Shown: piece by piece, positions 1-64,000 of the stretch
How positions within the stretch are numbered: position 1 is the stretch's first letter
How the letters are laid out: every line of letters starts with the position of its first letter
DNA from: Onthophagus taurus
Taxonomy: Eukaryota > Arthropoda > Insecta > Coleoptera > Scarabaeidae
Length of the DNA stretch: 64,000 bases
Assembly: GCF_036711975.1 (NCBI RefSeq)
Contig: NC_091967.1
Location: forward strand, 14,508,001 to 14,572,000
Direction: 5' to 3'
Position numbers and translations under genes: made by a program
The notes under the pieces: model-generated
The model's input: the letters and a program-made list of their open reading frames with translations, nothing else
Database searches by the model: none
Told to the model about the DNA's origin: nothing

Positions 1-599
1 CTCAACTTTCAAAATCTATTATAATTTTAAATTACGACCACCAATATTTGTAGGAAGTATGGATAACATTTTCTCCGCAGAGGGAGAACTTTCAGACTGC
101 TTTTGGAGTTCCCGAACTTCTCGAAAGAGCTTCTACGTGTATCTTCATAAGTAATTTAAGTCAGTTGAACGTAACACAATTAGTGTCATTTCCCACAGTG
201 TATGAACTCCTAGAGAAACCCAAACTTTGACGTCAACTAACCGTTCATATTTTATGACACCGTATAAATTTCATAATTTCATTTTAACAATTTATTATAA
301 AATTAATGAATTAATTTATTTTATTATGATTTCTTTCTTAAAATAATGACTTGTTTACTCTGATATAAACACTTATCAGTTTCGTCACATTAATTCGAAG
401 ACTCACGAAATAAATGCTTAACATTTGATTATTGTTGTTTGCGCATTAAACACTATCTCGATTGTCAGTGTAACTCTGTGTTTTGTCGAAGCAGCATTTC
501 TGTATTCTCAATTTATTTACTTATCAAATCGTAATAGTAAGCAACGTTTATAATATTTCGTTAACCTTGTATTTTAACTATAACAATTTTAGATTAAAA
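1..599. other. Intergenic, upstream of receptor gene 1
   Basis: No coding signal was seen. The stretch is AT-rich. An acceptor-like ttttag lies just before the ATG at 600 and a weak donor-like gtaagc lies near 536, so a short 5'UTR intron is possible for the first receptor gene. Confidence 0.4.
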
Positions 600-1451
600 A
601 TGAACGAGACAGATTGGGATCACGATAATCACTTTTATATGGATTTTGTTTTATTAACAGAAGAAATATTGATTGCGGCTTCTGCTGTATTAAACGTTGT
701 GGTTAACATGTTAATGGTGTGTTGTTTATTCAAAGTAGGATTGAAATCGTCAACTAATGTTGGTTTGTTTAATTTATCATTATTGGATATAATACAACTT
801 TTAAGCTGCCCTGCTATGTATAAAGTTTTCTCCAAAACGCACGATGTTTTAGAAGTATTTGAATCGTATAGTATTTTCGCAAATATATATTACAGTGCAA
901 TGGTTGGAATATTAATGTGTTATGGACTAATGATACTAAAAAGGCATATACCATACCTTGAGAAAAAGTTTAAATTTTTTATACCAGGAGTATGGGTAAT
1001 TATAGTTATTAAGTGTGTCGTGGGATACATTAGATACAAGAGGTATTATGATACACCCGGATTCCTAGAAATTTATATCTTACTGTCCATTGTATTATTT
1101 GTAATAATAACCATAGAACAAATAATTACTACTCTAAATTGGGGCAGTGACATAATATTAGACCACAAAATATCAATAGTACTTACTTTGTTTTTTATTA
1201 GTCTTCGAATATGTTTTATTATAATTCTTAGTTTTCTTGGACATTTCTTTAAGCGTTACATACACCCACAAATTGTTATAAGTTTAATTAACTTTAATGC
1301 TTCAGGAAATATAGTATTAATGGCTTATATGGATAGGAAATTCAGATATGCTTTATATGACATTTTAAGAATTAAGCGCATTGCACATAATAATAATGTA
1401 AATTTTGTTAATTTACCTGAAGAAACTGTAAATATATTAGCAGATGAATAA
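600..1451 (+). CDS. Divergent seven-transmembrane (rhodopsin-like GPCR fold) protein 1
   Basis: Intronless 283-residue frame. The ATG at 600 was chosen over an in-frame upstream non-ATG extension because an AAAA context and an acceptor-like site precede it and the upstream part is not homologous to the neighbours. Seven hydrophobic segments are visible, at about residues 20-44, 58-80, 95-118, 128-145, 158-184, 195-218 and 225-250. Segment 2 ends in LLDIIQLL, and segment 7 carries NASGNIVLMAYMDRKFR followed by a basic helix-8-like stretch, as in class A receptors, but DRY and NPxxY are not intact. The C-terminus (FVNLPEE) is shared with the paralogue at 2120-2941. The ligand is unknown. It belongs to a cluster of three. 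The 7TM topology is fairly certain; GPCR function is inference. Confidence 0.7.
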   Translation: MNETDWDHDNHFYMDFVLLTEEILIAASAVLNVVVNMLMVCCLFKVGLKSSTNVGLFNLSLLDIIQLLSCPAMYKVFSKTHDVLEVFESYSIFANIYYSAMVGILMCYGLMILKRHIPYLEKKFKFFIPGVWVIIVIKCVVGYIRYKRYYDTPGFLEIYILLSIVLFVIITIEQIITTLNWGSDIILDHKISIVLTLFFISLRICFIIILSFLGHFFKRYIHPQIVISLINFNASGNIVLMAYMDRKFRYALYDILRIKRIAHNNNVNFVNLPEETVNILADE

Positions 1452-2119
1452 ATAAATAATTTTACAATGACACTTATTGTATTATTTCATTGTAATAAGC
1501 TTTTAAGCCAAAAGTATTGGCACTTACGATAAGAAATATGATGTACAGGTGTTTTAATTTACTTAAAGTAGAATAATCAATAAAATAATGAAAATGTAGC
1601 CGATTATTATAGTGGTACGGTGGGGTTATATGTGATCCCGATTGCAATCTTAAGAAAATATAGAAAATTTTATACGAAAGTTCAAGATTATCATTATTCA
1701 ATGAAACCTACACTAAATCTTACAATTCGAAAGATGAATACCTGAAAATAACTTGCACATATTGCAACGAGATGTCGCAATATATTTCATGGTAGGCTAA
1801 ATCTGTAATCACCTAGCTAATAACTATCGAGGTATAAACCTAAAATGCAAAAGAGAAGTCATCAACACTAAACATTTCAGGATGATTTTTATATTTTCTT
1901 GCCTATTATTATGTCACTTTAAGTATCATATTTAGTCGAGATTAGGTAAACGTTGCATACCAAAAAAAAGAAGACAGGGTTATTAAGAGGAATTTATCTG
2001 CCACAATTTTATTTTTCAGCTTTTTTGATTTTCCATATTACCCGTTTTTCGTTATTTTTAGAATTAATAAATTCCCACAATTAGTATTAATAAAAGGAAA
2101 TATTTTACAACTATATATT
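1452..2119. other. Spacer between convergent receptor genes
   Basis: This AT-rich spacer joins the 3' ends of two convergent receptor genes. It contains likely 3'UTRs and no supported gene. The minus-strand frame of about 75 codons near 1474-1701 has no recognisable features. Confidence 0.4.
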
Positions 2120-2941
2120 TTAATTTTCTTCCGGCATATTTATAAATTTCACAGTTCCTTCCGCGGGATATAAATTAATTTTAAATAATTCACATAACGT
2201 AAATTTAAATGTCTTGTTTCCATAACAAAACATTAAGAGATTTAACAACGAATTGTACTGCATAAGTCCTATTCCTATGTTACCAGCTAAATCCAATAAT
2301 CTAAATAATAAATCAGAAATATATACAGCCAAAATTAGTATTACTCTAATCGCAATGTAAAGTATAATTAAAATAATACACATTTTATGATAATTGGATT
2401 TCTCGTTATCAAGATTTATCGTAGTAATTATTTGGTCTATCAATAATTGAAAAATTAACATCACAAGAAGAATAATATGCACATAGTGATATAAAATTGT
2501 ATAATAGTTATGTGCTGACAGAGTATAAGTTATCGTAAATACTAAACTAAAAATAAATAATATACTTATAACAATGTAAGGAAAATATTTGTTAATTATC
2601 TTAAAATTATTTTTTTGTAACATTAATATTAAACATAAAATATGTCCATACATAGCGTAATAATAAAGTGTTGAGACCACATCTTCCACATCAATATCTT
2701 TAAATGCATCGTGAAGCCCAGAGACTACTTTAAACAATACTCTACAAAAGATTTGTTGAAAAATATCCGTGAATATTAAACTAAACAAATCGATATAAAA
2801 TATCGATGTTCTCAATTGAATCTTAATTAAACAGTACAAAGCTATTAAGTTAATTAAAAAATTTATAAATACGGAAATTGCTATCCAAAATTCTTCCGCC
2901 AATAATCCAACAACGAATTGAGAAGATGAATTTAAAATCAT
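2120..2941 (-). CDS. Divergent seven-transmembrane (GPCR-like) protein 2
   Basis: Intronless 273-residue frame on the minus strand. It starts MILNSSSQFVVGLLAEEFW and has seven hydrophobic segments in the same spacing as the gene at 600-1451. Shared landmarks are the (L/A)EE(I/F) motif before segment 1, an aspartate in segment 2 (FTDIFQQI), a DQIITT motif at the end of segment 5 (EQIITT in gene 1) and a C-terminal FINMPEEN matching FVNLPEE. Segment 7 has LLNLLMFCYGNKTFKFTL, a helix-8-like continuation. The C-terminal motif may be a docking or trafficking signal; that is inference. The receptor class and ligand are not recognised. Confidence 0.7.
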   Translation of the reverse strand: MILNSSSQFVVGLLAEEFWIAISVFINFLINLIALYCLIKIQLRTSIFYIDLFSLIFTDIFQQIFCRVLFKVVSGLHDAFKDIDVEDVVSTLYYYAMYGHILCLILMLQKNNFKIINKYFPYIVISILFIFSLVFTITYTLSAHNYYTILYHYVHIILLVMLIFQLLIDQIITTINLDNEKSNYHKMCIILIILYIAIRVILILAVYISDLLFRLLDLAGNIGIGLMQYNSLLNLLMFCYGNKTFKFTLCELFKINLYPAEGTVKFINMPEEN

Positions 2942-3519
2942 TTTAAAATTTTAATTTTTTAATCTAGAAATCACAAAGATGTTAACCGTTTAACATGCGA
3001 CTGTTATGTTGTTATCGCTTACATTTTATTTAAAACAGTTCAAAATATTAAAAATTTTTGATAATATAACCTATTTCTTTGAACTCGAGATTATGAAACT
3101 CGGTTACGAACTGCGCAGACATTGTATAATCGGTAATAATACACAAACAGTGGGAACAATTTAGGAGATGTTTAAATTTCAAATTAACCACTTTAAAATG
3201 TAATTGCTTTGTTTCCGGCGAATGTTATAAAATTGTCAATTTTTATGAAAAAAATTATTTAAACTAAAAATAATTTATGTTTGTTTATATAAATTAAAAT
3301 ATTTTGTATTGTTTTTCTTTTTTCTTTCCTTTTTTAACGGAATTTATAATTAATATTACTGCGCAAGTCACGCATTAACTTTTCCGAAGCAACCGCTTAT
3401 TTTAAACTAGTCTGGAAAATTTTGTGAAATAGTTCAGTGCAAGAACAAAGAGTAAGTGCCATAATTTTAGTAATTTTTTTGTGATTTTATTTTTTTGTTT
3501 AGAATTTTACTTTTACAAG
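2942..3519. other. Divergent promoter region between receptor genes 2 and 3
   Basis: This 578 bp AT-rich stretch separates divergently transcribed receptor genes. A donor-like gtaagtg at about 3452 and an acceptor-like tttgtttag ending near 3501 suggest a short 5'UTR intron for the gene starting at 3520. No gene was seen. Confidence 0.4.
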
Positions 3520-4305
3520 ATGAATAAGACCTTTGATTTGAAATCACTTAAAGATATTCCTGGAGAGGAAATTTGGGTAATGGGCTCTGTATTAATAAAT
3601 GGATTATTAAATGTATTTCTTCTATGCTGTGTATTCAAAGGATACTCTAGAAAAATATCCGAAAACATAGCAATTATAAATATAACAATCTTGGATATTA
3701 TTCAACAAGCAAGTTGTCCCGTTATATATAGAATACTCTTAGGTGTAGGGAAAACATCTGAGGATATATTAGAAGAATTTACTACCCAAAATATCTTCGT
3801 CAACGTTTTTTATTGTTCTAAATTTGGCGCTATAATATCATTTGTATTAATTATTTTAAAGACCCGTTACAAATTTATCGAAAAAATTTTTGTATTTCTA
3901 ATTTGTGGGATGTGGCCGTTTCTATTCGGATTAGGTTTCTTTAATTTTATAAGTGGAAATATTAACCTTTACTATGATACTTGTATACAAATTTATATTC
4001 ACGCTTTTATTGTTCTATTTTTCATAACTTTAATAAACCAAATTGTAACCATAATGATTGACATCAAAAAAGTCAAAAACTGCGATAACTTGATGAATCT
4101 TCTTTATGTAACAACGCGAGGTTGTTTTATTATGATCGTGGCTGCAGTGGCTATCTTTCAAGGCGATAAAAATATACCTTTTACTGTTTACATTTGTTTG
4201 GGTTTCTTACAGTATACCACACTTGGTAACCTTATCATTTTGATTTATTCTAACCGAAACAGTCAGGATTGTTTACCAAAACCATACGATATGTATTCGT
4301 TATAA
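3520..4305 (+). CDS. Divergent seven-transmembrane (GPCR-like) protein 3
   Basis: Intronless 261-residue frame. The ATG at 3520 (MNKTFDLKSLKDIPGEEIW) aligns with the starts of the two neighbours, so a non-ATG extension upstream was not used. It has seven hydrophobic segments, the EEIW motif before segment 1, ILDIIQQASCP in segment 2 (LLDIIQLLSCP in gene 1), NQIVTIM at the end of segment 5 and LGNLIILIYSNRNSQD in segment 7. It is shorter than its paralogues and lacks the PEE C-terminal motif, ending instead in a divergent tail. The ligand is unknown. It is clearly a diverged duplicate of the two upstream genes. Confidence 0.68.
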   Translation: MNKTFDLKSLKDIPGEEIWVMGSVLINGLLNVFLLCCVFKGYSRKISENIAIINITILDIIQQASCPVIYRILLGVGKTSEDILEEFTTQNIFVNVFYCSKFGAIISFVLIILKTRYKFIEKIFVFLICGMWPFLFGLGFFNFISGNINLYYDTCIQIYIHAFIVLFFITLINQIVTIMIDIKKVKNCDNLMNLLYVTTRGCFIMIVAAVAIFQGDKNIPFTVYICLGFLQYTTLGNLIILIYSNRNSQDCLPKPYDMYSL

Positions 4306-5527
4306 ACAATAATAAATTTATTTGTGACATTTTTAACCACCGGATTTCGGACATATAACGGTTAAAATGCGTTTGCGGTTTAACTATCAATGTACGATAA
4401 AGTAGTGATATCAGTCGTTTGGAAATAATATAATCAATACACTACCAATAAAGTATTTTAATATAATTTTTTTTATATAAAAGTTTAGAATAAAGCCCAA
4501 TATTAATATTTAGTTGTATTATTGAAATCCTTTTTATTTGACCTTTTATATTGAAATTACCATTTCCAGTTACAATTTTTTATCGCTCCCATAGAACCGA
4601 TTAATAATAAGCTGCAATAAACAAATTAAAAACAATCTAGGCTGGTTTTCAATCAGATCTCACATTAGTAGACAGCGTAATGCCAATAATATCACACCTA
4701 AATACAATAATCTAAATAGGATAGGATGAAGGAACGCAAACCGACAAAGCTGTTGAACCGTAGGTTACTGTGTCAGAGTTTCAATCAATATATAAGGAAT
4801 CCTAAGGAATTTCGAGAAGCTGATGCAAGACTCCACTCTCGATGGAGCAAAACCATTGACAATGGTTTACCCATACCAATGCTCTTCTGCAAAGACCAAG
4901 AAAGCTAAAATACAGACGAGTGCTCCATGTTGTCGAATATTCACGACACTACCATTATTTTATACCTTTACCAATTTGACAACAAGACATTCGAGCTGAA
5001 AAGTGACCCCACTATGTTCCAAACGATAACCAAGACGATTACTTTCTATTCACTATCTTAAATGACTAACGTAATGTAATTTAACACTTCAAACTGTTAA
5101 GAATCAATCAATTAAACGACTAAGTATGAAACTTGGAACCTCTGCTTTCGAACAGTCATTTTTTTAACACTTTTGTACTCAACACAACAGGTAAATGTTT
5201 AATTTCTTAAATTAATTGGTTACCTTCTTTTATTGACCGTTGTTTTTAATTTTAATTTGATCTTAAAATTATAATTATTTAAAAAAGTTAATTGTTGTAA
5301 CGTTAGATTTGTTAATGAAATGTGATTATATAAGTTTACCAACAAACTTTACAAAATCCTTTCAATAAAATTACCTACCAAGGGTATACAATATAGCCTA
5401 CTATCAGAATTTAGTAATTACAGTACGTAATCCTGCAGTATACGAAGTACTCGGTATCAGGGCAATAAGCAGAATCCCCTTGACGAAAACCGCTTTGTCC
5501 AACGGCCGCAACTTTATTAAAAACGTT
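4306..5527. other. Intergenic, nothing recognised
   Basis: AT-rich spacer of about 1.2 kb. A 60-codon plus-strand frame near 4726-4908 lacks any recognisable domain or splice context and is not called. No repeat family was recognised. Confidence 0.4.
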
Positions 5528-5893
5528 CTATTGTTGAATGTTCCGCATGTTCTGTCGACACTTTATTACGAACGAACAAAACTCGACGTTCCAGGTTGAC
5601 CTGCATTTGAAATTCGCATATTGGATAAGTTGACAGATGCAAATTTCTTCGCGCTCTTTCCCAACCCCGTGCTTTGAAGTGGCCTCTTCAACCATGCCTA
5701 ATTTATTATGAATTGAAACATGTCGGGCGGAAGAATATGCTGAGCATATAACGTATATACGCTTTTCCAACAACGTCACAGACGCCTGCAGAATGTTCTG
5801 CTCCGCAAAGGGGGAAGCTTTGTATCCGAACCCATCTTTGCTGTAGAAATCGTGAAAGGTCCAGCAGAAGAGGATAGTAACCAGCCGGAACAT
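5528..5893 (-). CDS. Hypothetical small protein with possible signal peptide (doubtful)
   Basis: A 121-codon minus-strand frame in a patch visibly richer in G and C than its surroundings. The N-terminus MFRLVTILFCWTFHDFYS could be a signal peptide, followed by a mature part with six Cys, including a CICQ motif near residue 85. No family was recognised and no introns or neighbours support it. A second GC-raised island with open frames on both strands lies at 6290-6760. The two may be exons of one unrecognised gene, or decayed repeat sequence. Low confidence. Confidence 0.2.
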   Translation of the reverse strand: MFRLVTILFCWTFHDFYSKDGFGYKASPFAEQNILQASVTLLEKRIYVICSAYSSARHVSIHNKLGMVEEATSKHGVGKEREEICICQLIQYANFKCRSTWNVEFCSFVIKCRQNMRNIQQ

Positions 5894-7844
5894 ATTTTTA
5901 CTTATTTTTGTTGTTCTTTTTTTGGTTGGGATGTAATAACATCGGCATGCAAAGAGCTTTTCTCTATTTCATATTTTTCAATTATTTAATGGGAGAACCC
6001 GGCATTTTGATATTGATTCAAAGTTATCTAAAGGAATTTTTTAATATTTTTTCGTTTACAATAAAATAGCATAAAATATTATATTCATTTCTAAGCATAT
6101 TATATAAAATTTCAAACATAATACCACAAATATATTTGAAATTCAAGTAAGCGCATGTTCTAGTTAAAGAAACCGTCATTAATATACTATCAAATGATAA
6201 GTAAAGTAACTTCATCAATATTTAATGAGAACTCCCTATTCTTCTTACACTATCGGTTATCTCGATAACGAATATACCCTAGAACGTAATAATACGCCAC
6301 TTCCATAAAGACGCATTTAAAATTTTATATTTTCGGGCGAAGTAAGACGGAGGAAACACAAAGCTTCTTTGACATTGGATCGAAGTACACGTCGACGTCG
6401 TCCCACCAACCGGTCTTCTTGGTCATGACGTTACAAGAGCGCACGTTTTATGTTCCATCTATCCTTCCGCCCGATGTGTTTCAATTCATTATAAATTATG
6501 TACGGGTCATGAGACCACTTCAAAGCCAGCAACAAATTTGCATCGGTTAGCTTATGAAGTATACACGCGCGTAGATATAAAATGCGGATCATATACACAC
6601 GCCACCACACTACCACTTCAATAAATTTGGACGGATACGGTGAATGATATGACACGTGACAATACACGAGTTCCGCGAAAGTGTAATAAATAAAGACCGC
6701 CTTCAATACGGCGACGGCAACGTTCTTTTTCGTATTTTTCAGTCGGAATAACACACAGAAAGAATATTATATTGTCACTTTGTGTTACTCGTTTGAGGCT
6801 CGATAAATTCTCGGTTCAATAGTTATTTTCTGTATTTATTCAATAATACCTCAATTGGTTGTGAAGCTTACTTAAGATTTTGGAAGTAGCGAGTAATAAA
6901 TCAGATTCCATTTCGATATAACCTGAAGTGACATATATCATTGATATTATAAGATATTTTTAGTCCCCATCAATGTATCTAAACTAAAATCAATACAGTA
7001 AACTTTCTTAGACCAATAATCTAGAAATGAGTCGATATAACTCTTGATATTAATTAAATACATACACAGAGAGCGGAAACTGTTTATTTAATATATATTA
7101 AACGTTCATTTTTACGTCTGTCATTCACAACTTCCTGGCATAGAAAATTAAATAAATACAAAAAAGGTCAATTTCATGAAATATGGTGCCGCAAAAGCAG
7201 CACCAGTTGAAATTTATTACCACTCATGAAAAAAAGCTCATAAAACACATTGAAAAATAATTTTTGAAATTTTTTTTAATTTGCTTTATAATCAAATTTT
7301 AAAAAACGAGTTATAGAATAATCTCCTTGCATCGCTTGGACTCCACAACTTCCGGAACGAACATGGATAAACTTTTGAGTTTACGACGTAGACTATTTAT
7401 TTATTAAAGGATATCAATAAATTAACTGTTAATTGTACTGTGGAATCATGAAAGTACCGCCTATTTTATAAAATTTGTAGAATCTTTAATATTTGTAAGA
7501 AGTAGATTTTTAATAAACCATCTCTTTGTGGTTCATGTTGAAAAATTCATTCAAAATACCTTCTTCAGTTTCCTAAATATTCTGTTTGTGAAGTTATTTT
7601 TGATTGTGACTGTAAGTGTATGGGTCCATCATTGTCAGTCCCAAGCCCGGACAAATTAAGAGGATTAGACAATAAATTAACTAACCAGTTCTGTAAAAGA
7701 AAAGACCTAGTTTAGAAACTTAACACGTTAAGCATGGGTGTAGAGTAAATTTTTCTTTCACTAAGAACGGCAAACTATTTTGATAGTATTTTATTTGGAA
7801 AAAAATTCTAATGAGCAGACGAATCTGTATACTGAGCAAACTTT
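5894..7844. other. Gene-poor region with a GC-raised island at 6290-6760
   Basis: This is mostly AT-rich DNA. The 6290-6760 island is open for about 107 codons on the minus strand (6431-6754) and for about 85 codons without a start on the plus strand (about 6292-6549). None of the translations was recognised. Beyond it, 6780-7600 is plain AT-rich sequence. Confidence 0.3.
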
Positions 7845-8510
7845 GTGAAATGGAAATTTTGTTTAGGTATTATCGTGTGGATGGGATTAATGCAATTGCC
7901 ACGTCTAAAGGCTTATTGGAGTATCAATATTCTATATTCCAATAAAGTGATGCCAAGAAATCGATTTGAACAGCTATTGCAGATGTGGCATTTCAACAAT
8001 AATGAAGATGTAAGTTTTTGTAATGATAGACTCCGAAAATTGACACCTTTGATGAAAAAAATAGCAGAAAGATTTCAAGAGGTTCTTACGCCCGACTCCT
8101 GTATATACATTGATGAAACGTTAGTGCCATTCCGTGGGCGTCTAAGGTTCAAACAGTACATAAAAAATAAGAAACATAAATTTGGCATAAAAGTGTACAA
8201 GTTATGCATCACAGTTGGACACACATATGATTTCCAAGTGTACTGTGAAAAAGATAACCAAGGAGATGGCAATGCTTCTTCAAATGTTGTTTTATCATTA
8301 CTAAAAAACCTTCTAGATTCCAGAAGGACAGTCTATACCGATAACTCTTACACTAGCGTTTATTTAGCCAGATAGGCGTACACATCTTGTAGGAACTTTT
8401 TTTCTTGTTTGAATAAAAAACTGAAAAAACATGAAATGATAGCCCAAGAAAGTACTTGTGCTATTGTAATGCTAAAATGGAAAGATGTTCTTGATGCTCG
8501 ACATTATTAA
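7845..8510 (+). mobile_element. Broken piggyBac-family transposon (DDE_Tnp_1_7 transposase fragment)
   Basis: A 176-codon frame (7845-8375) matches the middle of piggyBac transposases. It has YWS followed by RFEQLLQMWHFNNNED, the first catalytic Asp in IYIDETLVPFRGR, the KNKKHKFGIKVYKL block, and the second catalytic Asp in VYTDNSYTS. After a frame loss, homology resumes (THLVGT, then LKKHEMIAQEST and LKWKD) to about 8510. The N-terminal part, the third Asp and the C-terminal zinc-binding region are missing. No convincing terminal repeats with TTAA duplications were found; a GGGGTTAA lies at 8815-8822. The element is inactive by reading. Confidence 0.85.
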
Positions 8511-10814
8511 TCAATAAGACGAGGGAATGAAAAAATGTGAAATTAAGCCTGTGTTTGAGTTTCAGCAACTTCGGCATACTATTTCAACGTTTGAGCTTAC
8601 ATTATAAGCAGTGAAATATCTTATTCTATACTTTGCTAAAATCAATGTAAATAGTATCAATCTGAACACTTTGCGAATGGGTTATTGAACACAATTTACA
8701 AGCGAAACCAAATTTGTTTTAACCAATTTTCAACGTAGAACCCCTTAATAAATAAATTGAGGTTGAAAGTTATTGTGTTATATATGGTAAATTAATTTTA
8801 ACAGAACGTCAAAAGGGGTTAACATGACTAAGAGATGCTAAACCCTGAAAAGGAAAATACGCTAGAAAAATATCGATTAATTTTCCCGCCTACATCTGGG
8901 AGTATTTGAGAAATTGTTCAGAATTTAGTAGATGCTTTTTTAGTTAAATTGCATCATATTTCATCTCAGTTGTAATCTTACTATCCATTTTGCCTTTTAC
9001 AAACGACCACAAATGAGAACAAAATCAACTAGGAAATCCTGTATGCAAATAATCAAATCTGTGGAATTTAGTTCTCAAGTTCATATAACAAATTTTAGAA
9101 TGAATTAATATAATTTGAAACTGTAAGTAATGACGACTGATCTAAAATTTGCTTATATGTCCTCGCTATGAAATAGCCGGTAGTATTTATTGTCTTTCTT
9201 GAAACAATTTTTTTCCTATTCCTAATTAGTATCGCGTTGAATTTCAAGATAGAAACTTGATCATAACTCTTGTGTTTTCATTATTAACACAATCCTGTCC
9301 CGAAAGGATTGCGAAACACAAGTTTACAGACTTCAGATCTTCATCTCACAGCCGACGCTCTTTAATATGCCATTTTCTGCAAACAATCAACTCGATCCGC
9401 TTCATCCCATCACAACATTCCTTATTCGTATCCTTAATATCTTTTTGTATGGATTTCCTATTCATATCCTTAATATCTCTTTGTATCGATTTCAAATCTG
9501 TTCCAATTCTATAGCTGTAGGTGTGGATGAGGATGACGAAGGAGTAGGCTGGCCGTCAACAGCAATTAAGTAATTCACACTGAGCCATAATCCATAATGA
9601 GCCAGATCGCATCCTCTCGAACACAGTAGACCCAGAGATCTCGAAGAGATACACCTGTTGCATTTAGAACACTTAAAATGAATAATAAAAATGAGATGAT
9701 TTTTTCGATACCCCTACCCAAGGATAATATGAAATTAAATATCTTGTAAGAAATACGATACTATACGAGACTTTTTAACACAAAAGTCTTCCCTATGCAG
9801 ATATTAAACAACGAAAATACAGATTAAATGTTTGGATTTACGCTCCAACTTATAATGTTATTGTGTACTCAGCAGATAATAAAGCAGTAAACTTCGGGAA
9901 ATATAAATTTGTATTTCAAAAATTAATTTGCAAACATGAGCTAATTATAACTGCCGCGTGTTTCATAATGCTACGAAGCATGATTATAAAACAAAGAGAA
10001 ATTTTTCCCTGACTAATCGTTACCTCAATGTTGCAACCCTAAGTATATATCTAATACATAATAATGATTAAAATCGTCAAAATAGTTTCAGGAGCCCTAT
10101 CAAAAGCTATTGGTGGAATTTTTGCGTGATTGCAATGCTTAATGTTTATATTCTTCATACATGCAAAAAAGTGCAAAAGCATTGTATATTTTAAAGGTGA
10201 ACAAAGAGGTGAGGTGGAAATCTCCACGAATATAGCAAACGAGGTAGGAGGTAAGCTGCAAGAACGTTGACAAACTGAAAACGTTATGTGTAATCTTAAA
10301 CACGGAAAGCCTAATTTTTATTTATGTATGTATTGACTTTATTAAATCTTGAAAATGACCGTTGTTTTACATCGAAACCGCAAGAAATGATTTTGAACCC
10401 GTATTAAGAAATAATAAATAAGGTCACATTATTTTCAAGTTTTCCAAATCTTTTTCAGCCTTTGCAACAAAAGTTTAAGAATTATATATATTATTATATT
10501 TTTTTTCTCGATGACCACTATACAAAGTACATTCATGATAATAATTGAAAATAGCCACATCTATGAATGAAATTACGAATATGTTAACAATAATTGCAGG
10601 AATTAAAAGCTAAATTGACCAACTTAAGCTTTCAGTTTATAGATGTCTATAAGTTCGTGCACACGCCACACCACTCTTGACGTAACCAGATGACCTTGCA
10701 AATGTTTGTAAACAGAGTACACGTTGGGAGTGTTACACATTGTGCAGATCAAAATACACGTGAAAACGCAGGTAAAATTGACGAATTTATAACGAAACGC
10801 TCACACATCATCCC
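8511..10814. other. Intergenic; short tandem repeat at about 9420-9495
   Basis: No gene was recognised. At about 9420-9495 a unit of roughly 36 bp containing TATCCTTAATATCTCTTTGT occurs twice in tandem and makes spurious Phe/Ile/Leu-rich frames. The last 200 bp before 10815 (around 10640-10790) are less AT-rich and probably hold the promoter and 5'UTR of the bZIP gene. Confidence 0.4.
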
Positions 10815-13800
10815 ATGGATATGATGGAGTTTCAGGAGATGACTGTCATCCCCGAAAATCCCGTAAACGTAAGTCAATAAAAATCCTAATCCACACGCTC
10901 GCTAGAAATTGTAACATTTACATCAAATTTCTTAAAACAATATAAAGAAGTTGTAAAATGTAATATTAATTTATTCAAAATGTTTTTGTTTCAATATGAT
11001 GTTTTTGTTTCTACAATGAGGCACTTTTGGGTATTTTCTAGATTGCCGCGCATGCGCCTTTTAAAATATTTATGTAACTAATTATTGCGTAAAGTTATTT
11101 TGCTACGCTTGATGTTATTGTTTGATAATTTTATTCTGTGTTAATTTTTTAGAATTAGCCTTGAAATGTGTTGATATTTTTTAGATAGGTTTTAGATTTT
11201 TTTAATCAATATATTGTAGAATCCCGTATTCATTATATCTCCACTACTAGGTAGTAGATGGCGCTAACTCGATAATTCGTTTGTTTTAGTTTTTGTTTTA
11301 GTGAAACCTCGATATAACAGATTAATACGGGAAAGGGAATCTTTGTTATAGTCGAATATGAAAAATTTTTAATTTGCAATTGAAATAATCTAGCGCTGAA
11401 TAACTTGGCTAACACTTATAATAGAACTAGATTATGGTATATTGTTCATTGAACTAAAAGTAGAACTAACACTAGACCTAGAAAGTTTCGGGTTTAGGAG
11501 TGCGTCTTCAGACGCACGGTTATAGCCGAATGTTTCTAGTCCTAGGTCTAGTGTTAGTTTTACTTTTACCTGTTATTCAGTGCTACATGAATAAGATGAA
11601 TAAAAATTAAAACTAGAACTACCGTCCTTGATTTATATATCGTATAAACAACTCGGGGAATAACTCGAGTTGGATTCTATCTATGAGCGCTAACATCTAT
11701 ATTTAAATATACTGATGTATAAAATAGATACAATTGTAATATTAATAGTACGACTTAAAAATATTTTGTCCGTTACATCAGAAATTCTTTATATCGAGGT
11801 TTTATTGCACTTATTTAAACTTTAATAAAAATAGTGTAAACATACTACAAAAACTTAATTTATATCAAAAATATGAAAATATGTATTATGTAAATAATGT
11901 TGCCTACTCTGTAAGGAGTTAAAAATCGTATGAAACGTTGCTTGTTATTGACTGTTGATTTATAATAAAAAAAGCAGCATTAACCTACTATAGATAAGAT
12001 ATGGTTATATTTGCGACTTTCCACTACATATATTACGCACTATTTATGTTTATAATAAGTGCGTGACTGACGATTTTCGCTACTTCGTATAAATAAACAC
12101 GTTATCAATTTATTAGTTTTAAGATGTAAATAAAGTTTGAAAATAATTATAATAATTTTCGATGATTGTCCGTTCTTTAACATTCGCATTTATAGTCGGG
12201 ATGCACCCGGCAACAAAGCGTTTTGTATGAGGTGGTTATCGACTCTCCGGCTTGCTCCTGCTGCTCGCCAATCCTGTAGAGAGGCCGGGTCGAGCCGTGA
12301 ACTGCGCAATACCCTTCCTGGTCGGGCAACCACGTCGCATAAACACATACATTTCGTTCACTCTATATAGCTGTGTCGCATCGTATAGAAAACGTTTGTG
12401 ATCAGCATACACACTTTGTCTATTGCGCCTTCAGCAGAGAGTGCCACTTGTGTGAGTGCGAGACGACGGGTGAGACCTTTAGCACCTCTTATTTTTAATT
12501 ATTTTAGAAGCGTACGCCTAGTTTCATTCAACACTTTACTCTTCACTTTATAATGCGTTGTGTGAAACCTTTAATAAGCTATTCCATTCAAACGAATCCA
12601 CCTAGATATCATTACATTTTTTTTTAACTTTAATACAATTTTTTATTAATAATTTAATTGTATATTAATTGATTGAATTGATTAATTTGTTTAACAAAAC
12701 ATTAATTTTTACTTAAATTCTAACATTTTCAGAATTTTTTATGTTTAATATTAAAAACCTGTAAGGTGTTAAAACGCAATTGAAAACGACGACGATGACG
12801 ACGATACGACGTGCGTTTTAAAAATCTATCGTTCGACCTTGGCATTGTACCCGTTGTGGGCCGAGTAAAACTTCGGCAGAATAAATTCGTGGAATAGGTC
12901 GGGTTTTCTATATACCTATAACAAATCTTTCGTTTCGGTCGCAATTTCCCGTTTAAACTACCATCAACAGACTGACGTAAATAGCTCAGTTGAAAGCGCA
13001 AATAACGGCCGGTCGCGAATGCGGAATCGAATCGTTAGGTAACAACCGGATAATTATTTCAAACGAGCATCAAGGATAATGGAGGGCGGAAAAATCTTTC
13101 CCATATTTTTATCTATACATTATTATTCCATCTGTGCACTTATAAATACAGGGTGTATCTAAATTGATGCGAAAGATTTTATGGGGTGATTTTTCAGCAA
13201 AAATTAAGGAGGTCTTCAATATAACTTTTTGGTCAAAACCCCTTCTCCTCCAAGTTATAGCCCTCTAAAGTTAAGGGTAAAAATCTGCAACTTTCTTATC
13301 TCTTGACATTTTACAACTAACAAATTATTACTTCATTTCTTTGACTAACAATAACCAATCTCTGAATTAATTTACCTGAGCCTGATTTTAGGAGAAAATG
13401 TCGAGAGACAAAAAAGTTGCGTATTGAATGCAAAGTATTATGGGGTTGATTTTTTCAGCCTCTTGTAAATTAGGGTTATAAAAATCGTCAAAAAAATGTC
13501 ACCTTATTAGTAATAGTTATCTGCCAAATTTCATCCTTCCAAATTCCTCCATAGTGGATTTATTAAAGAAAAACAATTTTTTCCCCTAAATCTAGAAGGC
13601 TATAACTTGAAGGAGAAGTGGTTTTGACCAAAAAATTATGTGAAAGACCCCCTCAATTTTCTTTGAAAAATCACCCCTTAAAATCTTTCGCATCAATTTA
13701 GATACACCCTGTGTAGTCCGCATTTTACCCGTTTGTCAGAAAGTTATATGATAATTTGTTATATCTGATATAACAAAATCTGCAAGTTAACTAAAAGAAA

Positions 13801-16800
13801 GTTTGTTGACTACTAGAAAAAGTTATATGAATATTATCTCTTCAGTTTCTGGCTTTTGTTGTTTAATAGGTTTTTCTTCTTTTTTAGAACATTGCGATTG
13901 AGTACAAGCTCATAGATTGCACTGTTCGGATGATTAAGTGCGTACTATGTTTAAAATAAAGGACACAATAAAGTCACTTGAACTACGTCCATGGCCAGGT
14001 TGCGCAAAATAACTTTTTTAATTCAACAAACATATTACGCATTAGGATACTCTACGTTTCTTACTCTACGTTTCTTCTCAGCTAATTTGAAGGTAGATGG
14101 TGTAAAGTCAATATTTTTATGTAGAAAAAGTATCGTATTTTAGCACTAAAATTGAAAATGAATAAATTTTAAATGAAAGTTCCATTTAAAATTAAATAGA
14201 GATGCATTAACAGTTTCTGCCAAATCAAGGGCAGAAAAGAGAGAGATTAAAAATATTTAGTAACATTAGCAAAACTAAAAAGATCTGAAAGGTTTATGAA
14301 TGAAAAGAAAAACGTCTAATTAGATATAATTGAAAAAGAATCTGAGGTCCTTACTATGTTTAGAAATTGAAAGCTATAAATGATGTATAATTAATAACTA
14401 ACATTATGGCAATCAAGTAGATTTCAAGCTAGATATCCTCTTCATGCTTTTACAGCCTTTTTGCAGTCTTTCTCCTTCTTGTCCAATACCCTTCTTGTCT
14501 TTCCATTGTGTTTAATCCCAATCTTCTATTACCAGTTTCTATTCAGCCATCCACTTGCTATTATGTCCATTTTTTTTTGGCTTCAAAATCTCTTTCCAGC
14601 TTTCTCTTACACAGCTCCTTTAACCATTCAGTCTTTGCTCAATATCTTTCTTCTATTACCAATCTCTTTCCAGCCGCCCCCTTCTGTGTCAATTCTATTG
14701 CTTGCCTTTAGACTTCCTTTTTTGTCTGTTACCTCTTTACTTTGCTACCTTTCCAATCTATTCTTCCTCAGTCCAGTCTCATTTTTCTCTTTCCAATTTT
14801 GTTCAGCTTATTTCTTCCATTACAAGTATCTTTCCATATCTATGTTAAGTCTATTTTTTGTTTTTACAGTCTCTTTGTAGTCCTTTCTCTTTCCAGTCGT
14901 TACTCTCTCTATTCAACCTTCCACTTCTGTGTTATGTCTAAATATTACTTACCTTTACACTTCTTTTTTTGTCCGCCACCTCTGTCCGATATTTTATTGC
15001 ATCTGTCAATCTTTATGCAATCTATTTCTTCTATTACCAAACTTTTTCAAGGGTATCTTTTCTCAGTCAAATCCCTTTATTGCCTTTCTAATCTCTGCCA
15101 TCTCAGTTCGGTTTCATTCTTCTCCTTCCAGTTTTTGTTCAACTTCTTTCTTCTATAATCAGTATTTTTCTAATCTTTCTTTTAGCAGTCTACGAACTAT
15201 CATCCCTTTACAGTCTCTCTCCTGTTTCCCTTCTCTCTGCTCAGTGTTTTTTTCTTTTTTCAGCCCCTGTTCATTCTCTTGTTTTTATTATTCCAGCCGC
15301 CTTCTTCTCTGTTTAATATCTTTCTCTTCTTTCCAACCTTTGAGCAACTCCTCTCTTTTATTACCAAAGTTTTTCAAGTGCTCCACTTCTCTCTACAGTT
15401 CTTTTCTGACCTTTATAATCTCTTTCCAATACTCTCCTCTCTGTCCAACTAATTTTTGGTTTTCTCCTCTATTTCAGTCAGTTTCCAGTTTGTAGTAATA
15501 CAGATTTCTTTTTCTCTTACTCCTCTTCTTGCTTTACAGTTTCCTTCTAATTTATATTCAGTCTTTTTTGCTTATACTTGTCTTTATCCAATCGTCTTCT
15601 TCTTCTCTCTAGTATTGTTCTTGCGGGTACAATTCGGCTTTCTTCTCTTTAAAATTTCTATTTAAACTTTTTCTTGTATTACCAGTCTTCTTTTCAGTTC
15701 ATTTCCTTACAGTAGTTGTTCTATTTGTTTTTTTTTTCTCTTTGTTTTCAGTCTTTGTTTGGCCTCTTGTGCGTGTCACTTGTACAGAAGTATCACTATC
15801 TCGAATCTTTGTTTATTAATTACGTCATCTGCATAGCATTCCTTTTTCTGTATTATAGTGCTATAGTTAGCATTTCTGGATTTAGTTCCCAGCTGTGCAG
15901 TGTTATTTAAAGTGTTATTATGAGAATCCGAAACTTAATCGGAAATCGAAAATGAATTTTCATCTCATCATATTTTTTTATCACACTTCTTTTTTTAGTA
16001 TACAAACAAAGAAGCAGCACTTTCAGCCGTAATAAATTCATATTTATGCCATATTTAATTTTATACACATCTGTAGCCAGACGATTTTACTATCTATATG
16101 TAAATTCTACGTATAAAGTTCCATTATAATATTGTTCAATCGCTAAGAGAAAGTAATACCTGCATAACACAATGAAGATTGTGCTATATAACTTTGTAGC
16201 GAATGGCGTAGAAGTTGATCGATACCTTGAATTTGCACACTTTTACAATACGTAGATCACTCATTAAGGCCAAGGACGTCTCATTATTACGATGATCGTG
16301 GAATAATTAAAAAAAAATACAAACGTAGTCGGCGTCAAAACAAGTCTACCGCCCGTTATTGTTTCCAGAAACTCGGAGTTGGTTATATTTAAACCTGTCT
16401 AGTAAGAGTAGCAGACTTTTGCATACCTGTCTGCGATTTCCTGCTTAGATGTAATTATTGAGGTAGGCTGAGCCATCGTTTTCAAGGTTCTTTAAATGCG
16501 CAGAACATCTATCTTATGTACCGTTGCTTCCAAGAACTCCATACAGCGTTCGTTTTATTGTAAATTTTAATTATGAATATGCGCGTTTTGAATTTATATA
16601 GCCGGAATAACAGATCGTGTTGACGAAAATACCATTTTATAGATAACAGTTACTATACACACTGGCTGGATTTTGATAAGAAAGAAGATAGAAATTGAAA
16701 ATGATTTCCGGATAATATTTGTTAGGTGCCTGTAAAAAAATAGAAAATCGCATAGTAATGTTATTATCTTATCAGAAAAAAACCTATTTTTGGTCAACAT

Positions 16801-17605
16801 TGTAAAATTTAAAAACATTGGTCAATCATATACTCACATTTTGGCGATAATTAGCTAGGTAGTGGCACCCAAGGTTACATTTGTTTATCTATTATTTTTA
16901 TATTACCTAAATTATACTTAAATATAAATGTTGATACAACAAACTGTTTTTTAATAGTTAAAAGTAATTGCGTATTCCATGTTATTTATAAATATAACAA
17001 TTCAAGCCTACATATTTGCCTCATCCAAACAGACGTTATATTATTTATGGTTTCTAAAATAATCAATAACGCGAACAGAATTAAGGTCAGTGTCCTTACA
17101 CATGTTGAAATCAGAATTTATCAATGCGCATAAAAAATTAATATATTTTACATGATTTTAATTTATAGGAGGGTCCTCATAGAAAGGAGTCTGGGAAAAG
17201 GGGACGAAAACCAGGGAGAAAATCCAGTGAGAAGGTTGATATGAAGGCTAAACTGGGTACATTTATTTTAAAATATTTAATATTCTAATGGTTTTAATAT
17301 TTGTTTTCGTTTATTTATTTTTAGAGCGCAGTAGACAAAGTGCTCGAGAATGTAGAGCTAGGAAAAAGTTAAGGTATCAATATTTAGAAGAATTGGTAGC
17401 TGACAGAGAAAAGGCTGTGCTTGCTTTAAGAAAAGAATTAGACAAAGTAAGTACATTTCCTTGTTCTTTAGATATATACTAATCTGTTTTAAATTTTTTT
17501 GTTTAGTACCAGAGCTGGGCTAAAGAAATAGACGCTGGTCATATCCCAGAAGGAATGCAAGAAGAAATTCTGGACGACTTGGGCAATCTAAAACAAGATT
17601 CTTAA
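10815..17605 (+). CDS. REPTOR-BP: bZIP factor REPTOR-BP / CREBL2 orthologue
   Basis: Four exons: 10815-10868, 17169-17256, 17325-17446 and 17507-17605, giving 120 aa, the length of human CREBL2. Exon 2 gives a basic KRGRKPGRKSS stretch and DMKAKL; exon 3 gives the diagnostic ERSRQSARECRARKKLRYQY basic region and the leucine-zipper start LEELVADREKAVLALRKEL; exon 4 gives the short acidic tail ending QEEILDDLGNLKQDS. The first exon (MDMMEFQEMTVIPENPVN) is inferred from an ATG in good context, a strong AAC|gtaagt donor and matching phase 0; it lies 6.3 kb upstream. In Drosophila the family partners REPTOR downstream of TORC1. The huge first intron holds two MITEs and a pyrimidine tract. Exons 2-4 are near certain; exon 1 is about 60 percent. 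Confidence 0.85.
11302..11804. mobile_element. MITE with internal hairpin, copy 1 (pogo/Tc1-mariner-like ends)
   Basis: The ends are inverted: GTGAAACCTCGATATAAC at 11301-11318 and TTTATATCGAGGTTTTA at 11788-11804. Inside, at about 11455-11575, a foldback pairs AACTAACACTAGACCTAGAAA with TTTCTAGTCCTAGGTCTAGTGTTAG. Related copies lie at 30462-30817 and 32549-32715. There is no coding capacity. The CTCGATATAACG type of terminus is common on pogo/Tigger-type elements. Confidence 0.75.
12190..12470 (+). promoter_or_regulatory. Candidate alternative promoter and 5'UTR exon in REPTOR-BP intron 1
   Basis: A GC-raised patch inside the intron has a TATA-like CTATATAGC at 12361-12369, followed about 100 bp downstream by a donor-like ACGACGG|gtgaga near 12469. 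This arrangement would suit an alternative 5'UTR exon splicing to exon 2 at 17169. A 77-codon frame across the patch looks spurious. This is inference from sequence signals only. Confidence 0.25.
13149..13711. mobile_element. 563 bp MITE with long terminal inverted repeats
   Basis: The element begins CAGGGTGTATCTAAATTGAT and ends with its reverse complement at 13711. The inverted arms run about 110-150 bp (left about 13149-13290, right about 13560-13711) and share GCGAAAGATTTTA, GGGGTGATTTTTC and a TATAACTTGGAGGAGAAG-type block. The middle is non-coding. It is a non-autonomous DNA element inside REPTOR-BP intron 1. Confidence 0.85.
14450..15775. repeat. 1.3 kb degenerate pyrimidine-rich tract
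   Basis: The plus strand is overwhelmingly C and T, with recurring words such as TTCTATTACCA, CTCTTTCCAG and TTCTCTGTC at irregular spacing. It creates several overlapping Ser/Phe/Leu-rich open frames that are compositional artefacts. It lies in the sense strand of REPTOR-BP intron 1 and looks like an old, diverged low-complexity or satellite-like array. Confidence 0.8.
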
Positions 17606-18582
17606 AAAGAGAACCACAATTTCAACCTCTTCTATTAAAATATTTTTTATTGTTAAAAAAGTATTAATTATTTTATTTTATTCTTATTGGGTACAGTTTA
17701 AAGTATATATTTTTGTTAAAATTAACTATAAAATAAATGTTTTTAAAAGATGACAATTACTAATATTTTCTGCTCCATATTGGATTTTAATCGAAAATTG
17801 GATTATTTGAATATATCCTTAATTGTATAAATCTTATGTTATTTCTATCTCATTTACCGAAATTAATTCAAATAAATCAGTTTGAAAAGATTCAAAATAT
17901 TGCTATTTTATTATTAACGGATTGGGATCAGTTGCATTTTTTGCAAAATATAGCGCTAAAATATAAGAAGGTTTGCACTACATTGTTTCTAATTCAACTT
18001 TCATCATCATCCCATTGACACTATGGTCCTGTAAGATCCTTAACCCCCCGGACAATTTGTCTTCATTCGTCGTGATCCTGTACGCATCTTCTCCATCTTC
18101 CATCATCAGTTCCTCTCTGAAACAAGTGTTACCTCTTCGCTGGTACAGGTCCGTACAACCATAACAGTACTAGAATGGTTTAATGAGCAAATAAAGATCA
18201 ATAAACCATAGTCAGTAAAATTTGCTGCCATTCCAAAATCAAGATTTAAGTATTCATTATGAGTTTGACTTAACTTCTGAAATGTGATAAAGTGTAAGTA
18301 AAACCCCTATTAATTGTGTAATTAATTAACTCATCTGTGATGCATCTCCATCAGTCACATTTTAAGTCTTCAAAATCCAAAGAGATTGTCTAGGTAAGTC
18401 TGTTGGCAGATTCCTACTCCTTATTTTGTTATTGAAATATTTGTATGTCTTGAGAATAGAAAATATATACTATTATACTTATATAGTACAATTTAGTCAT
18501 AATTTAAATCTTAATAACTAAAATAACAGAGTAAGCAAAACTACAAAATATATCATTGTATAAATCGGTTTATTTCTTATAC
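17606..18582. other. Convergent intergenic region between REPTOR-BP and BCCIP
   Basis: It contains the two 3'UTRs and AT-rich spacer. Short frames near 17836-18164 have no recognisable content and no splice support. Confidence 0.4.
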
Positions 18583-19570
18583 CTAATTAACAAAAGCTTT
18601 AACTTGTTGTACAATATTAGAAAATTTATTTCCTTCAAAAAATAAAACTAATCGGAATGGAGTCATTTCAACATCATCCTCAGACCATTTTCCAGTAACT
18701 GATGTATCTGATTCTTGAGTCACATCAAAATCAAAACATGCTTTTGCTTCTTTTGCAAAAATTTCTTCTTCTGCATTTGCAAATAATATTTCACCTAAAA
18801 AACGACAGTTACACACAAAGTTGTATTCTTATAACTTAAAATTACTTTTATTTTGTTTTGATTTATGCATTTTACAAATCATCACATAATAATCAAAATC
18901 ATATGAAGAATCTTTCTTTTTAAACCTGTCTATTTCGCCCATTAAGGAGGTAAGTAAAGGATCCGCAATTTTGGCTGGTATATTAACATATCTTTCATTT
19001 AATAACAGACCTACTTTTTTATTGGATAGAATATCTTCAATTTCTTTCTGTTTTGATTCATCTGCATGTTCTTTTGATAATTGTTTGATTAAAGCAATTA
19101 ATTGTTTTATGCATGGTGTTTCCTACATGATATAACATTAAATTAATTAATTTTAGCTTTGAGAATTTCATAATATTACCTTATGTGACGATATATTTAT
19201 CACACTTGTTATTCCAAAAGCATCAGAGGACATATCATCATCACTATCATCTTCATCATCATACAAACTCTGCACTAACACACTTCCAATTCCTGTTTGG
19301 GCAATCACCAAATCAGCTAATTGAGATAAATCGATATGGGCTTTTAAGAATAATTGTTGAAGAAGTTGTTTTATAGCATGGAAATGATGTGCTTCAGGAT
19401 TTCTTCCTTCAAAGTCTGCTTGTATTTCCTAAAATAGGAACATTTTGAAAAAGTATACAACGGAAATTATAAAATGTTACCTCTTGTCCATGATATCCGT
19501 CCTCATCCATATCGCTACCAGATTCCGATTCTTTATTTTTAATTGCACGTCTCTTGGAGGGCCCTGCCAT
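18583..19570 (-). CDS. BCCIP: BCCIP homologue (BRCA2 and CDKN1A-interacting protein family)
   Basis: Four minus-strand exons: 19481-19570, 19180-19428, 18846-19122 and 18583-18794, giving 275 aa. The start MAGPSKRRAIKNKESESGSD is basic then acidic, as in the family. Exon 2 has an acidic DDEDDDSDDDMSSDAFGITS segment. Exon 3 holds the RYVNIPAKIADPLLTSL block, and exon 4 has the signature FANAEEEIF, then TQESDTSVTGKWSEDDVEM, TPFRLVLFFEG and a C-terminal amphipathic helix. Family members act in nuclear genome maintenance and late ribosome biogenesis. All phases match (0, 0, 1). Assignment is firm; the role in this species is by homology. Confidence 0.93.
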
Positions 19571-20377
19571 TATATCCCTGTTATCTATTCAATGTATATA
19601 TTCAAATAATACACGTGAAAACCTCACTTATGAAATTGTGGTTATGTTAGGTTATGTACACCGATATGAATGAAGTTAGATAAACGATAAAATTCAAAAT
19701 TAACGCAATTAATTTTGATTTTAATTAATAAACGCAATTATATTTTACTTTAAACGTCTATATACAATATGTAGACAAAGTTAAAGTCGTTTAATTTTAT
19801 TAAATTTGGGATATAATTCTAATGCAATATTGGTTGCCTATATGAAACTGTTGTAATGTTTAACAATAAAATTAAAACTTAAAAATCATTTTTTTATAAT
19901 TTGTTAATGTATTCTATGAATCTTTGCCATAACACGTTTTTAATTAACATATAAATGATGTTAAACAAACCTATTACTTTCCCGTTAATACAATAAACAT
20001 AAAAAAGAGCTCGTTAAAAAGTGTCACGCTTCCTACTTTTTAAGCCCACATCTCGTTATGTATGTATGAGCCTGAATTTTCAGACACACGTAATAGCAAA
20101 TGCCGTTAACTGGCGATTTACTCCAGATACTCGGCTTCGGGGCTCAGTTTTGAATACAATTTGGGTCAGTTCGTATCGGCGACCACTTTTTCTTAATATA
20201 CCCAAAGAACGCCACTGGGTAATAAAACTGAAATTTAAATTGAAGATTTAACGAAGTATCTTGTTTACGCATCCAATTGAGAATCGAAATTAAAACTTTC
20301 TTCCCCAGTTCCTTAAGTATATATACACGTTCTTCTGGTAAAGACCATCAAAAGGTTTAAATTTGTAGTGAAAAATA
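19571..20377. other. Divergent upstream region of BCCIP and lipase gene 1
   Basis: About 800 bp of AT-rich DNA must hold the BCCIP promoter (near 19570-19700) and the lipase 1 promoter. A 76-codon plus-strand frame near 20021-20251 lacks an ATG and is not called. Confidence 0.4.
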
Positions 20378-23059
20378 ATGGATTTTTTGAATCATTTAGT
20401 TTGTGTATTTTTTCTTCAATGTTTATTTTCTGGTGAGTGTTTTAAATCATAGAATTCGAAATAATATCTAAGATTTTTTAGTTACAATAAATGCCCAAGG
20501 GGGTATCATTCCACCACTTCGTCAAGAAATTAAAGATGAACTCTTTCTTCACAACCAAAGCATCTCAAACAAAACCATGAGAGAATGCGTTTGGAGACCA
20601 GTAAATGAAAGAACAATCTGCCCTGATCCAGATTTGAAACATATTTTATATGCTGGCGGAAAAAAACATGAGGTTGACTTAACAGTTTCAGATTGGTTAA
20701 GACAAAGCGCATGGGATCCTGAAAAAGAGGATGTTATCATCATTCACGGTTACGCTGGAGGAGATGATACACTTCCAATAGCTGTTTTAAGAGATGGTTC
20801 ATACTTGAAATAAATCTAAATAATTAAAAATACAATTAATTCTTTTAGCATACATTAATAATGGGAGTTATAATGTTTGGATGGTCGATTGGGGCCCAAT
20901 GAGTCAACCACCATGTTATCCAGCAGCAGTTCATAACATCAAAGCAGTCGGGAAATGTACAGCAGATCTTTTCACTGAACTCAGAAAACAAGGATTGCGG
21001 ACAGAAAGATTGATGTGTATTGGACATTCTTTAGGTATGCGAGCAAGATTATTTTCTAAATCAATAAATTGGTAAAATATTTTTTTAAGGTGCCCACACA
21101 TGTGGATTGATTGCGAAGTATGTCTTATTCCGTATGCATAGAATAGTCGCTTTGGATCCGGCGAGACCGTTAATTCCTGCAAATAGCAGGTTGAATAGCG
21201 GAGACGCACACGCCGTACATGTCATTCATACCAATGCTGGCCATTATGGCGAAGCAGGAAGATCAGGACATGTCGATTTCTGCGTTAACGGTGGAAAAAT
21301 TCAACCGTATTGCGAAAAAGCTGGATGTAAATATTTTAACAGTAGTTATTGGATATTTGTAACAGATTTTCAACGAATCTGTTATATATAAATATGGATA
21401 TACCACAGAATTTAAAATTTTTATTTAGCTAATTAAAATATTTTATTATTGTTAATACCGGATTAGGTTTGTTAAACTATAATTCTAAGTTTTAACACTA
21501 CTTCGATAAACTATAGGTAAAATATTTTGATCATATCTTGTGTCTAACGGGGTGTAGAAGTGATGAGAATAGTGATAGTTCAAGCAATTTTTGTGGACGT
21601 GCATTCACGACTGTTACTCCTATTCAATTTTCTCCCATTGTTTCTCGAATTATGTTTGGAAACATCTCCGTCACCATACACCAGGACTATTAGTAGTCAA
21701 GCAGGATCTCTCCCAAATTATCTATATTAACCGCATTTATTCGCTGCGTACAAACATGGGGTGATCAGGAGTATCAATTTGCACCAGCATTTATCGTCTT
21801 AGAGTTTCCTCATACCTCATTTTATATTCTTCTTGTTTATACCATAACTAGTTTCTTATTCCAGTGGTAATTTTTATATGCTCATCTATGAAACTGCCTA
21901 GATATGTGCTCATAGAACTCCTATCTGATGTATTATATGCCATCACTCTTTGATGCTGCATCCCTACCTCATTTATGATGTTTACACAAGAATCCTAGTT
22001 AAAAGCATTTTCTATGTTAACGAGAATCATTACACATATCGTTTGATGATTGTAACTCCTTGCTTTTATGTTATCTACCATTTCTTTATTCTAGAGGTAG
22101 CATTCAAGATGGAATGACTAACTTTGGAGATATAGTATTGATCGTCATGTAACATCCTATTTTTTCGATTTGATCATGTATAGGCATTGGCATCACTTTA
22201 TTTTTGGTTTTTCATTGAGCATCAACTTAGTTGCTCTCAAAGTCTTCATATTGAACTTTGGGCAATGATTATATTTTGCGTTGTTACTATTAATCTGAAA
22301 ACTCAAAAAATTCAGGATTTATTTGATAATCTATGCCAACTTCTATACTAAGTAAAAACATAAAAAGCTATTTGTTCCCACATAAAGGATGATTTAATTT
22401 ATGAGCAATTTATATATGAACCTTTTCTTTTGTGATAAAATAAAAAATAATTCCAATATTACATTTTTATTGAATTTTTAATTATCCGCAGTTGATGAAC
22501 AACTATGTAGCCATGTGTGGGCAGTTTGTTACATGGCAGAGAGTCTGCATCCAATTTTAGCACGTAGAGCAGAACCGTGTTCTAGAAGATGTCCAACAGG
22601 TCCTCGTCCAGGATTACGTATAGGAGTTCCAGTATACATGGGGCAATACACACCTCTGACGTAAGTAATAAACTAGAATAGTTTTTATATTGTACTTCTA
22701 TAATTGTAATTTCGAAAATGCATGAACTCACGTCTGCAAATTACACAAAACTTAGAACATTCAAAATTGGAGTAACGGAACACAATCATGTTCCTACTGC
22801 AACAAATAACTTTCCAGACTTCATGTAAATAACGATTATGTAATTACCCAACTTCCCTGTTGGAAAATTCAATGCACAATTCTCGATTCTTGTATAAGAA
22901 TTTTGTAAGAAGTCGATTGCTGAATTTTTTATTTTTAGGACAACTGGATCATACTGCTTATATGGACAAGATCCACCTTATTGTCCAAAAGAACCAGGTG
23001 CTCCCGGAGATAAACGATGTTGCTTGTATCCTATTGTTTCCACAACAAATAAACCTTGA
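20378..23059 (+). CDS. Secreted pancreatic-type lipase / PLA1-like protein 1
   Basis: Six exons: 20378-20432, 20482-20796, 20849-21034, 21090-21326, 22492-22660 and 22939-23059, giving 360 aa. Signal peptide MDFLNHLVCVFFLQCLFS. The lipase core shows IIIHGYAGG (oxyanion region), YNVWMVDWG, CYPAAVHNI, the nucleophile in GHSLG, the acid in ALDPARP, VHVIHTNAG, HVDFCVNGG and the triad His in CSHVWAVCYMAES, so the triad is complete. The C-terminal part is Cys-rich (CSRRCP, CCLYP) with several extra Cys. One intron splits GHSLG|AH, a position shared only with lipase 3. Intron 4 (1.2 kb) contains a LINE remnant. Likely an extracellular or gut lipid hydrolase; substrate unknown. Confidence 0.88.
21540..22280 (-). 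mobile_element. Remnant of a non-LTR retrotransposon (reverse transcriptase region)
   Basis: In lipase 1 intron 4, the minus-strand translation shows the order of R1/jockey-type reverse transcriptase landmarks: AKARSY-like helix, then ICVMILVNIENAFN (compare the family's DIKNAFN block) and, about 45 residues later, TYLGSFIDEHIKITTGI. In-frame stops are present. There are no ends, no ORF1 and no poly(A) to define the element. It is clearly dead, and the assignment is moderate. Confidence 0.45.
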
Positions 23060-23449
23060 AATTTAATTTTAATTGAAATTTATTTGTAATTATTTATTAT
23101 TATTTTAAATTTAAACAGTGAATAAAAGTAAAAGTTATTTTGAGCGTTTTTATTATTTTGTGTAACGAAAATTTCACTAAAACAATGTAGTCCACAAGGA
23201 TTTATTGTCGAAAATCTTTCACCCAAAATAAGCAATTGATGATACTCGAATAGAATATCAATAAACGTAATGAGTTACTTTCTTTTTTTATACTGGCACC
23301 GGGAAATTCGCTGCTTTACAGTTTTAATGTAATGGAGATTCATTCGCTTAACGGTTTGTAACAGATTAACGCGTCTCATAAACCTCACAAGCTCTGAAGG
23401 ATGATAGAGTTTTATCATTTAAGAGTCGCGTGTGGTTTAGTGATTCAAG
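23060..23449. other. Spacer between lipase genes 1 and 2
   Basis: This short AT-rich spacer holds the lipase 1 3'UTR and the lipase 2 promoter. Nothing else was seen. Confidence 0.4.
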
Positions 23450-24686
23450 ATGATTGGATTAGATCTTTTTATTTTTACATGTAAGTTATTTAAAGGAAAT
23501 TGAATAAAATTTACTTTATTAGGAAGCTTAAATTATTTCTTTTAGTAATTATAATTATGGATTTTTCGATTTCTTATAAATTAACGTTAGGACAATGTGT
23601 AGTATACTATGAAGAACCTTGCCAAGTAAATTTAATAAGATTTGTTTTGTACATGCCCTCAACTACCTCAAGTAACTATAAAGTTATGTTGAATCCGTTC
23701 GAGCCGTTATTACCGGATGGATTTAATTTTTCTGCTCCTATTAAAATAATAATTCATGGATATGCCGGAAACGAAAATAACCCAGCAGTTAGTTCGATAC
23801 CGAAAACTTATGCGAGTGCGGGATATCAAGCTATTATGGGTAATTTTTAATAATTTATAGAAAAATTTTAAAAAAATAATCGATTTTAATTAGTTGATTG
23901 GAGTTCTTTGGCAAAAGCTCCTTGTTATCCCGCAGCTTTTTTGAATACTTGGCACGTGGGACAATGTGTAGCAATTTTAGCGGCTAGTTTATCAAGTTAT
24001 GGAATTATGCCAAATCAATTCCACGCTTTAGGGTTTAGTTTAGGAGCTCACATCGCTAGTTTTGCAAGTAATCATTTAAAAAAAGTAATTGGGTTTAGTT
24101 TGGGAAGGATAACAGGTTCGAAACTTTATAAACATATTTTTTTATAAATGTAAATTTGAATTTAATTTTAGGATTAGATCCAGCATTGCCATTTTTTGCG
24201 TCTCACATAAATGACTGGAAATTAGATCCTTCTGATGCCGATTTTGTTGATGTAATTCATACAAATGCTGGATCCTTTGGTAAAATAGAACCGATTGGAC
24301 ATGCTGATTTTTATGTGAATGGTGGTTCTACTCAACCGGCTTGTGAAAATAATATATGTTTGTATTTTTCGAAGGAGATTATAATTAATTAATTTTTTTT
24401 TCTTTTAGACACTCCATATTGTAGTCATATGATGGTGAATTTATACTATTCGGAATCAATAGTTTCAAAAAAATTCGTCGCAACTGAATGTCCTAGTGTG
24501 TTTGATTATCTTTTAGGTAGTTGTAGCGGAGCTAGGAAAAGATTGGCAATTATGGGTGAACATTGTGATTCGAAGTAAATATTTTTTGTTTATTGGGTTT
24601 GTTTAAAACTATGATTACATTTTTTTAGTACTCGAGGTATTTACTTTCTAAGTACAAACAACTTTCCACCATTTGGGTTAGGATGA
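23450..24686 (+). CDS. Secreted pancreatic-type lipase / PLA1-like protein 2
   Basis: Six exons: 23450-23480, 23546-23839, 23894-24115, 24172-24357, 24409-24574 and 24629-24686, giving 318 aa. A hydrophobic start (MIGLDLFIFTLIIIMDFSIS) serves as the signal peptide. Core motifs are IIIHGYAGNE, AIMVDWSSL, CYPAAFLNT, the nucleophile in GFSLG (Phe for the usual His before Ser), RITG|LDPALP with the acid, VDVIHTNAG, HADFYVNGG and the triad His in CSHMMVNLYYSES. The triad is complete. The end, TRGIYFLSTNNFPPFGLG, is typical of the family. The intron at ITG|LDP places it in the same intron class as lipases 4-8. Confidence 0.88.
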
Positions 24687-25482
24687 AATATTTGCAAAAT
24701 TATTTTGTACAAATATTGAAATAAAATTTTTAAATGATATTTACATAATTTTGTAATTACTTGAAATATCTTTGCGAAGTTAACCTTCAATATTATCCGG
24801 TTTTGACGAACAATATCTCTTTGGAAAGCTTAATCCTTAGCCAATACGTAATAAGTGTCTTGAATTGCGCTAAAATATTACGAAAGTACACGAAAATAAC
24901 ATAAAAATGATCTTTTTTAAGTGGTCATAACTCGAAAACGATGTACTCGATTATCAACATCTATACGTCATTCGATTCGTCATAGTTTCTTCTATTGAAA
25001 CCACAAAATCTCACTCTTTTACACTTTTGCTCTCAGATGAAGAAATATCGAGAAAAATTCAAATAGGTGAAAATTACATGAAGTCGTGATTTTGCTTCGT
25101 TTTGTTGATAGACCAAAAGTTGTAGTAAATTTTGTGGTAACTAATTTCGCATAGTTACTTGAAACACGTCTTGTATCTGTTGTAATTCAGGAAGTTGTTA
25201 AACAACACTATTAATCATAACAATAACATTAGACAACTTGGACACGACGTGATAATGCAAAAATCTGCCATTAAAACTTGTATCGAGTAACGTATAGTTG
25301 TAACCTTAAACCACTGACCATTTATAGAAAAAAATACTGTTAGGTCAATCGGACAATATGTGCATTTCCAATGAAGTAAAGAACTATGTAGGTCTCGTTT
25401 ATACTTTTCGGACACTTAATGACTCGAATATGTGTGATCGATGTTTTATTTATTTTAATACTAGTAGTTTATCGGTTGCAAA
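24687..25482. other. Spacer between lipase genes 2 and 3, possibly repeat-derived
   Basis: About 800 bp without a gene. The wording GGTCATAACTCGAAAACGAT at about 24923 is of a type often met in interspersed repeats, but no ends or coding remnants could be defined. Confidence 0.3.
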
Positions 25483-27188
25483 ATGACTGTGATGTTTATT
25501 TTTTGGATTTATTTGTTTTTGAATTTAAATTTTGGTAAGTTAATTTTTTAATTTTTCAACATGATTTAAAAAAAAATTAGAAATATCGTGACTAACCCTT
25601 TACGTGACCCTCAAAAGGTTAAATTTGGTGCATGCTTTTTTCTGCAGCCACTTTCGTATAATAAAGTACACATAACTACATTTATTTTCTTTTAGGTAAC
25701 ACGACTAATTTTAATGTCATAGAATTTAAAAACACATCGAGAACTGCAAGGCAAAATATTTTAAATTTAGGAATATGCAAAATTTTATTGAACAGGTACT
25801 TTAAAAATAATACAAAATAATCCACATTCTAAATCCTTTATTTATGTAGAGATTGTCCAAACGAAGAAGTGAAATATTTTTTATACACAAGACGTCACCC
25901 ACAAAATGCCGAAGAAATAACTGTAGGTCATAGTTTAGAAACATCAAACATTCTACAAACATCCTTCAGAAAAAACCGACCGACAAAAATTGTTATTCAT
26001 GGTTATAATTCAGATATGTTCCTTAACGCTTTAATCGAAGTAAAGAATCGTAAGTGTAGAAAAAGTAAAAATGATAAAATATTAACTTGACATAAAAATT
26101 ATAAATTCATTTCGAAACCGTATTAAAAGTTAACCTAGTTTTTGTGCCGGAAGAACACGGTTCTAAAACTTAGATAATAATTTAAATAATTTATATTGAA
26201 GTAAAACGCATATTATTTCAAAATTTTATCGACTACTTTATGTTAATTTTTAGAATACCTGATGAGGAACGATATGAATATCTTCGCGATAGATTGGGGA
26301 TCTATTGCGCAAGGACCTTGCTATCCTGCCGCCGTTTATAATTCTAGAATTGCTGGAAAATGTTCTGCTTTACTAATTGAAAGGCTTAAAGAATTACATG
26401 TAGAGAATATTCACGTTATCGGATTTAGTTTAGGTGTGACACCTCTTTTAATAAAAAAAAAGCACTAAAATATTAATTTTTTAGGAGCCCACGTATCGGG
26501 ATTTATAGCAAACGCTTTATTTCCTTATAAACTTGCCAGAATAACTGGGTTAGATCCCGCAATGCCGGGATTTGCAACAGTTCCAAACAATCAAAAATTA
26601 GATGCTTCCGATGCAGAATTTGTTGACGTAATTCACACAAATGCTTTTTTTCAAGGACAAATTCAAGAATCTGGTCACGTAGATTTTTTTGTGAATGGTG
26701 GTGTAGTTCAACCAGGATGTTGGGCCGATAATAGTTAAATATCAACACTTTATTAAAATCGGATTATTATGAATTAATTTCTTTTAGGATTTTTAGCTTG
26801 TAATCACCACAGGGCGCCGTTTTATTATGCGGAATCAATCAATTCAGAAAACGGCTTTTGGGCTTGGCCTTGTACGAATTATTTTTCTTACCTAGCTGGA
26901 CGATGCCCACCACGCGAACCACAAATTATAATGGGAGATTTAACAAAAAAAAGTGCAACTGGAATGCATTTAGTTATCACAGATTCGGTTTCACCATTTG
27001 CTGTTGGAAAATTTACTGGACCAACTATTGATATTTTTAAACAAAATATTGAAACAACCAGAATAAGTGATTATGAACGGTATAAACAAATGATGATAAT
27101 TGGTTGTACTAACAATTATAACACAGGAGAATGTGATAATAATGTTGTCGACTCTGGAGATAATTTGCTTTACGATATTTTTCCATAA
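25483..27188 (+). CDS. Secreted pancreatic-type lipase / PLA1-like protein 3
   Basis: Six exons: 25483-25534, 25696-25795, 25850-26049, 26254-26433, 26485-26733 and 26788-27188, giving 393 aa, the longest of the eight. Signal peptide MTVMFIFWIYLFLNLNFG. Motifs are KIVIHGYNSD, MNIFAIDWGSIAQGPCYPAA, the nucleophile in GFSLG, RITGLDPAMP with the acid, VDVIHTNAF, HVDFFVNGG and the triad His in CNHHRAPFYYAES. All three catalytic residues are present. An intron splits GFSLG|AH as in lipase 1, and there is none at ITG|LDP. A C-terminal extension of about 60 residues follows the normal family end; it contains two Cys and no recognised domain. Confidence 0.88.
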
Positions 27189-28256
27189 TAACAATAAAAA
27201 ATTTTGATTACTTTATTCTTTACTTTGATTACTTTTTCAGTTAAATCCATCAAATTAATAAAATGTCTATCAATGCTATGTAAAACTTTTGAGTAACTTA
27301 AGTGTAGAGCACTCCAGTTAATCAGTTTACAAACATTTTTATCGAACAACGTCAACTTAAAGATTTGGGCGTTTTATGGCATAACTAAAAATGCGAAAAA
27401 GTTGGAAAGAAATTGTTCATGGATTATGTTTTCGTGATTTAGTATGAACGATTTTGTCAACACCATTTTCATCCACAGTTTTGAATTTTTAAGTTAAAAA
27501 CCACTTTGTTCATAAATGCATCAAATTAGAAAGCTTTGAGATTTTAATAAGCTATGTTGGTAATAACATAGTTAAGTGTAACCGTTAACAGATAATATTT
27601 TTATTGATTCGTTATAAACAATTTGTATCCATAATACTTTCTTTAAGTATTTTTAGTTTTCGAATATTTTGCGTATATCCCAAAAATGATTTCTACCAAG
27701 AAGAAAAGGAGCTGAAAGAAACTAATTCGTATATTAACTAATGAGAGGAGAATTTGCTTAATCCCGTTGACAACAATAAGATAAAACTATTCCAGGATAG
27801 TATCCTGTATCTATCCTGAAATAGTTTTATCTTATTATGTTAACTAATGAAGTAACCAAAGCAATGAGGTGGTGATCCCTTCAAGCTAAAAATCGTGTAA
27901 GGAGGTGCGGTAGCATCAAATGTCAGCTTTATCATTTATATTGTAGACAGAAAGAGATACACACCTGAAGAACGCGGAATTATTCTGTCAGATTATTAGA
28001 TCAGACATCGCTAAACTCCTTTTTTGCTTTTGTTGAACCTTGCAAATCTGTAAAGCCAAAAGTGCGGAGTTGTTTATGGCCAACTCTGTTCAACAACCTA
28101 ATTACAAAAAGAAGCAGACTTTTATGATTAATCAAGCGCTATAAAGGAAATTAGGCTATCAGAAAAAACACTTATCATTATTTATTGTTTCTGTCGTAAG
28201 AACTAAATTTTATTGATGACGAGGATCACTAACTCAGGTTATGTTGCGCGTTTTTA
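27189..28256. other. Intergenic between lipase genes 3 and 4
   Basis: About 1.1 kb with no gene. It contains the small hairpin element listed separately at 27734-27850; the remainder is AT-rich and unrecognised. Confidence 0.35.
27734..27850. repeat. Short hairpin element flanked by 11 bp direct repeats
   Basis: The 11-mer TTAACTAATGA occurs at 27734-27744 and again at 27840-27850. Between them is a near-perfect hairpin (27775-27836). Its two 25-nt arms begin AATAAGATAAAACTATT and end with the complement, with one mismatch, around a loop of about 12 nt. This could be a tiny MITE with target duplication, although 11 bp is unusual, or the direct repeats may be coincidental. Confidence 0.5.
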
Positions 28257-28523
28257 TTAGAACAAATATTTATTCAAACCCATTGCGTCATGCAACATTC
28301 TAGATGATCTCAATTTTGGATCTATCAAGAAGGGATGTAACCCCAAATTTACTCTATCGAGTTGAAAAAAACACGAAAGCCAATTAATTAAATCGGTGTC
28401 ATGAAACCAATCTTGAACGCACCGAGCGGTATAAATATCAGAATGCTGTTTGCACAAGTTATTTCTAAAACTTGAACCACATCGCAATATTTTAAACTTA
28501 AACGTTTCACTTCCTGATTTCAA
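28257..28523 (-). mobile_element. Tc1/mariner transposase remnant
   Basis: The minus-strand frame contains HSDIYTARCVQDWFHDTDL, which resembles the Tc1-type block D(N)APIHTARxVxDWF that precedes the last catalytic acidic residue. The expected SPDLNPIE motif is not recognisable downstream and no ends were found, so this is a short decayed piece. Confidence 0.45.
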
Positions 28524-28945
28524 TTAATTCCAAATCAAATACTCTAAAACTTTCACTAACATAATGAGAGCATTTTTTTAATTCTTTTTTTTTAATTTTA
28601 AAGAAAAATATTTTTTTGTTGATAAAATTTTTTTTATCAGTTTGAATAAAGTTAAAGGCGATAGCAATTCAATTAATGAAATGCTATAATCAGTTCACTT
28701 TTGAATAAATAATAACAAAAAGGCGTTATCGTTGCATAATTTTCATTACTCTCCATAATTTTCCCTAAATTAATTCACGAACTTCTACATCAAACCAATA
28801 GTCGGTCAACCTAATCTATACGACACTTATTTTGCATAAGATAAGCTCTTTTACAAACGTATAAGAGGAATTACACGAAATAAAAATTGCAGTTCGTGTT
28901 CGTCAGTGAAAATAACCACCAAATACAACAAATTGAAAAGGAAAA

Positions 28946-30145
28946 ATGTATAGTTATTTAAAAAGTGTTGCCTCCCTCCTTCCCATATTTCTTATTTGTA
29001 AGTTTGTTTTTCATTAGAATGTGGTCGAGGTGTTCAACTAACCAAATGAATTTTAGCGGTTAGATGTGAAAGTGATACCTCATACAACTCCACTGGTTTA
29101 ATTGATAGATATCCCGGTTATGGTGAGTCGTGGGTGTTTCTACCCGACGGTGATGGAAAACCGAGAGTGGCACTTTTGGAATTACCCAATTGGATAACAT
29201 CACGAATAGGAAGGGCTGAAGATTTAGTTAGTTTTACTTTATTCACGAGATATAACGAAAATGGGCAAGTTATTTTTTTGCAAAATTTAAATTTAAAAAA
29301 TACCACTTTTGATCCGAATAAGGAAACTAAGATTGTAACTCATGGGTGGATGTCCAATGGGAAAAGCAATACTTGTATGGATATTAAAAATGCTTATCTT
29401 CAACTTGGAGATTATAATGTTTTTGTGTATGATTGGGAACCTATTGCTAATAATTTCGCTTATCCCATTGTTGCTTCAAGAGTGGATTCGGTTGGAACAG
29501 AATTAGCTAAATTTGTTGGTTTATTGATAGCTAATGGTTGCGATAGGATGAAAATTCATTTGGTGGGGCATAGTTTAGGTGCACATGTTACAGGTGTTGC
29601 TGGTTCTAAATTTGGCAAAGAAAAAATTGGGCGAATTACAGGTATTTATAAATTTATTTTTGGAATGTATTATGTTTTATTATGCTATGATATATTAGGA
29701 TTAGATCCTGCTGGGCCATTTTTTTCAACGAGCAGAACTGATCGTTTATCAGAAAATTCGGCTAAATTTGTGGATGTAATACATACTTCCGGTTGGGTTG
29801 TTGGATATGGAGAATCGATTGGAACAGTTGACTTTTTTCCAAATGGTGGAATCCCACCTCAACCTGGTTGCTCTGGATTACCTGAAGTAATAATTAAAAT
29901 AATAAATGTAAAAAGAATCTTGATAAGAGTTTTTATTCTAGATTATAGAGGGATGTAGTCACGCACGAAGTTGGCAATTATTTAGAGATAGTATAGAAAG
30001 TGCTAGTAAATACATGGCAAAAAAATGTGAAAGTTACGGAGCGTTTAAAATGAATAAATGTGACGGAGATATGATTTCGATGGGCGAACACGTTAGAAAC
30101 GATGCCAAAGGAAATTACTATTTGAAAACGAATTCTAATTATTAA
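28946..30145 (+). CDS. Secreted pancreatic-type lipase / PLA1-like protein 4
   Basis: Four exons: 28946-28997, 29057-29641, 29699-29886 and 29942-30145, giving 342 aa. Signal peptide MYSYLKSVASLLPIFLI. The segment ESWVFLPDGDGKPRVALLEL is the typical insect lipase N-terminal region. Motifs are KIVTHGWMSNG, NVFVYDWEPI, FAYPIVASRV, the nucleophile in GHSLG, RITG|LDPAGP with the acid, VDVIHTSG, TVDFFPNGG and PQPGC, and the triad His in CSHARSWQLFRDSIES. The catalytic set is complete and all splice phases agree. It looks like a normal active secreted neutral or PLA1-type lipase. Confidence 0.92.
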
Positions 30146-30411
30146 TTTTGACGTTATCTAGAAAATAAATTACATTTTAAGTTTCGATACGATTTATAAT
30201 TTGATTTTGCACGATTCTTTTTAATACCGATTAAAAAAAAAGAATTGATTAAAACTCGATATAAAAAATTCATATTTTTAAATATTGCTTGATAATGGTA
30301 ACTAATTCTATTATTTTTTTTATCAAAAGTCTATTTTAATCCTATTTTAATAATGTATAAAACTTTAATTCGTCCATTTGTTATTGTCCATTTGGTGTTA
30401 ACACAGCTAAA

Positions 30412-31936
30412 ATGTTACTTCGTTTCTTTATAGTGATTTTATTAGCTTTTGGTAAGTACAGAAAAACTCGATATAACGGATTAATACGGGGAAGAGTGTC
30501 CGTTATATGAAACATTTTTAATTTGCTCCACACCGTTGCGCTCTTTATTACTTAGTTCTACTTTTAGTTCAATAAAAATATACAACAATCTACCAATGAA
30601 TAACAACTAAAACTAGAACTAACACTAGCACTGGAACTAACACTAGATCTAGAACTAAAAACATTTGGGTTTAGCCGTACGTCTCTTAAGACGGCTAAAC
30701 GCAAATGTTTCTAGTTCTAGGTCTAGTGTTAGTTCTAATTTTAGTTCAACAAAAATATACAACAATCGTTATATCCGAAACTCGTTCTAACGAGGTCCGT
30801 TATATCGAAGTTTCACCCTATTTTTGATAAAAGCTTATAAAATAATTAATTTTTTGATAAACATTTTAAAGAAAACATCAAATGTGACCATTACAACGAT
30901 GTATTAAAGTACACATTTAAGGCAAGCGAAAAACGATTCAATGAAACCATCTATCAATTGATAAGGAAAGATATGGAATACGTTCTTTATGCGATGTAAG
31001 CATAAATTATAATTTAGTATAATATTAATAATAAATTATCCGCAAAATAGGACACATACATACGGAACAATATTCACCCACAAAGATTTTGATGATTATA
31101 GTCTGCTACCAACAATTTTACACTCCCCAATTAAAGTGCTTATACATGGTATGATCGTGAATGAGACAATAATAGAAGAATTTATTGGTAATTTAGTGAT
31201 GCTCAAAAATGCTATTGTAATAAACGTAGATTGGACGAATGTTAATCATACACTATTAAATAAATTACAACGAACAGGACCGATGTATATAGCAAACTGT
31301 GTGTTTGAAATGTTATTCAAATTTTTTAGCGATGAAATGAATTCTTATGATATACATTTGATTGGTCATGGATTAGGGGCTCATATAGCTGGATATGTGG
31401 GACGTATCTCTCAAATACACAATTTTACTTTAAATAGAATTACAGGTAATAAATAAAAGACACAATTTTCAATCTTATTTAATTCGTTTTTCTATTTAGG
31501 TCTAGACGCAGTAAATCCATACATTAAAAATGGTTTACGAAAAAAAGATGCAATATTTGTTGATCTTATAAACACATCAAAAGTAAAAATACCGGAAAAA
31601 GATTTAGAAAACGGTAACAGAGGAGATGCAGATTTTTATGTAAATCCCGAAGAAACTCAGCCGATGTGTATTAAACATCCTAAACATAAAGAATGCAATG
31701 CCATGCAAGCGTACGTATATTTTTCTGATTCGATAAAGCATCCAAATAAATATCGTGGATATCGTTGTACGTTCAAAGTTGTTAGTGTGTATTGTTGCAA
31801 AGGAGGTTCTGCAACAATGGGAATTAATGTTAACTTCGGAACAACAGGAGTCTATTATGTTGATTCAAATCGTACGAAAGAAAGTATTTATCCATTACGA
31901 TACAATCCTAAAATTTCAACATACGTATGTGAATAG
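30412..31936 (+). CDS. Catalytically dead lipase-like protein 5 (Ser to Gly)
   Basis: Four exons: 30412-30451, 30872-30995, 31051-31445 and 31500-31936, giving 331 aa. Signal peptide MLLRFFIVILLAF. The fold landmarks remain: KVLIHGMIVN, AIVINVDWTN, LIGHGLGAHIAGYVGR, RITG|LDAVNP, DADFYVNPEETQPMC. The nucleophile motif reads GHGLG (Ser to Gly), and the usual CSH(A/x)RS site reads CNAMQAYVYFSD, so the triad His is absent too; Asp (LDA) is kept. The PCYPAA/YP substrate-loop motif is lost. It has an open frame, matched splice phases and no internal stops, so it is probably expressed as a binding or structural protein, as insect yolk proteins of this superfamily are. Intron 1 contains a MITE. Confidence 0.85.
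30462..30817. mobile_element. MITE with internal hairpin, copy 2, in lipase 5 intron 1
   Basis: Terminal inverted repeats: AAAACTCGATATAACGGA at the left and TCCGTTATATCGAAGTTTC at the right. At about 30610-30760 a foldback pairs ACTAGAACTAACACTAG-type sequence with TCTAGGTCTAGTGTTAGTTC around a TTTAGCCGTACGTCTCTTAA-containing loop region. It belongs to the same family as 11302-11804. Confidence 0.85.
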
Positions 31937-32358
31937 TTTCTAAGAAAAATGTGTATGTTTTTACATTTTTTAAAAACCCGAGCGCTTTGTCGGTAAATAC
32001 AAACGAAATTCTTGTATGTATGGAACCTCATTACTTAGATCGTTATTGCAACATACTTTTAATTTCTTATTTGATTGTACGTTATAATTTTGTTATACCC
32101 TTTATTTATTTTAAAATAAAAAAAATTAAACCATGCTGGTTTTGAATTTGAACCAAAAATCACGACAAAATTACGTTTTAATAAAAAAGTAGTTTTGTTT
32201 TTATTTTAAATAGCGTGCATTTTTGTCATATCTTGCCTGTAAAACATTTTGAAAATAATTACTTTTCCAAGTATAATTTAAAATATTTATTTATGACATT
32301 TTAAAGGACGCGGTAACCATGCTTAGCAGCTCACAATAGAAACTATTACTTTACCAAA
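31937..32358. other. Spacer between lipase genes 5 and 6
   Basis: This stretch of about 420 bp holds the lipase 5 3'UTR and the lipase 6 promoter. A 64-codon frame near 31951-32145 is considered spurious. Confidence 0.4.
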
Positions 32359-34638
32359 ATGATGTCTTTAAGATCAACCTTAATAAGTTTTTATTGCCTT
32401 TTTGGTAAGTTAAACAAATAAATTAAATTAAAATAATTAAATTTAATTCTAGTTTTACACTATGTGGAATCTCAAGTTATTATAACATTATATACAAGGT
32501 AAGAAATGTATTAAAATTAAAATAAGAATAATATATATATATTAAAAATAACTAAATCTAGAACTAACAATAGAAATATTTGAAATTAACCTTCTTAAGA
32601 GACGTACGGCTAAAGCCAAATGTTTCTAGTTCTAGGTCTAGTGTTAGTTCTAGTTTTAGTTGTTAGTTGTTGTTCAGTACTAAATTGTTGTATATTTTTA
32701 TTGAACTAAAAAACAGTTTTTTTCTTTAGATCAATTCCTAATGGAGTACAACTTACTCAAAGTAATAAATACTCTAATTCCGCCTATAGTAACACAAAAG
32801 TCACTAAATTTACCATTAACGGCTGGGTTTATAACTGGGATCCAACATTTCCTAATATAACAAAAGCTTATCTTAAAAAAACCGATTTAAATGTTATAAA
32901 CATTAATTGGTCCGCTATATCGGGTGATATGAATGGAACGGTTGGGCTCCAAAATTTTAACGCAGTTGGCAATGTTTATCTGGATTTGTTAACGAATTTG
33001 ATTGCCAGCGGTTCGAACGCGAACAACTTTCATTTAATTGGCCATGGTTTAGGTGCGCATGTTGCTGGTTACGCTGCCCAGCGATTATTTGCTACCAAAA
33101 ACGTAAAAGTTAACAGATTAACGGGTGAGTGAAACGACGTAAATTGGATTGTAAATTGGTGAGATTAATCTAATTTTTTTAATTGATCTATTTTTAGCTT
33201 TGGATCCTACTATTCAAACAATTAGAAATTTAACATCAACTGATGCCCAATTTGTCGATGTAATTCATACTACTGATGTTTATGGTACTTATAAAGCTTT
33301 GGGTATCGTTGACTTTTTTCCAAATAATGCGCTTGTACCTCAAGCAGGTTGTGGTTTTGAATATGTAGTAAGTTTAATATTTATTTAGTTGTATGTTGGC
33401 TAAATAACCATGAATAAGTTTGAAATCTAACTAGTAGGGAAGACAGTAATTGTTCTCATAAAATTGATTGAAAGATAATATTCTAGACAATTGACAATAT
33501 ATAACTAATATTTAAGAAAAAATCTAGAGACTCAAGAAGCCTACCCAACCCAACACAACCTAACCATAATATTCAATTATACTGTTATCAACATTGGGCA
33601 CAGGTCGCAAAACTTTGTTTCAGCTCTAATTCTCCTCCTTTTTGATAACATGGATCAGAAACCTGTTTGACAGATTTTCATAATCCCCTATCATAAAGTA
33701 AAGTAAACTGCAATATTAAATTAACTGCAGTAGTTCGTTGATCTCTTTCAAACAACAATTTGAGACTCTTAATTAATCTTTCGCAGTTTATTGTAAATTC
33801 ACCATATTAGTGTTTCCCATTTTGTGCTTTCCGCTCCCTAGATTCTTCTAACAACATATTTAACTACTACTTTATTGACCTAACTACTGAACATTATCTT
33901 CTTTAAACAGATAAAAGCCTTAAAAGAATTTTTTCTTCTTTTTGATTAAGACATAGCAAGGATGTCTCTTGGATGTTGGTGTTTCTTTCTTTGCTTACTT
34001 CGCCCATCTACGTCCTGAATTTCATCTCTCCAGTATCTTCGTGTTGATCTTGTAAATCTAAAACTTGCTGGATATCTAGTTCTTCTCGTGTTACAGCACT
34101 TATAACCTGGTGACTCTATCGACTTCTGAATTGTTCTACTGAAGTAATAAATAAATGTACTTACAATATTTTTTACTACCCCCCGCTTGCCAATACTTGA
34201 TTACTCTCATTTAAAGTGTCAATTACTGATTATGAAAATATTATTATTATAAAATAATTGATAGCATCTATTGAAACATATCGTTTAGTCCTATAAATTG
34301 ACCTTTTCGATTACTCAGCCGTAATATTTGTGTGTAATATTTTCTAAATAAAATTTTATTTTTAGCCAATGATAGCCTGTTCACATTATATGTCCGTTAT
34401 TTTCTTTGGAAATAGCATTAAAAATGGTACGTTGTATTTAGCAACGAAATGCACTAACTATGAAAATTATAAAGATAGTCTTTGTACCCGGAATGCAACG
34501 ACATATATGGGAGAGAGCGTTGCACGAAATGCTACTGGTTCGTATTATCTGAGTGTTTATCTAAGATCATCAAACTTAACAACTGAATTAAAAAGAATGT
34601 TTGGTCCTCACCACAAACATCATATTAAACACCATTAA
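32359..34638 (+). CDS. Catalytically dead lipase-like protein 6 (Ser to Gly), His-rich tail
   Basis: Five exons: 32359-32404, 32453-32498, 32730-33124, 33198-33367 and 34366-34638, giving 309 aa. Signal peptide MMSLRSTLISFYCLFG. Lipase-fold landmarks are KFTINGWVYN (the usual HG of the oxyanion strand is NG), NVININWSA, LIGHGLGAHVAGYAAQ with Gly in place of the nucleophilic Ser, ALDPTIQ with Asp kept, VDVIHTTD, IVDFFPNNAL and CSHYMSVIFFGNS with His kept. The loss of Ser and of the HG motif predicts no hydrolase activity. The C-terminus ends in PHHKHHIKHH, an unusual His cluster of possible metal-binding character. The 1 kb last intron has no recognised content. Confidence 0.85.
32549..32715. 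mobile_element. Hairpin MITE, copy 3 (ends missing), in lipase 6 intron 2
   Basis: It contains the same foldback core as the copies at 11302 and 30462: TCTAGAACTAACA on the left, GAGACGTACGGCTAAA in the loop, and TTCTAGGTCTAGTGTTAGTT on the right, followed by TTGTATATTTTTATTGAACT. The CTCGATATAACGG terminal repeats are absent, so it is a partial copy. Confidence 0.75.
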
Positions 34639-35017
34639 GTGTTTTTCTTATGTAGGTAAATGAATATTGTTAAAGTAAAGGTAATCAAGTTTCACTGTTA
34701 ATAAAAGAAAATAATTCAAGGTGTTTTAAATAAAAGGAAGTAAATGAAAATAACTTTTAATTGTTTTAATTATTAACCTAAATTTATAAAACATTTTGAA
34801 ATTCCACTTCCATCTGAAAGTACCTACATAATCATTCCAGTTTAAACTGTAACTAGAGCAAGATTATTTCTAAAGAATTCGATTCGTACTTACGAAACAC
34901 CTAATGTTTGCGAAACCAAAACGAGCAATGCTTAGGTAGTGTTAGTACCCAATGTCAATAATTCTTCACGGTGAATGCCCATTACCATTAAGAACTTATT
35001 GAATCACTTTCGATAAG
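34639..35017. other. Spacer between lipase genes 6 and 7
   Basis: A 3'UTR and promoter region of about 380 bp. No other feature was seen. Confidence 0.4.
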
Positions 35018-36192
35018 ATGGTGTTAGGACAAGGAACTAAAATTGTAGTTCTTTTTAGTGTACTCACCGCTACAGGTAAAAATTTACTTTTTACATTTCA
35101 AAAAACACCTTTCATTGAATAACTTAACGCTTGAATAGTTCAATTGGACGCCATCTGTAATTTACGCGTAATCTTACCATGGCTTTGTGATGAAGAGTTT
35201 TCAATCGGGGATTCTCCCATTTCAAGATTAATTTTGGGCGAAAAAGATATTAATTCCGCTATATTAGAGTTAGTACAGGATGTAGTCTCATTTACATTAT
35301 ATTCGTAAGTATCCATTAAATAATAAAATTAACGCGCCTGATATAACGATTATTTAAATGTTGTTTAGAAGATCAAATGAAGCAGGAATAAATTTTATAA
35401 CAAGCACGGTATCATCAATAAACATAGATTCTTCAAAAGAAACAAAATTTTTAATACACGGTTGGAGTAATGATGGAAATTCAAGAATGCCACAAACTTT
35501 AAAGGATAGCTATTTACCTTCTAAAGATGTTAACGTAATCGTTGTTGATTGGAGTGGTCTATCAAATTTACTTTTATACCCATTACCTGCGAATGGAACC
35601 GGATACATCGGTGAATGTTTATCAAATATAATAGAAGAGTTGTTTCCAAATACCGAAAAACTAAATGTGCATATTTTGGGGCATAGTTTGGGAGCTCACA
35701 TTGCAGGATTTGCTGGAAGATCTCTTAAACGGAAAGGATTTATTTTACCTCGAATAACAGGTATTATCTAACTAAACGTATTAGAAAGTGTTTGAAACAT
35801 TTCTTTTAGGTTTGGATCCAGCAAGTCCCTTAATTTGGAATGGTTTAGTAAAATCTGACGCTGAATTTGTTGATGTAGTCCACACAGCTGCTGGATCTTT
35901 AGGAAAAACTGGTCCACAAGGTCATATAGATTTTTATCCAAATGGCGGAGTATCCCCACAACCGGGTTGTGAAGAAGAAACATTTATTAATATCCTTTTC
36001 TGTAGTCACGCGCGAAGTTGGCAGTATTACGCAAAAACGATACAAAATCCACGCCGTTATATTGCTGTGCAATGCGATTCTTACGAAGATTATTTAATTA
36101 ATCGATGTAGTGGCAATAACATGCTATACATGGGAGAGTATTTATCATCACGATCACGTGGTATTTATTACTTAAATGCAAAATTAAATTAA
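35018..36192 (+). CDS. Secreted pancreatic-type lipase / PLA1-like protein 7
   Basis: Four exons: 35018-35075, 35139-35304, 35369-35760 and 35810-36192, giving 332 aa. Signal peptide MVLGQGTKIVVLFSVLTAT. Motifs are KFLIHGWSNDG, NVIVVDWSGLSNLLLYPLP, the nucleophile in LGHSLGAHIAGFAGR, RITG|LDPASP with the acid, VDVVHTAAG, HIDFYPNGGVSPQPGC and the triad His in FCSHARSWQYYAKTIQ. All catalytic residues are present. Closest in layout and exon boundaries to lipases 4 and 8. The 11-residue insert before the Cys-Ser-His site (EEETFINILF) comes from absence of the intron that lipase 4 has there. Confidence 0.92.
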
Positions 36193-36581
36193 ACCTTTGT
36201 TGTTATATCTTGATTAATTTTTTAATTTCATCAATCATATTTCTTTTTTACAAGAAAACTAAATGTGTACAGTTTTAAGCATAGAAACCGAATAGATATT
36301 ATCTTTCCAATGTAAATAACTTGATAAAATAGATACAATTATTTAATTAGTAGTGTTTTTTTTTGTACAATTCAACGCGTTGGTCTTTTAGATTTAAATG
36401 CAATTAGGATCTTAATCAAAATTTTTGAAGTGTTTATAAGATATCGATTTATAGATATCTAATGATGTAAGCAAAGTTGTCAAAAATTATTGATTTTTTT
36501 TTAAAACTACTCAAACTGATATGGTACGAATCCCTATAAATACACTAAAAAACATGAAGTCAATTGAAATCGATTGGCACC
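36193..36581. other. Spacer between lipase genes 7 and 8
   Basis: This AT-rich 389 bp stretch presumably contains the lipase 8 promoter; a TATAAATAC sequence lies at 36535-36543, about 40 bp before the ATG. Nothing else was seen. Confidence 0.4.
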
Positions 36582-37649
36582 ATGGAACGCTTAGCATTCT
36601 TAGTAGTTTTAGCTTTATTCTCTGCTGGTAAGTAGGATTATAGTTGAAACAAATATAACTTTGATTAAAATTTAATCATTTTTACAGCAACTTTTGCGGA
36701 AATCAATGTAGAAGAAGATGTAACGTTCCGTCTTTTTACCAAGTCAGTATTTTATTTATTTATCGTAGACTTTATTCTGATTTTTTTATTTTGCATTATA
36801 GAAATAATAAATATGAATGGAAAAACCTTGGTTTTGACGTTGAAAATATTACCTCGTCTGGTTTCGATTTCGACAAAGACACTAAGATCATCACCCATGG
36901 ATTTTTAAATAACGGAAGTGGAATGTCTTGCATCGCTTTAAGAGATGCTTTCCTCGAACACCAAGATTTGAATGTAATTATTGTTGATTATGACAAAATT
37001 GCCGCTGATTTACTTTTGATGCCCGAAGATAAAGTAAAAATGACTGGAGAACATGTGGCCAAAATGGTTGATTTTCTGATTCTCCATGGACTTGATACAA
37101 GTAAAATTCACTTATTAGGTCACAGTTTAGGTGGTCATGTCGTTGGATATGCTGCTACACATGCACATAATGGAAAAGTTGCTAGAGTTTCTGGTTAGAT
37201 TCTTTACTTACTCAATTTTATATTTTATGTAACCAATTTTTTCTTGTAAAGGTTTGGATCCTGCCCTTATGGTCAATATGGACGACGACGCCGTTCTTAA
37301 TCCCGATGCAGCTGAATACGTCGATGTCATTCACACATGCCAAGGAGTCTATGGTACCACCAAATCAATTGGAACAGTTGATTTCTGGCCCAACGGTGGC
37401 CGTGCCACACAACCAACATGCGACGTTTTAGGAGGTGTTACTTGCAGCCATTACGAAGCTGTTCGTTTCATGACTAGAAGCATAAATGATCCTGAAAGAT
37501 ACCCTGCTCGTTTTTGCAAATCTGAGGATGATTTTAATGATGGAATCTGTGATGGTAATGAAATCGCTTACATGGGTATTGCTGCTGGGCGCCCAGCATT
37601 TGGAGATTATTACATCAATACTGAAGATGAAGGCGATGATATTAATTAA
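36582..37649 (+). CDS. Secreted pancreatic-type lipase / PLA1-like protein 8
   Basis: Four exons: 36582-36627, 36688-36742, 36802-37193 and 37252-37649, giving 296 aa, the shortest of the eight, with a reduced N-terminal region. Signal peptide MERLAFLVVLALFSA. Motifs are KIITHGFLNNG, NVIIVDYDKI (Tyr for the usual Trp after VD), the nucleophile in LGHSLGGHVVGYAA, VSG|LDPALM with the acid, VDVIHTCQG, TVDFWPNGG and the triad His in CSHYEAVRFMTRSI. The triad is complete. It ends in an acidic EDEGDDIN tail. Its last exon uses more C-ending codons (GAC, GCC, TAC, ACC) than the other lipases, which may indicate high expression. Confidence 0.92.
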
Positions 37650-37914
37650 TGGTTTTTATTAAAAATAAGTGATTTTTATTGTATTACCTCTGTAAAATAA
37701 ATATACTATTATTTTAATATTTTGACTCATTAATTTCTCAACAAACTCAAAATGAAAACTCGTTAGTATTTTTTTAATCATCGCACATAATGCAATGATA
37801 ACAAATTGAACATGTTAACGAACTCATTTGTGTGTTCAAACCTAATCATTAAAATATATATTTCCTCATACCTGATAACATAGCTAATCTTATTCTACAA
37901 ACAGCATTTGAAAA
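37650..37914. other. 3' flank of lipase gene 8
   Basis: This AT-rich stretch separates the last lipase gene from the mariner remnant. It probably contains the 3'UTR and polyadenylation signals (AATAAATA near 37697). Confidence 0.4.
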
Positions 37915-38532
37915 TACAGGATAGAGTATGCTCGATAATTACATTTGGCCGATCAAAAAAATTTTTATGGAATGTACTTCCAGTTCAAACCTTTTTCCAA
38001 TTATATGCTATCACATATAATTCGGAGATCGAGGGGGTTCAAATCAGGCGACTAGGGGGTTACTCCGTGGAAGTGATCATGGCTGGAAAATTGGTTCGAC
38101 ACCAGTCCTGAACAACCTTAGCCTTCTGCGCGGACGCTGAATCCTGTGAGAGTGTATCCGGTGAAGTGAGTGTGGCCCCAAAAAAAGAAGAGGAGGCCTT
38201 CATATGTTCCGTCACAGTGTGAGTTTTTTGCATTTTGATGCTACAAAGTCCCAAACGATATTTGACGATCCTATGCATATATTCATGGCTGATATTCAGC
38301 TAATTAGCCATTTTTCTGAGTCTTCACTTGGAATTCTGGCGAACCTTGTCCCGGACACTCTTAACTATGGTGGAATCACGGCGGCGGTCCACTTCTGAGA
38401 CAATCATCGATGGTGTTTGCTGCTTTTGGGGAGCCTTTAGTAACAATAAGATGCGATCAAAATTTCACATTCATGGAACTAAAACGAACAAAGATACAAC
38501 ATCGTAAAGAAAACTTTTGTGACACCCTGTAA
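37915..38532 (-). mobile_element. Internally deleted Tc1/mariner-family transposon
   Basis: On the minus strand the 5' end begins ACAGGGTGTCACAAAAG (near 38530). N-terminal transposase sequence follows (helix-turn-helix fragment, then RIVKYRLGL and MQKTHTVTEHMKAS) and then jumps directly to the C-terminal catalytic region AQKAKVVQDWCRTNFPAM and, after a frame change, SPDLNPLD, the hallmark of mariner-like transposases. The middle (first two catalytic acids) is missing. The other end near 37915 begins ACAGGATAG, a weak inverted match. It is non-functional. Confidence 0.8.
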
Positions 38533-40233
38533 TAAGAGTGATAAACGATGAAATAAACGTATTTCTTCAAACGATGATACTATACGCCTTATTTTATTCT
38601 AAGTAATATAGATTTTGGAAATAAAGTATTAATGAAACCATTTTCGAGTGGGTTAACATTCGAATCGTTTCCAATTAAACGTCAATACATTTCGTTTATT
38701 TCTAATTTCACTCTACGTCGGTGTCAATACGTCGTAGTAGCCCAATAGACCGCCCCCTAGTATTGTAATGTACACAATACGAAGTTGGACGTACTCAAGG
38801 GGGGGAATAGGGGGATATTGGACAATAGAACATGGCCGTGGACATCGCATTTCCACCACGCATTCGCGAGAAGCACTCGTGTTAAAAACTACACGTTATT
38901 TTTTTTCTGGGACGATCTTAAATAAAAGAATTTTTGAAATAAAAAAATTGCAATTACTCCATCTTGATTTTGTGTTTGATGTTAGAACCTATTCGAATTC
39001 TGTACCTTCTTCACACCAACTTTTATTATGTGGTTGGTTGATAAAAAGACCAAACATGCCAGTGTTAAGAAGACGTGTCATCGCAAATCACGATAAACGT
39101 ATTCAACCAAACGGCCTGTACGTCCATTCCAGTCCGCCAAGGGGTAAGTTATGCAAATTAGGCACTTTGTAATAGTTTGAAATAGTTAAAGAAAGGTTTA
39201 GTGGTGCGAGTACACACGATTGTAGAAAATCGCGATAGCCTTTCCGCCTTGAATGAATCCTTTAGTGGTTTATGTAAATTTCTTTGGGGTTGAGACCGTA
39301 TTGTAAAAGGATTTAATGGTATAGTTAAAGTCGTTCTTTTCTTGTATCTTGAAACGGTACCAAGGAATATTTATATTAAGTACTCCTTTTTGGAATATTT
39401 ATTTTGCAGTAAAGCGTTGTTCTTTTACTAAAACATTTTTGCAGAGTAATTTTTTTATGTTAACACTTTTTAATGTAATACAAAGGGATTATTATTCGAG
39501 TACGTTACCCTTAGTCACGCTACCGACATTAACAATGTATTTAAACGTCAGTCTAAAGTGGTAAGCACTTCATGTTCAAACAAAAGAATTCATAATTTTA
39601 GTTTTGAAAACAGTCTCTTTCAGTTGTGTACACATAACTTGCACGAAAGCAGCACCCATGAAAATGAAAATTGAAATGTGTTCATTATGGTCTATTTTAA
39701 TGCCTTTTTAATAACACCTTTAAGAATTAATTTATTCAAACCGATAAAATGGTAATTGGTAAACAATGAAACTTTATTTTTATCGTACCAAACTAATTCT
39801 AACTTTACACGTTCCGTTCGGAAACTAATAAAAGTGTAAAATTGACTATTTCTGGTCAAACGCAAAAATCTTTCGTCAAAAATTGATCAAACATTGTGGC
39901 TGAAACTTTACTATTGAGCTTTTTATTTACGGGTAATCGTCATGTGGAATAACCGCTGTTCTCACGATAACGACTTGTACACAAGTTTCGCGCCAACCCT
40001 CTTTGGTTGGCGTTTCAGTCGCACGTCAGGTTTAGTTGTGATCCGCGACTTTTTCGGCACACTTCGCACTCCATCTTATAATTATTTTGATATTTAAGAT
40101 TTTAAAAAATTAAGAGTAATATAATATTTTGAGCAACCTAAATTGAACATAAAGAATTAAGTTAGCAAAATTGAAATTGTTACTTTTTCGAAATTGGATT
40201 CAAACTGTAATTGTTTTTGTTAAAGTTTTACAG
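38533..40233. other. Intergenic, upstream of ankyrin gene A
   Basis: It holds a GC-raised patch at about 38715-39145. A candidate orphan coding exon lies at 39056-39143 (MPVLRRRVIANHDKRIQ...), with a perfect AAGGG|gtaagt donor in phase 1. Its phase does not fit the next exon at 40234. No confirmed first exon was found for gene A. Confidence 0.3.
39987..40012. promoter_or_regulatory. E2F-like site within a palindrome upstream of ankyrin gene A
   Basis: The sequence TTTCGCGCC at 39987-39995 fits the E2F/DP consensus TTTSGCGC, and it overlaps an inverted repeat CGCCAACC ... GGTTGGCG at 39991-40012. It lies 220 bp before the first ankyrin exon seen. Regulatory function is inferred. Confidence 0.3.
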
Positions 40234-41731
40234 ATTAATTCTGCTCATATTAAACAATTAATCAGAAACGGAGACATCGAAAAATTAGAAAACATCGTTT
40301 TAGAAGGCCAGGGTAAAAAATTACTCAGTGAATCCAGTTTGGACTACAGAGTAAAAACATTTTTGAAAGGATTACCAGCATTAATGGTAAGATTCTCCTT
40401 CAATATGTAATAATAATAAAAATTGAAATGATCCGGCGAAAGCGAAATTCAGTTATTGTAAACTTCGCATGTGGAAAAGTAGTTACAAAAGCCAATTTTA
40501 TTTAAACAAGGTTACATTAATTTCTAAAATTGGAAGTGGTCGGTTATTGAAGGTCGATTATACGCGGTTTTCACTCAATTTGCGCTTTTCTTATCGCAAA
40601 AGTAGTAAAAGCCTCTTGTATCAATTCTTCGACACAAAACATCGAACAAAAGGTGATTGCTGACCAATTTTCTTTTGACAGTAACTATCTATCCACGCTC
40701 AAGTGGGTCAGGTTAATTGTCAGCTATTATTTATTGATAATGGGAACGATAAAATCGATGAAAACCCTTCGGAACGATTTCTTCACAAAAAAAAAACTTA
40801 TTAACTTTACGGAATCGATAAGACAAATTTTGAAATAATAAAAATTTGACCCAAATTCTTAGACGCGCTAATGTCTCGTGGAAAATTGAATCATATTTCT
40901 ACGACCACATTTTCATTATTATTTTACCAGTAAATAAACACAAAGGTGTTATTCACCCCGACACAATTACCATTCGTATCCCCCGAGGGTAGTCAACATA
41001 ATGCTTCCTTAAATATTAATCCTTTGTTTATGATTACCATTGGACATTATTTATTTTTACATTGTCACATCGCGTGATCGTCCGGTATATCCATATAACA
41101 CTGCCAACACCCAAGTCATCATTCTTCACAATATATTACCATTTTCAATAAAATTATTTTAACTATCAGATAAGTAATTAGATATAAACTAAAAATATGA
41201 AATATAAAAGAAATTATTTACACCTCCTCATTATTTTAGTCAAAAGTAAGTTTACTTCACGATGCAGTTAATAGTGGACGACTGGAAGAACTTCAATCAC
41301 TTCTTGATGAAGAGCCGGATAAAAAGAGAAAATTGGTTTTGGCTAAGGATGACGCTGGGGTTGGATTAATACACAAAGCCGTTTATTACGATCTCAAAGA
41401 TATCGCGAAATATTTGATTGATAATTATCCAGCAACTGTTCATCAAAAAGATGCGGTATAACAAAATCAATAAAAGAATATGATGGAAAATATTTATTAT
41501 TTCGCATTTTTATAGGAAAGTAGAACTGCTTATCATTACACACCAATGTGCAAAGATAAAGGTTATATACAAAAACTGTTAAAGTTTGCCGGTGCTGACC
41601 CGAATGTGGTGGATGTTAAACAGCATACTCCTAAATACTACATGGAGCACCCATCAGAACTTGAATTACCCAGTCCTATAAAATCAACTAATCAATCTAG
41701 GCGTGGAACAGCTGGGAAAGACAGTGAGTAA
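40234..41731 (+). CDS. Ankyrin-repeat gene A (N-terminus unresolved)
   Basis: Three exons: 40234-40386, 41240-41455 and 41516-41731, giving 194 aa visible. The first exon encodes AHIKQLIRNGDIEKLENIVLEGQG, then KTFLKGLPALM, the same module start seen twice in the next gene. Exons 2-3 encode ankyrin-type helices (SLLHDAVNSGRLEELQSLLD, GLIHKAVYYDLKDIAKYLID, then TAYHYTPMCKDKGYIQKLLKFAGADPN). The frame either ends GKDSE-stop at 41731 or splices at GACA|gtgagt (41723, phase 1) six codon positions earlier. No in-frame Met lies at the start, so a coding exon upstream is missing. It is a paralogue of the modules at 43736-46559. Confidence 0.7.
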
Positions 41732-43735
41732 ATATGATTATTTATTAATTTGAATTAAATAGATTGATAATATCAACTACTTTAATAGTTGTTACGATAA
41801 AATCGTCAATTTAAAATGACAATATTCTTTCGAGATTATAATCAGTTTAGCGTTGATGTATTAATTTTTACATATCTTTATCAATTATCGTTATTGAAAT
41901 AAAAAGTATTCACAACTAAAATTTTCTCATTCGATTGACGCAAGTAATATTGTACAGTATATTTTTACAACTTTATTTAATGGGTTAACCAATTAATGAT
42001 CATGTAGAGATTTTTCATTCGATATATTCAATTAGTTAACAAAGATTAGCATACCATATATATTTTTTGTGATGAGTAATTCTATTAACCCGTGGGACAA
42101 CAACAACAAACCTCTCCATATGCTTTAAAATCGTTTTTTCCTTATTTTTCCACCTACTTTTCTTGCCAATAACTTTGTTGACTTTGAAGACAATGGAACA
42201 TTAAATACACCACTAGAAAATTTGATCTTTGTTCATCTAAAACTTGGATTGAATAGGTTATATAGGTTTGGATAGAATAAGTATATACATTATTTTGTAG
42301 AAAGTAAAGTTTTAGTACTATTTTTGTATTCTTCATAAAAGGCTGGTATTAATGTTCATTTTCTGCCATTGAGAATGCTCTTTCGCAGTTACAAAATACA
42401 TATGTATCACCAGACTTCGATTACGAGTAAATCAAAGGACCTTGAAAAACGGAATCTATTTCAAAAATGTACACATTTTAAGGATTACTATATGAACAAA
42501 GTATAAATAAAAAAGTTTTTTTTCAAAGCAAATTATTAAAATTGTGACAACCAATAATCAACAAAAATATTTATCGCACGAAATTAATTCAAAACTAATA
42601 AATATATTTTATGAAGGTTAAATAGTTAACGATCTAACAATATGAATATTATCAACGAAATTTATCGCAATCAATAATAAAAAGTTACCACTTCTAAAGC
42701 AATCAACACCACTTGAAATGTCGCGTCGGTGTCGTGTAAAATCCACCTTAATTCAATCATATTTCATTCAATTCTTTTGAAAGATGTAAAGCAAGTCGTT
42801 AACTATAGCAAGGCTTCCTTTCTGTTACACTACCCTTGTCGTGCTTATTCCTAAATTAGCCGTAATCAAAGCTACAAATTACTGTTTTTGTGAAGTAGCC
42901 ACGAATTGAATATGAGGCAAACCTAAATATATCGCGGATCTAACAAAAAAAGTATTAATTTAGTAAACTTTTAGAAAAATAAAGAAAATGCGTTAATCGG
43001 AAAATTACATCTCTACGGCGTCTATGTAAATTATTTAGTTGAAAACTTTTACTTCCGAATAAATCAATAGATTTCTTTCAATTTTGTATTCGAGTAAAAA
43101 GTCTACAAAATCAATGTGAGTTTCCCTCCCTACTATGTAATTGAACTTTTCCATCTGATATACGTTAAGTAATTGTTCACTCGAAGGTTAAGCGAAGAAG
43201 CTCAAAGTAAACACCACGTGTATAAAGTTATTAATCTATTAAAACTTTTATTTCTGTAGAATATAAAAAGGCCACGTCATAAGTATCTTTAGTGGTAACA
43301 TCGGTGGTTTATTGATTTACGATTATGATACAAAATAATAGGCTTCTTTTTACGTTACATAATTAAATAGGCACTTTTCATGTAACCCAATATAGTTCAT
43401 CAAAAACCTACACCTAATTTTTAGTAACAAAAGAGTTAATAAGGTATTAATAAACTTAATCGTTAATCATTTAACATACTTTCTCCAAACAACTTGGAAA
43501 TAAAACTGTTTTCAAAGGGCACGGACAGTGTGAGAATGAGCACACGATAAACGGGTGTGGGAAAATCCAGATCGATACCATAGCTTTAAATTATTAAACT
43601 ATATAGTCACATGACTCTTGTCGGCGGCTACGTTTACGTTCCCATGGGGTTGCCGACATACACTCACTCATAGAAATCCATTTAATACTGGCCCATCGTC
43701 ACTCGACCATCCCGTGCTAAAGTTCTTCTTTCAAA
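41732..43735. other. Spacer between ankyrin genes A and B
   Basis: Two kilobases of AT-rich DNA without recognisable coding or repeat features. The last 120 bp (43610-43735) are less AT-rich and look like a core promoter and 5'UTR for the ATG at 43736. Confidence 0.4.
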
Positions 43736-46700
43736 ATGACCTCAGGTTTAGTCATCAAGAAATCTAACATCAGAATATGGATACATCAAAGGAACCTCAC
43801 CAATTTACAGCAAGTAGTGTGGGAGGGCCAGGGATCAAAGCTTTTGGTCGAACACAGCACGAATCCTAAAGTGAAGAAATTCTTGGAAGCTGTGCCACCT
43901 ATTATGGTAAGTCAAAACATTTCTCAAGTTAAAATAAAATTCTTATTTTTTGCGGATAACAAAATAAAAATAGTACCTAATGGTTAATATGGAGTTTCGT
44001 GACTCCTCTTTTTAATGTAACACCGATACCATCAAATACTCTTTTAAAATATAATTATTCGAAAGCTTTTCGCATGTTTAGTTAGATTTAACAGATACAC
44101 TAGAAGAACATGCAAACCTTTTAGAGGTCGTTAACATTTTATTTTTTGGTTAGAAATGTTAAAATTATCGTCTATACCAAATTCTCAGAACAAAATATTA
44201 TCTAATTATATCATAAACTATGAATCATATTTCTATATTTTCAATTATAAAATGTCCCAACCCACGTTCACGTAACTTTGGATCCTGCGTGATACAATTG
44301 TTGTAAACGAAGTAAATAGAACGAATCAATTGCGATGCAATTCAGTATCACGATGAACTTTGTCAGGAAACATAACAAAAATTCTTCAGGTACAAATATT
44401 AACTTTTGGTTTTCGTTGCTTCAATTTTGGAATAGAGCTTAATTAAGGATCTTCACACTGACGTTATCAACAACGATTGTGACGCCTTGAAAGCGCACTC
44501 AACGGATCCAATCCCTCCGGTGGTATTGTCGGCGAAAGACGCTAATGGCTTGACGCCATTACATAAGGTATATTTATAGAAATTATTTAATATTTGATGA
44601 GAAGTAAGTATATTAATAGGCAGCTGGTCTTGGGCATCACGAAGTAGCTGAATATATTATTGGGAAGTACCCAAAAAGTTTGTCTTTAAGAGACAATGAA
44701 GGACGAACACCTCTTCATTACGCCGCATTACCAAAGGATGATGGAAAAATGTTCGATCTGCTTATGGCTTCAGGAGCTGATGAATCTGCTTTAGATAATG
44801 TAAGTTTATTTTCGACAGGCGTAAATAATAAAATAATTTTATCAATTTATAATTTAGAAACAAAAAACAGCTGCGTTTTACAAAGCCAGAAATAACGAAT
44901 TAGATCCAAAGCTTTGCCACGTTATACCAGAATGCCCTCGCATGGCAAAAGACTCGTTCCCCAATAATTGGGACTGGGCGATTTTAGGATCCGCTGCTAC
45001 ACCCGTCGAAGAAGTGATCAAAAACGGCAATAACATGGCCGAAGGTGTTTTTGGAAGTACAATGGATTTAGAGAAGGCTAAAGAAGAGGAGTTAAAGAGT
45101 AACGAGAAAAATGAAGAAGAAACTAATGGTGATCATAATGACGAATCCAAGGGAAACGAAGAAAATGCACATGAACTCCATAACAACGATAGTGCAGTAG
45201 TGATGGAAAATGAGGAAGAAAAGGAACAGGATGAAGCTGAAGAACAGGAATCAGAAACTATCCCAGAAAATGAACCAGAAATCATAACCGAACCAGAAGT
45301 ACATGAAGAAACGTCTAATTCCGAACACAATGAAACAGATCATGAAACACAAGGAGAAGAAGATCATGAAGAACGAGAACACGAAGAATCAGAACACGAT
45401 GAGCAAGAACATGAACAACAAGAAGACGAAGAACAAAAACATGTAGAACAAGCAAGACAACCATCATTAGAAAAGACGGAGAAGGAGGAAGAGGAGAATT
45501 CCAAGGAAGTTGAAGATCAACCTATCCACGAAGAAAATCAAGAAGAAGCCAAAGAAGAAGAAGTAGAAAATAAATCCTCAGCAACTTCAATAGAAAACTC
45601 TCCAGCAAAAACCATAGAAGTAACGGAAGAAGAACCAGAAGCTCCAATAGTGGATAGTGAAGATGTTATAGAAGGAGTTGTAAATGGGGAAAACGAAGTA
45701 GAATCTGTAAATGAAGAAGGTCAAGGTGTACAAGATGACGATCCACCCACAGACGATGATATAACCGCTTTAATTGAAGCTGGAAATATGGAACAACTCG
45801 CTGGATTGGTTTTGAATGGTAAAGGAAATCGATTAGTCGGTCATACTTCCCAAAATCCAGAGTTGCAGGCTTTTTTAAACAACGTTCCCACATACATGGT
45901 AATATTTAAACTTATTAAGAGGTCACGTCACAGCATCGATCATAAGCACCTAAAACTGGTTAAAATCACACATTTGCTAACTAATCAGCAGTTGAAGGTC
46001 CATGCTGTAACATGACATGCTTTCAAAGTCTTAATACCTAAGTTCCGCCATTCGTTCTAAATTAATCTTTTAGGCGAAAATCAATAAAATTCACGTCGCT
46101 GCAAGAAATGGGACGTTAAAGGAGTTGCAAGCTGCTTTGGATAGACGTAAATTTGCCGTATCCAAGGATCCTATATCTCCGGATGGAGCCTCCCCTCTAC
46201 ACGTAGCAACAATTTTTGGAAATACCAGCATTGTTCGATACTTAGCTGGACGCTTTCCTGAAACAGTATCAGTAGTGGATAATAATGGAAGAACACCTCT
46301 CCATTATGCAGCTACTGTAGCTGATAATGGACACTACTATAATTTGTTGGTACATTTAGGAGCAAATATGAGAACAGATGATAACGTAGGATACTTCACA
46401 TTAATTAATATCATAATTCTATTTTTCTGTTTTTATTTGTTCAGTTTGGACATTCACCTGAATACTACAAAACTAACCAAGAAGACCTATCACATCGAAA
46501 TCTACTTGTGAGATTTGGTGCTGATGAAAACGTCTTAGAAGAAATGATAAACGATAAAGGTAAGTGTTTTTATTTTATCATGGTGCATTAATTTAGGCGC
46601 TTATTAGTGTTGCCGTTTCAAACAGAACTTGTACAGTCACTAGTTTTTCCGTCATTTATTCATAGCGCTTGTATAGATTGGTTATTAACATATTATCATC

Positions 46701-48104
46701 ATGAATTGAAATTTTAAATAAAATTTTTTACATTTTTATTGAATGGTAAATATAATTACTACTACAGTTCCTAATGACGACTGCACGGCGAGAAAAGATT
46801 TGGATGATGAAGACATGATTGCAGTACTTGACAAATGCTACGCGGTATTGCATGGAAGACGAAATTCGAACACGTCAGTTTCTTCGACTTTAACAACTAC
46901 TACAACTGCTTCGACATCAAGTGGTCAGTGCTTAATTGGTAGACATATGAGACGGTTTACTTTTGATAAAGTCAAACTAAGAATCACAAAACTTGATCAC
47001 AACTTATATGATATTATCTGGCCTAGCGTCAAGAAGTTACCGCAAGATCTATCGTTTCGGGTAGCTTTAGAACAAGATTTTCCTGCAGGAATTGTGGCAC
47101 CCGATGTTTATGCGTATACAGTTTTTAGAGAATTTTTGGAACCTATAATTAAAGATATTAATAATATCGATTTACATACAGATTTAAAAGAACAACCAAA
47201 ATCTCAATTTATAAATGTTAATAAACCAGAAGATATAGACTTAGACTTAGATTCTAACGTTAAAAATATACTCACCGCTACATTAGAATGTACGCGAAAC
47301 TTAGAAGAGTTTGAGTTTCCTAAAATGTTGAACGTGGGGCAATTAGAAGAGGTGGAGAAAATTTTAACAACTGCACTATTAAGTCATGAAGTGGCAAGCT
47401 CATTGTATCCTAATGCTACTAAACAAGATATTGTTGAAAAAGGTGGTGGGACTTATTATACTATGAATGAAGTTTTGGAAGAGCCATCAGAAGCTCGAGT
47501 AATATTGTCTTCAAACGGGTTAATGATACCTTTGTGGAACGTTGCTCAATCTGATAGATTACATGGTAAACATTGGCCATATGGGAGAGGAGTATTTATA
47601 AGTAATTCGGCCAATTTTGCCGCCTGGATCAACGTGTTAGACCATTTAAGAATAGTCACATGTTCCCCATCGCAAACACCGGGAAATATCGGAAGAATTT
47701 ATTCAAGAATAAATAGAGTTATGACATCTTTGAATAAATATTTGATTTTTAAACGAGATGTTAAACTGGGTTATTTATCAGCTAGACCTTCAGCTCTTGG
47801 TAACACTTTACACTTTAATTTAACAGTTGCATTTCCAAATTTGATAAAGGAACCAGACAACCTAAAACATCTTTGTTCAGTGAGAGGACTACATTTTCAT
47901 AGAGGTAGTTTAACAAATGATGTTGTTCGAATAGGCAACGAACAAACGTTAGGCATAACAGAACTTCAAACATTCGAGGATTTTACAACAGCCGTGGCTA
48001 ATATTCTTCAACTTGAGAAGGACTTAGCCATGTCGAATTCGATGCATATAGCTGCCATGTTCGTTAATATATTTAGAAGAAAGAAAGCTAGTCTTGCAGA
48101 ATAG
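43736..48104 (+). CDS. Ankyrin-repeat protein fused to an inactive arginine-kinase-like domain
   Basis: Seven exons: 43736-43906, 44448-44567, 44620-44799, 44858-45898, 46074-46385, 46445-46559 and 46768-48104, giving 1091 aa. Two homologous ankyrin modules are separated by a Glu-rich linker of about 270 residues. The last exon (444 residues) is a phosphagen-kinase fold. AGIVAPDVYAYTVFREFLEP matches the AK N-domain, and YGRGVFISNSANFAAWIN, DHLRIVTCSP, GNIGRIYSRINRVM, LGYLSARPSALGN and LGITELQ match the C-domain. Catalytic residues are gone: the reactive Cys (TFCPTN) is Arg, NEEDHLR is NVLDHLR, and the STRVRCGR ATP-binding Args are absent. This predicts a pseudoenzyme. A Ser/Thr run (SSTLTTTTTAS) precedes the domain. 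It could be a scaffold. An alternative C-terminus is listed separately. Confidence 0.85.
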
Positions 48105-48475
48105 CAATTAGCGCATTAAATTTTAAGTTATAATTAGATCGTAAGGATGTACATAGTGCCAAATTTTTGATTTCATTGTTTTATTTATTCACAAATGCAT
48201 TGTGGACGGACAACCTGATAGGTCAGTAAATATTTACCGCTTTAACGGCACCCGTTTATTATTTGTCGTGAGACGTTCATTCTAAAAACATGTGACGTTT
48301 TTTGTATATCCAGGCACTCAGCACTGCTCTATCGACATTGTTTCTATTGTCGTGTTGGCTTCTTCTTGTGTGTCATATGTGGTCACCTAACCAGGTTATT
48401 CATAAATGAGAACACAAATCAAAATACCACCCTATTTAAACAGTAATAACAACAATCGATATTTTTTGGTTACAG

Positions 48476-48650
48476 GTAGTCCACCAAAAGATGCTCAGGT
48501 AGAGATGCCTTTCTTTTGCACGGAAGAAGGTCGTTATTTGGCATCTTGTAAGTTATCCCTAGTTATTACAATTACACTTAGTCAGATCATACCACACACC
48601 AACAAATATCTTAAAACATATTTATCTATTTCATAGACGAGCCAAAGTAG
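48476..48650 (+). CDS. Alternative C-terminal exons for the ankyrin gene (short tail)
   Basis: Exons 48476-48547 and 48637-48650 encode a 28-residue tail, with the first Gly codon split across the junction: GSPPKDAQVEMPFFCTEEG, then RYLASYEPK and stop. The acceptor tttggttacag|GT has the same phase (1) as the kinase exon at 46768, so the donor at 46559 (AAAG|gtaagt) can join either exon. Skipping the kinase exon would give a 674-residue ankyrin protein without the kinase-like domain. The open frame, good acceptor and donor (TCTT|gtaagt) and exact phase support it. It could also be part of an independent small transcript starting near 48406. Confidence 0.55.
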
Positions 48651-48658
48651 TTATTAAA

Positions 48659-49980
48659 ATGTTTCCAGCGTTAGGAGATCCACTCATTAAAGGTTTAACA
48701 GAGGTTGCCAATAAACGTCCAGACGACCCAATTGCCTATCTTGCAACTTACTTATACAATTTTGCTAATAATAATAATAGAGGAAGAACCAGGGGTGGCA
48801 CTCAGGTTAATACAATACAAAATCCTATAATAGTAGATTCATTGAAAGTTTTAGGAAACCCAACAACATATTATCACCGGTTCCCCTAATGCTGAAAATA
48901 ATAACGCAGTCCCAGCAACAATAGAAGTGGTAACACTAGAACCAGAACACAACAATCAAGAAGATTCTGCATTCAATGCAACAAATAGGGTGCGTATATA
49001 TATTTTAGAGAATCAATTTTATTATGCCATATTTTATGTAGGATGAACATGGACAAAGCATGCTTCATTTTGCTGCTGCACGAACACATGGTAGAAATGC
49101 ATTATTCCAATTGCTATCAGAAACAGAAATTAACATTGGATACAGAGATGAACTATACAGGACTGCTAGAGACATTAGTATTCAAGCCAACATACCGGAA
49201 AATACAGTCCAAGTTGATAAATACGTGGTTCATATTGCATCCAAAGGTAGTGTAAATTATTTGTGTTCTAAATGCAATTAAATATCTAAATCTTTCTTTA
49301 TTTTAGGTGACACCGACAAATTAGTGGAGTTACTTCTAGATGGTTATGATCATATAATAAACATCATAGACGAAGAAGGCCAACCTATTTTAGATGCTGT
49401 TACACAAGCGGGTCAACCAGAAACCGTTGCATTTTTACAATCAATTCTGGCTTTTGAAGTATGTTATTAAATTAAAATACAACATTAATATAAGAATTTT
49501 TAACAATAACAGGAACGACGCGAACGTGTTCATCATTGCATCCGGGAAGGCTCCCTCAACGACATTAAGAAGCTCCTCGCAGATGAAAACGAAACAGGCA
49601 GTGGTAAACTCCTTGCTATCGGCAGGAATAGTTATGGAAGATGCACTCTTCATATAGCAGTATTATGCCAACAAGAAGAAATTGTTGATTTTATTGCTAA
49701 CACATTCCCCGATACATTAAGGATTGGTGATAATGTAAGGACACTATTATCAAATAATTTAATTAAATTAAATTTTAAAACATTCTTTTTTATTGTTCAG
49801 CTGGAAAGAACGGCTCTGCACTACGCAATGGGTGTTGAAAAAATCGAATCGATTAGTAGGGTGTTGATTAAGGCAGGAGCTCAGAGAGTTGTTAAAGATT
49901 TAAAGGGGCGGCAACCCACTTATTATTTTATGAATAAATCTGATATATTAAGGCTTCAGGAAGAAGAAGAAATGTTTTAA
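48659..49980 (+). CDS. Dpy-30-motif / ankyrin-repeat protein
   Basis: Five exons: 48659-48989, 49042-49246, 49307-49458, 49513-49734 and 49801-49980, about 362 aa if exon 1 is read in one frame. The N-terminus MFPALGDPLIKGLTEVANKR then PDDPIAYLATYLYNF is a Dpy-30 dimerisation motif, used for docking to AKAP/ASH2L-type helices and common in axonemal proteins. Ankyrin-type repeats follow (SMLHFAAARTHGRNALFQLL, VHIASKG/DTDKLVELLLDG, RCTLHIAVLCQQEEIVDFI, TALHYAMGVEKI). The frame of exon 1 breaks by one base at about 48855-48880: the Dpy-30 frame hits a stop at 48887 while the SPNAENNNAVP frame continues to the donor. A CCC/CC run is the likely site, so an assembly error or allele is possible. The ATG lies 8 nt after the upstream stop. 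Confidence 0.8.
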
Positions 49981-51542
49981 ATTTTGTAAGCTGTAGTACG
50001 TATATATTACATGAATAAGTTTTTCGGTCCGTCCATATAAAATAATCAAAAAAAATTTTTGCTCGATCATTTTATAATAAAATAATGTTTTTTTTGTAGA
50101 CTTTTATGAGATTAAAGTCTAAAAAGAATAATTTCTTTCGGGTCTTTTATCTTCTTACCAACTAAACATATATTTACCAAAATAATCAAGTCTGATGACT
50201 GTCTTTACAAAATATAATTTTCAAAAAAACATAACTTATAACAAAACATCAAAACTTTAACGCTTTGTTCCTTTGTTGGGAAAGAGTTAACAAATTTTAA
50301 ATTTTTTCCTAAAACTAGTGTTTACTATAGTGATGTAGAAATTTATGTTTGAGATTTTCTCCGTCTTGGATCTACGGTCCAAGTACTGGACATTTTTTAT
50401 TGCTTCACGTTATACCGTTTGAATTAAAGCTGAGTCATATGATGTTTTACTAGGATATTCGGTTCTACCATAATCGACTTCCGCTTACAATCCACATCAT
50501 GGAAATAATACGCGCACAGCCCACAACCAAAGACCAATAACAATGCCATAAACTGATTAGAGTCATTCATTTCGCGAGCAATCTAAAACCACTGACTTTT
50601 CCTACATACTATTCAATTACGTAGCCCAAGTCAAGCGGAAAAGTAACTTCGACGGTGGTTTAGCCCTACCAGTTTATTTTAACCAGCTCTACTTAGAAGA
50701 CTGATAATTTACTTTAAAATGCATAACAGAGTATGTTATGGCTATGAACTCAAGAAGAAAGAAGTGATAAGTTGACACGCCCATTTAAAAAAGTGAATTC
50801 CCAGAAATTTTATTTTGAAATTCCGCAGGTCAGTTCAACACAATACGGCCCCTAAAGATGGGATTTGAAAATATAAACACTTGGCAATGAGTTGTAATCT
50901 TAGGTAAAACAAAAAATTCTATATTAAAGTTGGTAAAAATATAAAAAAATCTAAAATTATTATTTTTAAACTCAGAATTATGTATTTATCTACACAAAAC
51001 AAATCATTTAATTATAAAATGATCAGCCAATCGCTATTAAATCATTCGAAATGGACACCTTTTAGATTAATCACATAATATATTGTTAGATTAGACATAA
51101 GAAGAGTCAATATATATATTATTTATTTATATATTTATTGAGTGTAAATGTAAGCATGTTTATATAGAAATTTATGATAGTATTTTTCTAGTATATTATA
51201 ATATAATAATAGTAATAAATCAAAAGTGACATATAGCAAGTGGAAGACTAAATTTGTGAAATTCTACCGCTACATTTATCAATGCGAAATGTTTTATAAA
51301 GCACACATTCCGTGAGAAATGGGTGTAAGACTGAAATCGATTGAAGAGAAAGTGCACTTACTTAAGCAGATTAGATTTACAAAAAAATGACAAATAGTTT
51401 TATTAATTGTTGTATCGTTGTATGTAAAATATTCATTAAAAAAATACAATAAAAAATACATACAAGTGTATACGTTTTTCCTAAGTTAAAGATACTCATG
51501 TAGGTACATAATGTAATCGTAATACAAAATGATATGTCGGTG
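49981..51542. other. Convergent intergenic region
   Basis: It joins the 3' ends of the Dpy-30/ankyrin gene and the coiled-coil gene. Very AT-rich around 50900-51540; no gene or repeat family was recognised. Confidence 0.4.
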
Positions 51543-52821
51543 TCACTGTGACGATGGTTTAAGATTTGCGTCGATGTTTGGTACCCACGGAGTTGGATTT
51601 ATATAAGTTACAGAGGCAGACGATTGTAGAGCTGTAAAAATAACTTTATAGAACCTTCGACATTGGTTTGGTTGAAAATCTTACATTTTATACCCTGATT
51701 AGGTGCTATTGGTTTAGGTTTATTCTTTGACGAAGCTAACCATTGTTGGTATGCCCTTTCGCTTTCTTCTAAACGTTGTTGTCTTTCTTGGTCTGATTTC
51801 ATTACTTTTCTTTGTTCATTAATTTTTTTTTCTAAACATAATAATTAACACTAACACTATTTAGATTTGATATAACAATTCTTTTACCTAATGATCTTTG
51901 TTCTTTTTTCTTTAGCCATAATCGAAAATTCATTTCGTTTTCAGACATCCTTTTAGATTTCTCTTCCTCTAGCATTTTTTCCTTCTTTATTTGATCTTGG
52001 ATTTCTTTTTGTTTCTTAGCTTCTTCCATTTTCTTTTTGAACAGCCACCTTTTAAAGTTTTCCCTTTCTTGTTGCAATTGTAATTCCTTCTCCCTTTCTT
52101 TAATCTCTCTAATTAGGGCTTCTTTTTCTTCTTGTAACTTTTTTTGGTGATTTTTTCTGGCACACCAATTCTTAAACGTCTCTTCTCTATCTTTATCAAT
52201 CATACAACGTCCACTTAGTATAGAAGTAGACTCTAATGACAGCTTAAGCTCGTCTTGGAAATTATTTATTGAAATTTGGCTACGAGAATCGCATAAATTA
52301 ACAGAAGTGTTTATTTCATCCATCGCTTGGGTAGAGAGTGATTGATTAAGTACTGCGCAGCTATCGTCTTGCAAATTATTTAAATCTATCTTATCGATGT
52401 CTCCGTTCCTATGATCAGTACCGTAATTTTCACAACTTTTACTGTTATTTATTGTGATACAGGCACTCTGGCTTCTAGCACTCTCACGGAACGAGCTCTC
52501 GGCAGAGCTAGGGTGACATGGACAGTTTTTGGGATTTGAGAAACAAACACATTTCTTCACCTTAACCACTTTATTTTGAATTGCCTCGTCGTCGCTTGCA
52601 TAATTTACATACAACGGGCTCCGTCTAAGTGGGGCCATTTGACAAATTGATGATTCCACATATACCGCAGGATTCACGTACTGACGAATGACCCTTATTG
52701 ACTCCGAAGATCCCGTAGTCTTGCAACGACCATTTAATAAAGTGCTACCACTACCCTCCTTTTTTACGTTTTCTACATTAGCTAGATTATCACCGGATTG
52801 TGTCGGTTCAGTCGCTTGCAT
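51543..52821 (-). CDS. Coiled-coil protein of CCDC34/MAP9-like type
   Basis: Three minus-strand exons: 51888-52821, 51685-51831 and 51543-51631, giving 389 aa. The first 200 residues are low-complexity with a short Cys cluster (KKCVCFSNPKNCPCHP). The second half is a charged coiled coil with four spaced aromatic motifs: FKNWCARKN, FKRWLFKKKMEE, FRLWLKKKEQR and YQQWLASSKNKPKP. This spacing of (F/Y)xxW(L)xxK is characteristic of CCDC34, CCDC181 and MAP9-like cilium or microtubule-associated proteins. The end VTYINPTPWVPNIDAN resembles the family's C-terminal NPxPW motif. Exon 2 ends at AAAT|gtaaga (phase 1). Exact family assignment is uncertain. Confidence 0.75.
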
Positions 52822-53420
52822 TTATTAGCAGAAGAAGATATTTGGATAACCTACAACACACATAAGATAAAATAGCAAGAAAAAAATACTTAAACGAATT
52901 TCTAGTAGCCGTTAATCAGTCAATCTAATAGGTAGTTAAAGAAGAGGTGTACTCACAAAGTTTCCCGACTTAAATATACTTAAACCTATCCGAAATGTGT
53001 CGTAGGCCAACTCCAATCACAGACAAAGAAAAAATGTGCATGTACTTAAAGAAGATTAACCGAATGAAGCGATTTCCGAAATGACATACATGACACACAA
53101 ACTGAAAAAAACAAAACAATGAAAAGAATGGCATATTCACATTGCTGATGCCTTACCTCCGGCGATGAATAACCAGAATGACCAAACTTTATATGTTTTA
53201 CTGACGATTCATAACGTTTTCGGAAAATTTCCAAATAAAAAACACTCGAAATTATTGTGTACGAAACAATTCGTTTTCAGTTGGCTTATATATTACACAA
53301 TATGTCAAGTATGACATTATTCGTCAAAATTTACTATCACACTCTATTTTATAGGCACATTTGGTTCAACAGTCAATATCCAAATTAATGAGTAAAATAT
53401 ATACTATTAATTAATAAATA
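52822..53420. promoter_or_regulatory. Divergent promoter region of the coiled-coil and dsRBD genes
   Basis: This 600 bp spacer separates head-to-head genes. On the minus strand, 53157-53234 carries an ATG-started frame (MEIFRKRYESSVKHIKFGHS...) ending at a strong GAG|gtaagg donor. Spliced to the acceptor ttgtag at about 52853, it would form an upstream ORF that runs past the main ATG at 52821 and stops in another frame. Confidence 0.35.
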
Positions 53421-54031
53421 ATGCAGGAACTTCCGTAATGAGATTAAAAATAAAACAAACCTCACCGGCTTAGTTACTTTTATTTTAGAAATACTCAAAT
53501 TACTCGTGCAGATGATGAAAACATTGTTGGAAATCCTGTCGGAGTTTTGCAAGAACTGTGCCTTTCCAAAGGATGGACACTACCACTTTACGAGTTAGAG
53601 CACGAAGAAGGTCCTGCACATGAACGCCAATTTACAATATCTTGCCTAGCTTTATCTCGAAAGGAATACGGAAGTGGTAAGTCAAAGAAATTGGCAAAAC
53701 GAATGGCCGCCCACAAAATGTGTAGAAGAATCGATGAATTGGGACTTCAAAATGATACAGAAACCACAGAACCTTACAAAATAAAACTTGTACTGGTAAG
53801 ATAAAGATAAATGAAAAATTTGAGCATCAAAAATAATAATTAAAATTACAGGACATCCTATTTAATCATTTAAAAATCGGAGCATCATTTGGTATAAGAA
53901 ATCGAGGAAAAATTTTAATTACCACTATGTTTTTGGTTTTAATTATGTTGGCAATATATTATTTTATTGATTATGAGGTTACCTGTACTGCCCTAACAAC
54001 TTTTCCTTTAGATACTGAGGAACTGGACTAA
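53421..54031 (+). CDS. Single double-stranded-RNA-binding-domain protein with C-terminal membrane segment
   Basis: Three exons: 53421-53434 (only 14 nt, MQELP), 53489-53795 and 53852-54031, giving 166 aa. Residues about 20-88 form one canonical dsRBD: NPVGVLQELCLSKGWTLPLY, HERQFTISCLAL, then GSGKSKKLAKRMAAHKMCRRI with the KKxAK RNA-contact motif. It is closest to the second dsRBD of loquacious/TARBP2. After a linker, ILITTMFLVLIMLAIYYFIDY (about residues 130-150) is a likely transmembrane helix followed by a short tail, suggesting a tail-anchored protein. Loqs/R2D2 proteins normally have two or three dsRBDs and no membrane anchor. The tiny first exon is supported by phase and a 54 bp intron but not by homology. 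Confidence 0.7.
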
Positions 54032-54227
54032 ATACCGTAAATTAGTTAAAGAAAAAGCAAAAATGTTTTCCCGTATTCGTTTTGATTTTTAATAAACTAC
54101 AAAAACAATTAATTTTATTTTTCTCTTTCGATATCAATCGCTAATTAAATAAGTCAATTTCAACGTCAATCATTCTTTATTAAAAGACGAAAAAGTTTTA
54201 TACAAAAATTTTCGTTATTCCATCGTA

Positions 54228-55635
54228 ATGTTTGCTATTTTAGAAAATATCGGCAATCTCCCGGTGAGATTGGCTATGAGCGCATTATATTCTCAAAAGA
54301 GGAACGTACGAAATTATAAACCACAACAGTCGGGGTTACCACAAATGAAGGTTACACTTATTGGAGCAGCGGGTAAAACAGATTAACAAAGTATTACAAA
54401 AAATATATCTTTTTATATACAGGAAAAGTTGGTCAACCATTATCGCTTATGTTGAAACAATCTTCTTTTGTGGATGAATTGGCATTGTTAGATGTTGGTG
54501 GTACTTGTGGACTTAGTATTGAATTATCTCATATTGACACCAAATGTAAAGTTAATGCTTATGCAGCAGCTGATGGGATTGACCGTGCATTAGATGCGAG
54601 TTTATTATAATCCATAAAAATTATTATATAACATGATGTTTTTAGGGAGCAAAATTAGTTGTTTTGTTAGCAGCATGTCAAAACACTAGTCACTTACCGT
54701 TCGATGAAATGTTCAAAGTAAACAGGGTATTGGTCAAGGATTATGCAACGGCATGTTCTAAATTTTGTCCTGGAGTAAAAACTAATCAATTTAATCAACT
54801 TCAAATATAATAATCACTTCAATTTAGGCTATAATTGCGATTGCTACTCATCCAATAACCACCATGGTGCCGATTGTTAGTGAAGTTTTGAAGAAATGTG
54901 GTACCTACAACCCACATAAAATCTTTGGAATCACAACATTACATACTGTTCGAAGCAATACGTTTGTAGGTAATATTTTGGGTATTGAACCGGAATGCGT
55001 TACTGTTCCAGTAATCGGTGGCGGATATGAAAGAAATGTTGTTCCACTTTTATCTCAAGCAAAACCATGTAGTGACTTCACTTTAGTAAAGAACATCAAC
55101 TAAAATTAATTATTTTACAACATATTATTAATAATCATTTTTAGGCCGAAATTCAATTATTAACTAATAATATTCAAATGGCAAGAAACGACATCATCAA
55201 CGTAAAAAGATGTGAAGATTCCACGCTAGCGGCTGCTTTCAGTATTTCAAGATTTGTAATATCTTTGATTAAAGGTTTATTGGGTAAATCGGACGTTGTT
55301 GAATGTGCATATGTTAGATCTATCATTCATCCACGAGTAAAATACTTGTCAACGCCACTTCAATTAGGACCAGGTAAAAATTGTTTTATGCTAAGTATAG
55401 ATGATACAAAATTACATCTCTTTAAGGAGGAATACAAAAAAATTTAGGCATTCCAACTGATATTACTGACTATGAGAATTGTCTCCTAGACACTGCTCTT
55501 AGTGAAATACTGAGAGATACCAAAAAAGGTGAGCAGTATTTGGGAATTAAAGATTCAAAAGATTGTGACATTTGTGATCCAAAAAATAAAGGATTTTGCC
55601 CGCCTGTGTGTAAACCTCAGAGTCTTTATGATTGA
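54228..55635 (+). CDS. Inactive malate dehydrogenase paralogue (mitochondrial MDH type) with Cys-rich tail
   Basis: Six exons: 54228-54372, 54423-54595, 54646-54774, 54828-55085, 55145-55373 and 55448-55635, giving 373 aa. The NAD-binding start is kept (KVTLIGAAGKVGQPLSLMLK and ALLDVGGTCGLSIELSHID). The substrate loop PRKPGMTRDDLF is replaced by CQNTSHLPFDEMF, so both substrate Args are missing. LDVVRANTF reads LHTVRSNTF (catalytic Asp lost), and GGHAGKTI reads GGGYERNV (catalytic His lost). All chemistry residues are therefore absent, though the fold is intact and the frame is open. The unusual C-terminus CDICDPKNKGFCPPVCKPQ is Cys-rich. Drosophila also has MDH paralogues expressed in testis. 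Intron 2 looks like a GC-AG intron. Confidence 0.88.
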
Positions 55636-55796
55636 AAAACTATCGATAAAAAATTGTAATAAAGTAATTAAAATTTATTAATATATCTAACTCTCATATA
55701 CAAAGGATGTGTATAAGTACTTATTTATTCATTATTATTTTACGATTTTTCAGCCAAAGAGAATCCTAGAAATTTACCACAAATACTCAAATTTCA

Positions 55797-56216
55797 TCAA
55801 TATACCATGAGTTGCATTAATTGCGCTAAATTATATATCTTGCATTTAAATGCCATTTGTGGCTCAGCATTTTCAATTGTTGTTTTCAGAACAGTTTTGT
55901 TATGTTCAAGTTCATATTCCTAAATGAAAAGAACATGGATGAAAGAGAGCTTCATAGCTTGTGCCAGGGAGATACTAATAATAATACATTAAATGTTACC
56001 TTATAAATGTAAAAATACTGAACGCTGCTAAAGTACTCCATACAATTTTGGTCTAATATAGCGATCATTAACAAGCATATCTCTGGCTGAAATAGTTTAC
56101 AATAAATTTGGTGGTTACTTTTATAATCGCAATGTTTACTGCAATTTTTAGTAGTAGGAGCAAGCAACACTTGATTAGCTGTGTCAGTATTCACGTAGCA
56201 TATCTTTAGACAAATT
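55797..56216 (-). CDS. Cys-rich protein of unknown family (3' exons; N-terminus unresolved)
   Basis: Two minus-strand exons are supported by splice sites: about 56216 to 56000 (ending TATAAG|gtaaca) and 55919 to 55797 (after catttag, ending MQLMVY and stop). The visible 110 residues contain Cys in NCSKHCDYKSNHQIYCKLFQ, EICLLMI and DQNCMEYF, then a helical ELEHNKTVLKTTIENAEPQ stretch. The even Cys spacing suggests a disulfide-bonded helical secreted protein, but no family was recognised. A possible acceptor is tctaaag|ATATGC near 56204. No signal-peptide exon was found upstream, where an inverted-repeat element lies (56242-56379). Confidence 0.45.
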
Positions 56217-56241
56217 TGGACAGAAAGGTCAAACCCATACA

Positions 56242-56379
56242 CATTTTGAGCCCGTATTCACTTCCCGATAGTCATTTGCACATAATTTCTTCAAAAATGA
56301 ATTTTACTATTAAGAAAATTGAATGACGTCATAACTTAAAAACAAATGACTATCGGGAAGTGAATATGGGCTCAAAATG
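56242..56379. mobile_element. 138 bp inverted-repeat element (MITE)
   Basis: The ends are 37 bp inverted repeats differing at one position: CATTTTGAGCCCGTATTCAC at the left and GTGAATATGGGCTCAAAATG at the right, both including the CTTCCCGATAGTCATTTG block. The 60 bp centre is AT-rich. It lies immediately upstream of the minus-strand Cys-rich exon. Confidence 0.85.
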
Positions 56380-58261
56380 TGAGTTTTGCAAAACCAAAAT
56401 AGACTTGTTTCGCCGTTTTTACAAAATAATATTTAAAATAAAATTATTGAAAAATAATTAAAGTAAAATAATATTATTGAATTTATTCCATAATTTTGCC
56501 ACACACTGCATTTTGGTGTGGTAAGTGTATTTGCCAATATCGCAGAACCTGTATATTTAGGCTCATCCTATTATACTATAACAAAAATCTCTATTACAAC
56601 AGTTAAAAAACTATTCCCTCTAAACAGATTAATCTAAGTAGAAACATTTTCTCCTGAGATTCAAATTTTCTGCAAAGTTCTGATTTCTTATTGAGCGTGG
56701 AAAGGGTTTTTGCAAAAACCGCTGGACCTAAAAATATGTCCAATATACCATTGGAAAGTTAATAGATGAGGAGTTTCACCCGATCATTCAATTTGCTCTA
56801 AAATATTTAGTTGCGGAAGAGTGTTCCTCCTATATCTAAATTTCTGGTCTATACAAAAAAAAACCATTGCAATAAAATGGAAAGTGTTGAACCTACTGCT
56901 AAACCTACTGTTAACGTCAATAACATGCATAGAATGACACAAGAAACATAATGACCACTATTTATATTGTCATTTGTTAGACTTGTTCTAAATAATTTTA
57001 GGTTGTCCTAATTATGTTAATAAAAGTAATGTTCCACTACTGTCCTATTACTACCTGTATGCCTAAATCAATGGATAAGTGTGAGGGAACGTGGTGTTGT
57101 AGTAAACTTGGTATATTTTGAGTGTGCTAAGACAAAAGTACATATCAAACAATATTGTAAATATGTATTTAAGCAAAATAATTTCAGAATGAAGTCAGAA
57201 AATAACCAGAAAGATAAGAAAAGGACATCAAGGTGCTAGACACCTTTTGGGTATATCCTTGACTTCCTTCTAGCATCTCTAAAATAGGAAACTAGTAATA
57301 ATATAAATCTCCAAAAACATATGCTATGTTACACCATTATGTTAGCTTGTGTGCTTCTTTGTGATGTTTTTTTTTTTTACTTTCCATTTCTTTCCATACT
57401 ACATTTCGTACCTTCTTTTTGTTTTCTTTAAAATTTTAATGCAGATAGAACGCCATACATTTTTATGACTTATCTTATTTCCGAAATTATAAATACTTAA
57501 GCCTAGGTTTTAAGATATTAAATATTTCTTTTGCTTACCATTTTGGTTTTCAACATTTTAGCTTATTCAAATACTTCAGCCAGAAAGATATAAAGGAAAG
57601 TACATAAAACTCAAAAGAATTTCTATTTTCTTTTAGGATTTTTTAAAAATATTTATATCACACAGCTGCTTTTTCATTCGTTTCTTTCTTTTTAACTTTT
57701 TCTGGGTTTTAAAATATTTATATCAAATACAACAAAGAATGCAAACCATGTTTAATACTAAAAGGTTTATTCCTTTATCATATTTATATTAATTTCTATT
57801 GGTATCCAAAGTTGTCTGAATCATTTGGTCACACCTGCATAAACAAAAAAATATTAAGAAATTAATTTTTTTGTTGATAGTTCTGAATATGATTAGAAAA
57901 AAATAAATAAAATTAAAAAAAAAAGTGATGAATGTTTAAAATAGAATATTAGGCTCGCTTTTATAACCCTTCTGATAAATTATCTAGGAGATAATAAATA
58001 ATCATTTTTATAAAGTTAATATTAAATGACTAACAATAAATTAAAAGTGATGAAGAGCTATTTTTTGCATTTCTTTGAAAAACTGATCAAATTTTCATTG
58101 AAATAACCAATTATACATAAATATTTGTATTTTTCCATGGCTTATTACAAACATTAGGAAAAAAAAATTACATAATATAAGAAAAAAATCACATACAAAC
58201 AAAAAAGAAAAAGAATAGATTAGATTTCATAGAATAATACTTTCTTTTATTATTTTTTTGT
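56380..58261. other. Intergenic, AT-rich
   Basis: About 1.9 kb without a recognised gene. It contains T-runs and A-runs and the 3'UTR of PSME3 at its right end. No element ends were found. Confidence 0.4.
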
Positions 58262-59495
58262 TTAGTACAAAGATTCAGCAGCATTCGACGATCGTGGTTT
58301 TTTGATTTTGTCCAAGTTCTTGATGACAATATCATGAAGCGAACAGTATCTGTTGCGTATTTCTGCCATAACTAACCACAAACTCAAGTATTCTTTTTCG
58401 TCCAATTCTTTGACTGCATGTCGGTAGTCATCTATATGTGGATATTTGGCCACTTTTGAGATTAGTTTACCTCTAGATATAAAATACCGGCTGATTTGGT
58501 CAAAAAACGCTGCTGCTTCCGATTCCACAGACTGCACCTCCGCTAATGTGTCTTCTTGTATGGAAACGCCAAAATTATTACCGTCCTCTATCTTTGGAAT
58601 CATAAACGAAATCCACATTTTTAACTAAAATTTAAAATAATACTGCAAAATATTGTTATTAAGTATTTAATAAAAAAATTTTACCAAATTTGAATCTTCA
58701 ACTAATTTCCTTATATGGGGCTTCACAAGATTGACTAAATCTTGAATGTGCTTATTTGTAGTTACAGATCCGTTGGGTAAAGCCATCACCTTTGTTCCTT
58801 CCTGTACATTGTTGTCAAGCTTAATTCGTTTGGCAGGTGGATCATCATGGTTATTAAGTACAATAGGATCAGGAACTGGAATATTTAACTCTTGGTACAC
58901 ATCAACAAAGGCCCTAAAATAATAATTTTTTTTTAATTAGAAACTTTAATACTCATCATATAATAAAATAAACCTTTACCAGATAAGATTTAAAATCCCT
59001 TTTAATCAGAAACTCACCTGTTTTTGAAATTGGGTGTTTCCAATATGTCATTCAATGCAACAATTGTTTCCGGAAAGCCCTTAAACACTAATTCTTCAGC
59101 TTTACTTTTAAGTGAATCTTTGTATTCTTGAACCTAAAAGAAACATTCAATAATTAAAATAACCACATTAATGAATCAGCTACAATTTATAAAAAATACC
59201 ACAACCTTTGCTAAAATATCAGATCTTATTGCAGATAATTCGTTTAGGTTAGTTTTAAACAGAGGCATCGAAACGGATGATTTGCAGTCTGTGGTGGTCA
59301 TTTTGATTTAATTTTTTTGTACCGTGTAGAACAACCGAGCCCAAGCAGAATGTGACAGAAAATCGGCCGTATGTCACACCAACAAATAACATAACTTTGT
59401 CATTTTATTACCGGAAGGAAATAAAAATCGCTCGCGCGGAAGACGATCATTTTATGAATGTTATTACTTACTTTTTTTGAAGTAGTATCTGCCAT
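58262..59495 (-). CDS. PSME3: Proteasome activator PA28 gamma (REG gamma)
   Basis: Minus-strand exons: 59472-59495 (MADTTSKK), 59018-59133, 58685-58913 and 58262-58624, giving 243 aa, close to animal PA28 gamma (about 245-254). Exon 2 has EYKDSLKSKAEELVFKGFPE. Exon 3 has YQELNIPVPDPIVLN, the homologue-specific PPAKRIKLDN nuclear-localisation-type insert and the helix before LKMWISFMIP. Exon 4 carries IEDGNNFGVSIQEDTLAEVQ, the activation-loop region of the family, and ends KIKKPRSSNAAESLY. It forms the heptameric nuclear cap that opens the 20S proteasome without ATP. A second candidate first exon at 59206-59301 (MTTTDCKSSVSMPLFKTNLN...) has the same phase and would give 267 aa; the upstream exon fits family length better. 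Confidence 0.93.
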
Positions 59496-60160
59496 TATAC
59501 TTAATATAATCGAGTCAAATAGTAAAAAAACGGCTTCAATCAATTGTTGGTTGTTTTTACGAAACGTGCTAACTTAACCTAAACTAGACACAAGAACGTT
59601 GATGCACTAAAAACATTTGATTACGATCACAATAAAACGCGAAGTTAGCCTCAAAAGAACGCGTGCTGCCGCCTAATATTTAAAGTAATAATTATAACTC
59701 AATAACTAATCAATATTATTAACCTAAAAGAAAATCAAATTCTCAATATTTTTTATGAATGGTGATAGCAATCTTAATTACGTTGTAATATAACGTTTCT
59801 GGTTTCTTTAATCAATTGAACGTAGTTATTTAGTACATGAGATAACTTAATGTAATTCATACGTGTAAAGGTAAAACTTACTTCCATCTCTGTTATATTT
59901 GATATCGATGTTTAGTGAAGATCTGAATCGCATCAATTTTATTTCAGCACGATATGGTATCATTAAAATTTCCCCGATTGATAATTATATAAATATATAA
60001 GATATATTACATTATAGAAGTTGTATTGGTACATTATACATGTATTGTATTGCTAACTTCTTTATTAATGGAATTTTACTGTAATTAAATAAGAAATAAA
60101 ATTGCTGTTTATGTGATTTGTGTTGCCTATACACACATTTTATATGTTAGCAAATATTTT
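59496..60160. other. Upstream region of PSME3
   Basis: The PSME3 promoter should lie close to 59500-59700; GC content is slightly higher there. The rest is AT-rich with no recognised feature. Confidence 0.4.
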
Positions 60161-60164
60161 TTAT

Positions 60165-62250
60165 TATACAGCATGTTCGGAAATTGCGTCTATATATTGG
60201 TGATTCTACATTAAAAATCATGAAGAAAAGTTTATATAAAGTCCGGTCCGAAAATGCTTCCTAAGGGCGCTAGAGCCCTTTAAAGATGACACTCAAAAAG
60301 TTTTTATTGTTATCTCAAAAACGGCAAGGTTTAGAATGCCGAAATTTGGTGATATGATAATAAAAAGAAAAAAAAAATTTATGGGGTCCAACATAACAGG
60401 TAGGGTTTTTACCGTTATTTTTTCTGCCATTTTAATTGCATCAATCAATTCTGCCTATTCCAACCTATTTTTGAATTCAAATTGCTATTAAAACTCTCAA
60501 AATGGTTGAATATTCATGCGAAGAGTATACCAATATCCATTTTATGCATGGTAAGTAATATGTATACAGGAGGATGTTTCTGTAGTTATGGCATAATTTT
60601 AATCACTAATATTAGAGTCAAAATGATGACCATTCGTGTAAAATTTTTTGGTGTGAACCCATAAATGGCTAAGATATGGGCCTTCAAAGTTAATGTAATA
60701 ATTGTTTACATATTTTCTTAAATATTTTTAATATGGTTTGCCGTAAAAAGAAAAAATTTGGCAACTTTTGAAGATATGCAACCACCTAAAGGTTATTACC
60801 TTGGAGTTCTGTGCCCCATTACTACTGGACCATTCTGTATAGTGTCCGAACGAAACTCAATTTTGAGCCGAAACACTTCATAATTAAACAACCTTATGTT
60901 GTATGCTAAAAATAGGGGGTACTCATACTGGTATCCCAATATGAGTAGGTATATATCGGCATTCCGGTAAAGTCTTGGTTCAAAACATAGATTAGTTTCA
61001 AAAATACAGCCGAAACCGAAACTTCGCCATAATTCCTATTTTAGGCCGAAACCGAAATTTCGGTCGGAGATTAATTCTGTATAAGACATAACCTTACAAA
61101 ACGCGCACTGTTTTCGAGTTATTCGAAAAAAGATACAACCTCGATTTTGAAATGTTTTCATTAATCGTAATGGTGCCTATGAAAACAAATTGTAAGTAAA
61201 GCAGTAAGGCACCTGTCAAATTATTACCCAACATTTATTAGTCGCTAATAGTTGTTTAAAATGGCAAATTACTTTTAGTGAGCAAACTGACATGCTTAAC
61301 GTTAGGAGTGTTTAGGCAGTGTTAACGCAGCGGCGAAATGATATTGCAAAAAAATTCCCAAGCGCAAACAACCTGACAAAAAAACATTTCTAAAATTATG
61401 TAAATAACGGGAATCTGAGGTCAGTAGGTATACCAGAACAAAAATCATTTGGAAGAAAAAATTTTGGATTTTATGGCAGATCGTAGTACTACTAGTACTC
61501 TTGATATAATACGGCTTGACACCACTTGCCTTGTACTTGACAGTACGTGAATGAAAAATTACTGATCATCCGTTCCGAGTATAGTATGGCAAAACTGTAC
61601 TATGATGGAAAAATGTACTATTGATGCTGCGTTTTTAGAAAAAAATTTTTTACTGATGACCATTAATTTGAAAAACATTCATAATTGGACTGAAGAAAAT
61701 CCAGATTTTACGCCACGTTGGATAATAATTTGACAGATTGCTTCACTAACAATTTGTTTTCATGGACGCCTACTATTAATGACAGTATCTCAAAAACGAG
61801 CTTGTATCTTTTTGTGAATAACTCTAAAATGATGAGTCTAATCAAAAATTTCTAATATAAACTTGTAATTTAAAATGAAATGGGCTTTTAGAATCAGTTG
61901 AAAAATTTAAGGGTTTAGGGCATAATAAAAAAGTTTTAATGAAATAACCTTTGTGAACAGCCATCTTTCTAAGTCAAACAATATTGAAAATATTTAAGAA
62001 AATGTTTAAAAATTACTTACCTTTAAAGGTCTATATCCTAGGCATTTATAGGTTTAGACCAAAAATTTTTGGATTTTAATTATGCATCCTTGAATGTTTT
62101 TCATAATTTGCCAACGTTAAAACATTAGCGATAGCTTAAAATTTTTTCGTGGTGATGGTCACGAACGAGCAACTTTAAGAGCACTTCCTCCAATTTGCGG
62201 AAGTAACAATTGTCCTCCCCAAAACGGACTATGTATGTTGTGGTGGATAA
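60165..62250. mobile_element. Decayed DNA transposon with very long inverted arms and a nested insertion
   Basis: Two pairs of inverted arms are visible. Inner: about 61088-61245 against 61725-61875, sharing GAGTTATTC, AAAAAGATACAA, ATGAAAACAAATTGT and CTGTCAAATTATTA. Outer: about 60610-60790 against 61960-62090, sharing ATTTTCTTAAATATTTT and an AACC(C/T)ATAAATG block. The right arms run uninterrupted, while the left ones are split by about 250 bp (60830-61085) containing repeated GCCGAAACCGAAA, probably another element. Between the inner arms (61260-61450) weak coding similarity to the helix-turn-helix region of Tc1/mariner-type transposases survives (FSEQTDML, then KKTF). Outer ends are approximate. 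No intact gene remains. Confidence 0.6.
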
Positions 62251-64000
62251 ATTCAAGTCACAATATTGTTGAATATTGCTGGACCAATGTCACGCCCGGG
62301 ATTCATAGAGCACAGCAGAGCATGATGTGAGAAGTAAAAGTTTGAAGAAAATCATAAAACATAGAAATATCAAGAAAACATAGAACCATATGAAATGATA
62401 TTTGGAATTTCGCAAGCTTGCTTACAAACTATCAGGATTATTTTAGAACTTTTCTGTAATGGTATCTTTCAGCAAAATGCTGTCACAGCTTTGATATTAG
62501 TTTATCTTAGCCACTTAATAATTTATCTTATCCACATCGTCCATCCCACATAGTGCCAACATGGCAAATAATTATTTGAATGCAGAGATACATTCAAATA
62601 ACACACTCAAACTCATAAATGTTAGTGTCTATGGACATGTTAGTTGAAAAAATTAAGTTAAAATTTAAGCCATGATATTTATTGATTAATTAGCATACAT
62701 ATCAACATTAAATAAATACACTACATGTAGACACTACCATTTCAAAAAAGATTGTGAAAAACAAAATGCTATTACCTTACAAAAATATCTGGTATTTTTC
62801 TTGGGAAATAACATAAATGAATGTGTGTAAAGAATTCTTTTTTCAACAACTGCAATAACTGTATGTTGTTACTTATTACTATTGACATATATGTTAATTA
62901 CTAAACAAAGGGTACAACCTCTATACTTTGCATTAAATAAATGCCCTTTTCCTGAACAGATCGTCAGGGCACCGCTTTTTTATTTAAAGTACTTAATTAA
63001 TTAACGTTTTAATTAAAACACTTTACCATTTCTTATATGCAGAAAGGTAGAGGCGTAAAAACACTAGTGCCTACATTTTCACTACACTACTTCAAACATC
63101 AATTATTTTCAGATGAAAAATATTGAAGAGAAAAAGAGAGTAACTCCCATAACAAAATAATTAAACCCAAAACCAAGCTTCTTATAAAATATTAATACCA
63201 AAAGTTAATCAAAAAAAATAATTCTTAAATAATATAAAATTAATAATTACTATTTTTGAACAAAAAAAAATAACAAGGCTGTAAATTAAGAATAACCTAA
63301 CCTCTAATTAAACAGGATGATTTAAATATTCACGCGTAAAACTTTTTAAGATTAAAATTTCTCACATTGGCAATGTGAAAGTTTTGTAATCTTAATTAAT
63401 TCTTTAACACGGACTTTTAATTCGATGTTTTTGAATCAACACTGTATAAAAAAAATTAATACAAAAAATAGTAATAAAAGCTAAACATTTTGCGCTTATT
63501 TTGTTACACGAGTTTATCTCACGGCTTTTTCCAGCCATAATACTGTTGTATATTAACATACAATATATTTATACACATACATATATGATAAGTATCAAAT
63601 ACATTCTCGAAAAAACCACTAATTCTATGCAAAGTATAGCTTGTATAATTAGATACCGTGCGATCCATCATCACTGCATTTTACTTTTATTTCGTCTAGG
63701 GCCAATTTTATTATTAAAAAATTTTATTATAAATTATAAAACTTGTTTACATAAAACATTAAACATTCAATCCATTAATAAAAGAATAAATTATATTATA
63801 AAACCGTCGTATTTTGATCAATTTTTTTTATTTTTAATTGATTGATTATATTTTTAATAAAAATTTGTAAATTTTTTAATAATCAAATTGGCCCTACCCT
63901 CATAAATGTGGTCCTTATTAGATTTAAATAAAACGGAAGAAAAACAATAAACGATTTTAATCAGATTATCCGAGACCTGTGATGTGACTGATGTTTGGAG
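62251..64000. other. Intergenic, AT-rich to window end
   Basis: No gene is supported. A 114-codon frame at 63501-63845 is rich in Ile, Lys, Asn and Leu and follows base composition, so it is not called. No repeat ends were recognised. Confidence 0.4.

What the first reader, a model, noticed from the sequence alone, without database searches (positions are those of the whole stretch)
46768..48104. Arginine-kinase fold fused to ankyrin repeats, with its active site erased
The last exon aligns along its whole length with arginine kinases (APDVYAYTVFREFLEPII; YGRGVF; DHLRIV; LGYLSARPSALGN; LGITEL). However, the reactive Cys is Arg, the NEED acidic pair is NVLD, the STRVRCGR nucleotide-binding arginines are missing and the TTVR arginine reads NTLH. 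The fold is kept while chemistry is lost, and it sits behind two ankyrin modules and a Glu-rich linker of about 270 residues. This suggests a phosphagen-kinase fold reused as a binding or scaffold domain. Seen: the sequence changes. Known: roles of these residues in Limulus and other arginine kinases. Inferred: scaffold role.
Basis: partly seen in the sequence, partly recalled or inferred. Interest (0 to 1): 0.75.

Follow-up and report, generated by a model that had tools for sequence, protein, structure and literature searches.

The report
Dead arginine kinase inside ankyrin gene
A copy of the energy enzyme arginine kinase that has kept its fold but lost its active site lies inside an intron of an insect-like gene for an ankyrin and DPY-30 protein, and may serve as an alternative protein tail, though no RNA was available to show that the two are joined.

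Summary
The sequence observation holds. ORF 46743-48104 (453 aa) is a full-length arginine-kinase (AK) homolog (PF00217 E 7.6e-34, PF02807 E 9.5e-11). C271, E225, E314, H185, R124, R126 and R280 are replaced; R229 and R309 remain. The fold pattern is kept: 69 of 74 always-hydrophobic AK columns stay hydrophobic, and the frame is intact, so plain long decay is unlikely. It can be read on past the kinase unit, through a DPY-30 motif (PF05186 E 3.2e-16), to a fourth ankyrin module at 49980: 13 exons with GT-AG introns, 1,017 aa. The kinase unit lies inside the 1,916-base intron 46560-48475. It lacks an intron that both other AKs of this genome share, so it looks like an old retrocopy. Ankyrin plus DPY-30 is the architecture of the C. 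elegans sensory-cilium scaffold ARCP-1. Splice phases allow the copy as an alternative last exon, but its acceptor is weak and a nested independent gene fits almost as well. Fusion is not proven. AlphaFold failed (pLDDT 32), and no insect relatives could be searched.

The parts
46743..48104 (+). Intronless, catalytically dead arginine-kinase homolog (kinase unit); as an exon it would start at 46768
   Evidence: Open frame; PF00217 and PF02807; active-site losses; TGA directly before ATG 46743
43736..43906 (+). Candidate first coding exon of the ankyrin/DPY-30 gene (cap of ankyrin module 2), ATG at 43736
   Evidence: Open, phase 0
44436..44799 (+). Two exons (44436-44567, 44620-44799): ankyrin module 2
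   Evidence: Ank models on the spliced piece
44858..45898 (+). Exon with the end of module 2, the Glu-rich linker (257 aa, 31% Glu) and the cap of module 3
46074..46559 (+). Two exons (46074-46385, 46445-46559): ankyrin module 3; donor at 46559 in phase 1
   Evidence: Ank_2 E 1.2e-12 on ORF 46074-46508
46560..48475 (+). 1,916-base intron that holds the kinase unit; the other 11 introns of the 13-exon model are 49 to 529 bases
48476..48989 (+). Exons 48476-48547, 48669-48805, 48855-48989: DPY-30 motif and linker
   Evidence: PF05186 E 3.2e-16, profile 2-41 of 42; nearest solved relatives are DPY30 proteins, AK7 and NME5
49042..49980 (+). Exons 49042-49246, 49307-49458, 49513-49734, 49801-49980: fourth ankyrin module and stop
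   Evidence: Ank_2 E 1.7e-14 on the spliced piece
39056..41723 (+). Possible upstream alternative start with ankyrin module 1 (39056-39143, 40226-40386, 41240-41455, 41516-41723), ending in phase 1, so that it too could join 46768 or 48476
   Evidence: Open frame of 591 aa when joined to 48476-49980; acceptor near 40226 looks poor (not scored at that base)

Best explanation
An old, full-length, intronless copy of an animal arginine kinase came to lie in sense orientation in an intron of an ankyrin/DPY-30 gene. It lost catalysis but kept its fold. Most likely it is used as an alternative last exon: splicing 46559 to 48476 gives a 1,017-aa protein with a DPY-30 docking motif and a fourth ankyrin module; splicing 46559 to 46768 gives a 1,095-aa protein in which a dead AK domain replaces that tail. 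The likely work of the host protein is to scaffold signalling or structural proteins in a cilium, as the similarly built ARCP-1 does. The AK-tailed form would keep the ankyrin contacts, lose DPY-30 docking, and offer the AK surface for binding instead. Shown: the sequence changes, the domain matches, open spliced frames and phases, absence of the AK intron. Inferred: retrocopy origin, use as an exon, cilium location, binding role.
For: Both AK domains and full-length similarity. Active-site residues lost beyond what other invariant columns show. Core pattern kept. Frame open although a neutral walk to 27% identity gave at least 6 stops in 200 of 200 runs. AK1 and AK2 share a phase-1 intron at the same Gly codon that this unit lacks. 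Donor 46559 and acceptor 46768 agree in phase and give one open frame. No strong donor in the last 200 bases of the unit, so it reads as a terminal exon (best 6 of 9 consensus matches). ATTAAA at 48115, 11 bases after the stop. Host gene with DPY-30 motif; ARCP-1 has the same two domain kinds (PMC6953435).
Against: No RNA. The acceptor is weak, and agreement in phase is expected one time in three. The unit has its own ATGs and can stand alone. Three non-ORF AGs upstream score higher as acceptors (46597, 46637, 46677). No target-site repeat longer than 9 bases and no A-run of 6 or more remains after the stop, so retroposition is not directly seen; a 12-residue insertion close to the lost intron site could mean intron retention instead. 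ARCP-1 homology rests on architecture, not on a sequence comparison.
Confidence: 0.45

Rival explanations
1. The kinase unit is an independent, nested, intronless gene with its own promoter and ATG inside the intron, encoding a stand-alone dead AK that is not joined to ankyrin.
For: It is a complete domain pair with its own ATGs; the ankyrin/DPY-30 gene is whole without it; the acceptor at 46768 is weak; similarity to AK reaches back to AK residue 5, near the AK start (24 of 2,000 shuffles as good).
Against: No eukaryotic promoter could be tested. The phase fits the host donor. A weak score does not exclude use: the DPY-30 acceptor at 48669, supported by the motif it completes, scores lower still (0.9).
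Confidence: 0.38
2. The domain is a dead end in decay, neither translated nor selected.
For: Catalytic residues are gone; no expression evidence exists.
Against: At 27-29% identity to the AKs of the same genome the frame is open, the core pattern is kept and codon positions 1 and 2 agree with AK1 more than position 3 (0.42, 0.56, 0.28 over 345 codons). These tests cover the whole divergence; recent decay after long use is not excluded.
Confidence: 0.06
3. The domain still binds a nucleotide or guanidino ligand as a sensor, without catalysis.
For: R229, R309, D226 and one loop glycine (G66) remain.
Against: Three of five phosphate-binding arginines, H185, both carboxylates E225 and E314, C271 and Y68 are replaced.
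Confidence: 0.08

Closest known systems
Arthropod arginine kinase (AK1 and AK2 of this genome; solved crayfish, shrimp and Limulus AKs)
   Same: Both Pfam domains, full-length alignment, hydrophobic core pattern
   Different: 27-29% identity where AK1 and AK2 share 63%; catalytic residues lost; no intron; insertions of about 12 and 15 residues and a longer N-terminal part
ARCP-1 (F34D10.6) of C. elegans, a dendritic-cilium scaffold that binds PDE-1
   Same: The host gene has ankyrin repeats and a DPY-30 motif; arcp-1 also has two transcripts that overlap at the 3' end (PMC6953435, passages and section 10)
   Different: No kinase domain is mentioned for ARCP-1 in the passages seen; sequences not compared; four ankyrin modules and a Glu-rich linker here
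DPY-30-motif proteins of the axoneme (DPY30-domain proteins 1 and 2, adenylate kinase 7, NME5)
   Same: DPY-30 motif; nearest solved relatives of that motif by sequence
   Different: Other domains differ; no axonemal location shown here
TRIM5-CypA of primates (recalled)
   Same: A retrocopied enzyme or binding domain inside an intron serves as an alternative last exon of a host gene
   Different: There the junction is proven and the captured domain still binds its ligand; here neither is shown
Drosophila CG30274
   Same: Listed only as 'kinase' among genes depleted in amos antennae (PMC6829134, passages and section 15 part 1); that it carries ankyrin and ATP:guanido phosphotransferase domains is recall only
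   Different: No sequence or domain data seen in any call; a lead, not a test

Membership tests
Arginine kinase (active phosphagen kinase) | PF02807 and PF00217 domains | tested here: met
   E 9.5e-11 and 7.6e-34, both over the curated cut-off
Arginine kinase (active phosphagen kinase) | Catalytic E225, E314 and reactive C271 | tested here: not met
   L, H and R; roles of E225 and C271 seen in PMC12387690 passages, E314 recalled
Arginine kinase (active phosphagen kinase) | Five phosphate-binding arginines 124, 126, 229, 280, 309 (recalled) | tested here: not met
   Two of five kept, R229 and R309
Arginine kinase (active phosphagen kinase) | AK fold in three dimensions | tested here: inconclusive
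   AlphaFold pLDDT 32, unusable; core pattern kept, 69 of 74 columns
Ankyrin/DPY-30 scaffold (ARCP-1 type) | Ankyrin repeats plus DPY-30 motif in one frame | tested here: met
   1,017-aa spliced frame by exon prediction, no RNA
Ankyrin/DPY-30 scaffold (ARCP-1 type) | Sequence orthology to ARCP-1 | not tested
   ARCP-1 sequence not held
Ankyrin/DPY-30 scaffold (ARCP-1 type) | Cilium location and binding of signalling partners | not testable with these tools
   Needs experiment
Retrocopy used as alternative last exon | Loss of the parent gene's introns | tested here: met
   Intron shared by AK1 and AK2 is absent
Retrocopy used as alternative last exon | Target-site duplication or poly-A remnant | tested here: not met
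   Longest shared word of the flanks 9 bases, no A-run of 6 or more within 372 bases after the stop; expected to be lost at this age
Retrocopy used as alternative last exon | Spliced junction with the host exon | tested here: inconclusive
   Phase fits, acceptor weak; no RNA held

The most novel reading that the evidence does not exclude
A dead phosphagen kinase has been captured as a swappable C-terminal tail of an ankyrin/DPY-30 cilium scaffold, so that alternative splicing chooses between docking through DPY-30 and binding through an AK-shaped surface: a phosphagen-kinase pseudoenzyme reused as a protein-binding module, comparable in origin to TRIM5-CypA.
Probability: 0.35. Interest if true: 0.7.

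Novelty: new variant of a known kind. Interest (0 to 1): 0.5.

Why it matters
Pseudoenzymes are well known among protein kinases, but the ten paper searches run (open-licence papers only, judged by title and start of abstract) listed none on a dead phosphagen kinase or an ankyrin-AK protein. If the junction is real, an energy enzyme has become part of a scaffold in a probable ciliary gene, and a clear test follows: does the AK-tailed form go to the same place and bind the same partners as the DPY-30 form?

Tried and rejected
AlphaFold on the kinase ORF with the one partner that its rule clearly allows (bacterial AK L025) gave mean pLDDT 32 and was discarded; no fold search was run on it. Loci brought in by the genome search were not handed to the predictor because its rule does not list that tool. 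The second structure job was not used.

Relatives were sought in viral contigs (5 scans: no relative), prokaryote genomes (1 bacterial AK; 3 of 369 genomes, of one class only, have PF00217), phages (3 records, 22.9-25.3% identity, no annotation) and plasmids (5 records, 20.0-25.8% identity, 3 of them annotated as protein arginine kinase). None of these collections can show an insect ortholog. NCBIfam gave only weak matches far under their cut-offs (McsB-type for the kinase unit, ankyrin effectors for module 3).

A supposed frameshift in the exon after the kinase unit was rejected: a 49-base intron (48806-48854) restores the frame. The acceptor first assumed at 48648 was replaced by 48669, which raised the DPY-30 match from E 1.9e-13 (profile 10-41) to 3.2e-16 (profile 2-41).

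For ankyrin module 1 I first used acceptors 40234 and 40227, which break the frame after exon 39056-39143; 40226 keeps it open. Which start is used is unresolved.

An internal-exon reading of the kinase unit was considered and set aside: none of the 10 GT sites in its last 200 bases matches the donor consensus at more than 6 of 9 places. The bacterial promoter and terminator scan does not apply to an insect and was ignored. Passages of PMC9934393, PMC6829134, PMC13215054, PMC9494239, PMC10224340, PMC6367277, PMC4321029, PMC4341237, PMC3646015, PMC8022946 and PMC8285658 named no ankyrin-AK protein.

Full report
What was checked. The window is G000:C2:14508001-14572000 of a 290.8-Mb, 33-contig genome. 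I take it for an insect from its gene content (inference; no call names it). The frame 46743-48104 is open for 453 codons; at its base composition a random frame of that length would stay open with probability about 3e-16. It carries PF00217 (E 7.6e-34) and PF02807 (E 9.5e-11) and matches 45 distinct solved sequences: arginine, taurocyamine, creatine, lombricine, glycocyamine and protein-arginine kinases. Arthropod AKs align over residues 59/62 to 428 (best E 5.9e-30). In its own genome PF00217 has 4 places, which I read as three genes: AK1 on C8, AK2 in two exons on C2, and the window unit.

Active site. I aligned the unit with AK1, AK2 and three bacterial AKs. In Limulus numbering (recalled; roles of G64, V65, G66, Y68, E225 and C271 also seen in passages of PMC12387690) the unit has F, P, A, G, V at 63, 64, 65, 66, 68; T at 124; E at 126; G at 185; V and L at 224 and 225; D at 226; R at 229; R at 271; S and A at 273 and 274; H at 280; R at 309; H and R at 314 and 315. 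Both catalytic carboxylates, the reactive cysteine, H185 and three of five arginines are gone. Of 53 columns invariant in the five other AKs, 4 of 16 catalytic and 24 of 37 other columns are kept (Fisher p = 0.015; the catalytic list was drawn up by me, so the test is modest). Of 74 columns hydrophobic in all five, 69 are hydrophobic here, against 13 of 84 all-polar columns. The fold is therefore very likely kept, though AlphaFold with two sequences gave no usable model (pLDDT 32).

Decay or function. A substitution-only neutral walk from the AK1 reading frame to 27% identity gave 6 or more stops in 200 of 200 runs, mean 18. Identity to AK1 at codon positions 1, 2 and 3 is 0.42, 0.56 and 0.28 over 345 codons. 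The protein was constrained during most of the divergence. This cannot exclude a recent loss of function; only relatives could.

The host gene. Downstream, exons 48476-48547 and 48669-48805 together encode a DPY-30 motif (PF05186 E 3.2e-16, profile 2-41 of 42); the nearest solved relatives of that stretch are DPY30-domain proteins 1 and 2, with DPY-30, adenylate kinase 7 and NME5 behind. Further exons to 49980 encode a fourth ankyrin module (Ank_2 E 1.7e-14). With the exons from 43736 this makes 13 exons, 12 GT-AG introns and one 1,017-aa frame. The kinase unit lies in the 1,916-base intron 46560-48475; the other 11 introns are 49 to 529 bases. Exon 48476 is open only after a phase-1 donor, such as 46559. 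So the gene is whole without the kinase unit. All exons here are predictions from frame, splice signals and domains; no RNA was seen. In a search of the own genome with this region, 34 places matched, most of them ordinary ankyrin repeats elsewhere; the DPY-30 part matched only in the window.

A second start. Exons 39056-39143, 40226-40386, 41240-41455 and 41516-41723 encode a further ankyrin module and end in phase 1; joined to 48476-49980 they give an open 591-aa frame. They could also join the kinase unit. Two starts with a shared 3' end would resemble arcp-1, whose two transcripts overlap at the 3' end (PMC6953435). This is unresolved.

Origin. AK1 and AK2 share a phase-1 intron at the same Gly codon; the window unit has no intron. 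Its similarity to AK1 covers the N-terminal domain (0 of 2,000 shuffles as good) and reaches AK residue 5 (AVLDK; 24 of 2,000 shuffles as good). A full-length retrocopy is the simplest origin. No target-site repeat or poly-A remnant was found. A 12-residue insertion close to the lost intron position could instead mean partial intron retention; this is open.

Joined or nested. Donor 46559 and acceptor 46768 agree in phase and give a 1,095-aa ankyrin-AK protein. But 46768 scores 3.3 bits on a small matrix of 18 supported acceptors (leave-one-out 1.0-12.7), and 11% of the plus-strand AGs of the window do as well; with the first matrix it was 2.2 bits and 15%. The DPY-30 acceptor at 48669 scores lower still (0.9), so a low score does not exclude use. 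A nested gene with its own ATG explains the same facts. I put alternative exon at 0.45 and nested gene at 0.38.

How it may work. ARCP-1 of C. elegans has ankyrin repeats and a DPY-30 domain, is enriched at sensory endings, binds the phosphodiesterase PDE-1 and localises it to the cilia of BAG neurons (PMC6953435; passages and section 10). By analogy the host gene would encode a cilium scaffold. An AK-tailed form would lack DPY-30 docking and carry a catalytically dead AK surface. Drosophila CG30274, called only 'kinase' and depleted in amos antennae (PMC6829134), may be a fly relative, but that it has ankyrin and guanido-kinase domains is recall alone. If so, the architecture already sits in databases, unstudied as far as my searches show.

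Literature. Ten searches of the open-licence library listed no paper on an ankyrin-AK protein or a dead phosphagen kinase by title or start of abstract. One search listed 28 papers that hold both 'arginine kinase' and 'ankyrin'; I saw passages of 3 of them, where the words refer to different proteins, and the other 25 as listings only. One more hit, PMC12387690, uses 'catalytically inactive' for the open form of an ordinary AK.

Noticed in passing
window 39056-41723: A further ankyrin module with its own possible start ATG, ending in phase 1, that can be joined in frame to the DPY-30 end (591 aa) and by phase also to the kinase unit; whether it is an alternative start or a separate gene is unresolved.
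   Followed up: partly
window 40234-40386, 43736-43906, 45760-45898: A stretch of about 45 residues ending in a Met and a phase-0 donor recurs before ankyrin modules 1, 2 and 3, so the gene seems built from repeated cap-plus-ankyrin units (by eye).
   Followed up: no
window 44950-45760: Glu-rich linker (31% Glu over 257 aa); long Glu-rich stretches are also known in some ciliary proteins (recalled).
   Followed up: no
L029 (G000:C2:6141500-6151000): A second AK (AK2), 63% identical to AK1, with a longer, different N-terminal part and an extra intron; catalytic residues intact.
   Followed up: partly
window 51832-52821 (-): A 329-aa open frame on the minus strand, rich in charged coiled-coil-like repeats, downstream of the ankyrin gene.
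   Followed up: no
window 36580-37650: A gene that looks by eye like a secreted lipase, upstream of the ankyrin locus; its three acceptors were used in the splice matrix.
   Followed up: no
L025; plasmid record NZ_CP110821.1 (hit H4): AK-like genes in a Rhodoferax MAG and on a plasmid of Candidatus Bandiella woodruffii, the latter annotated as hypothetical protein.
   Followed up: no
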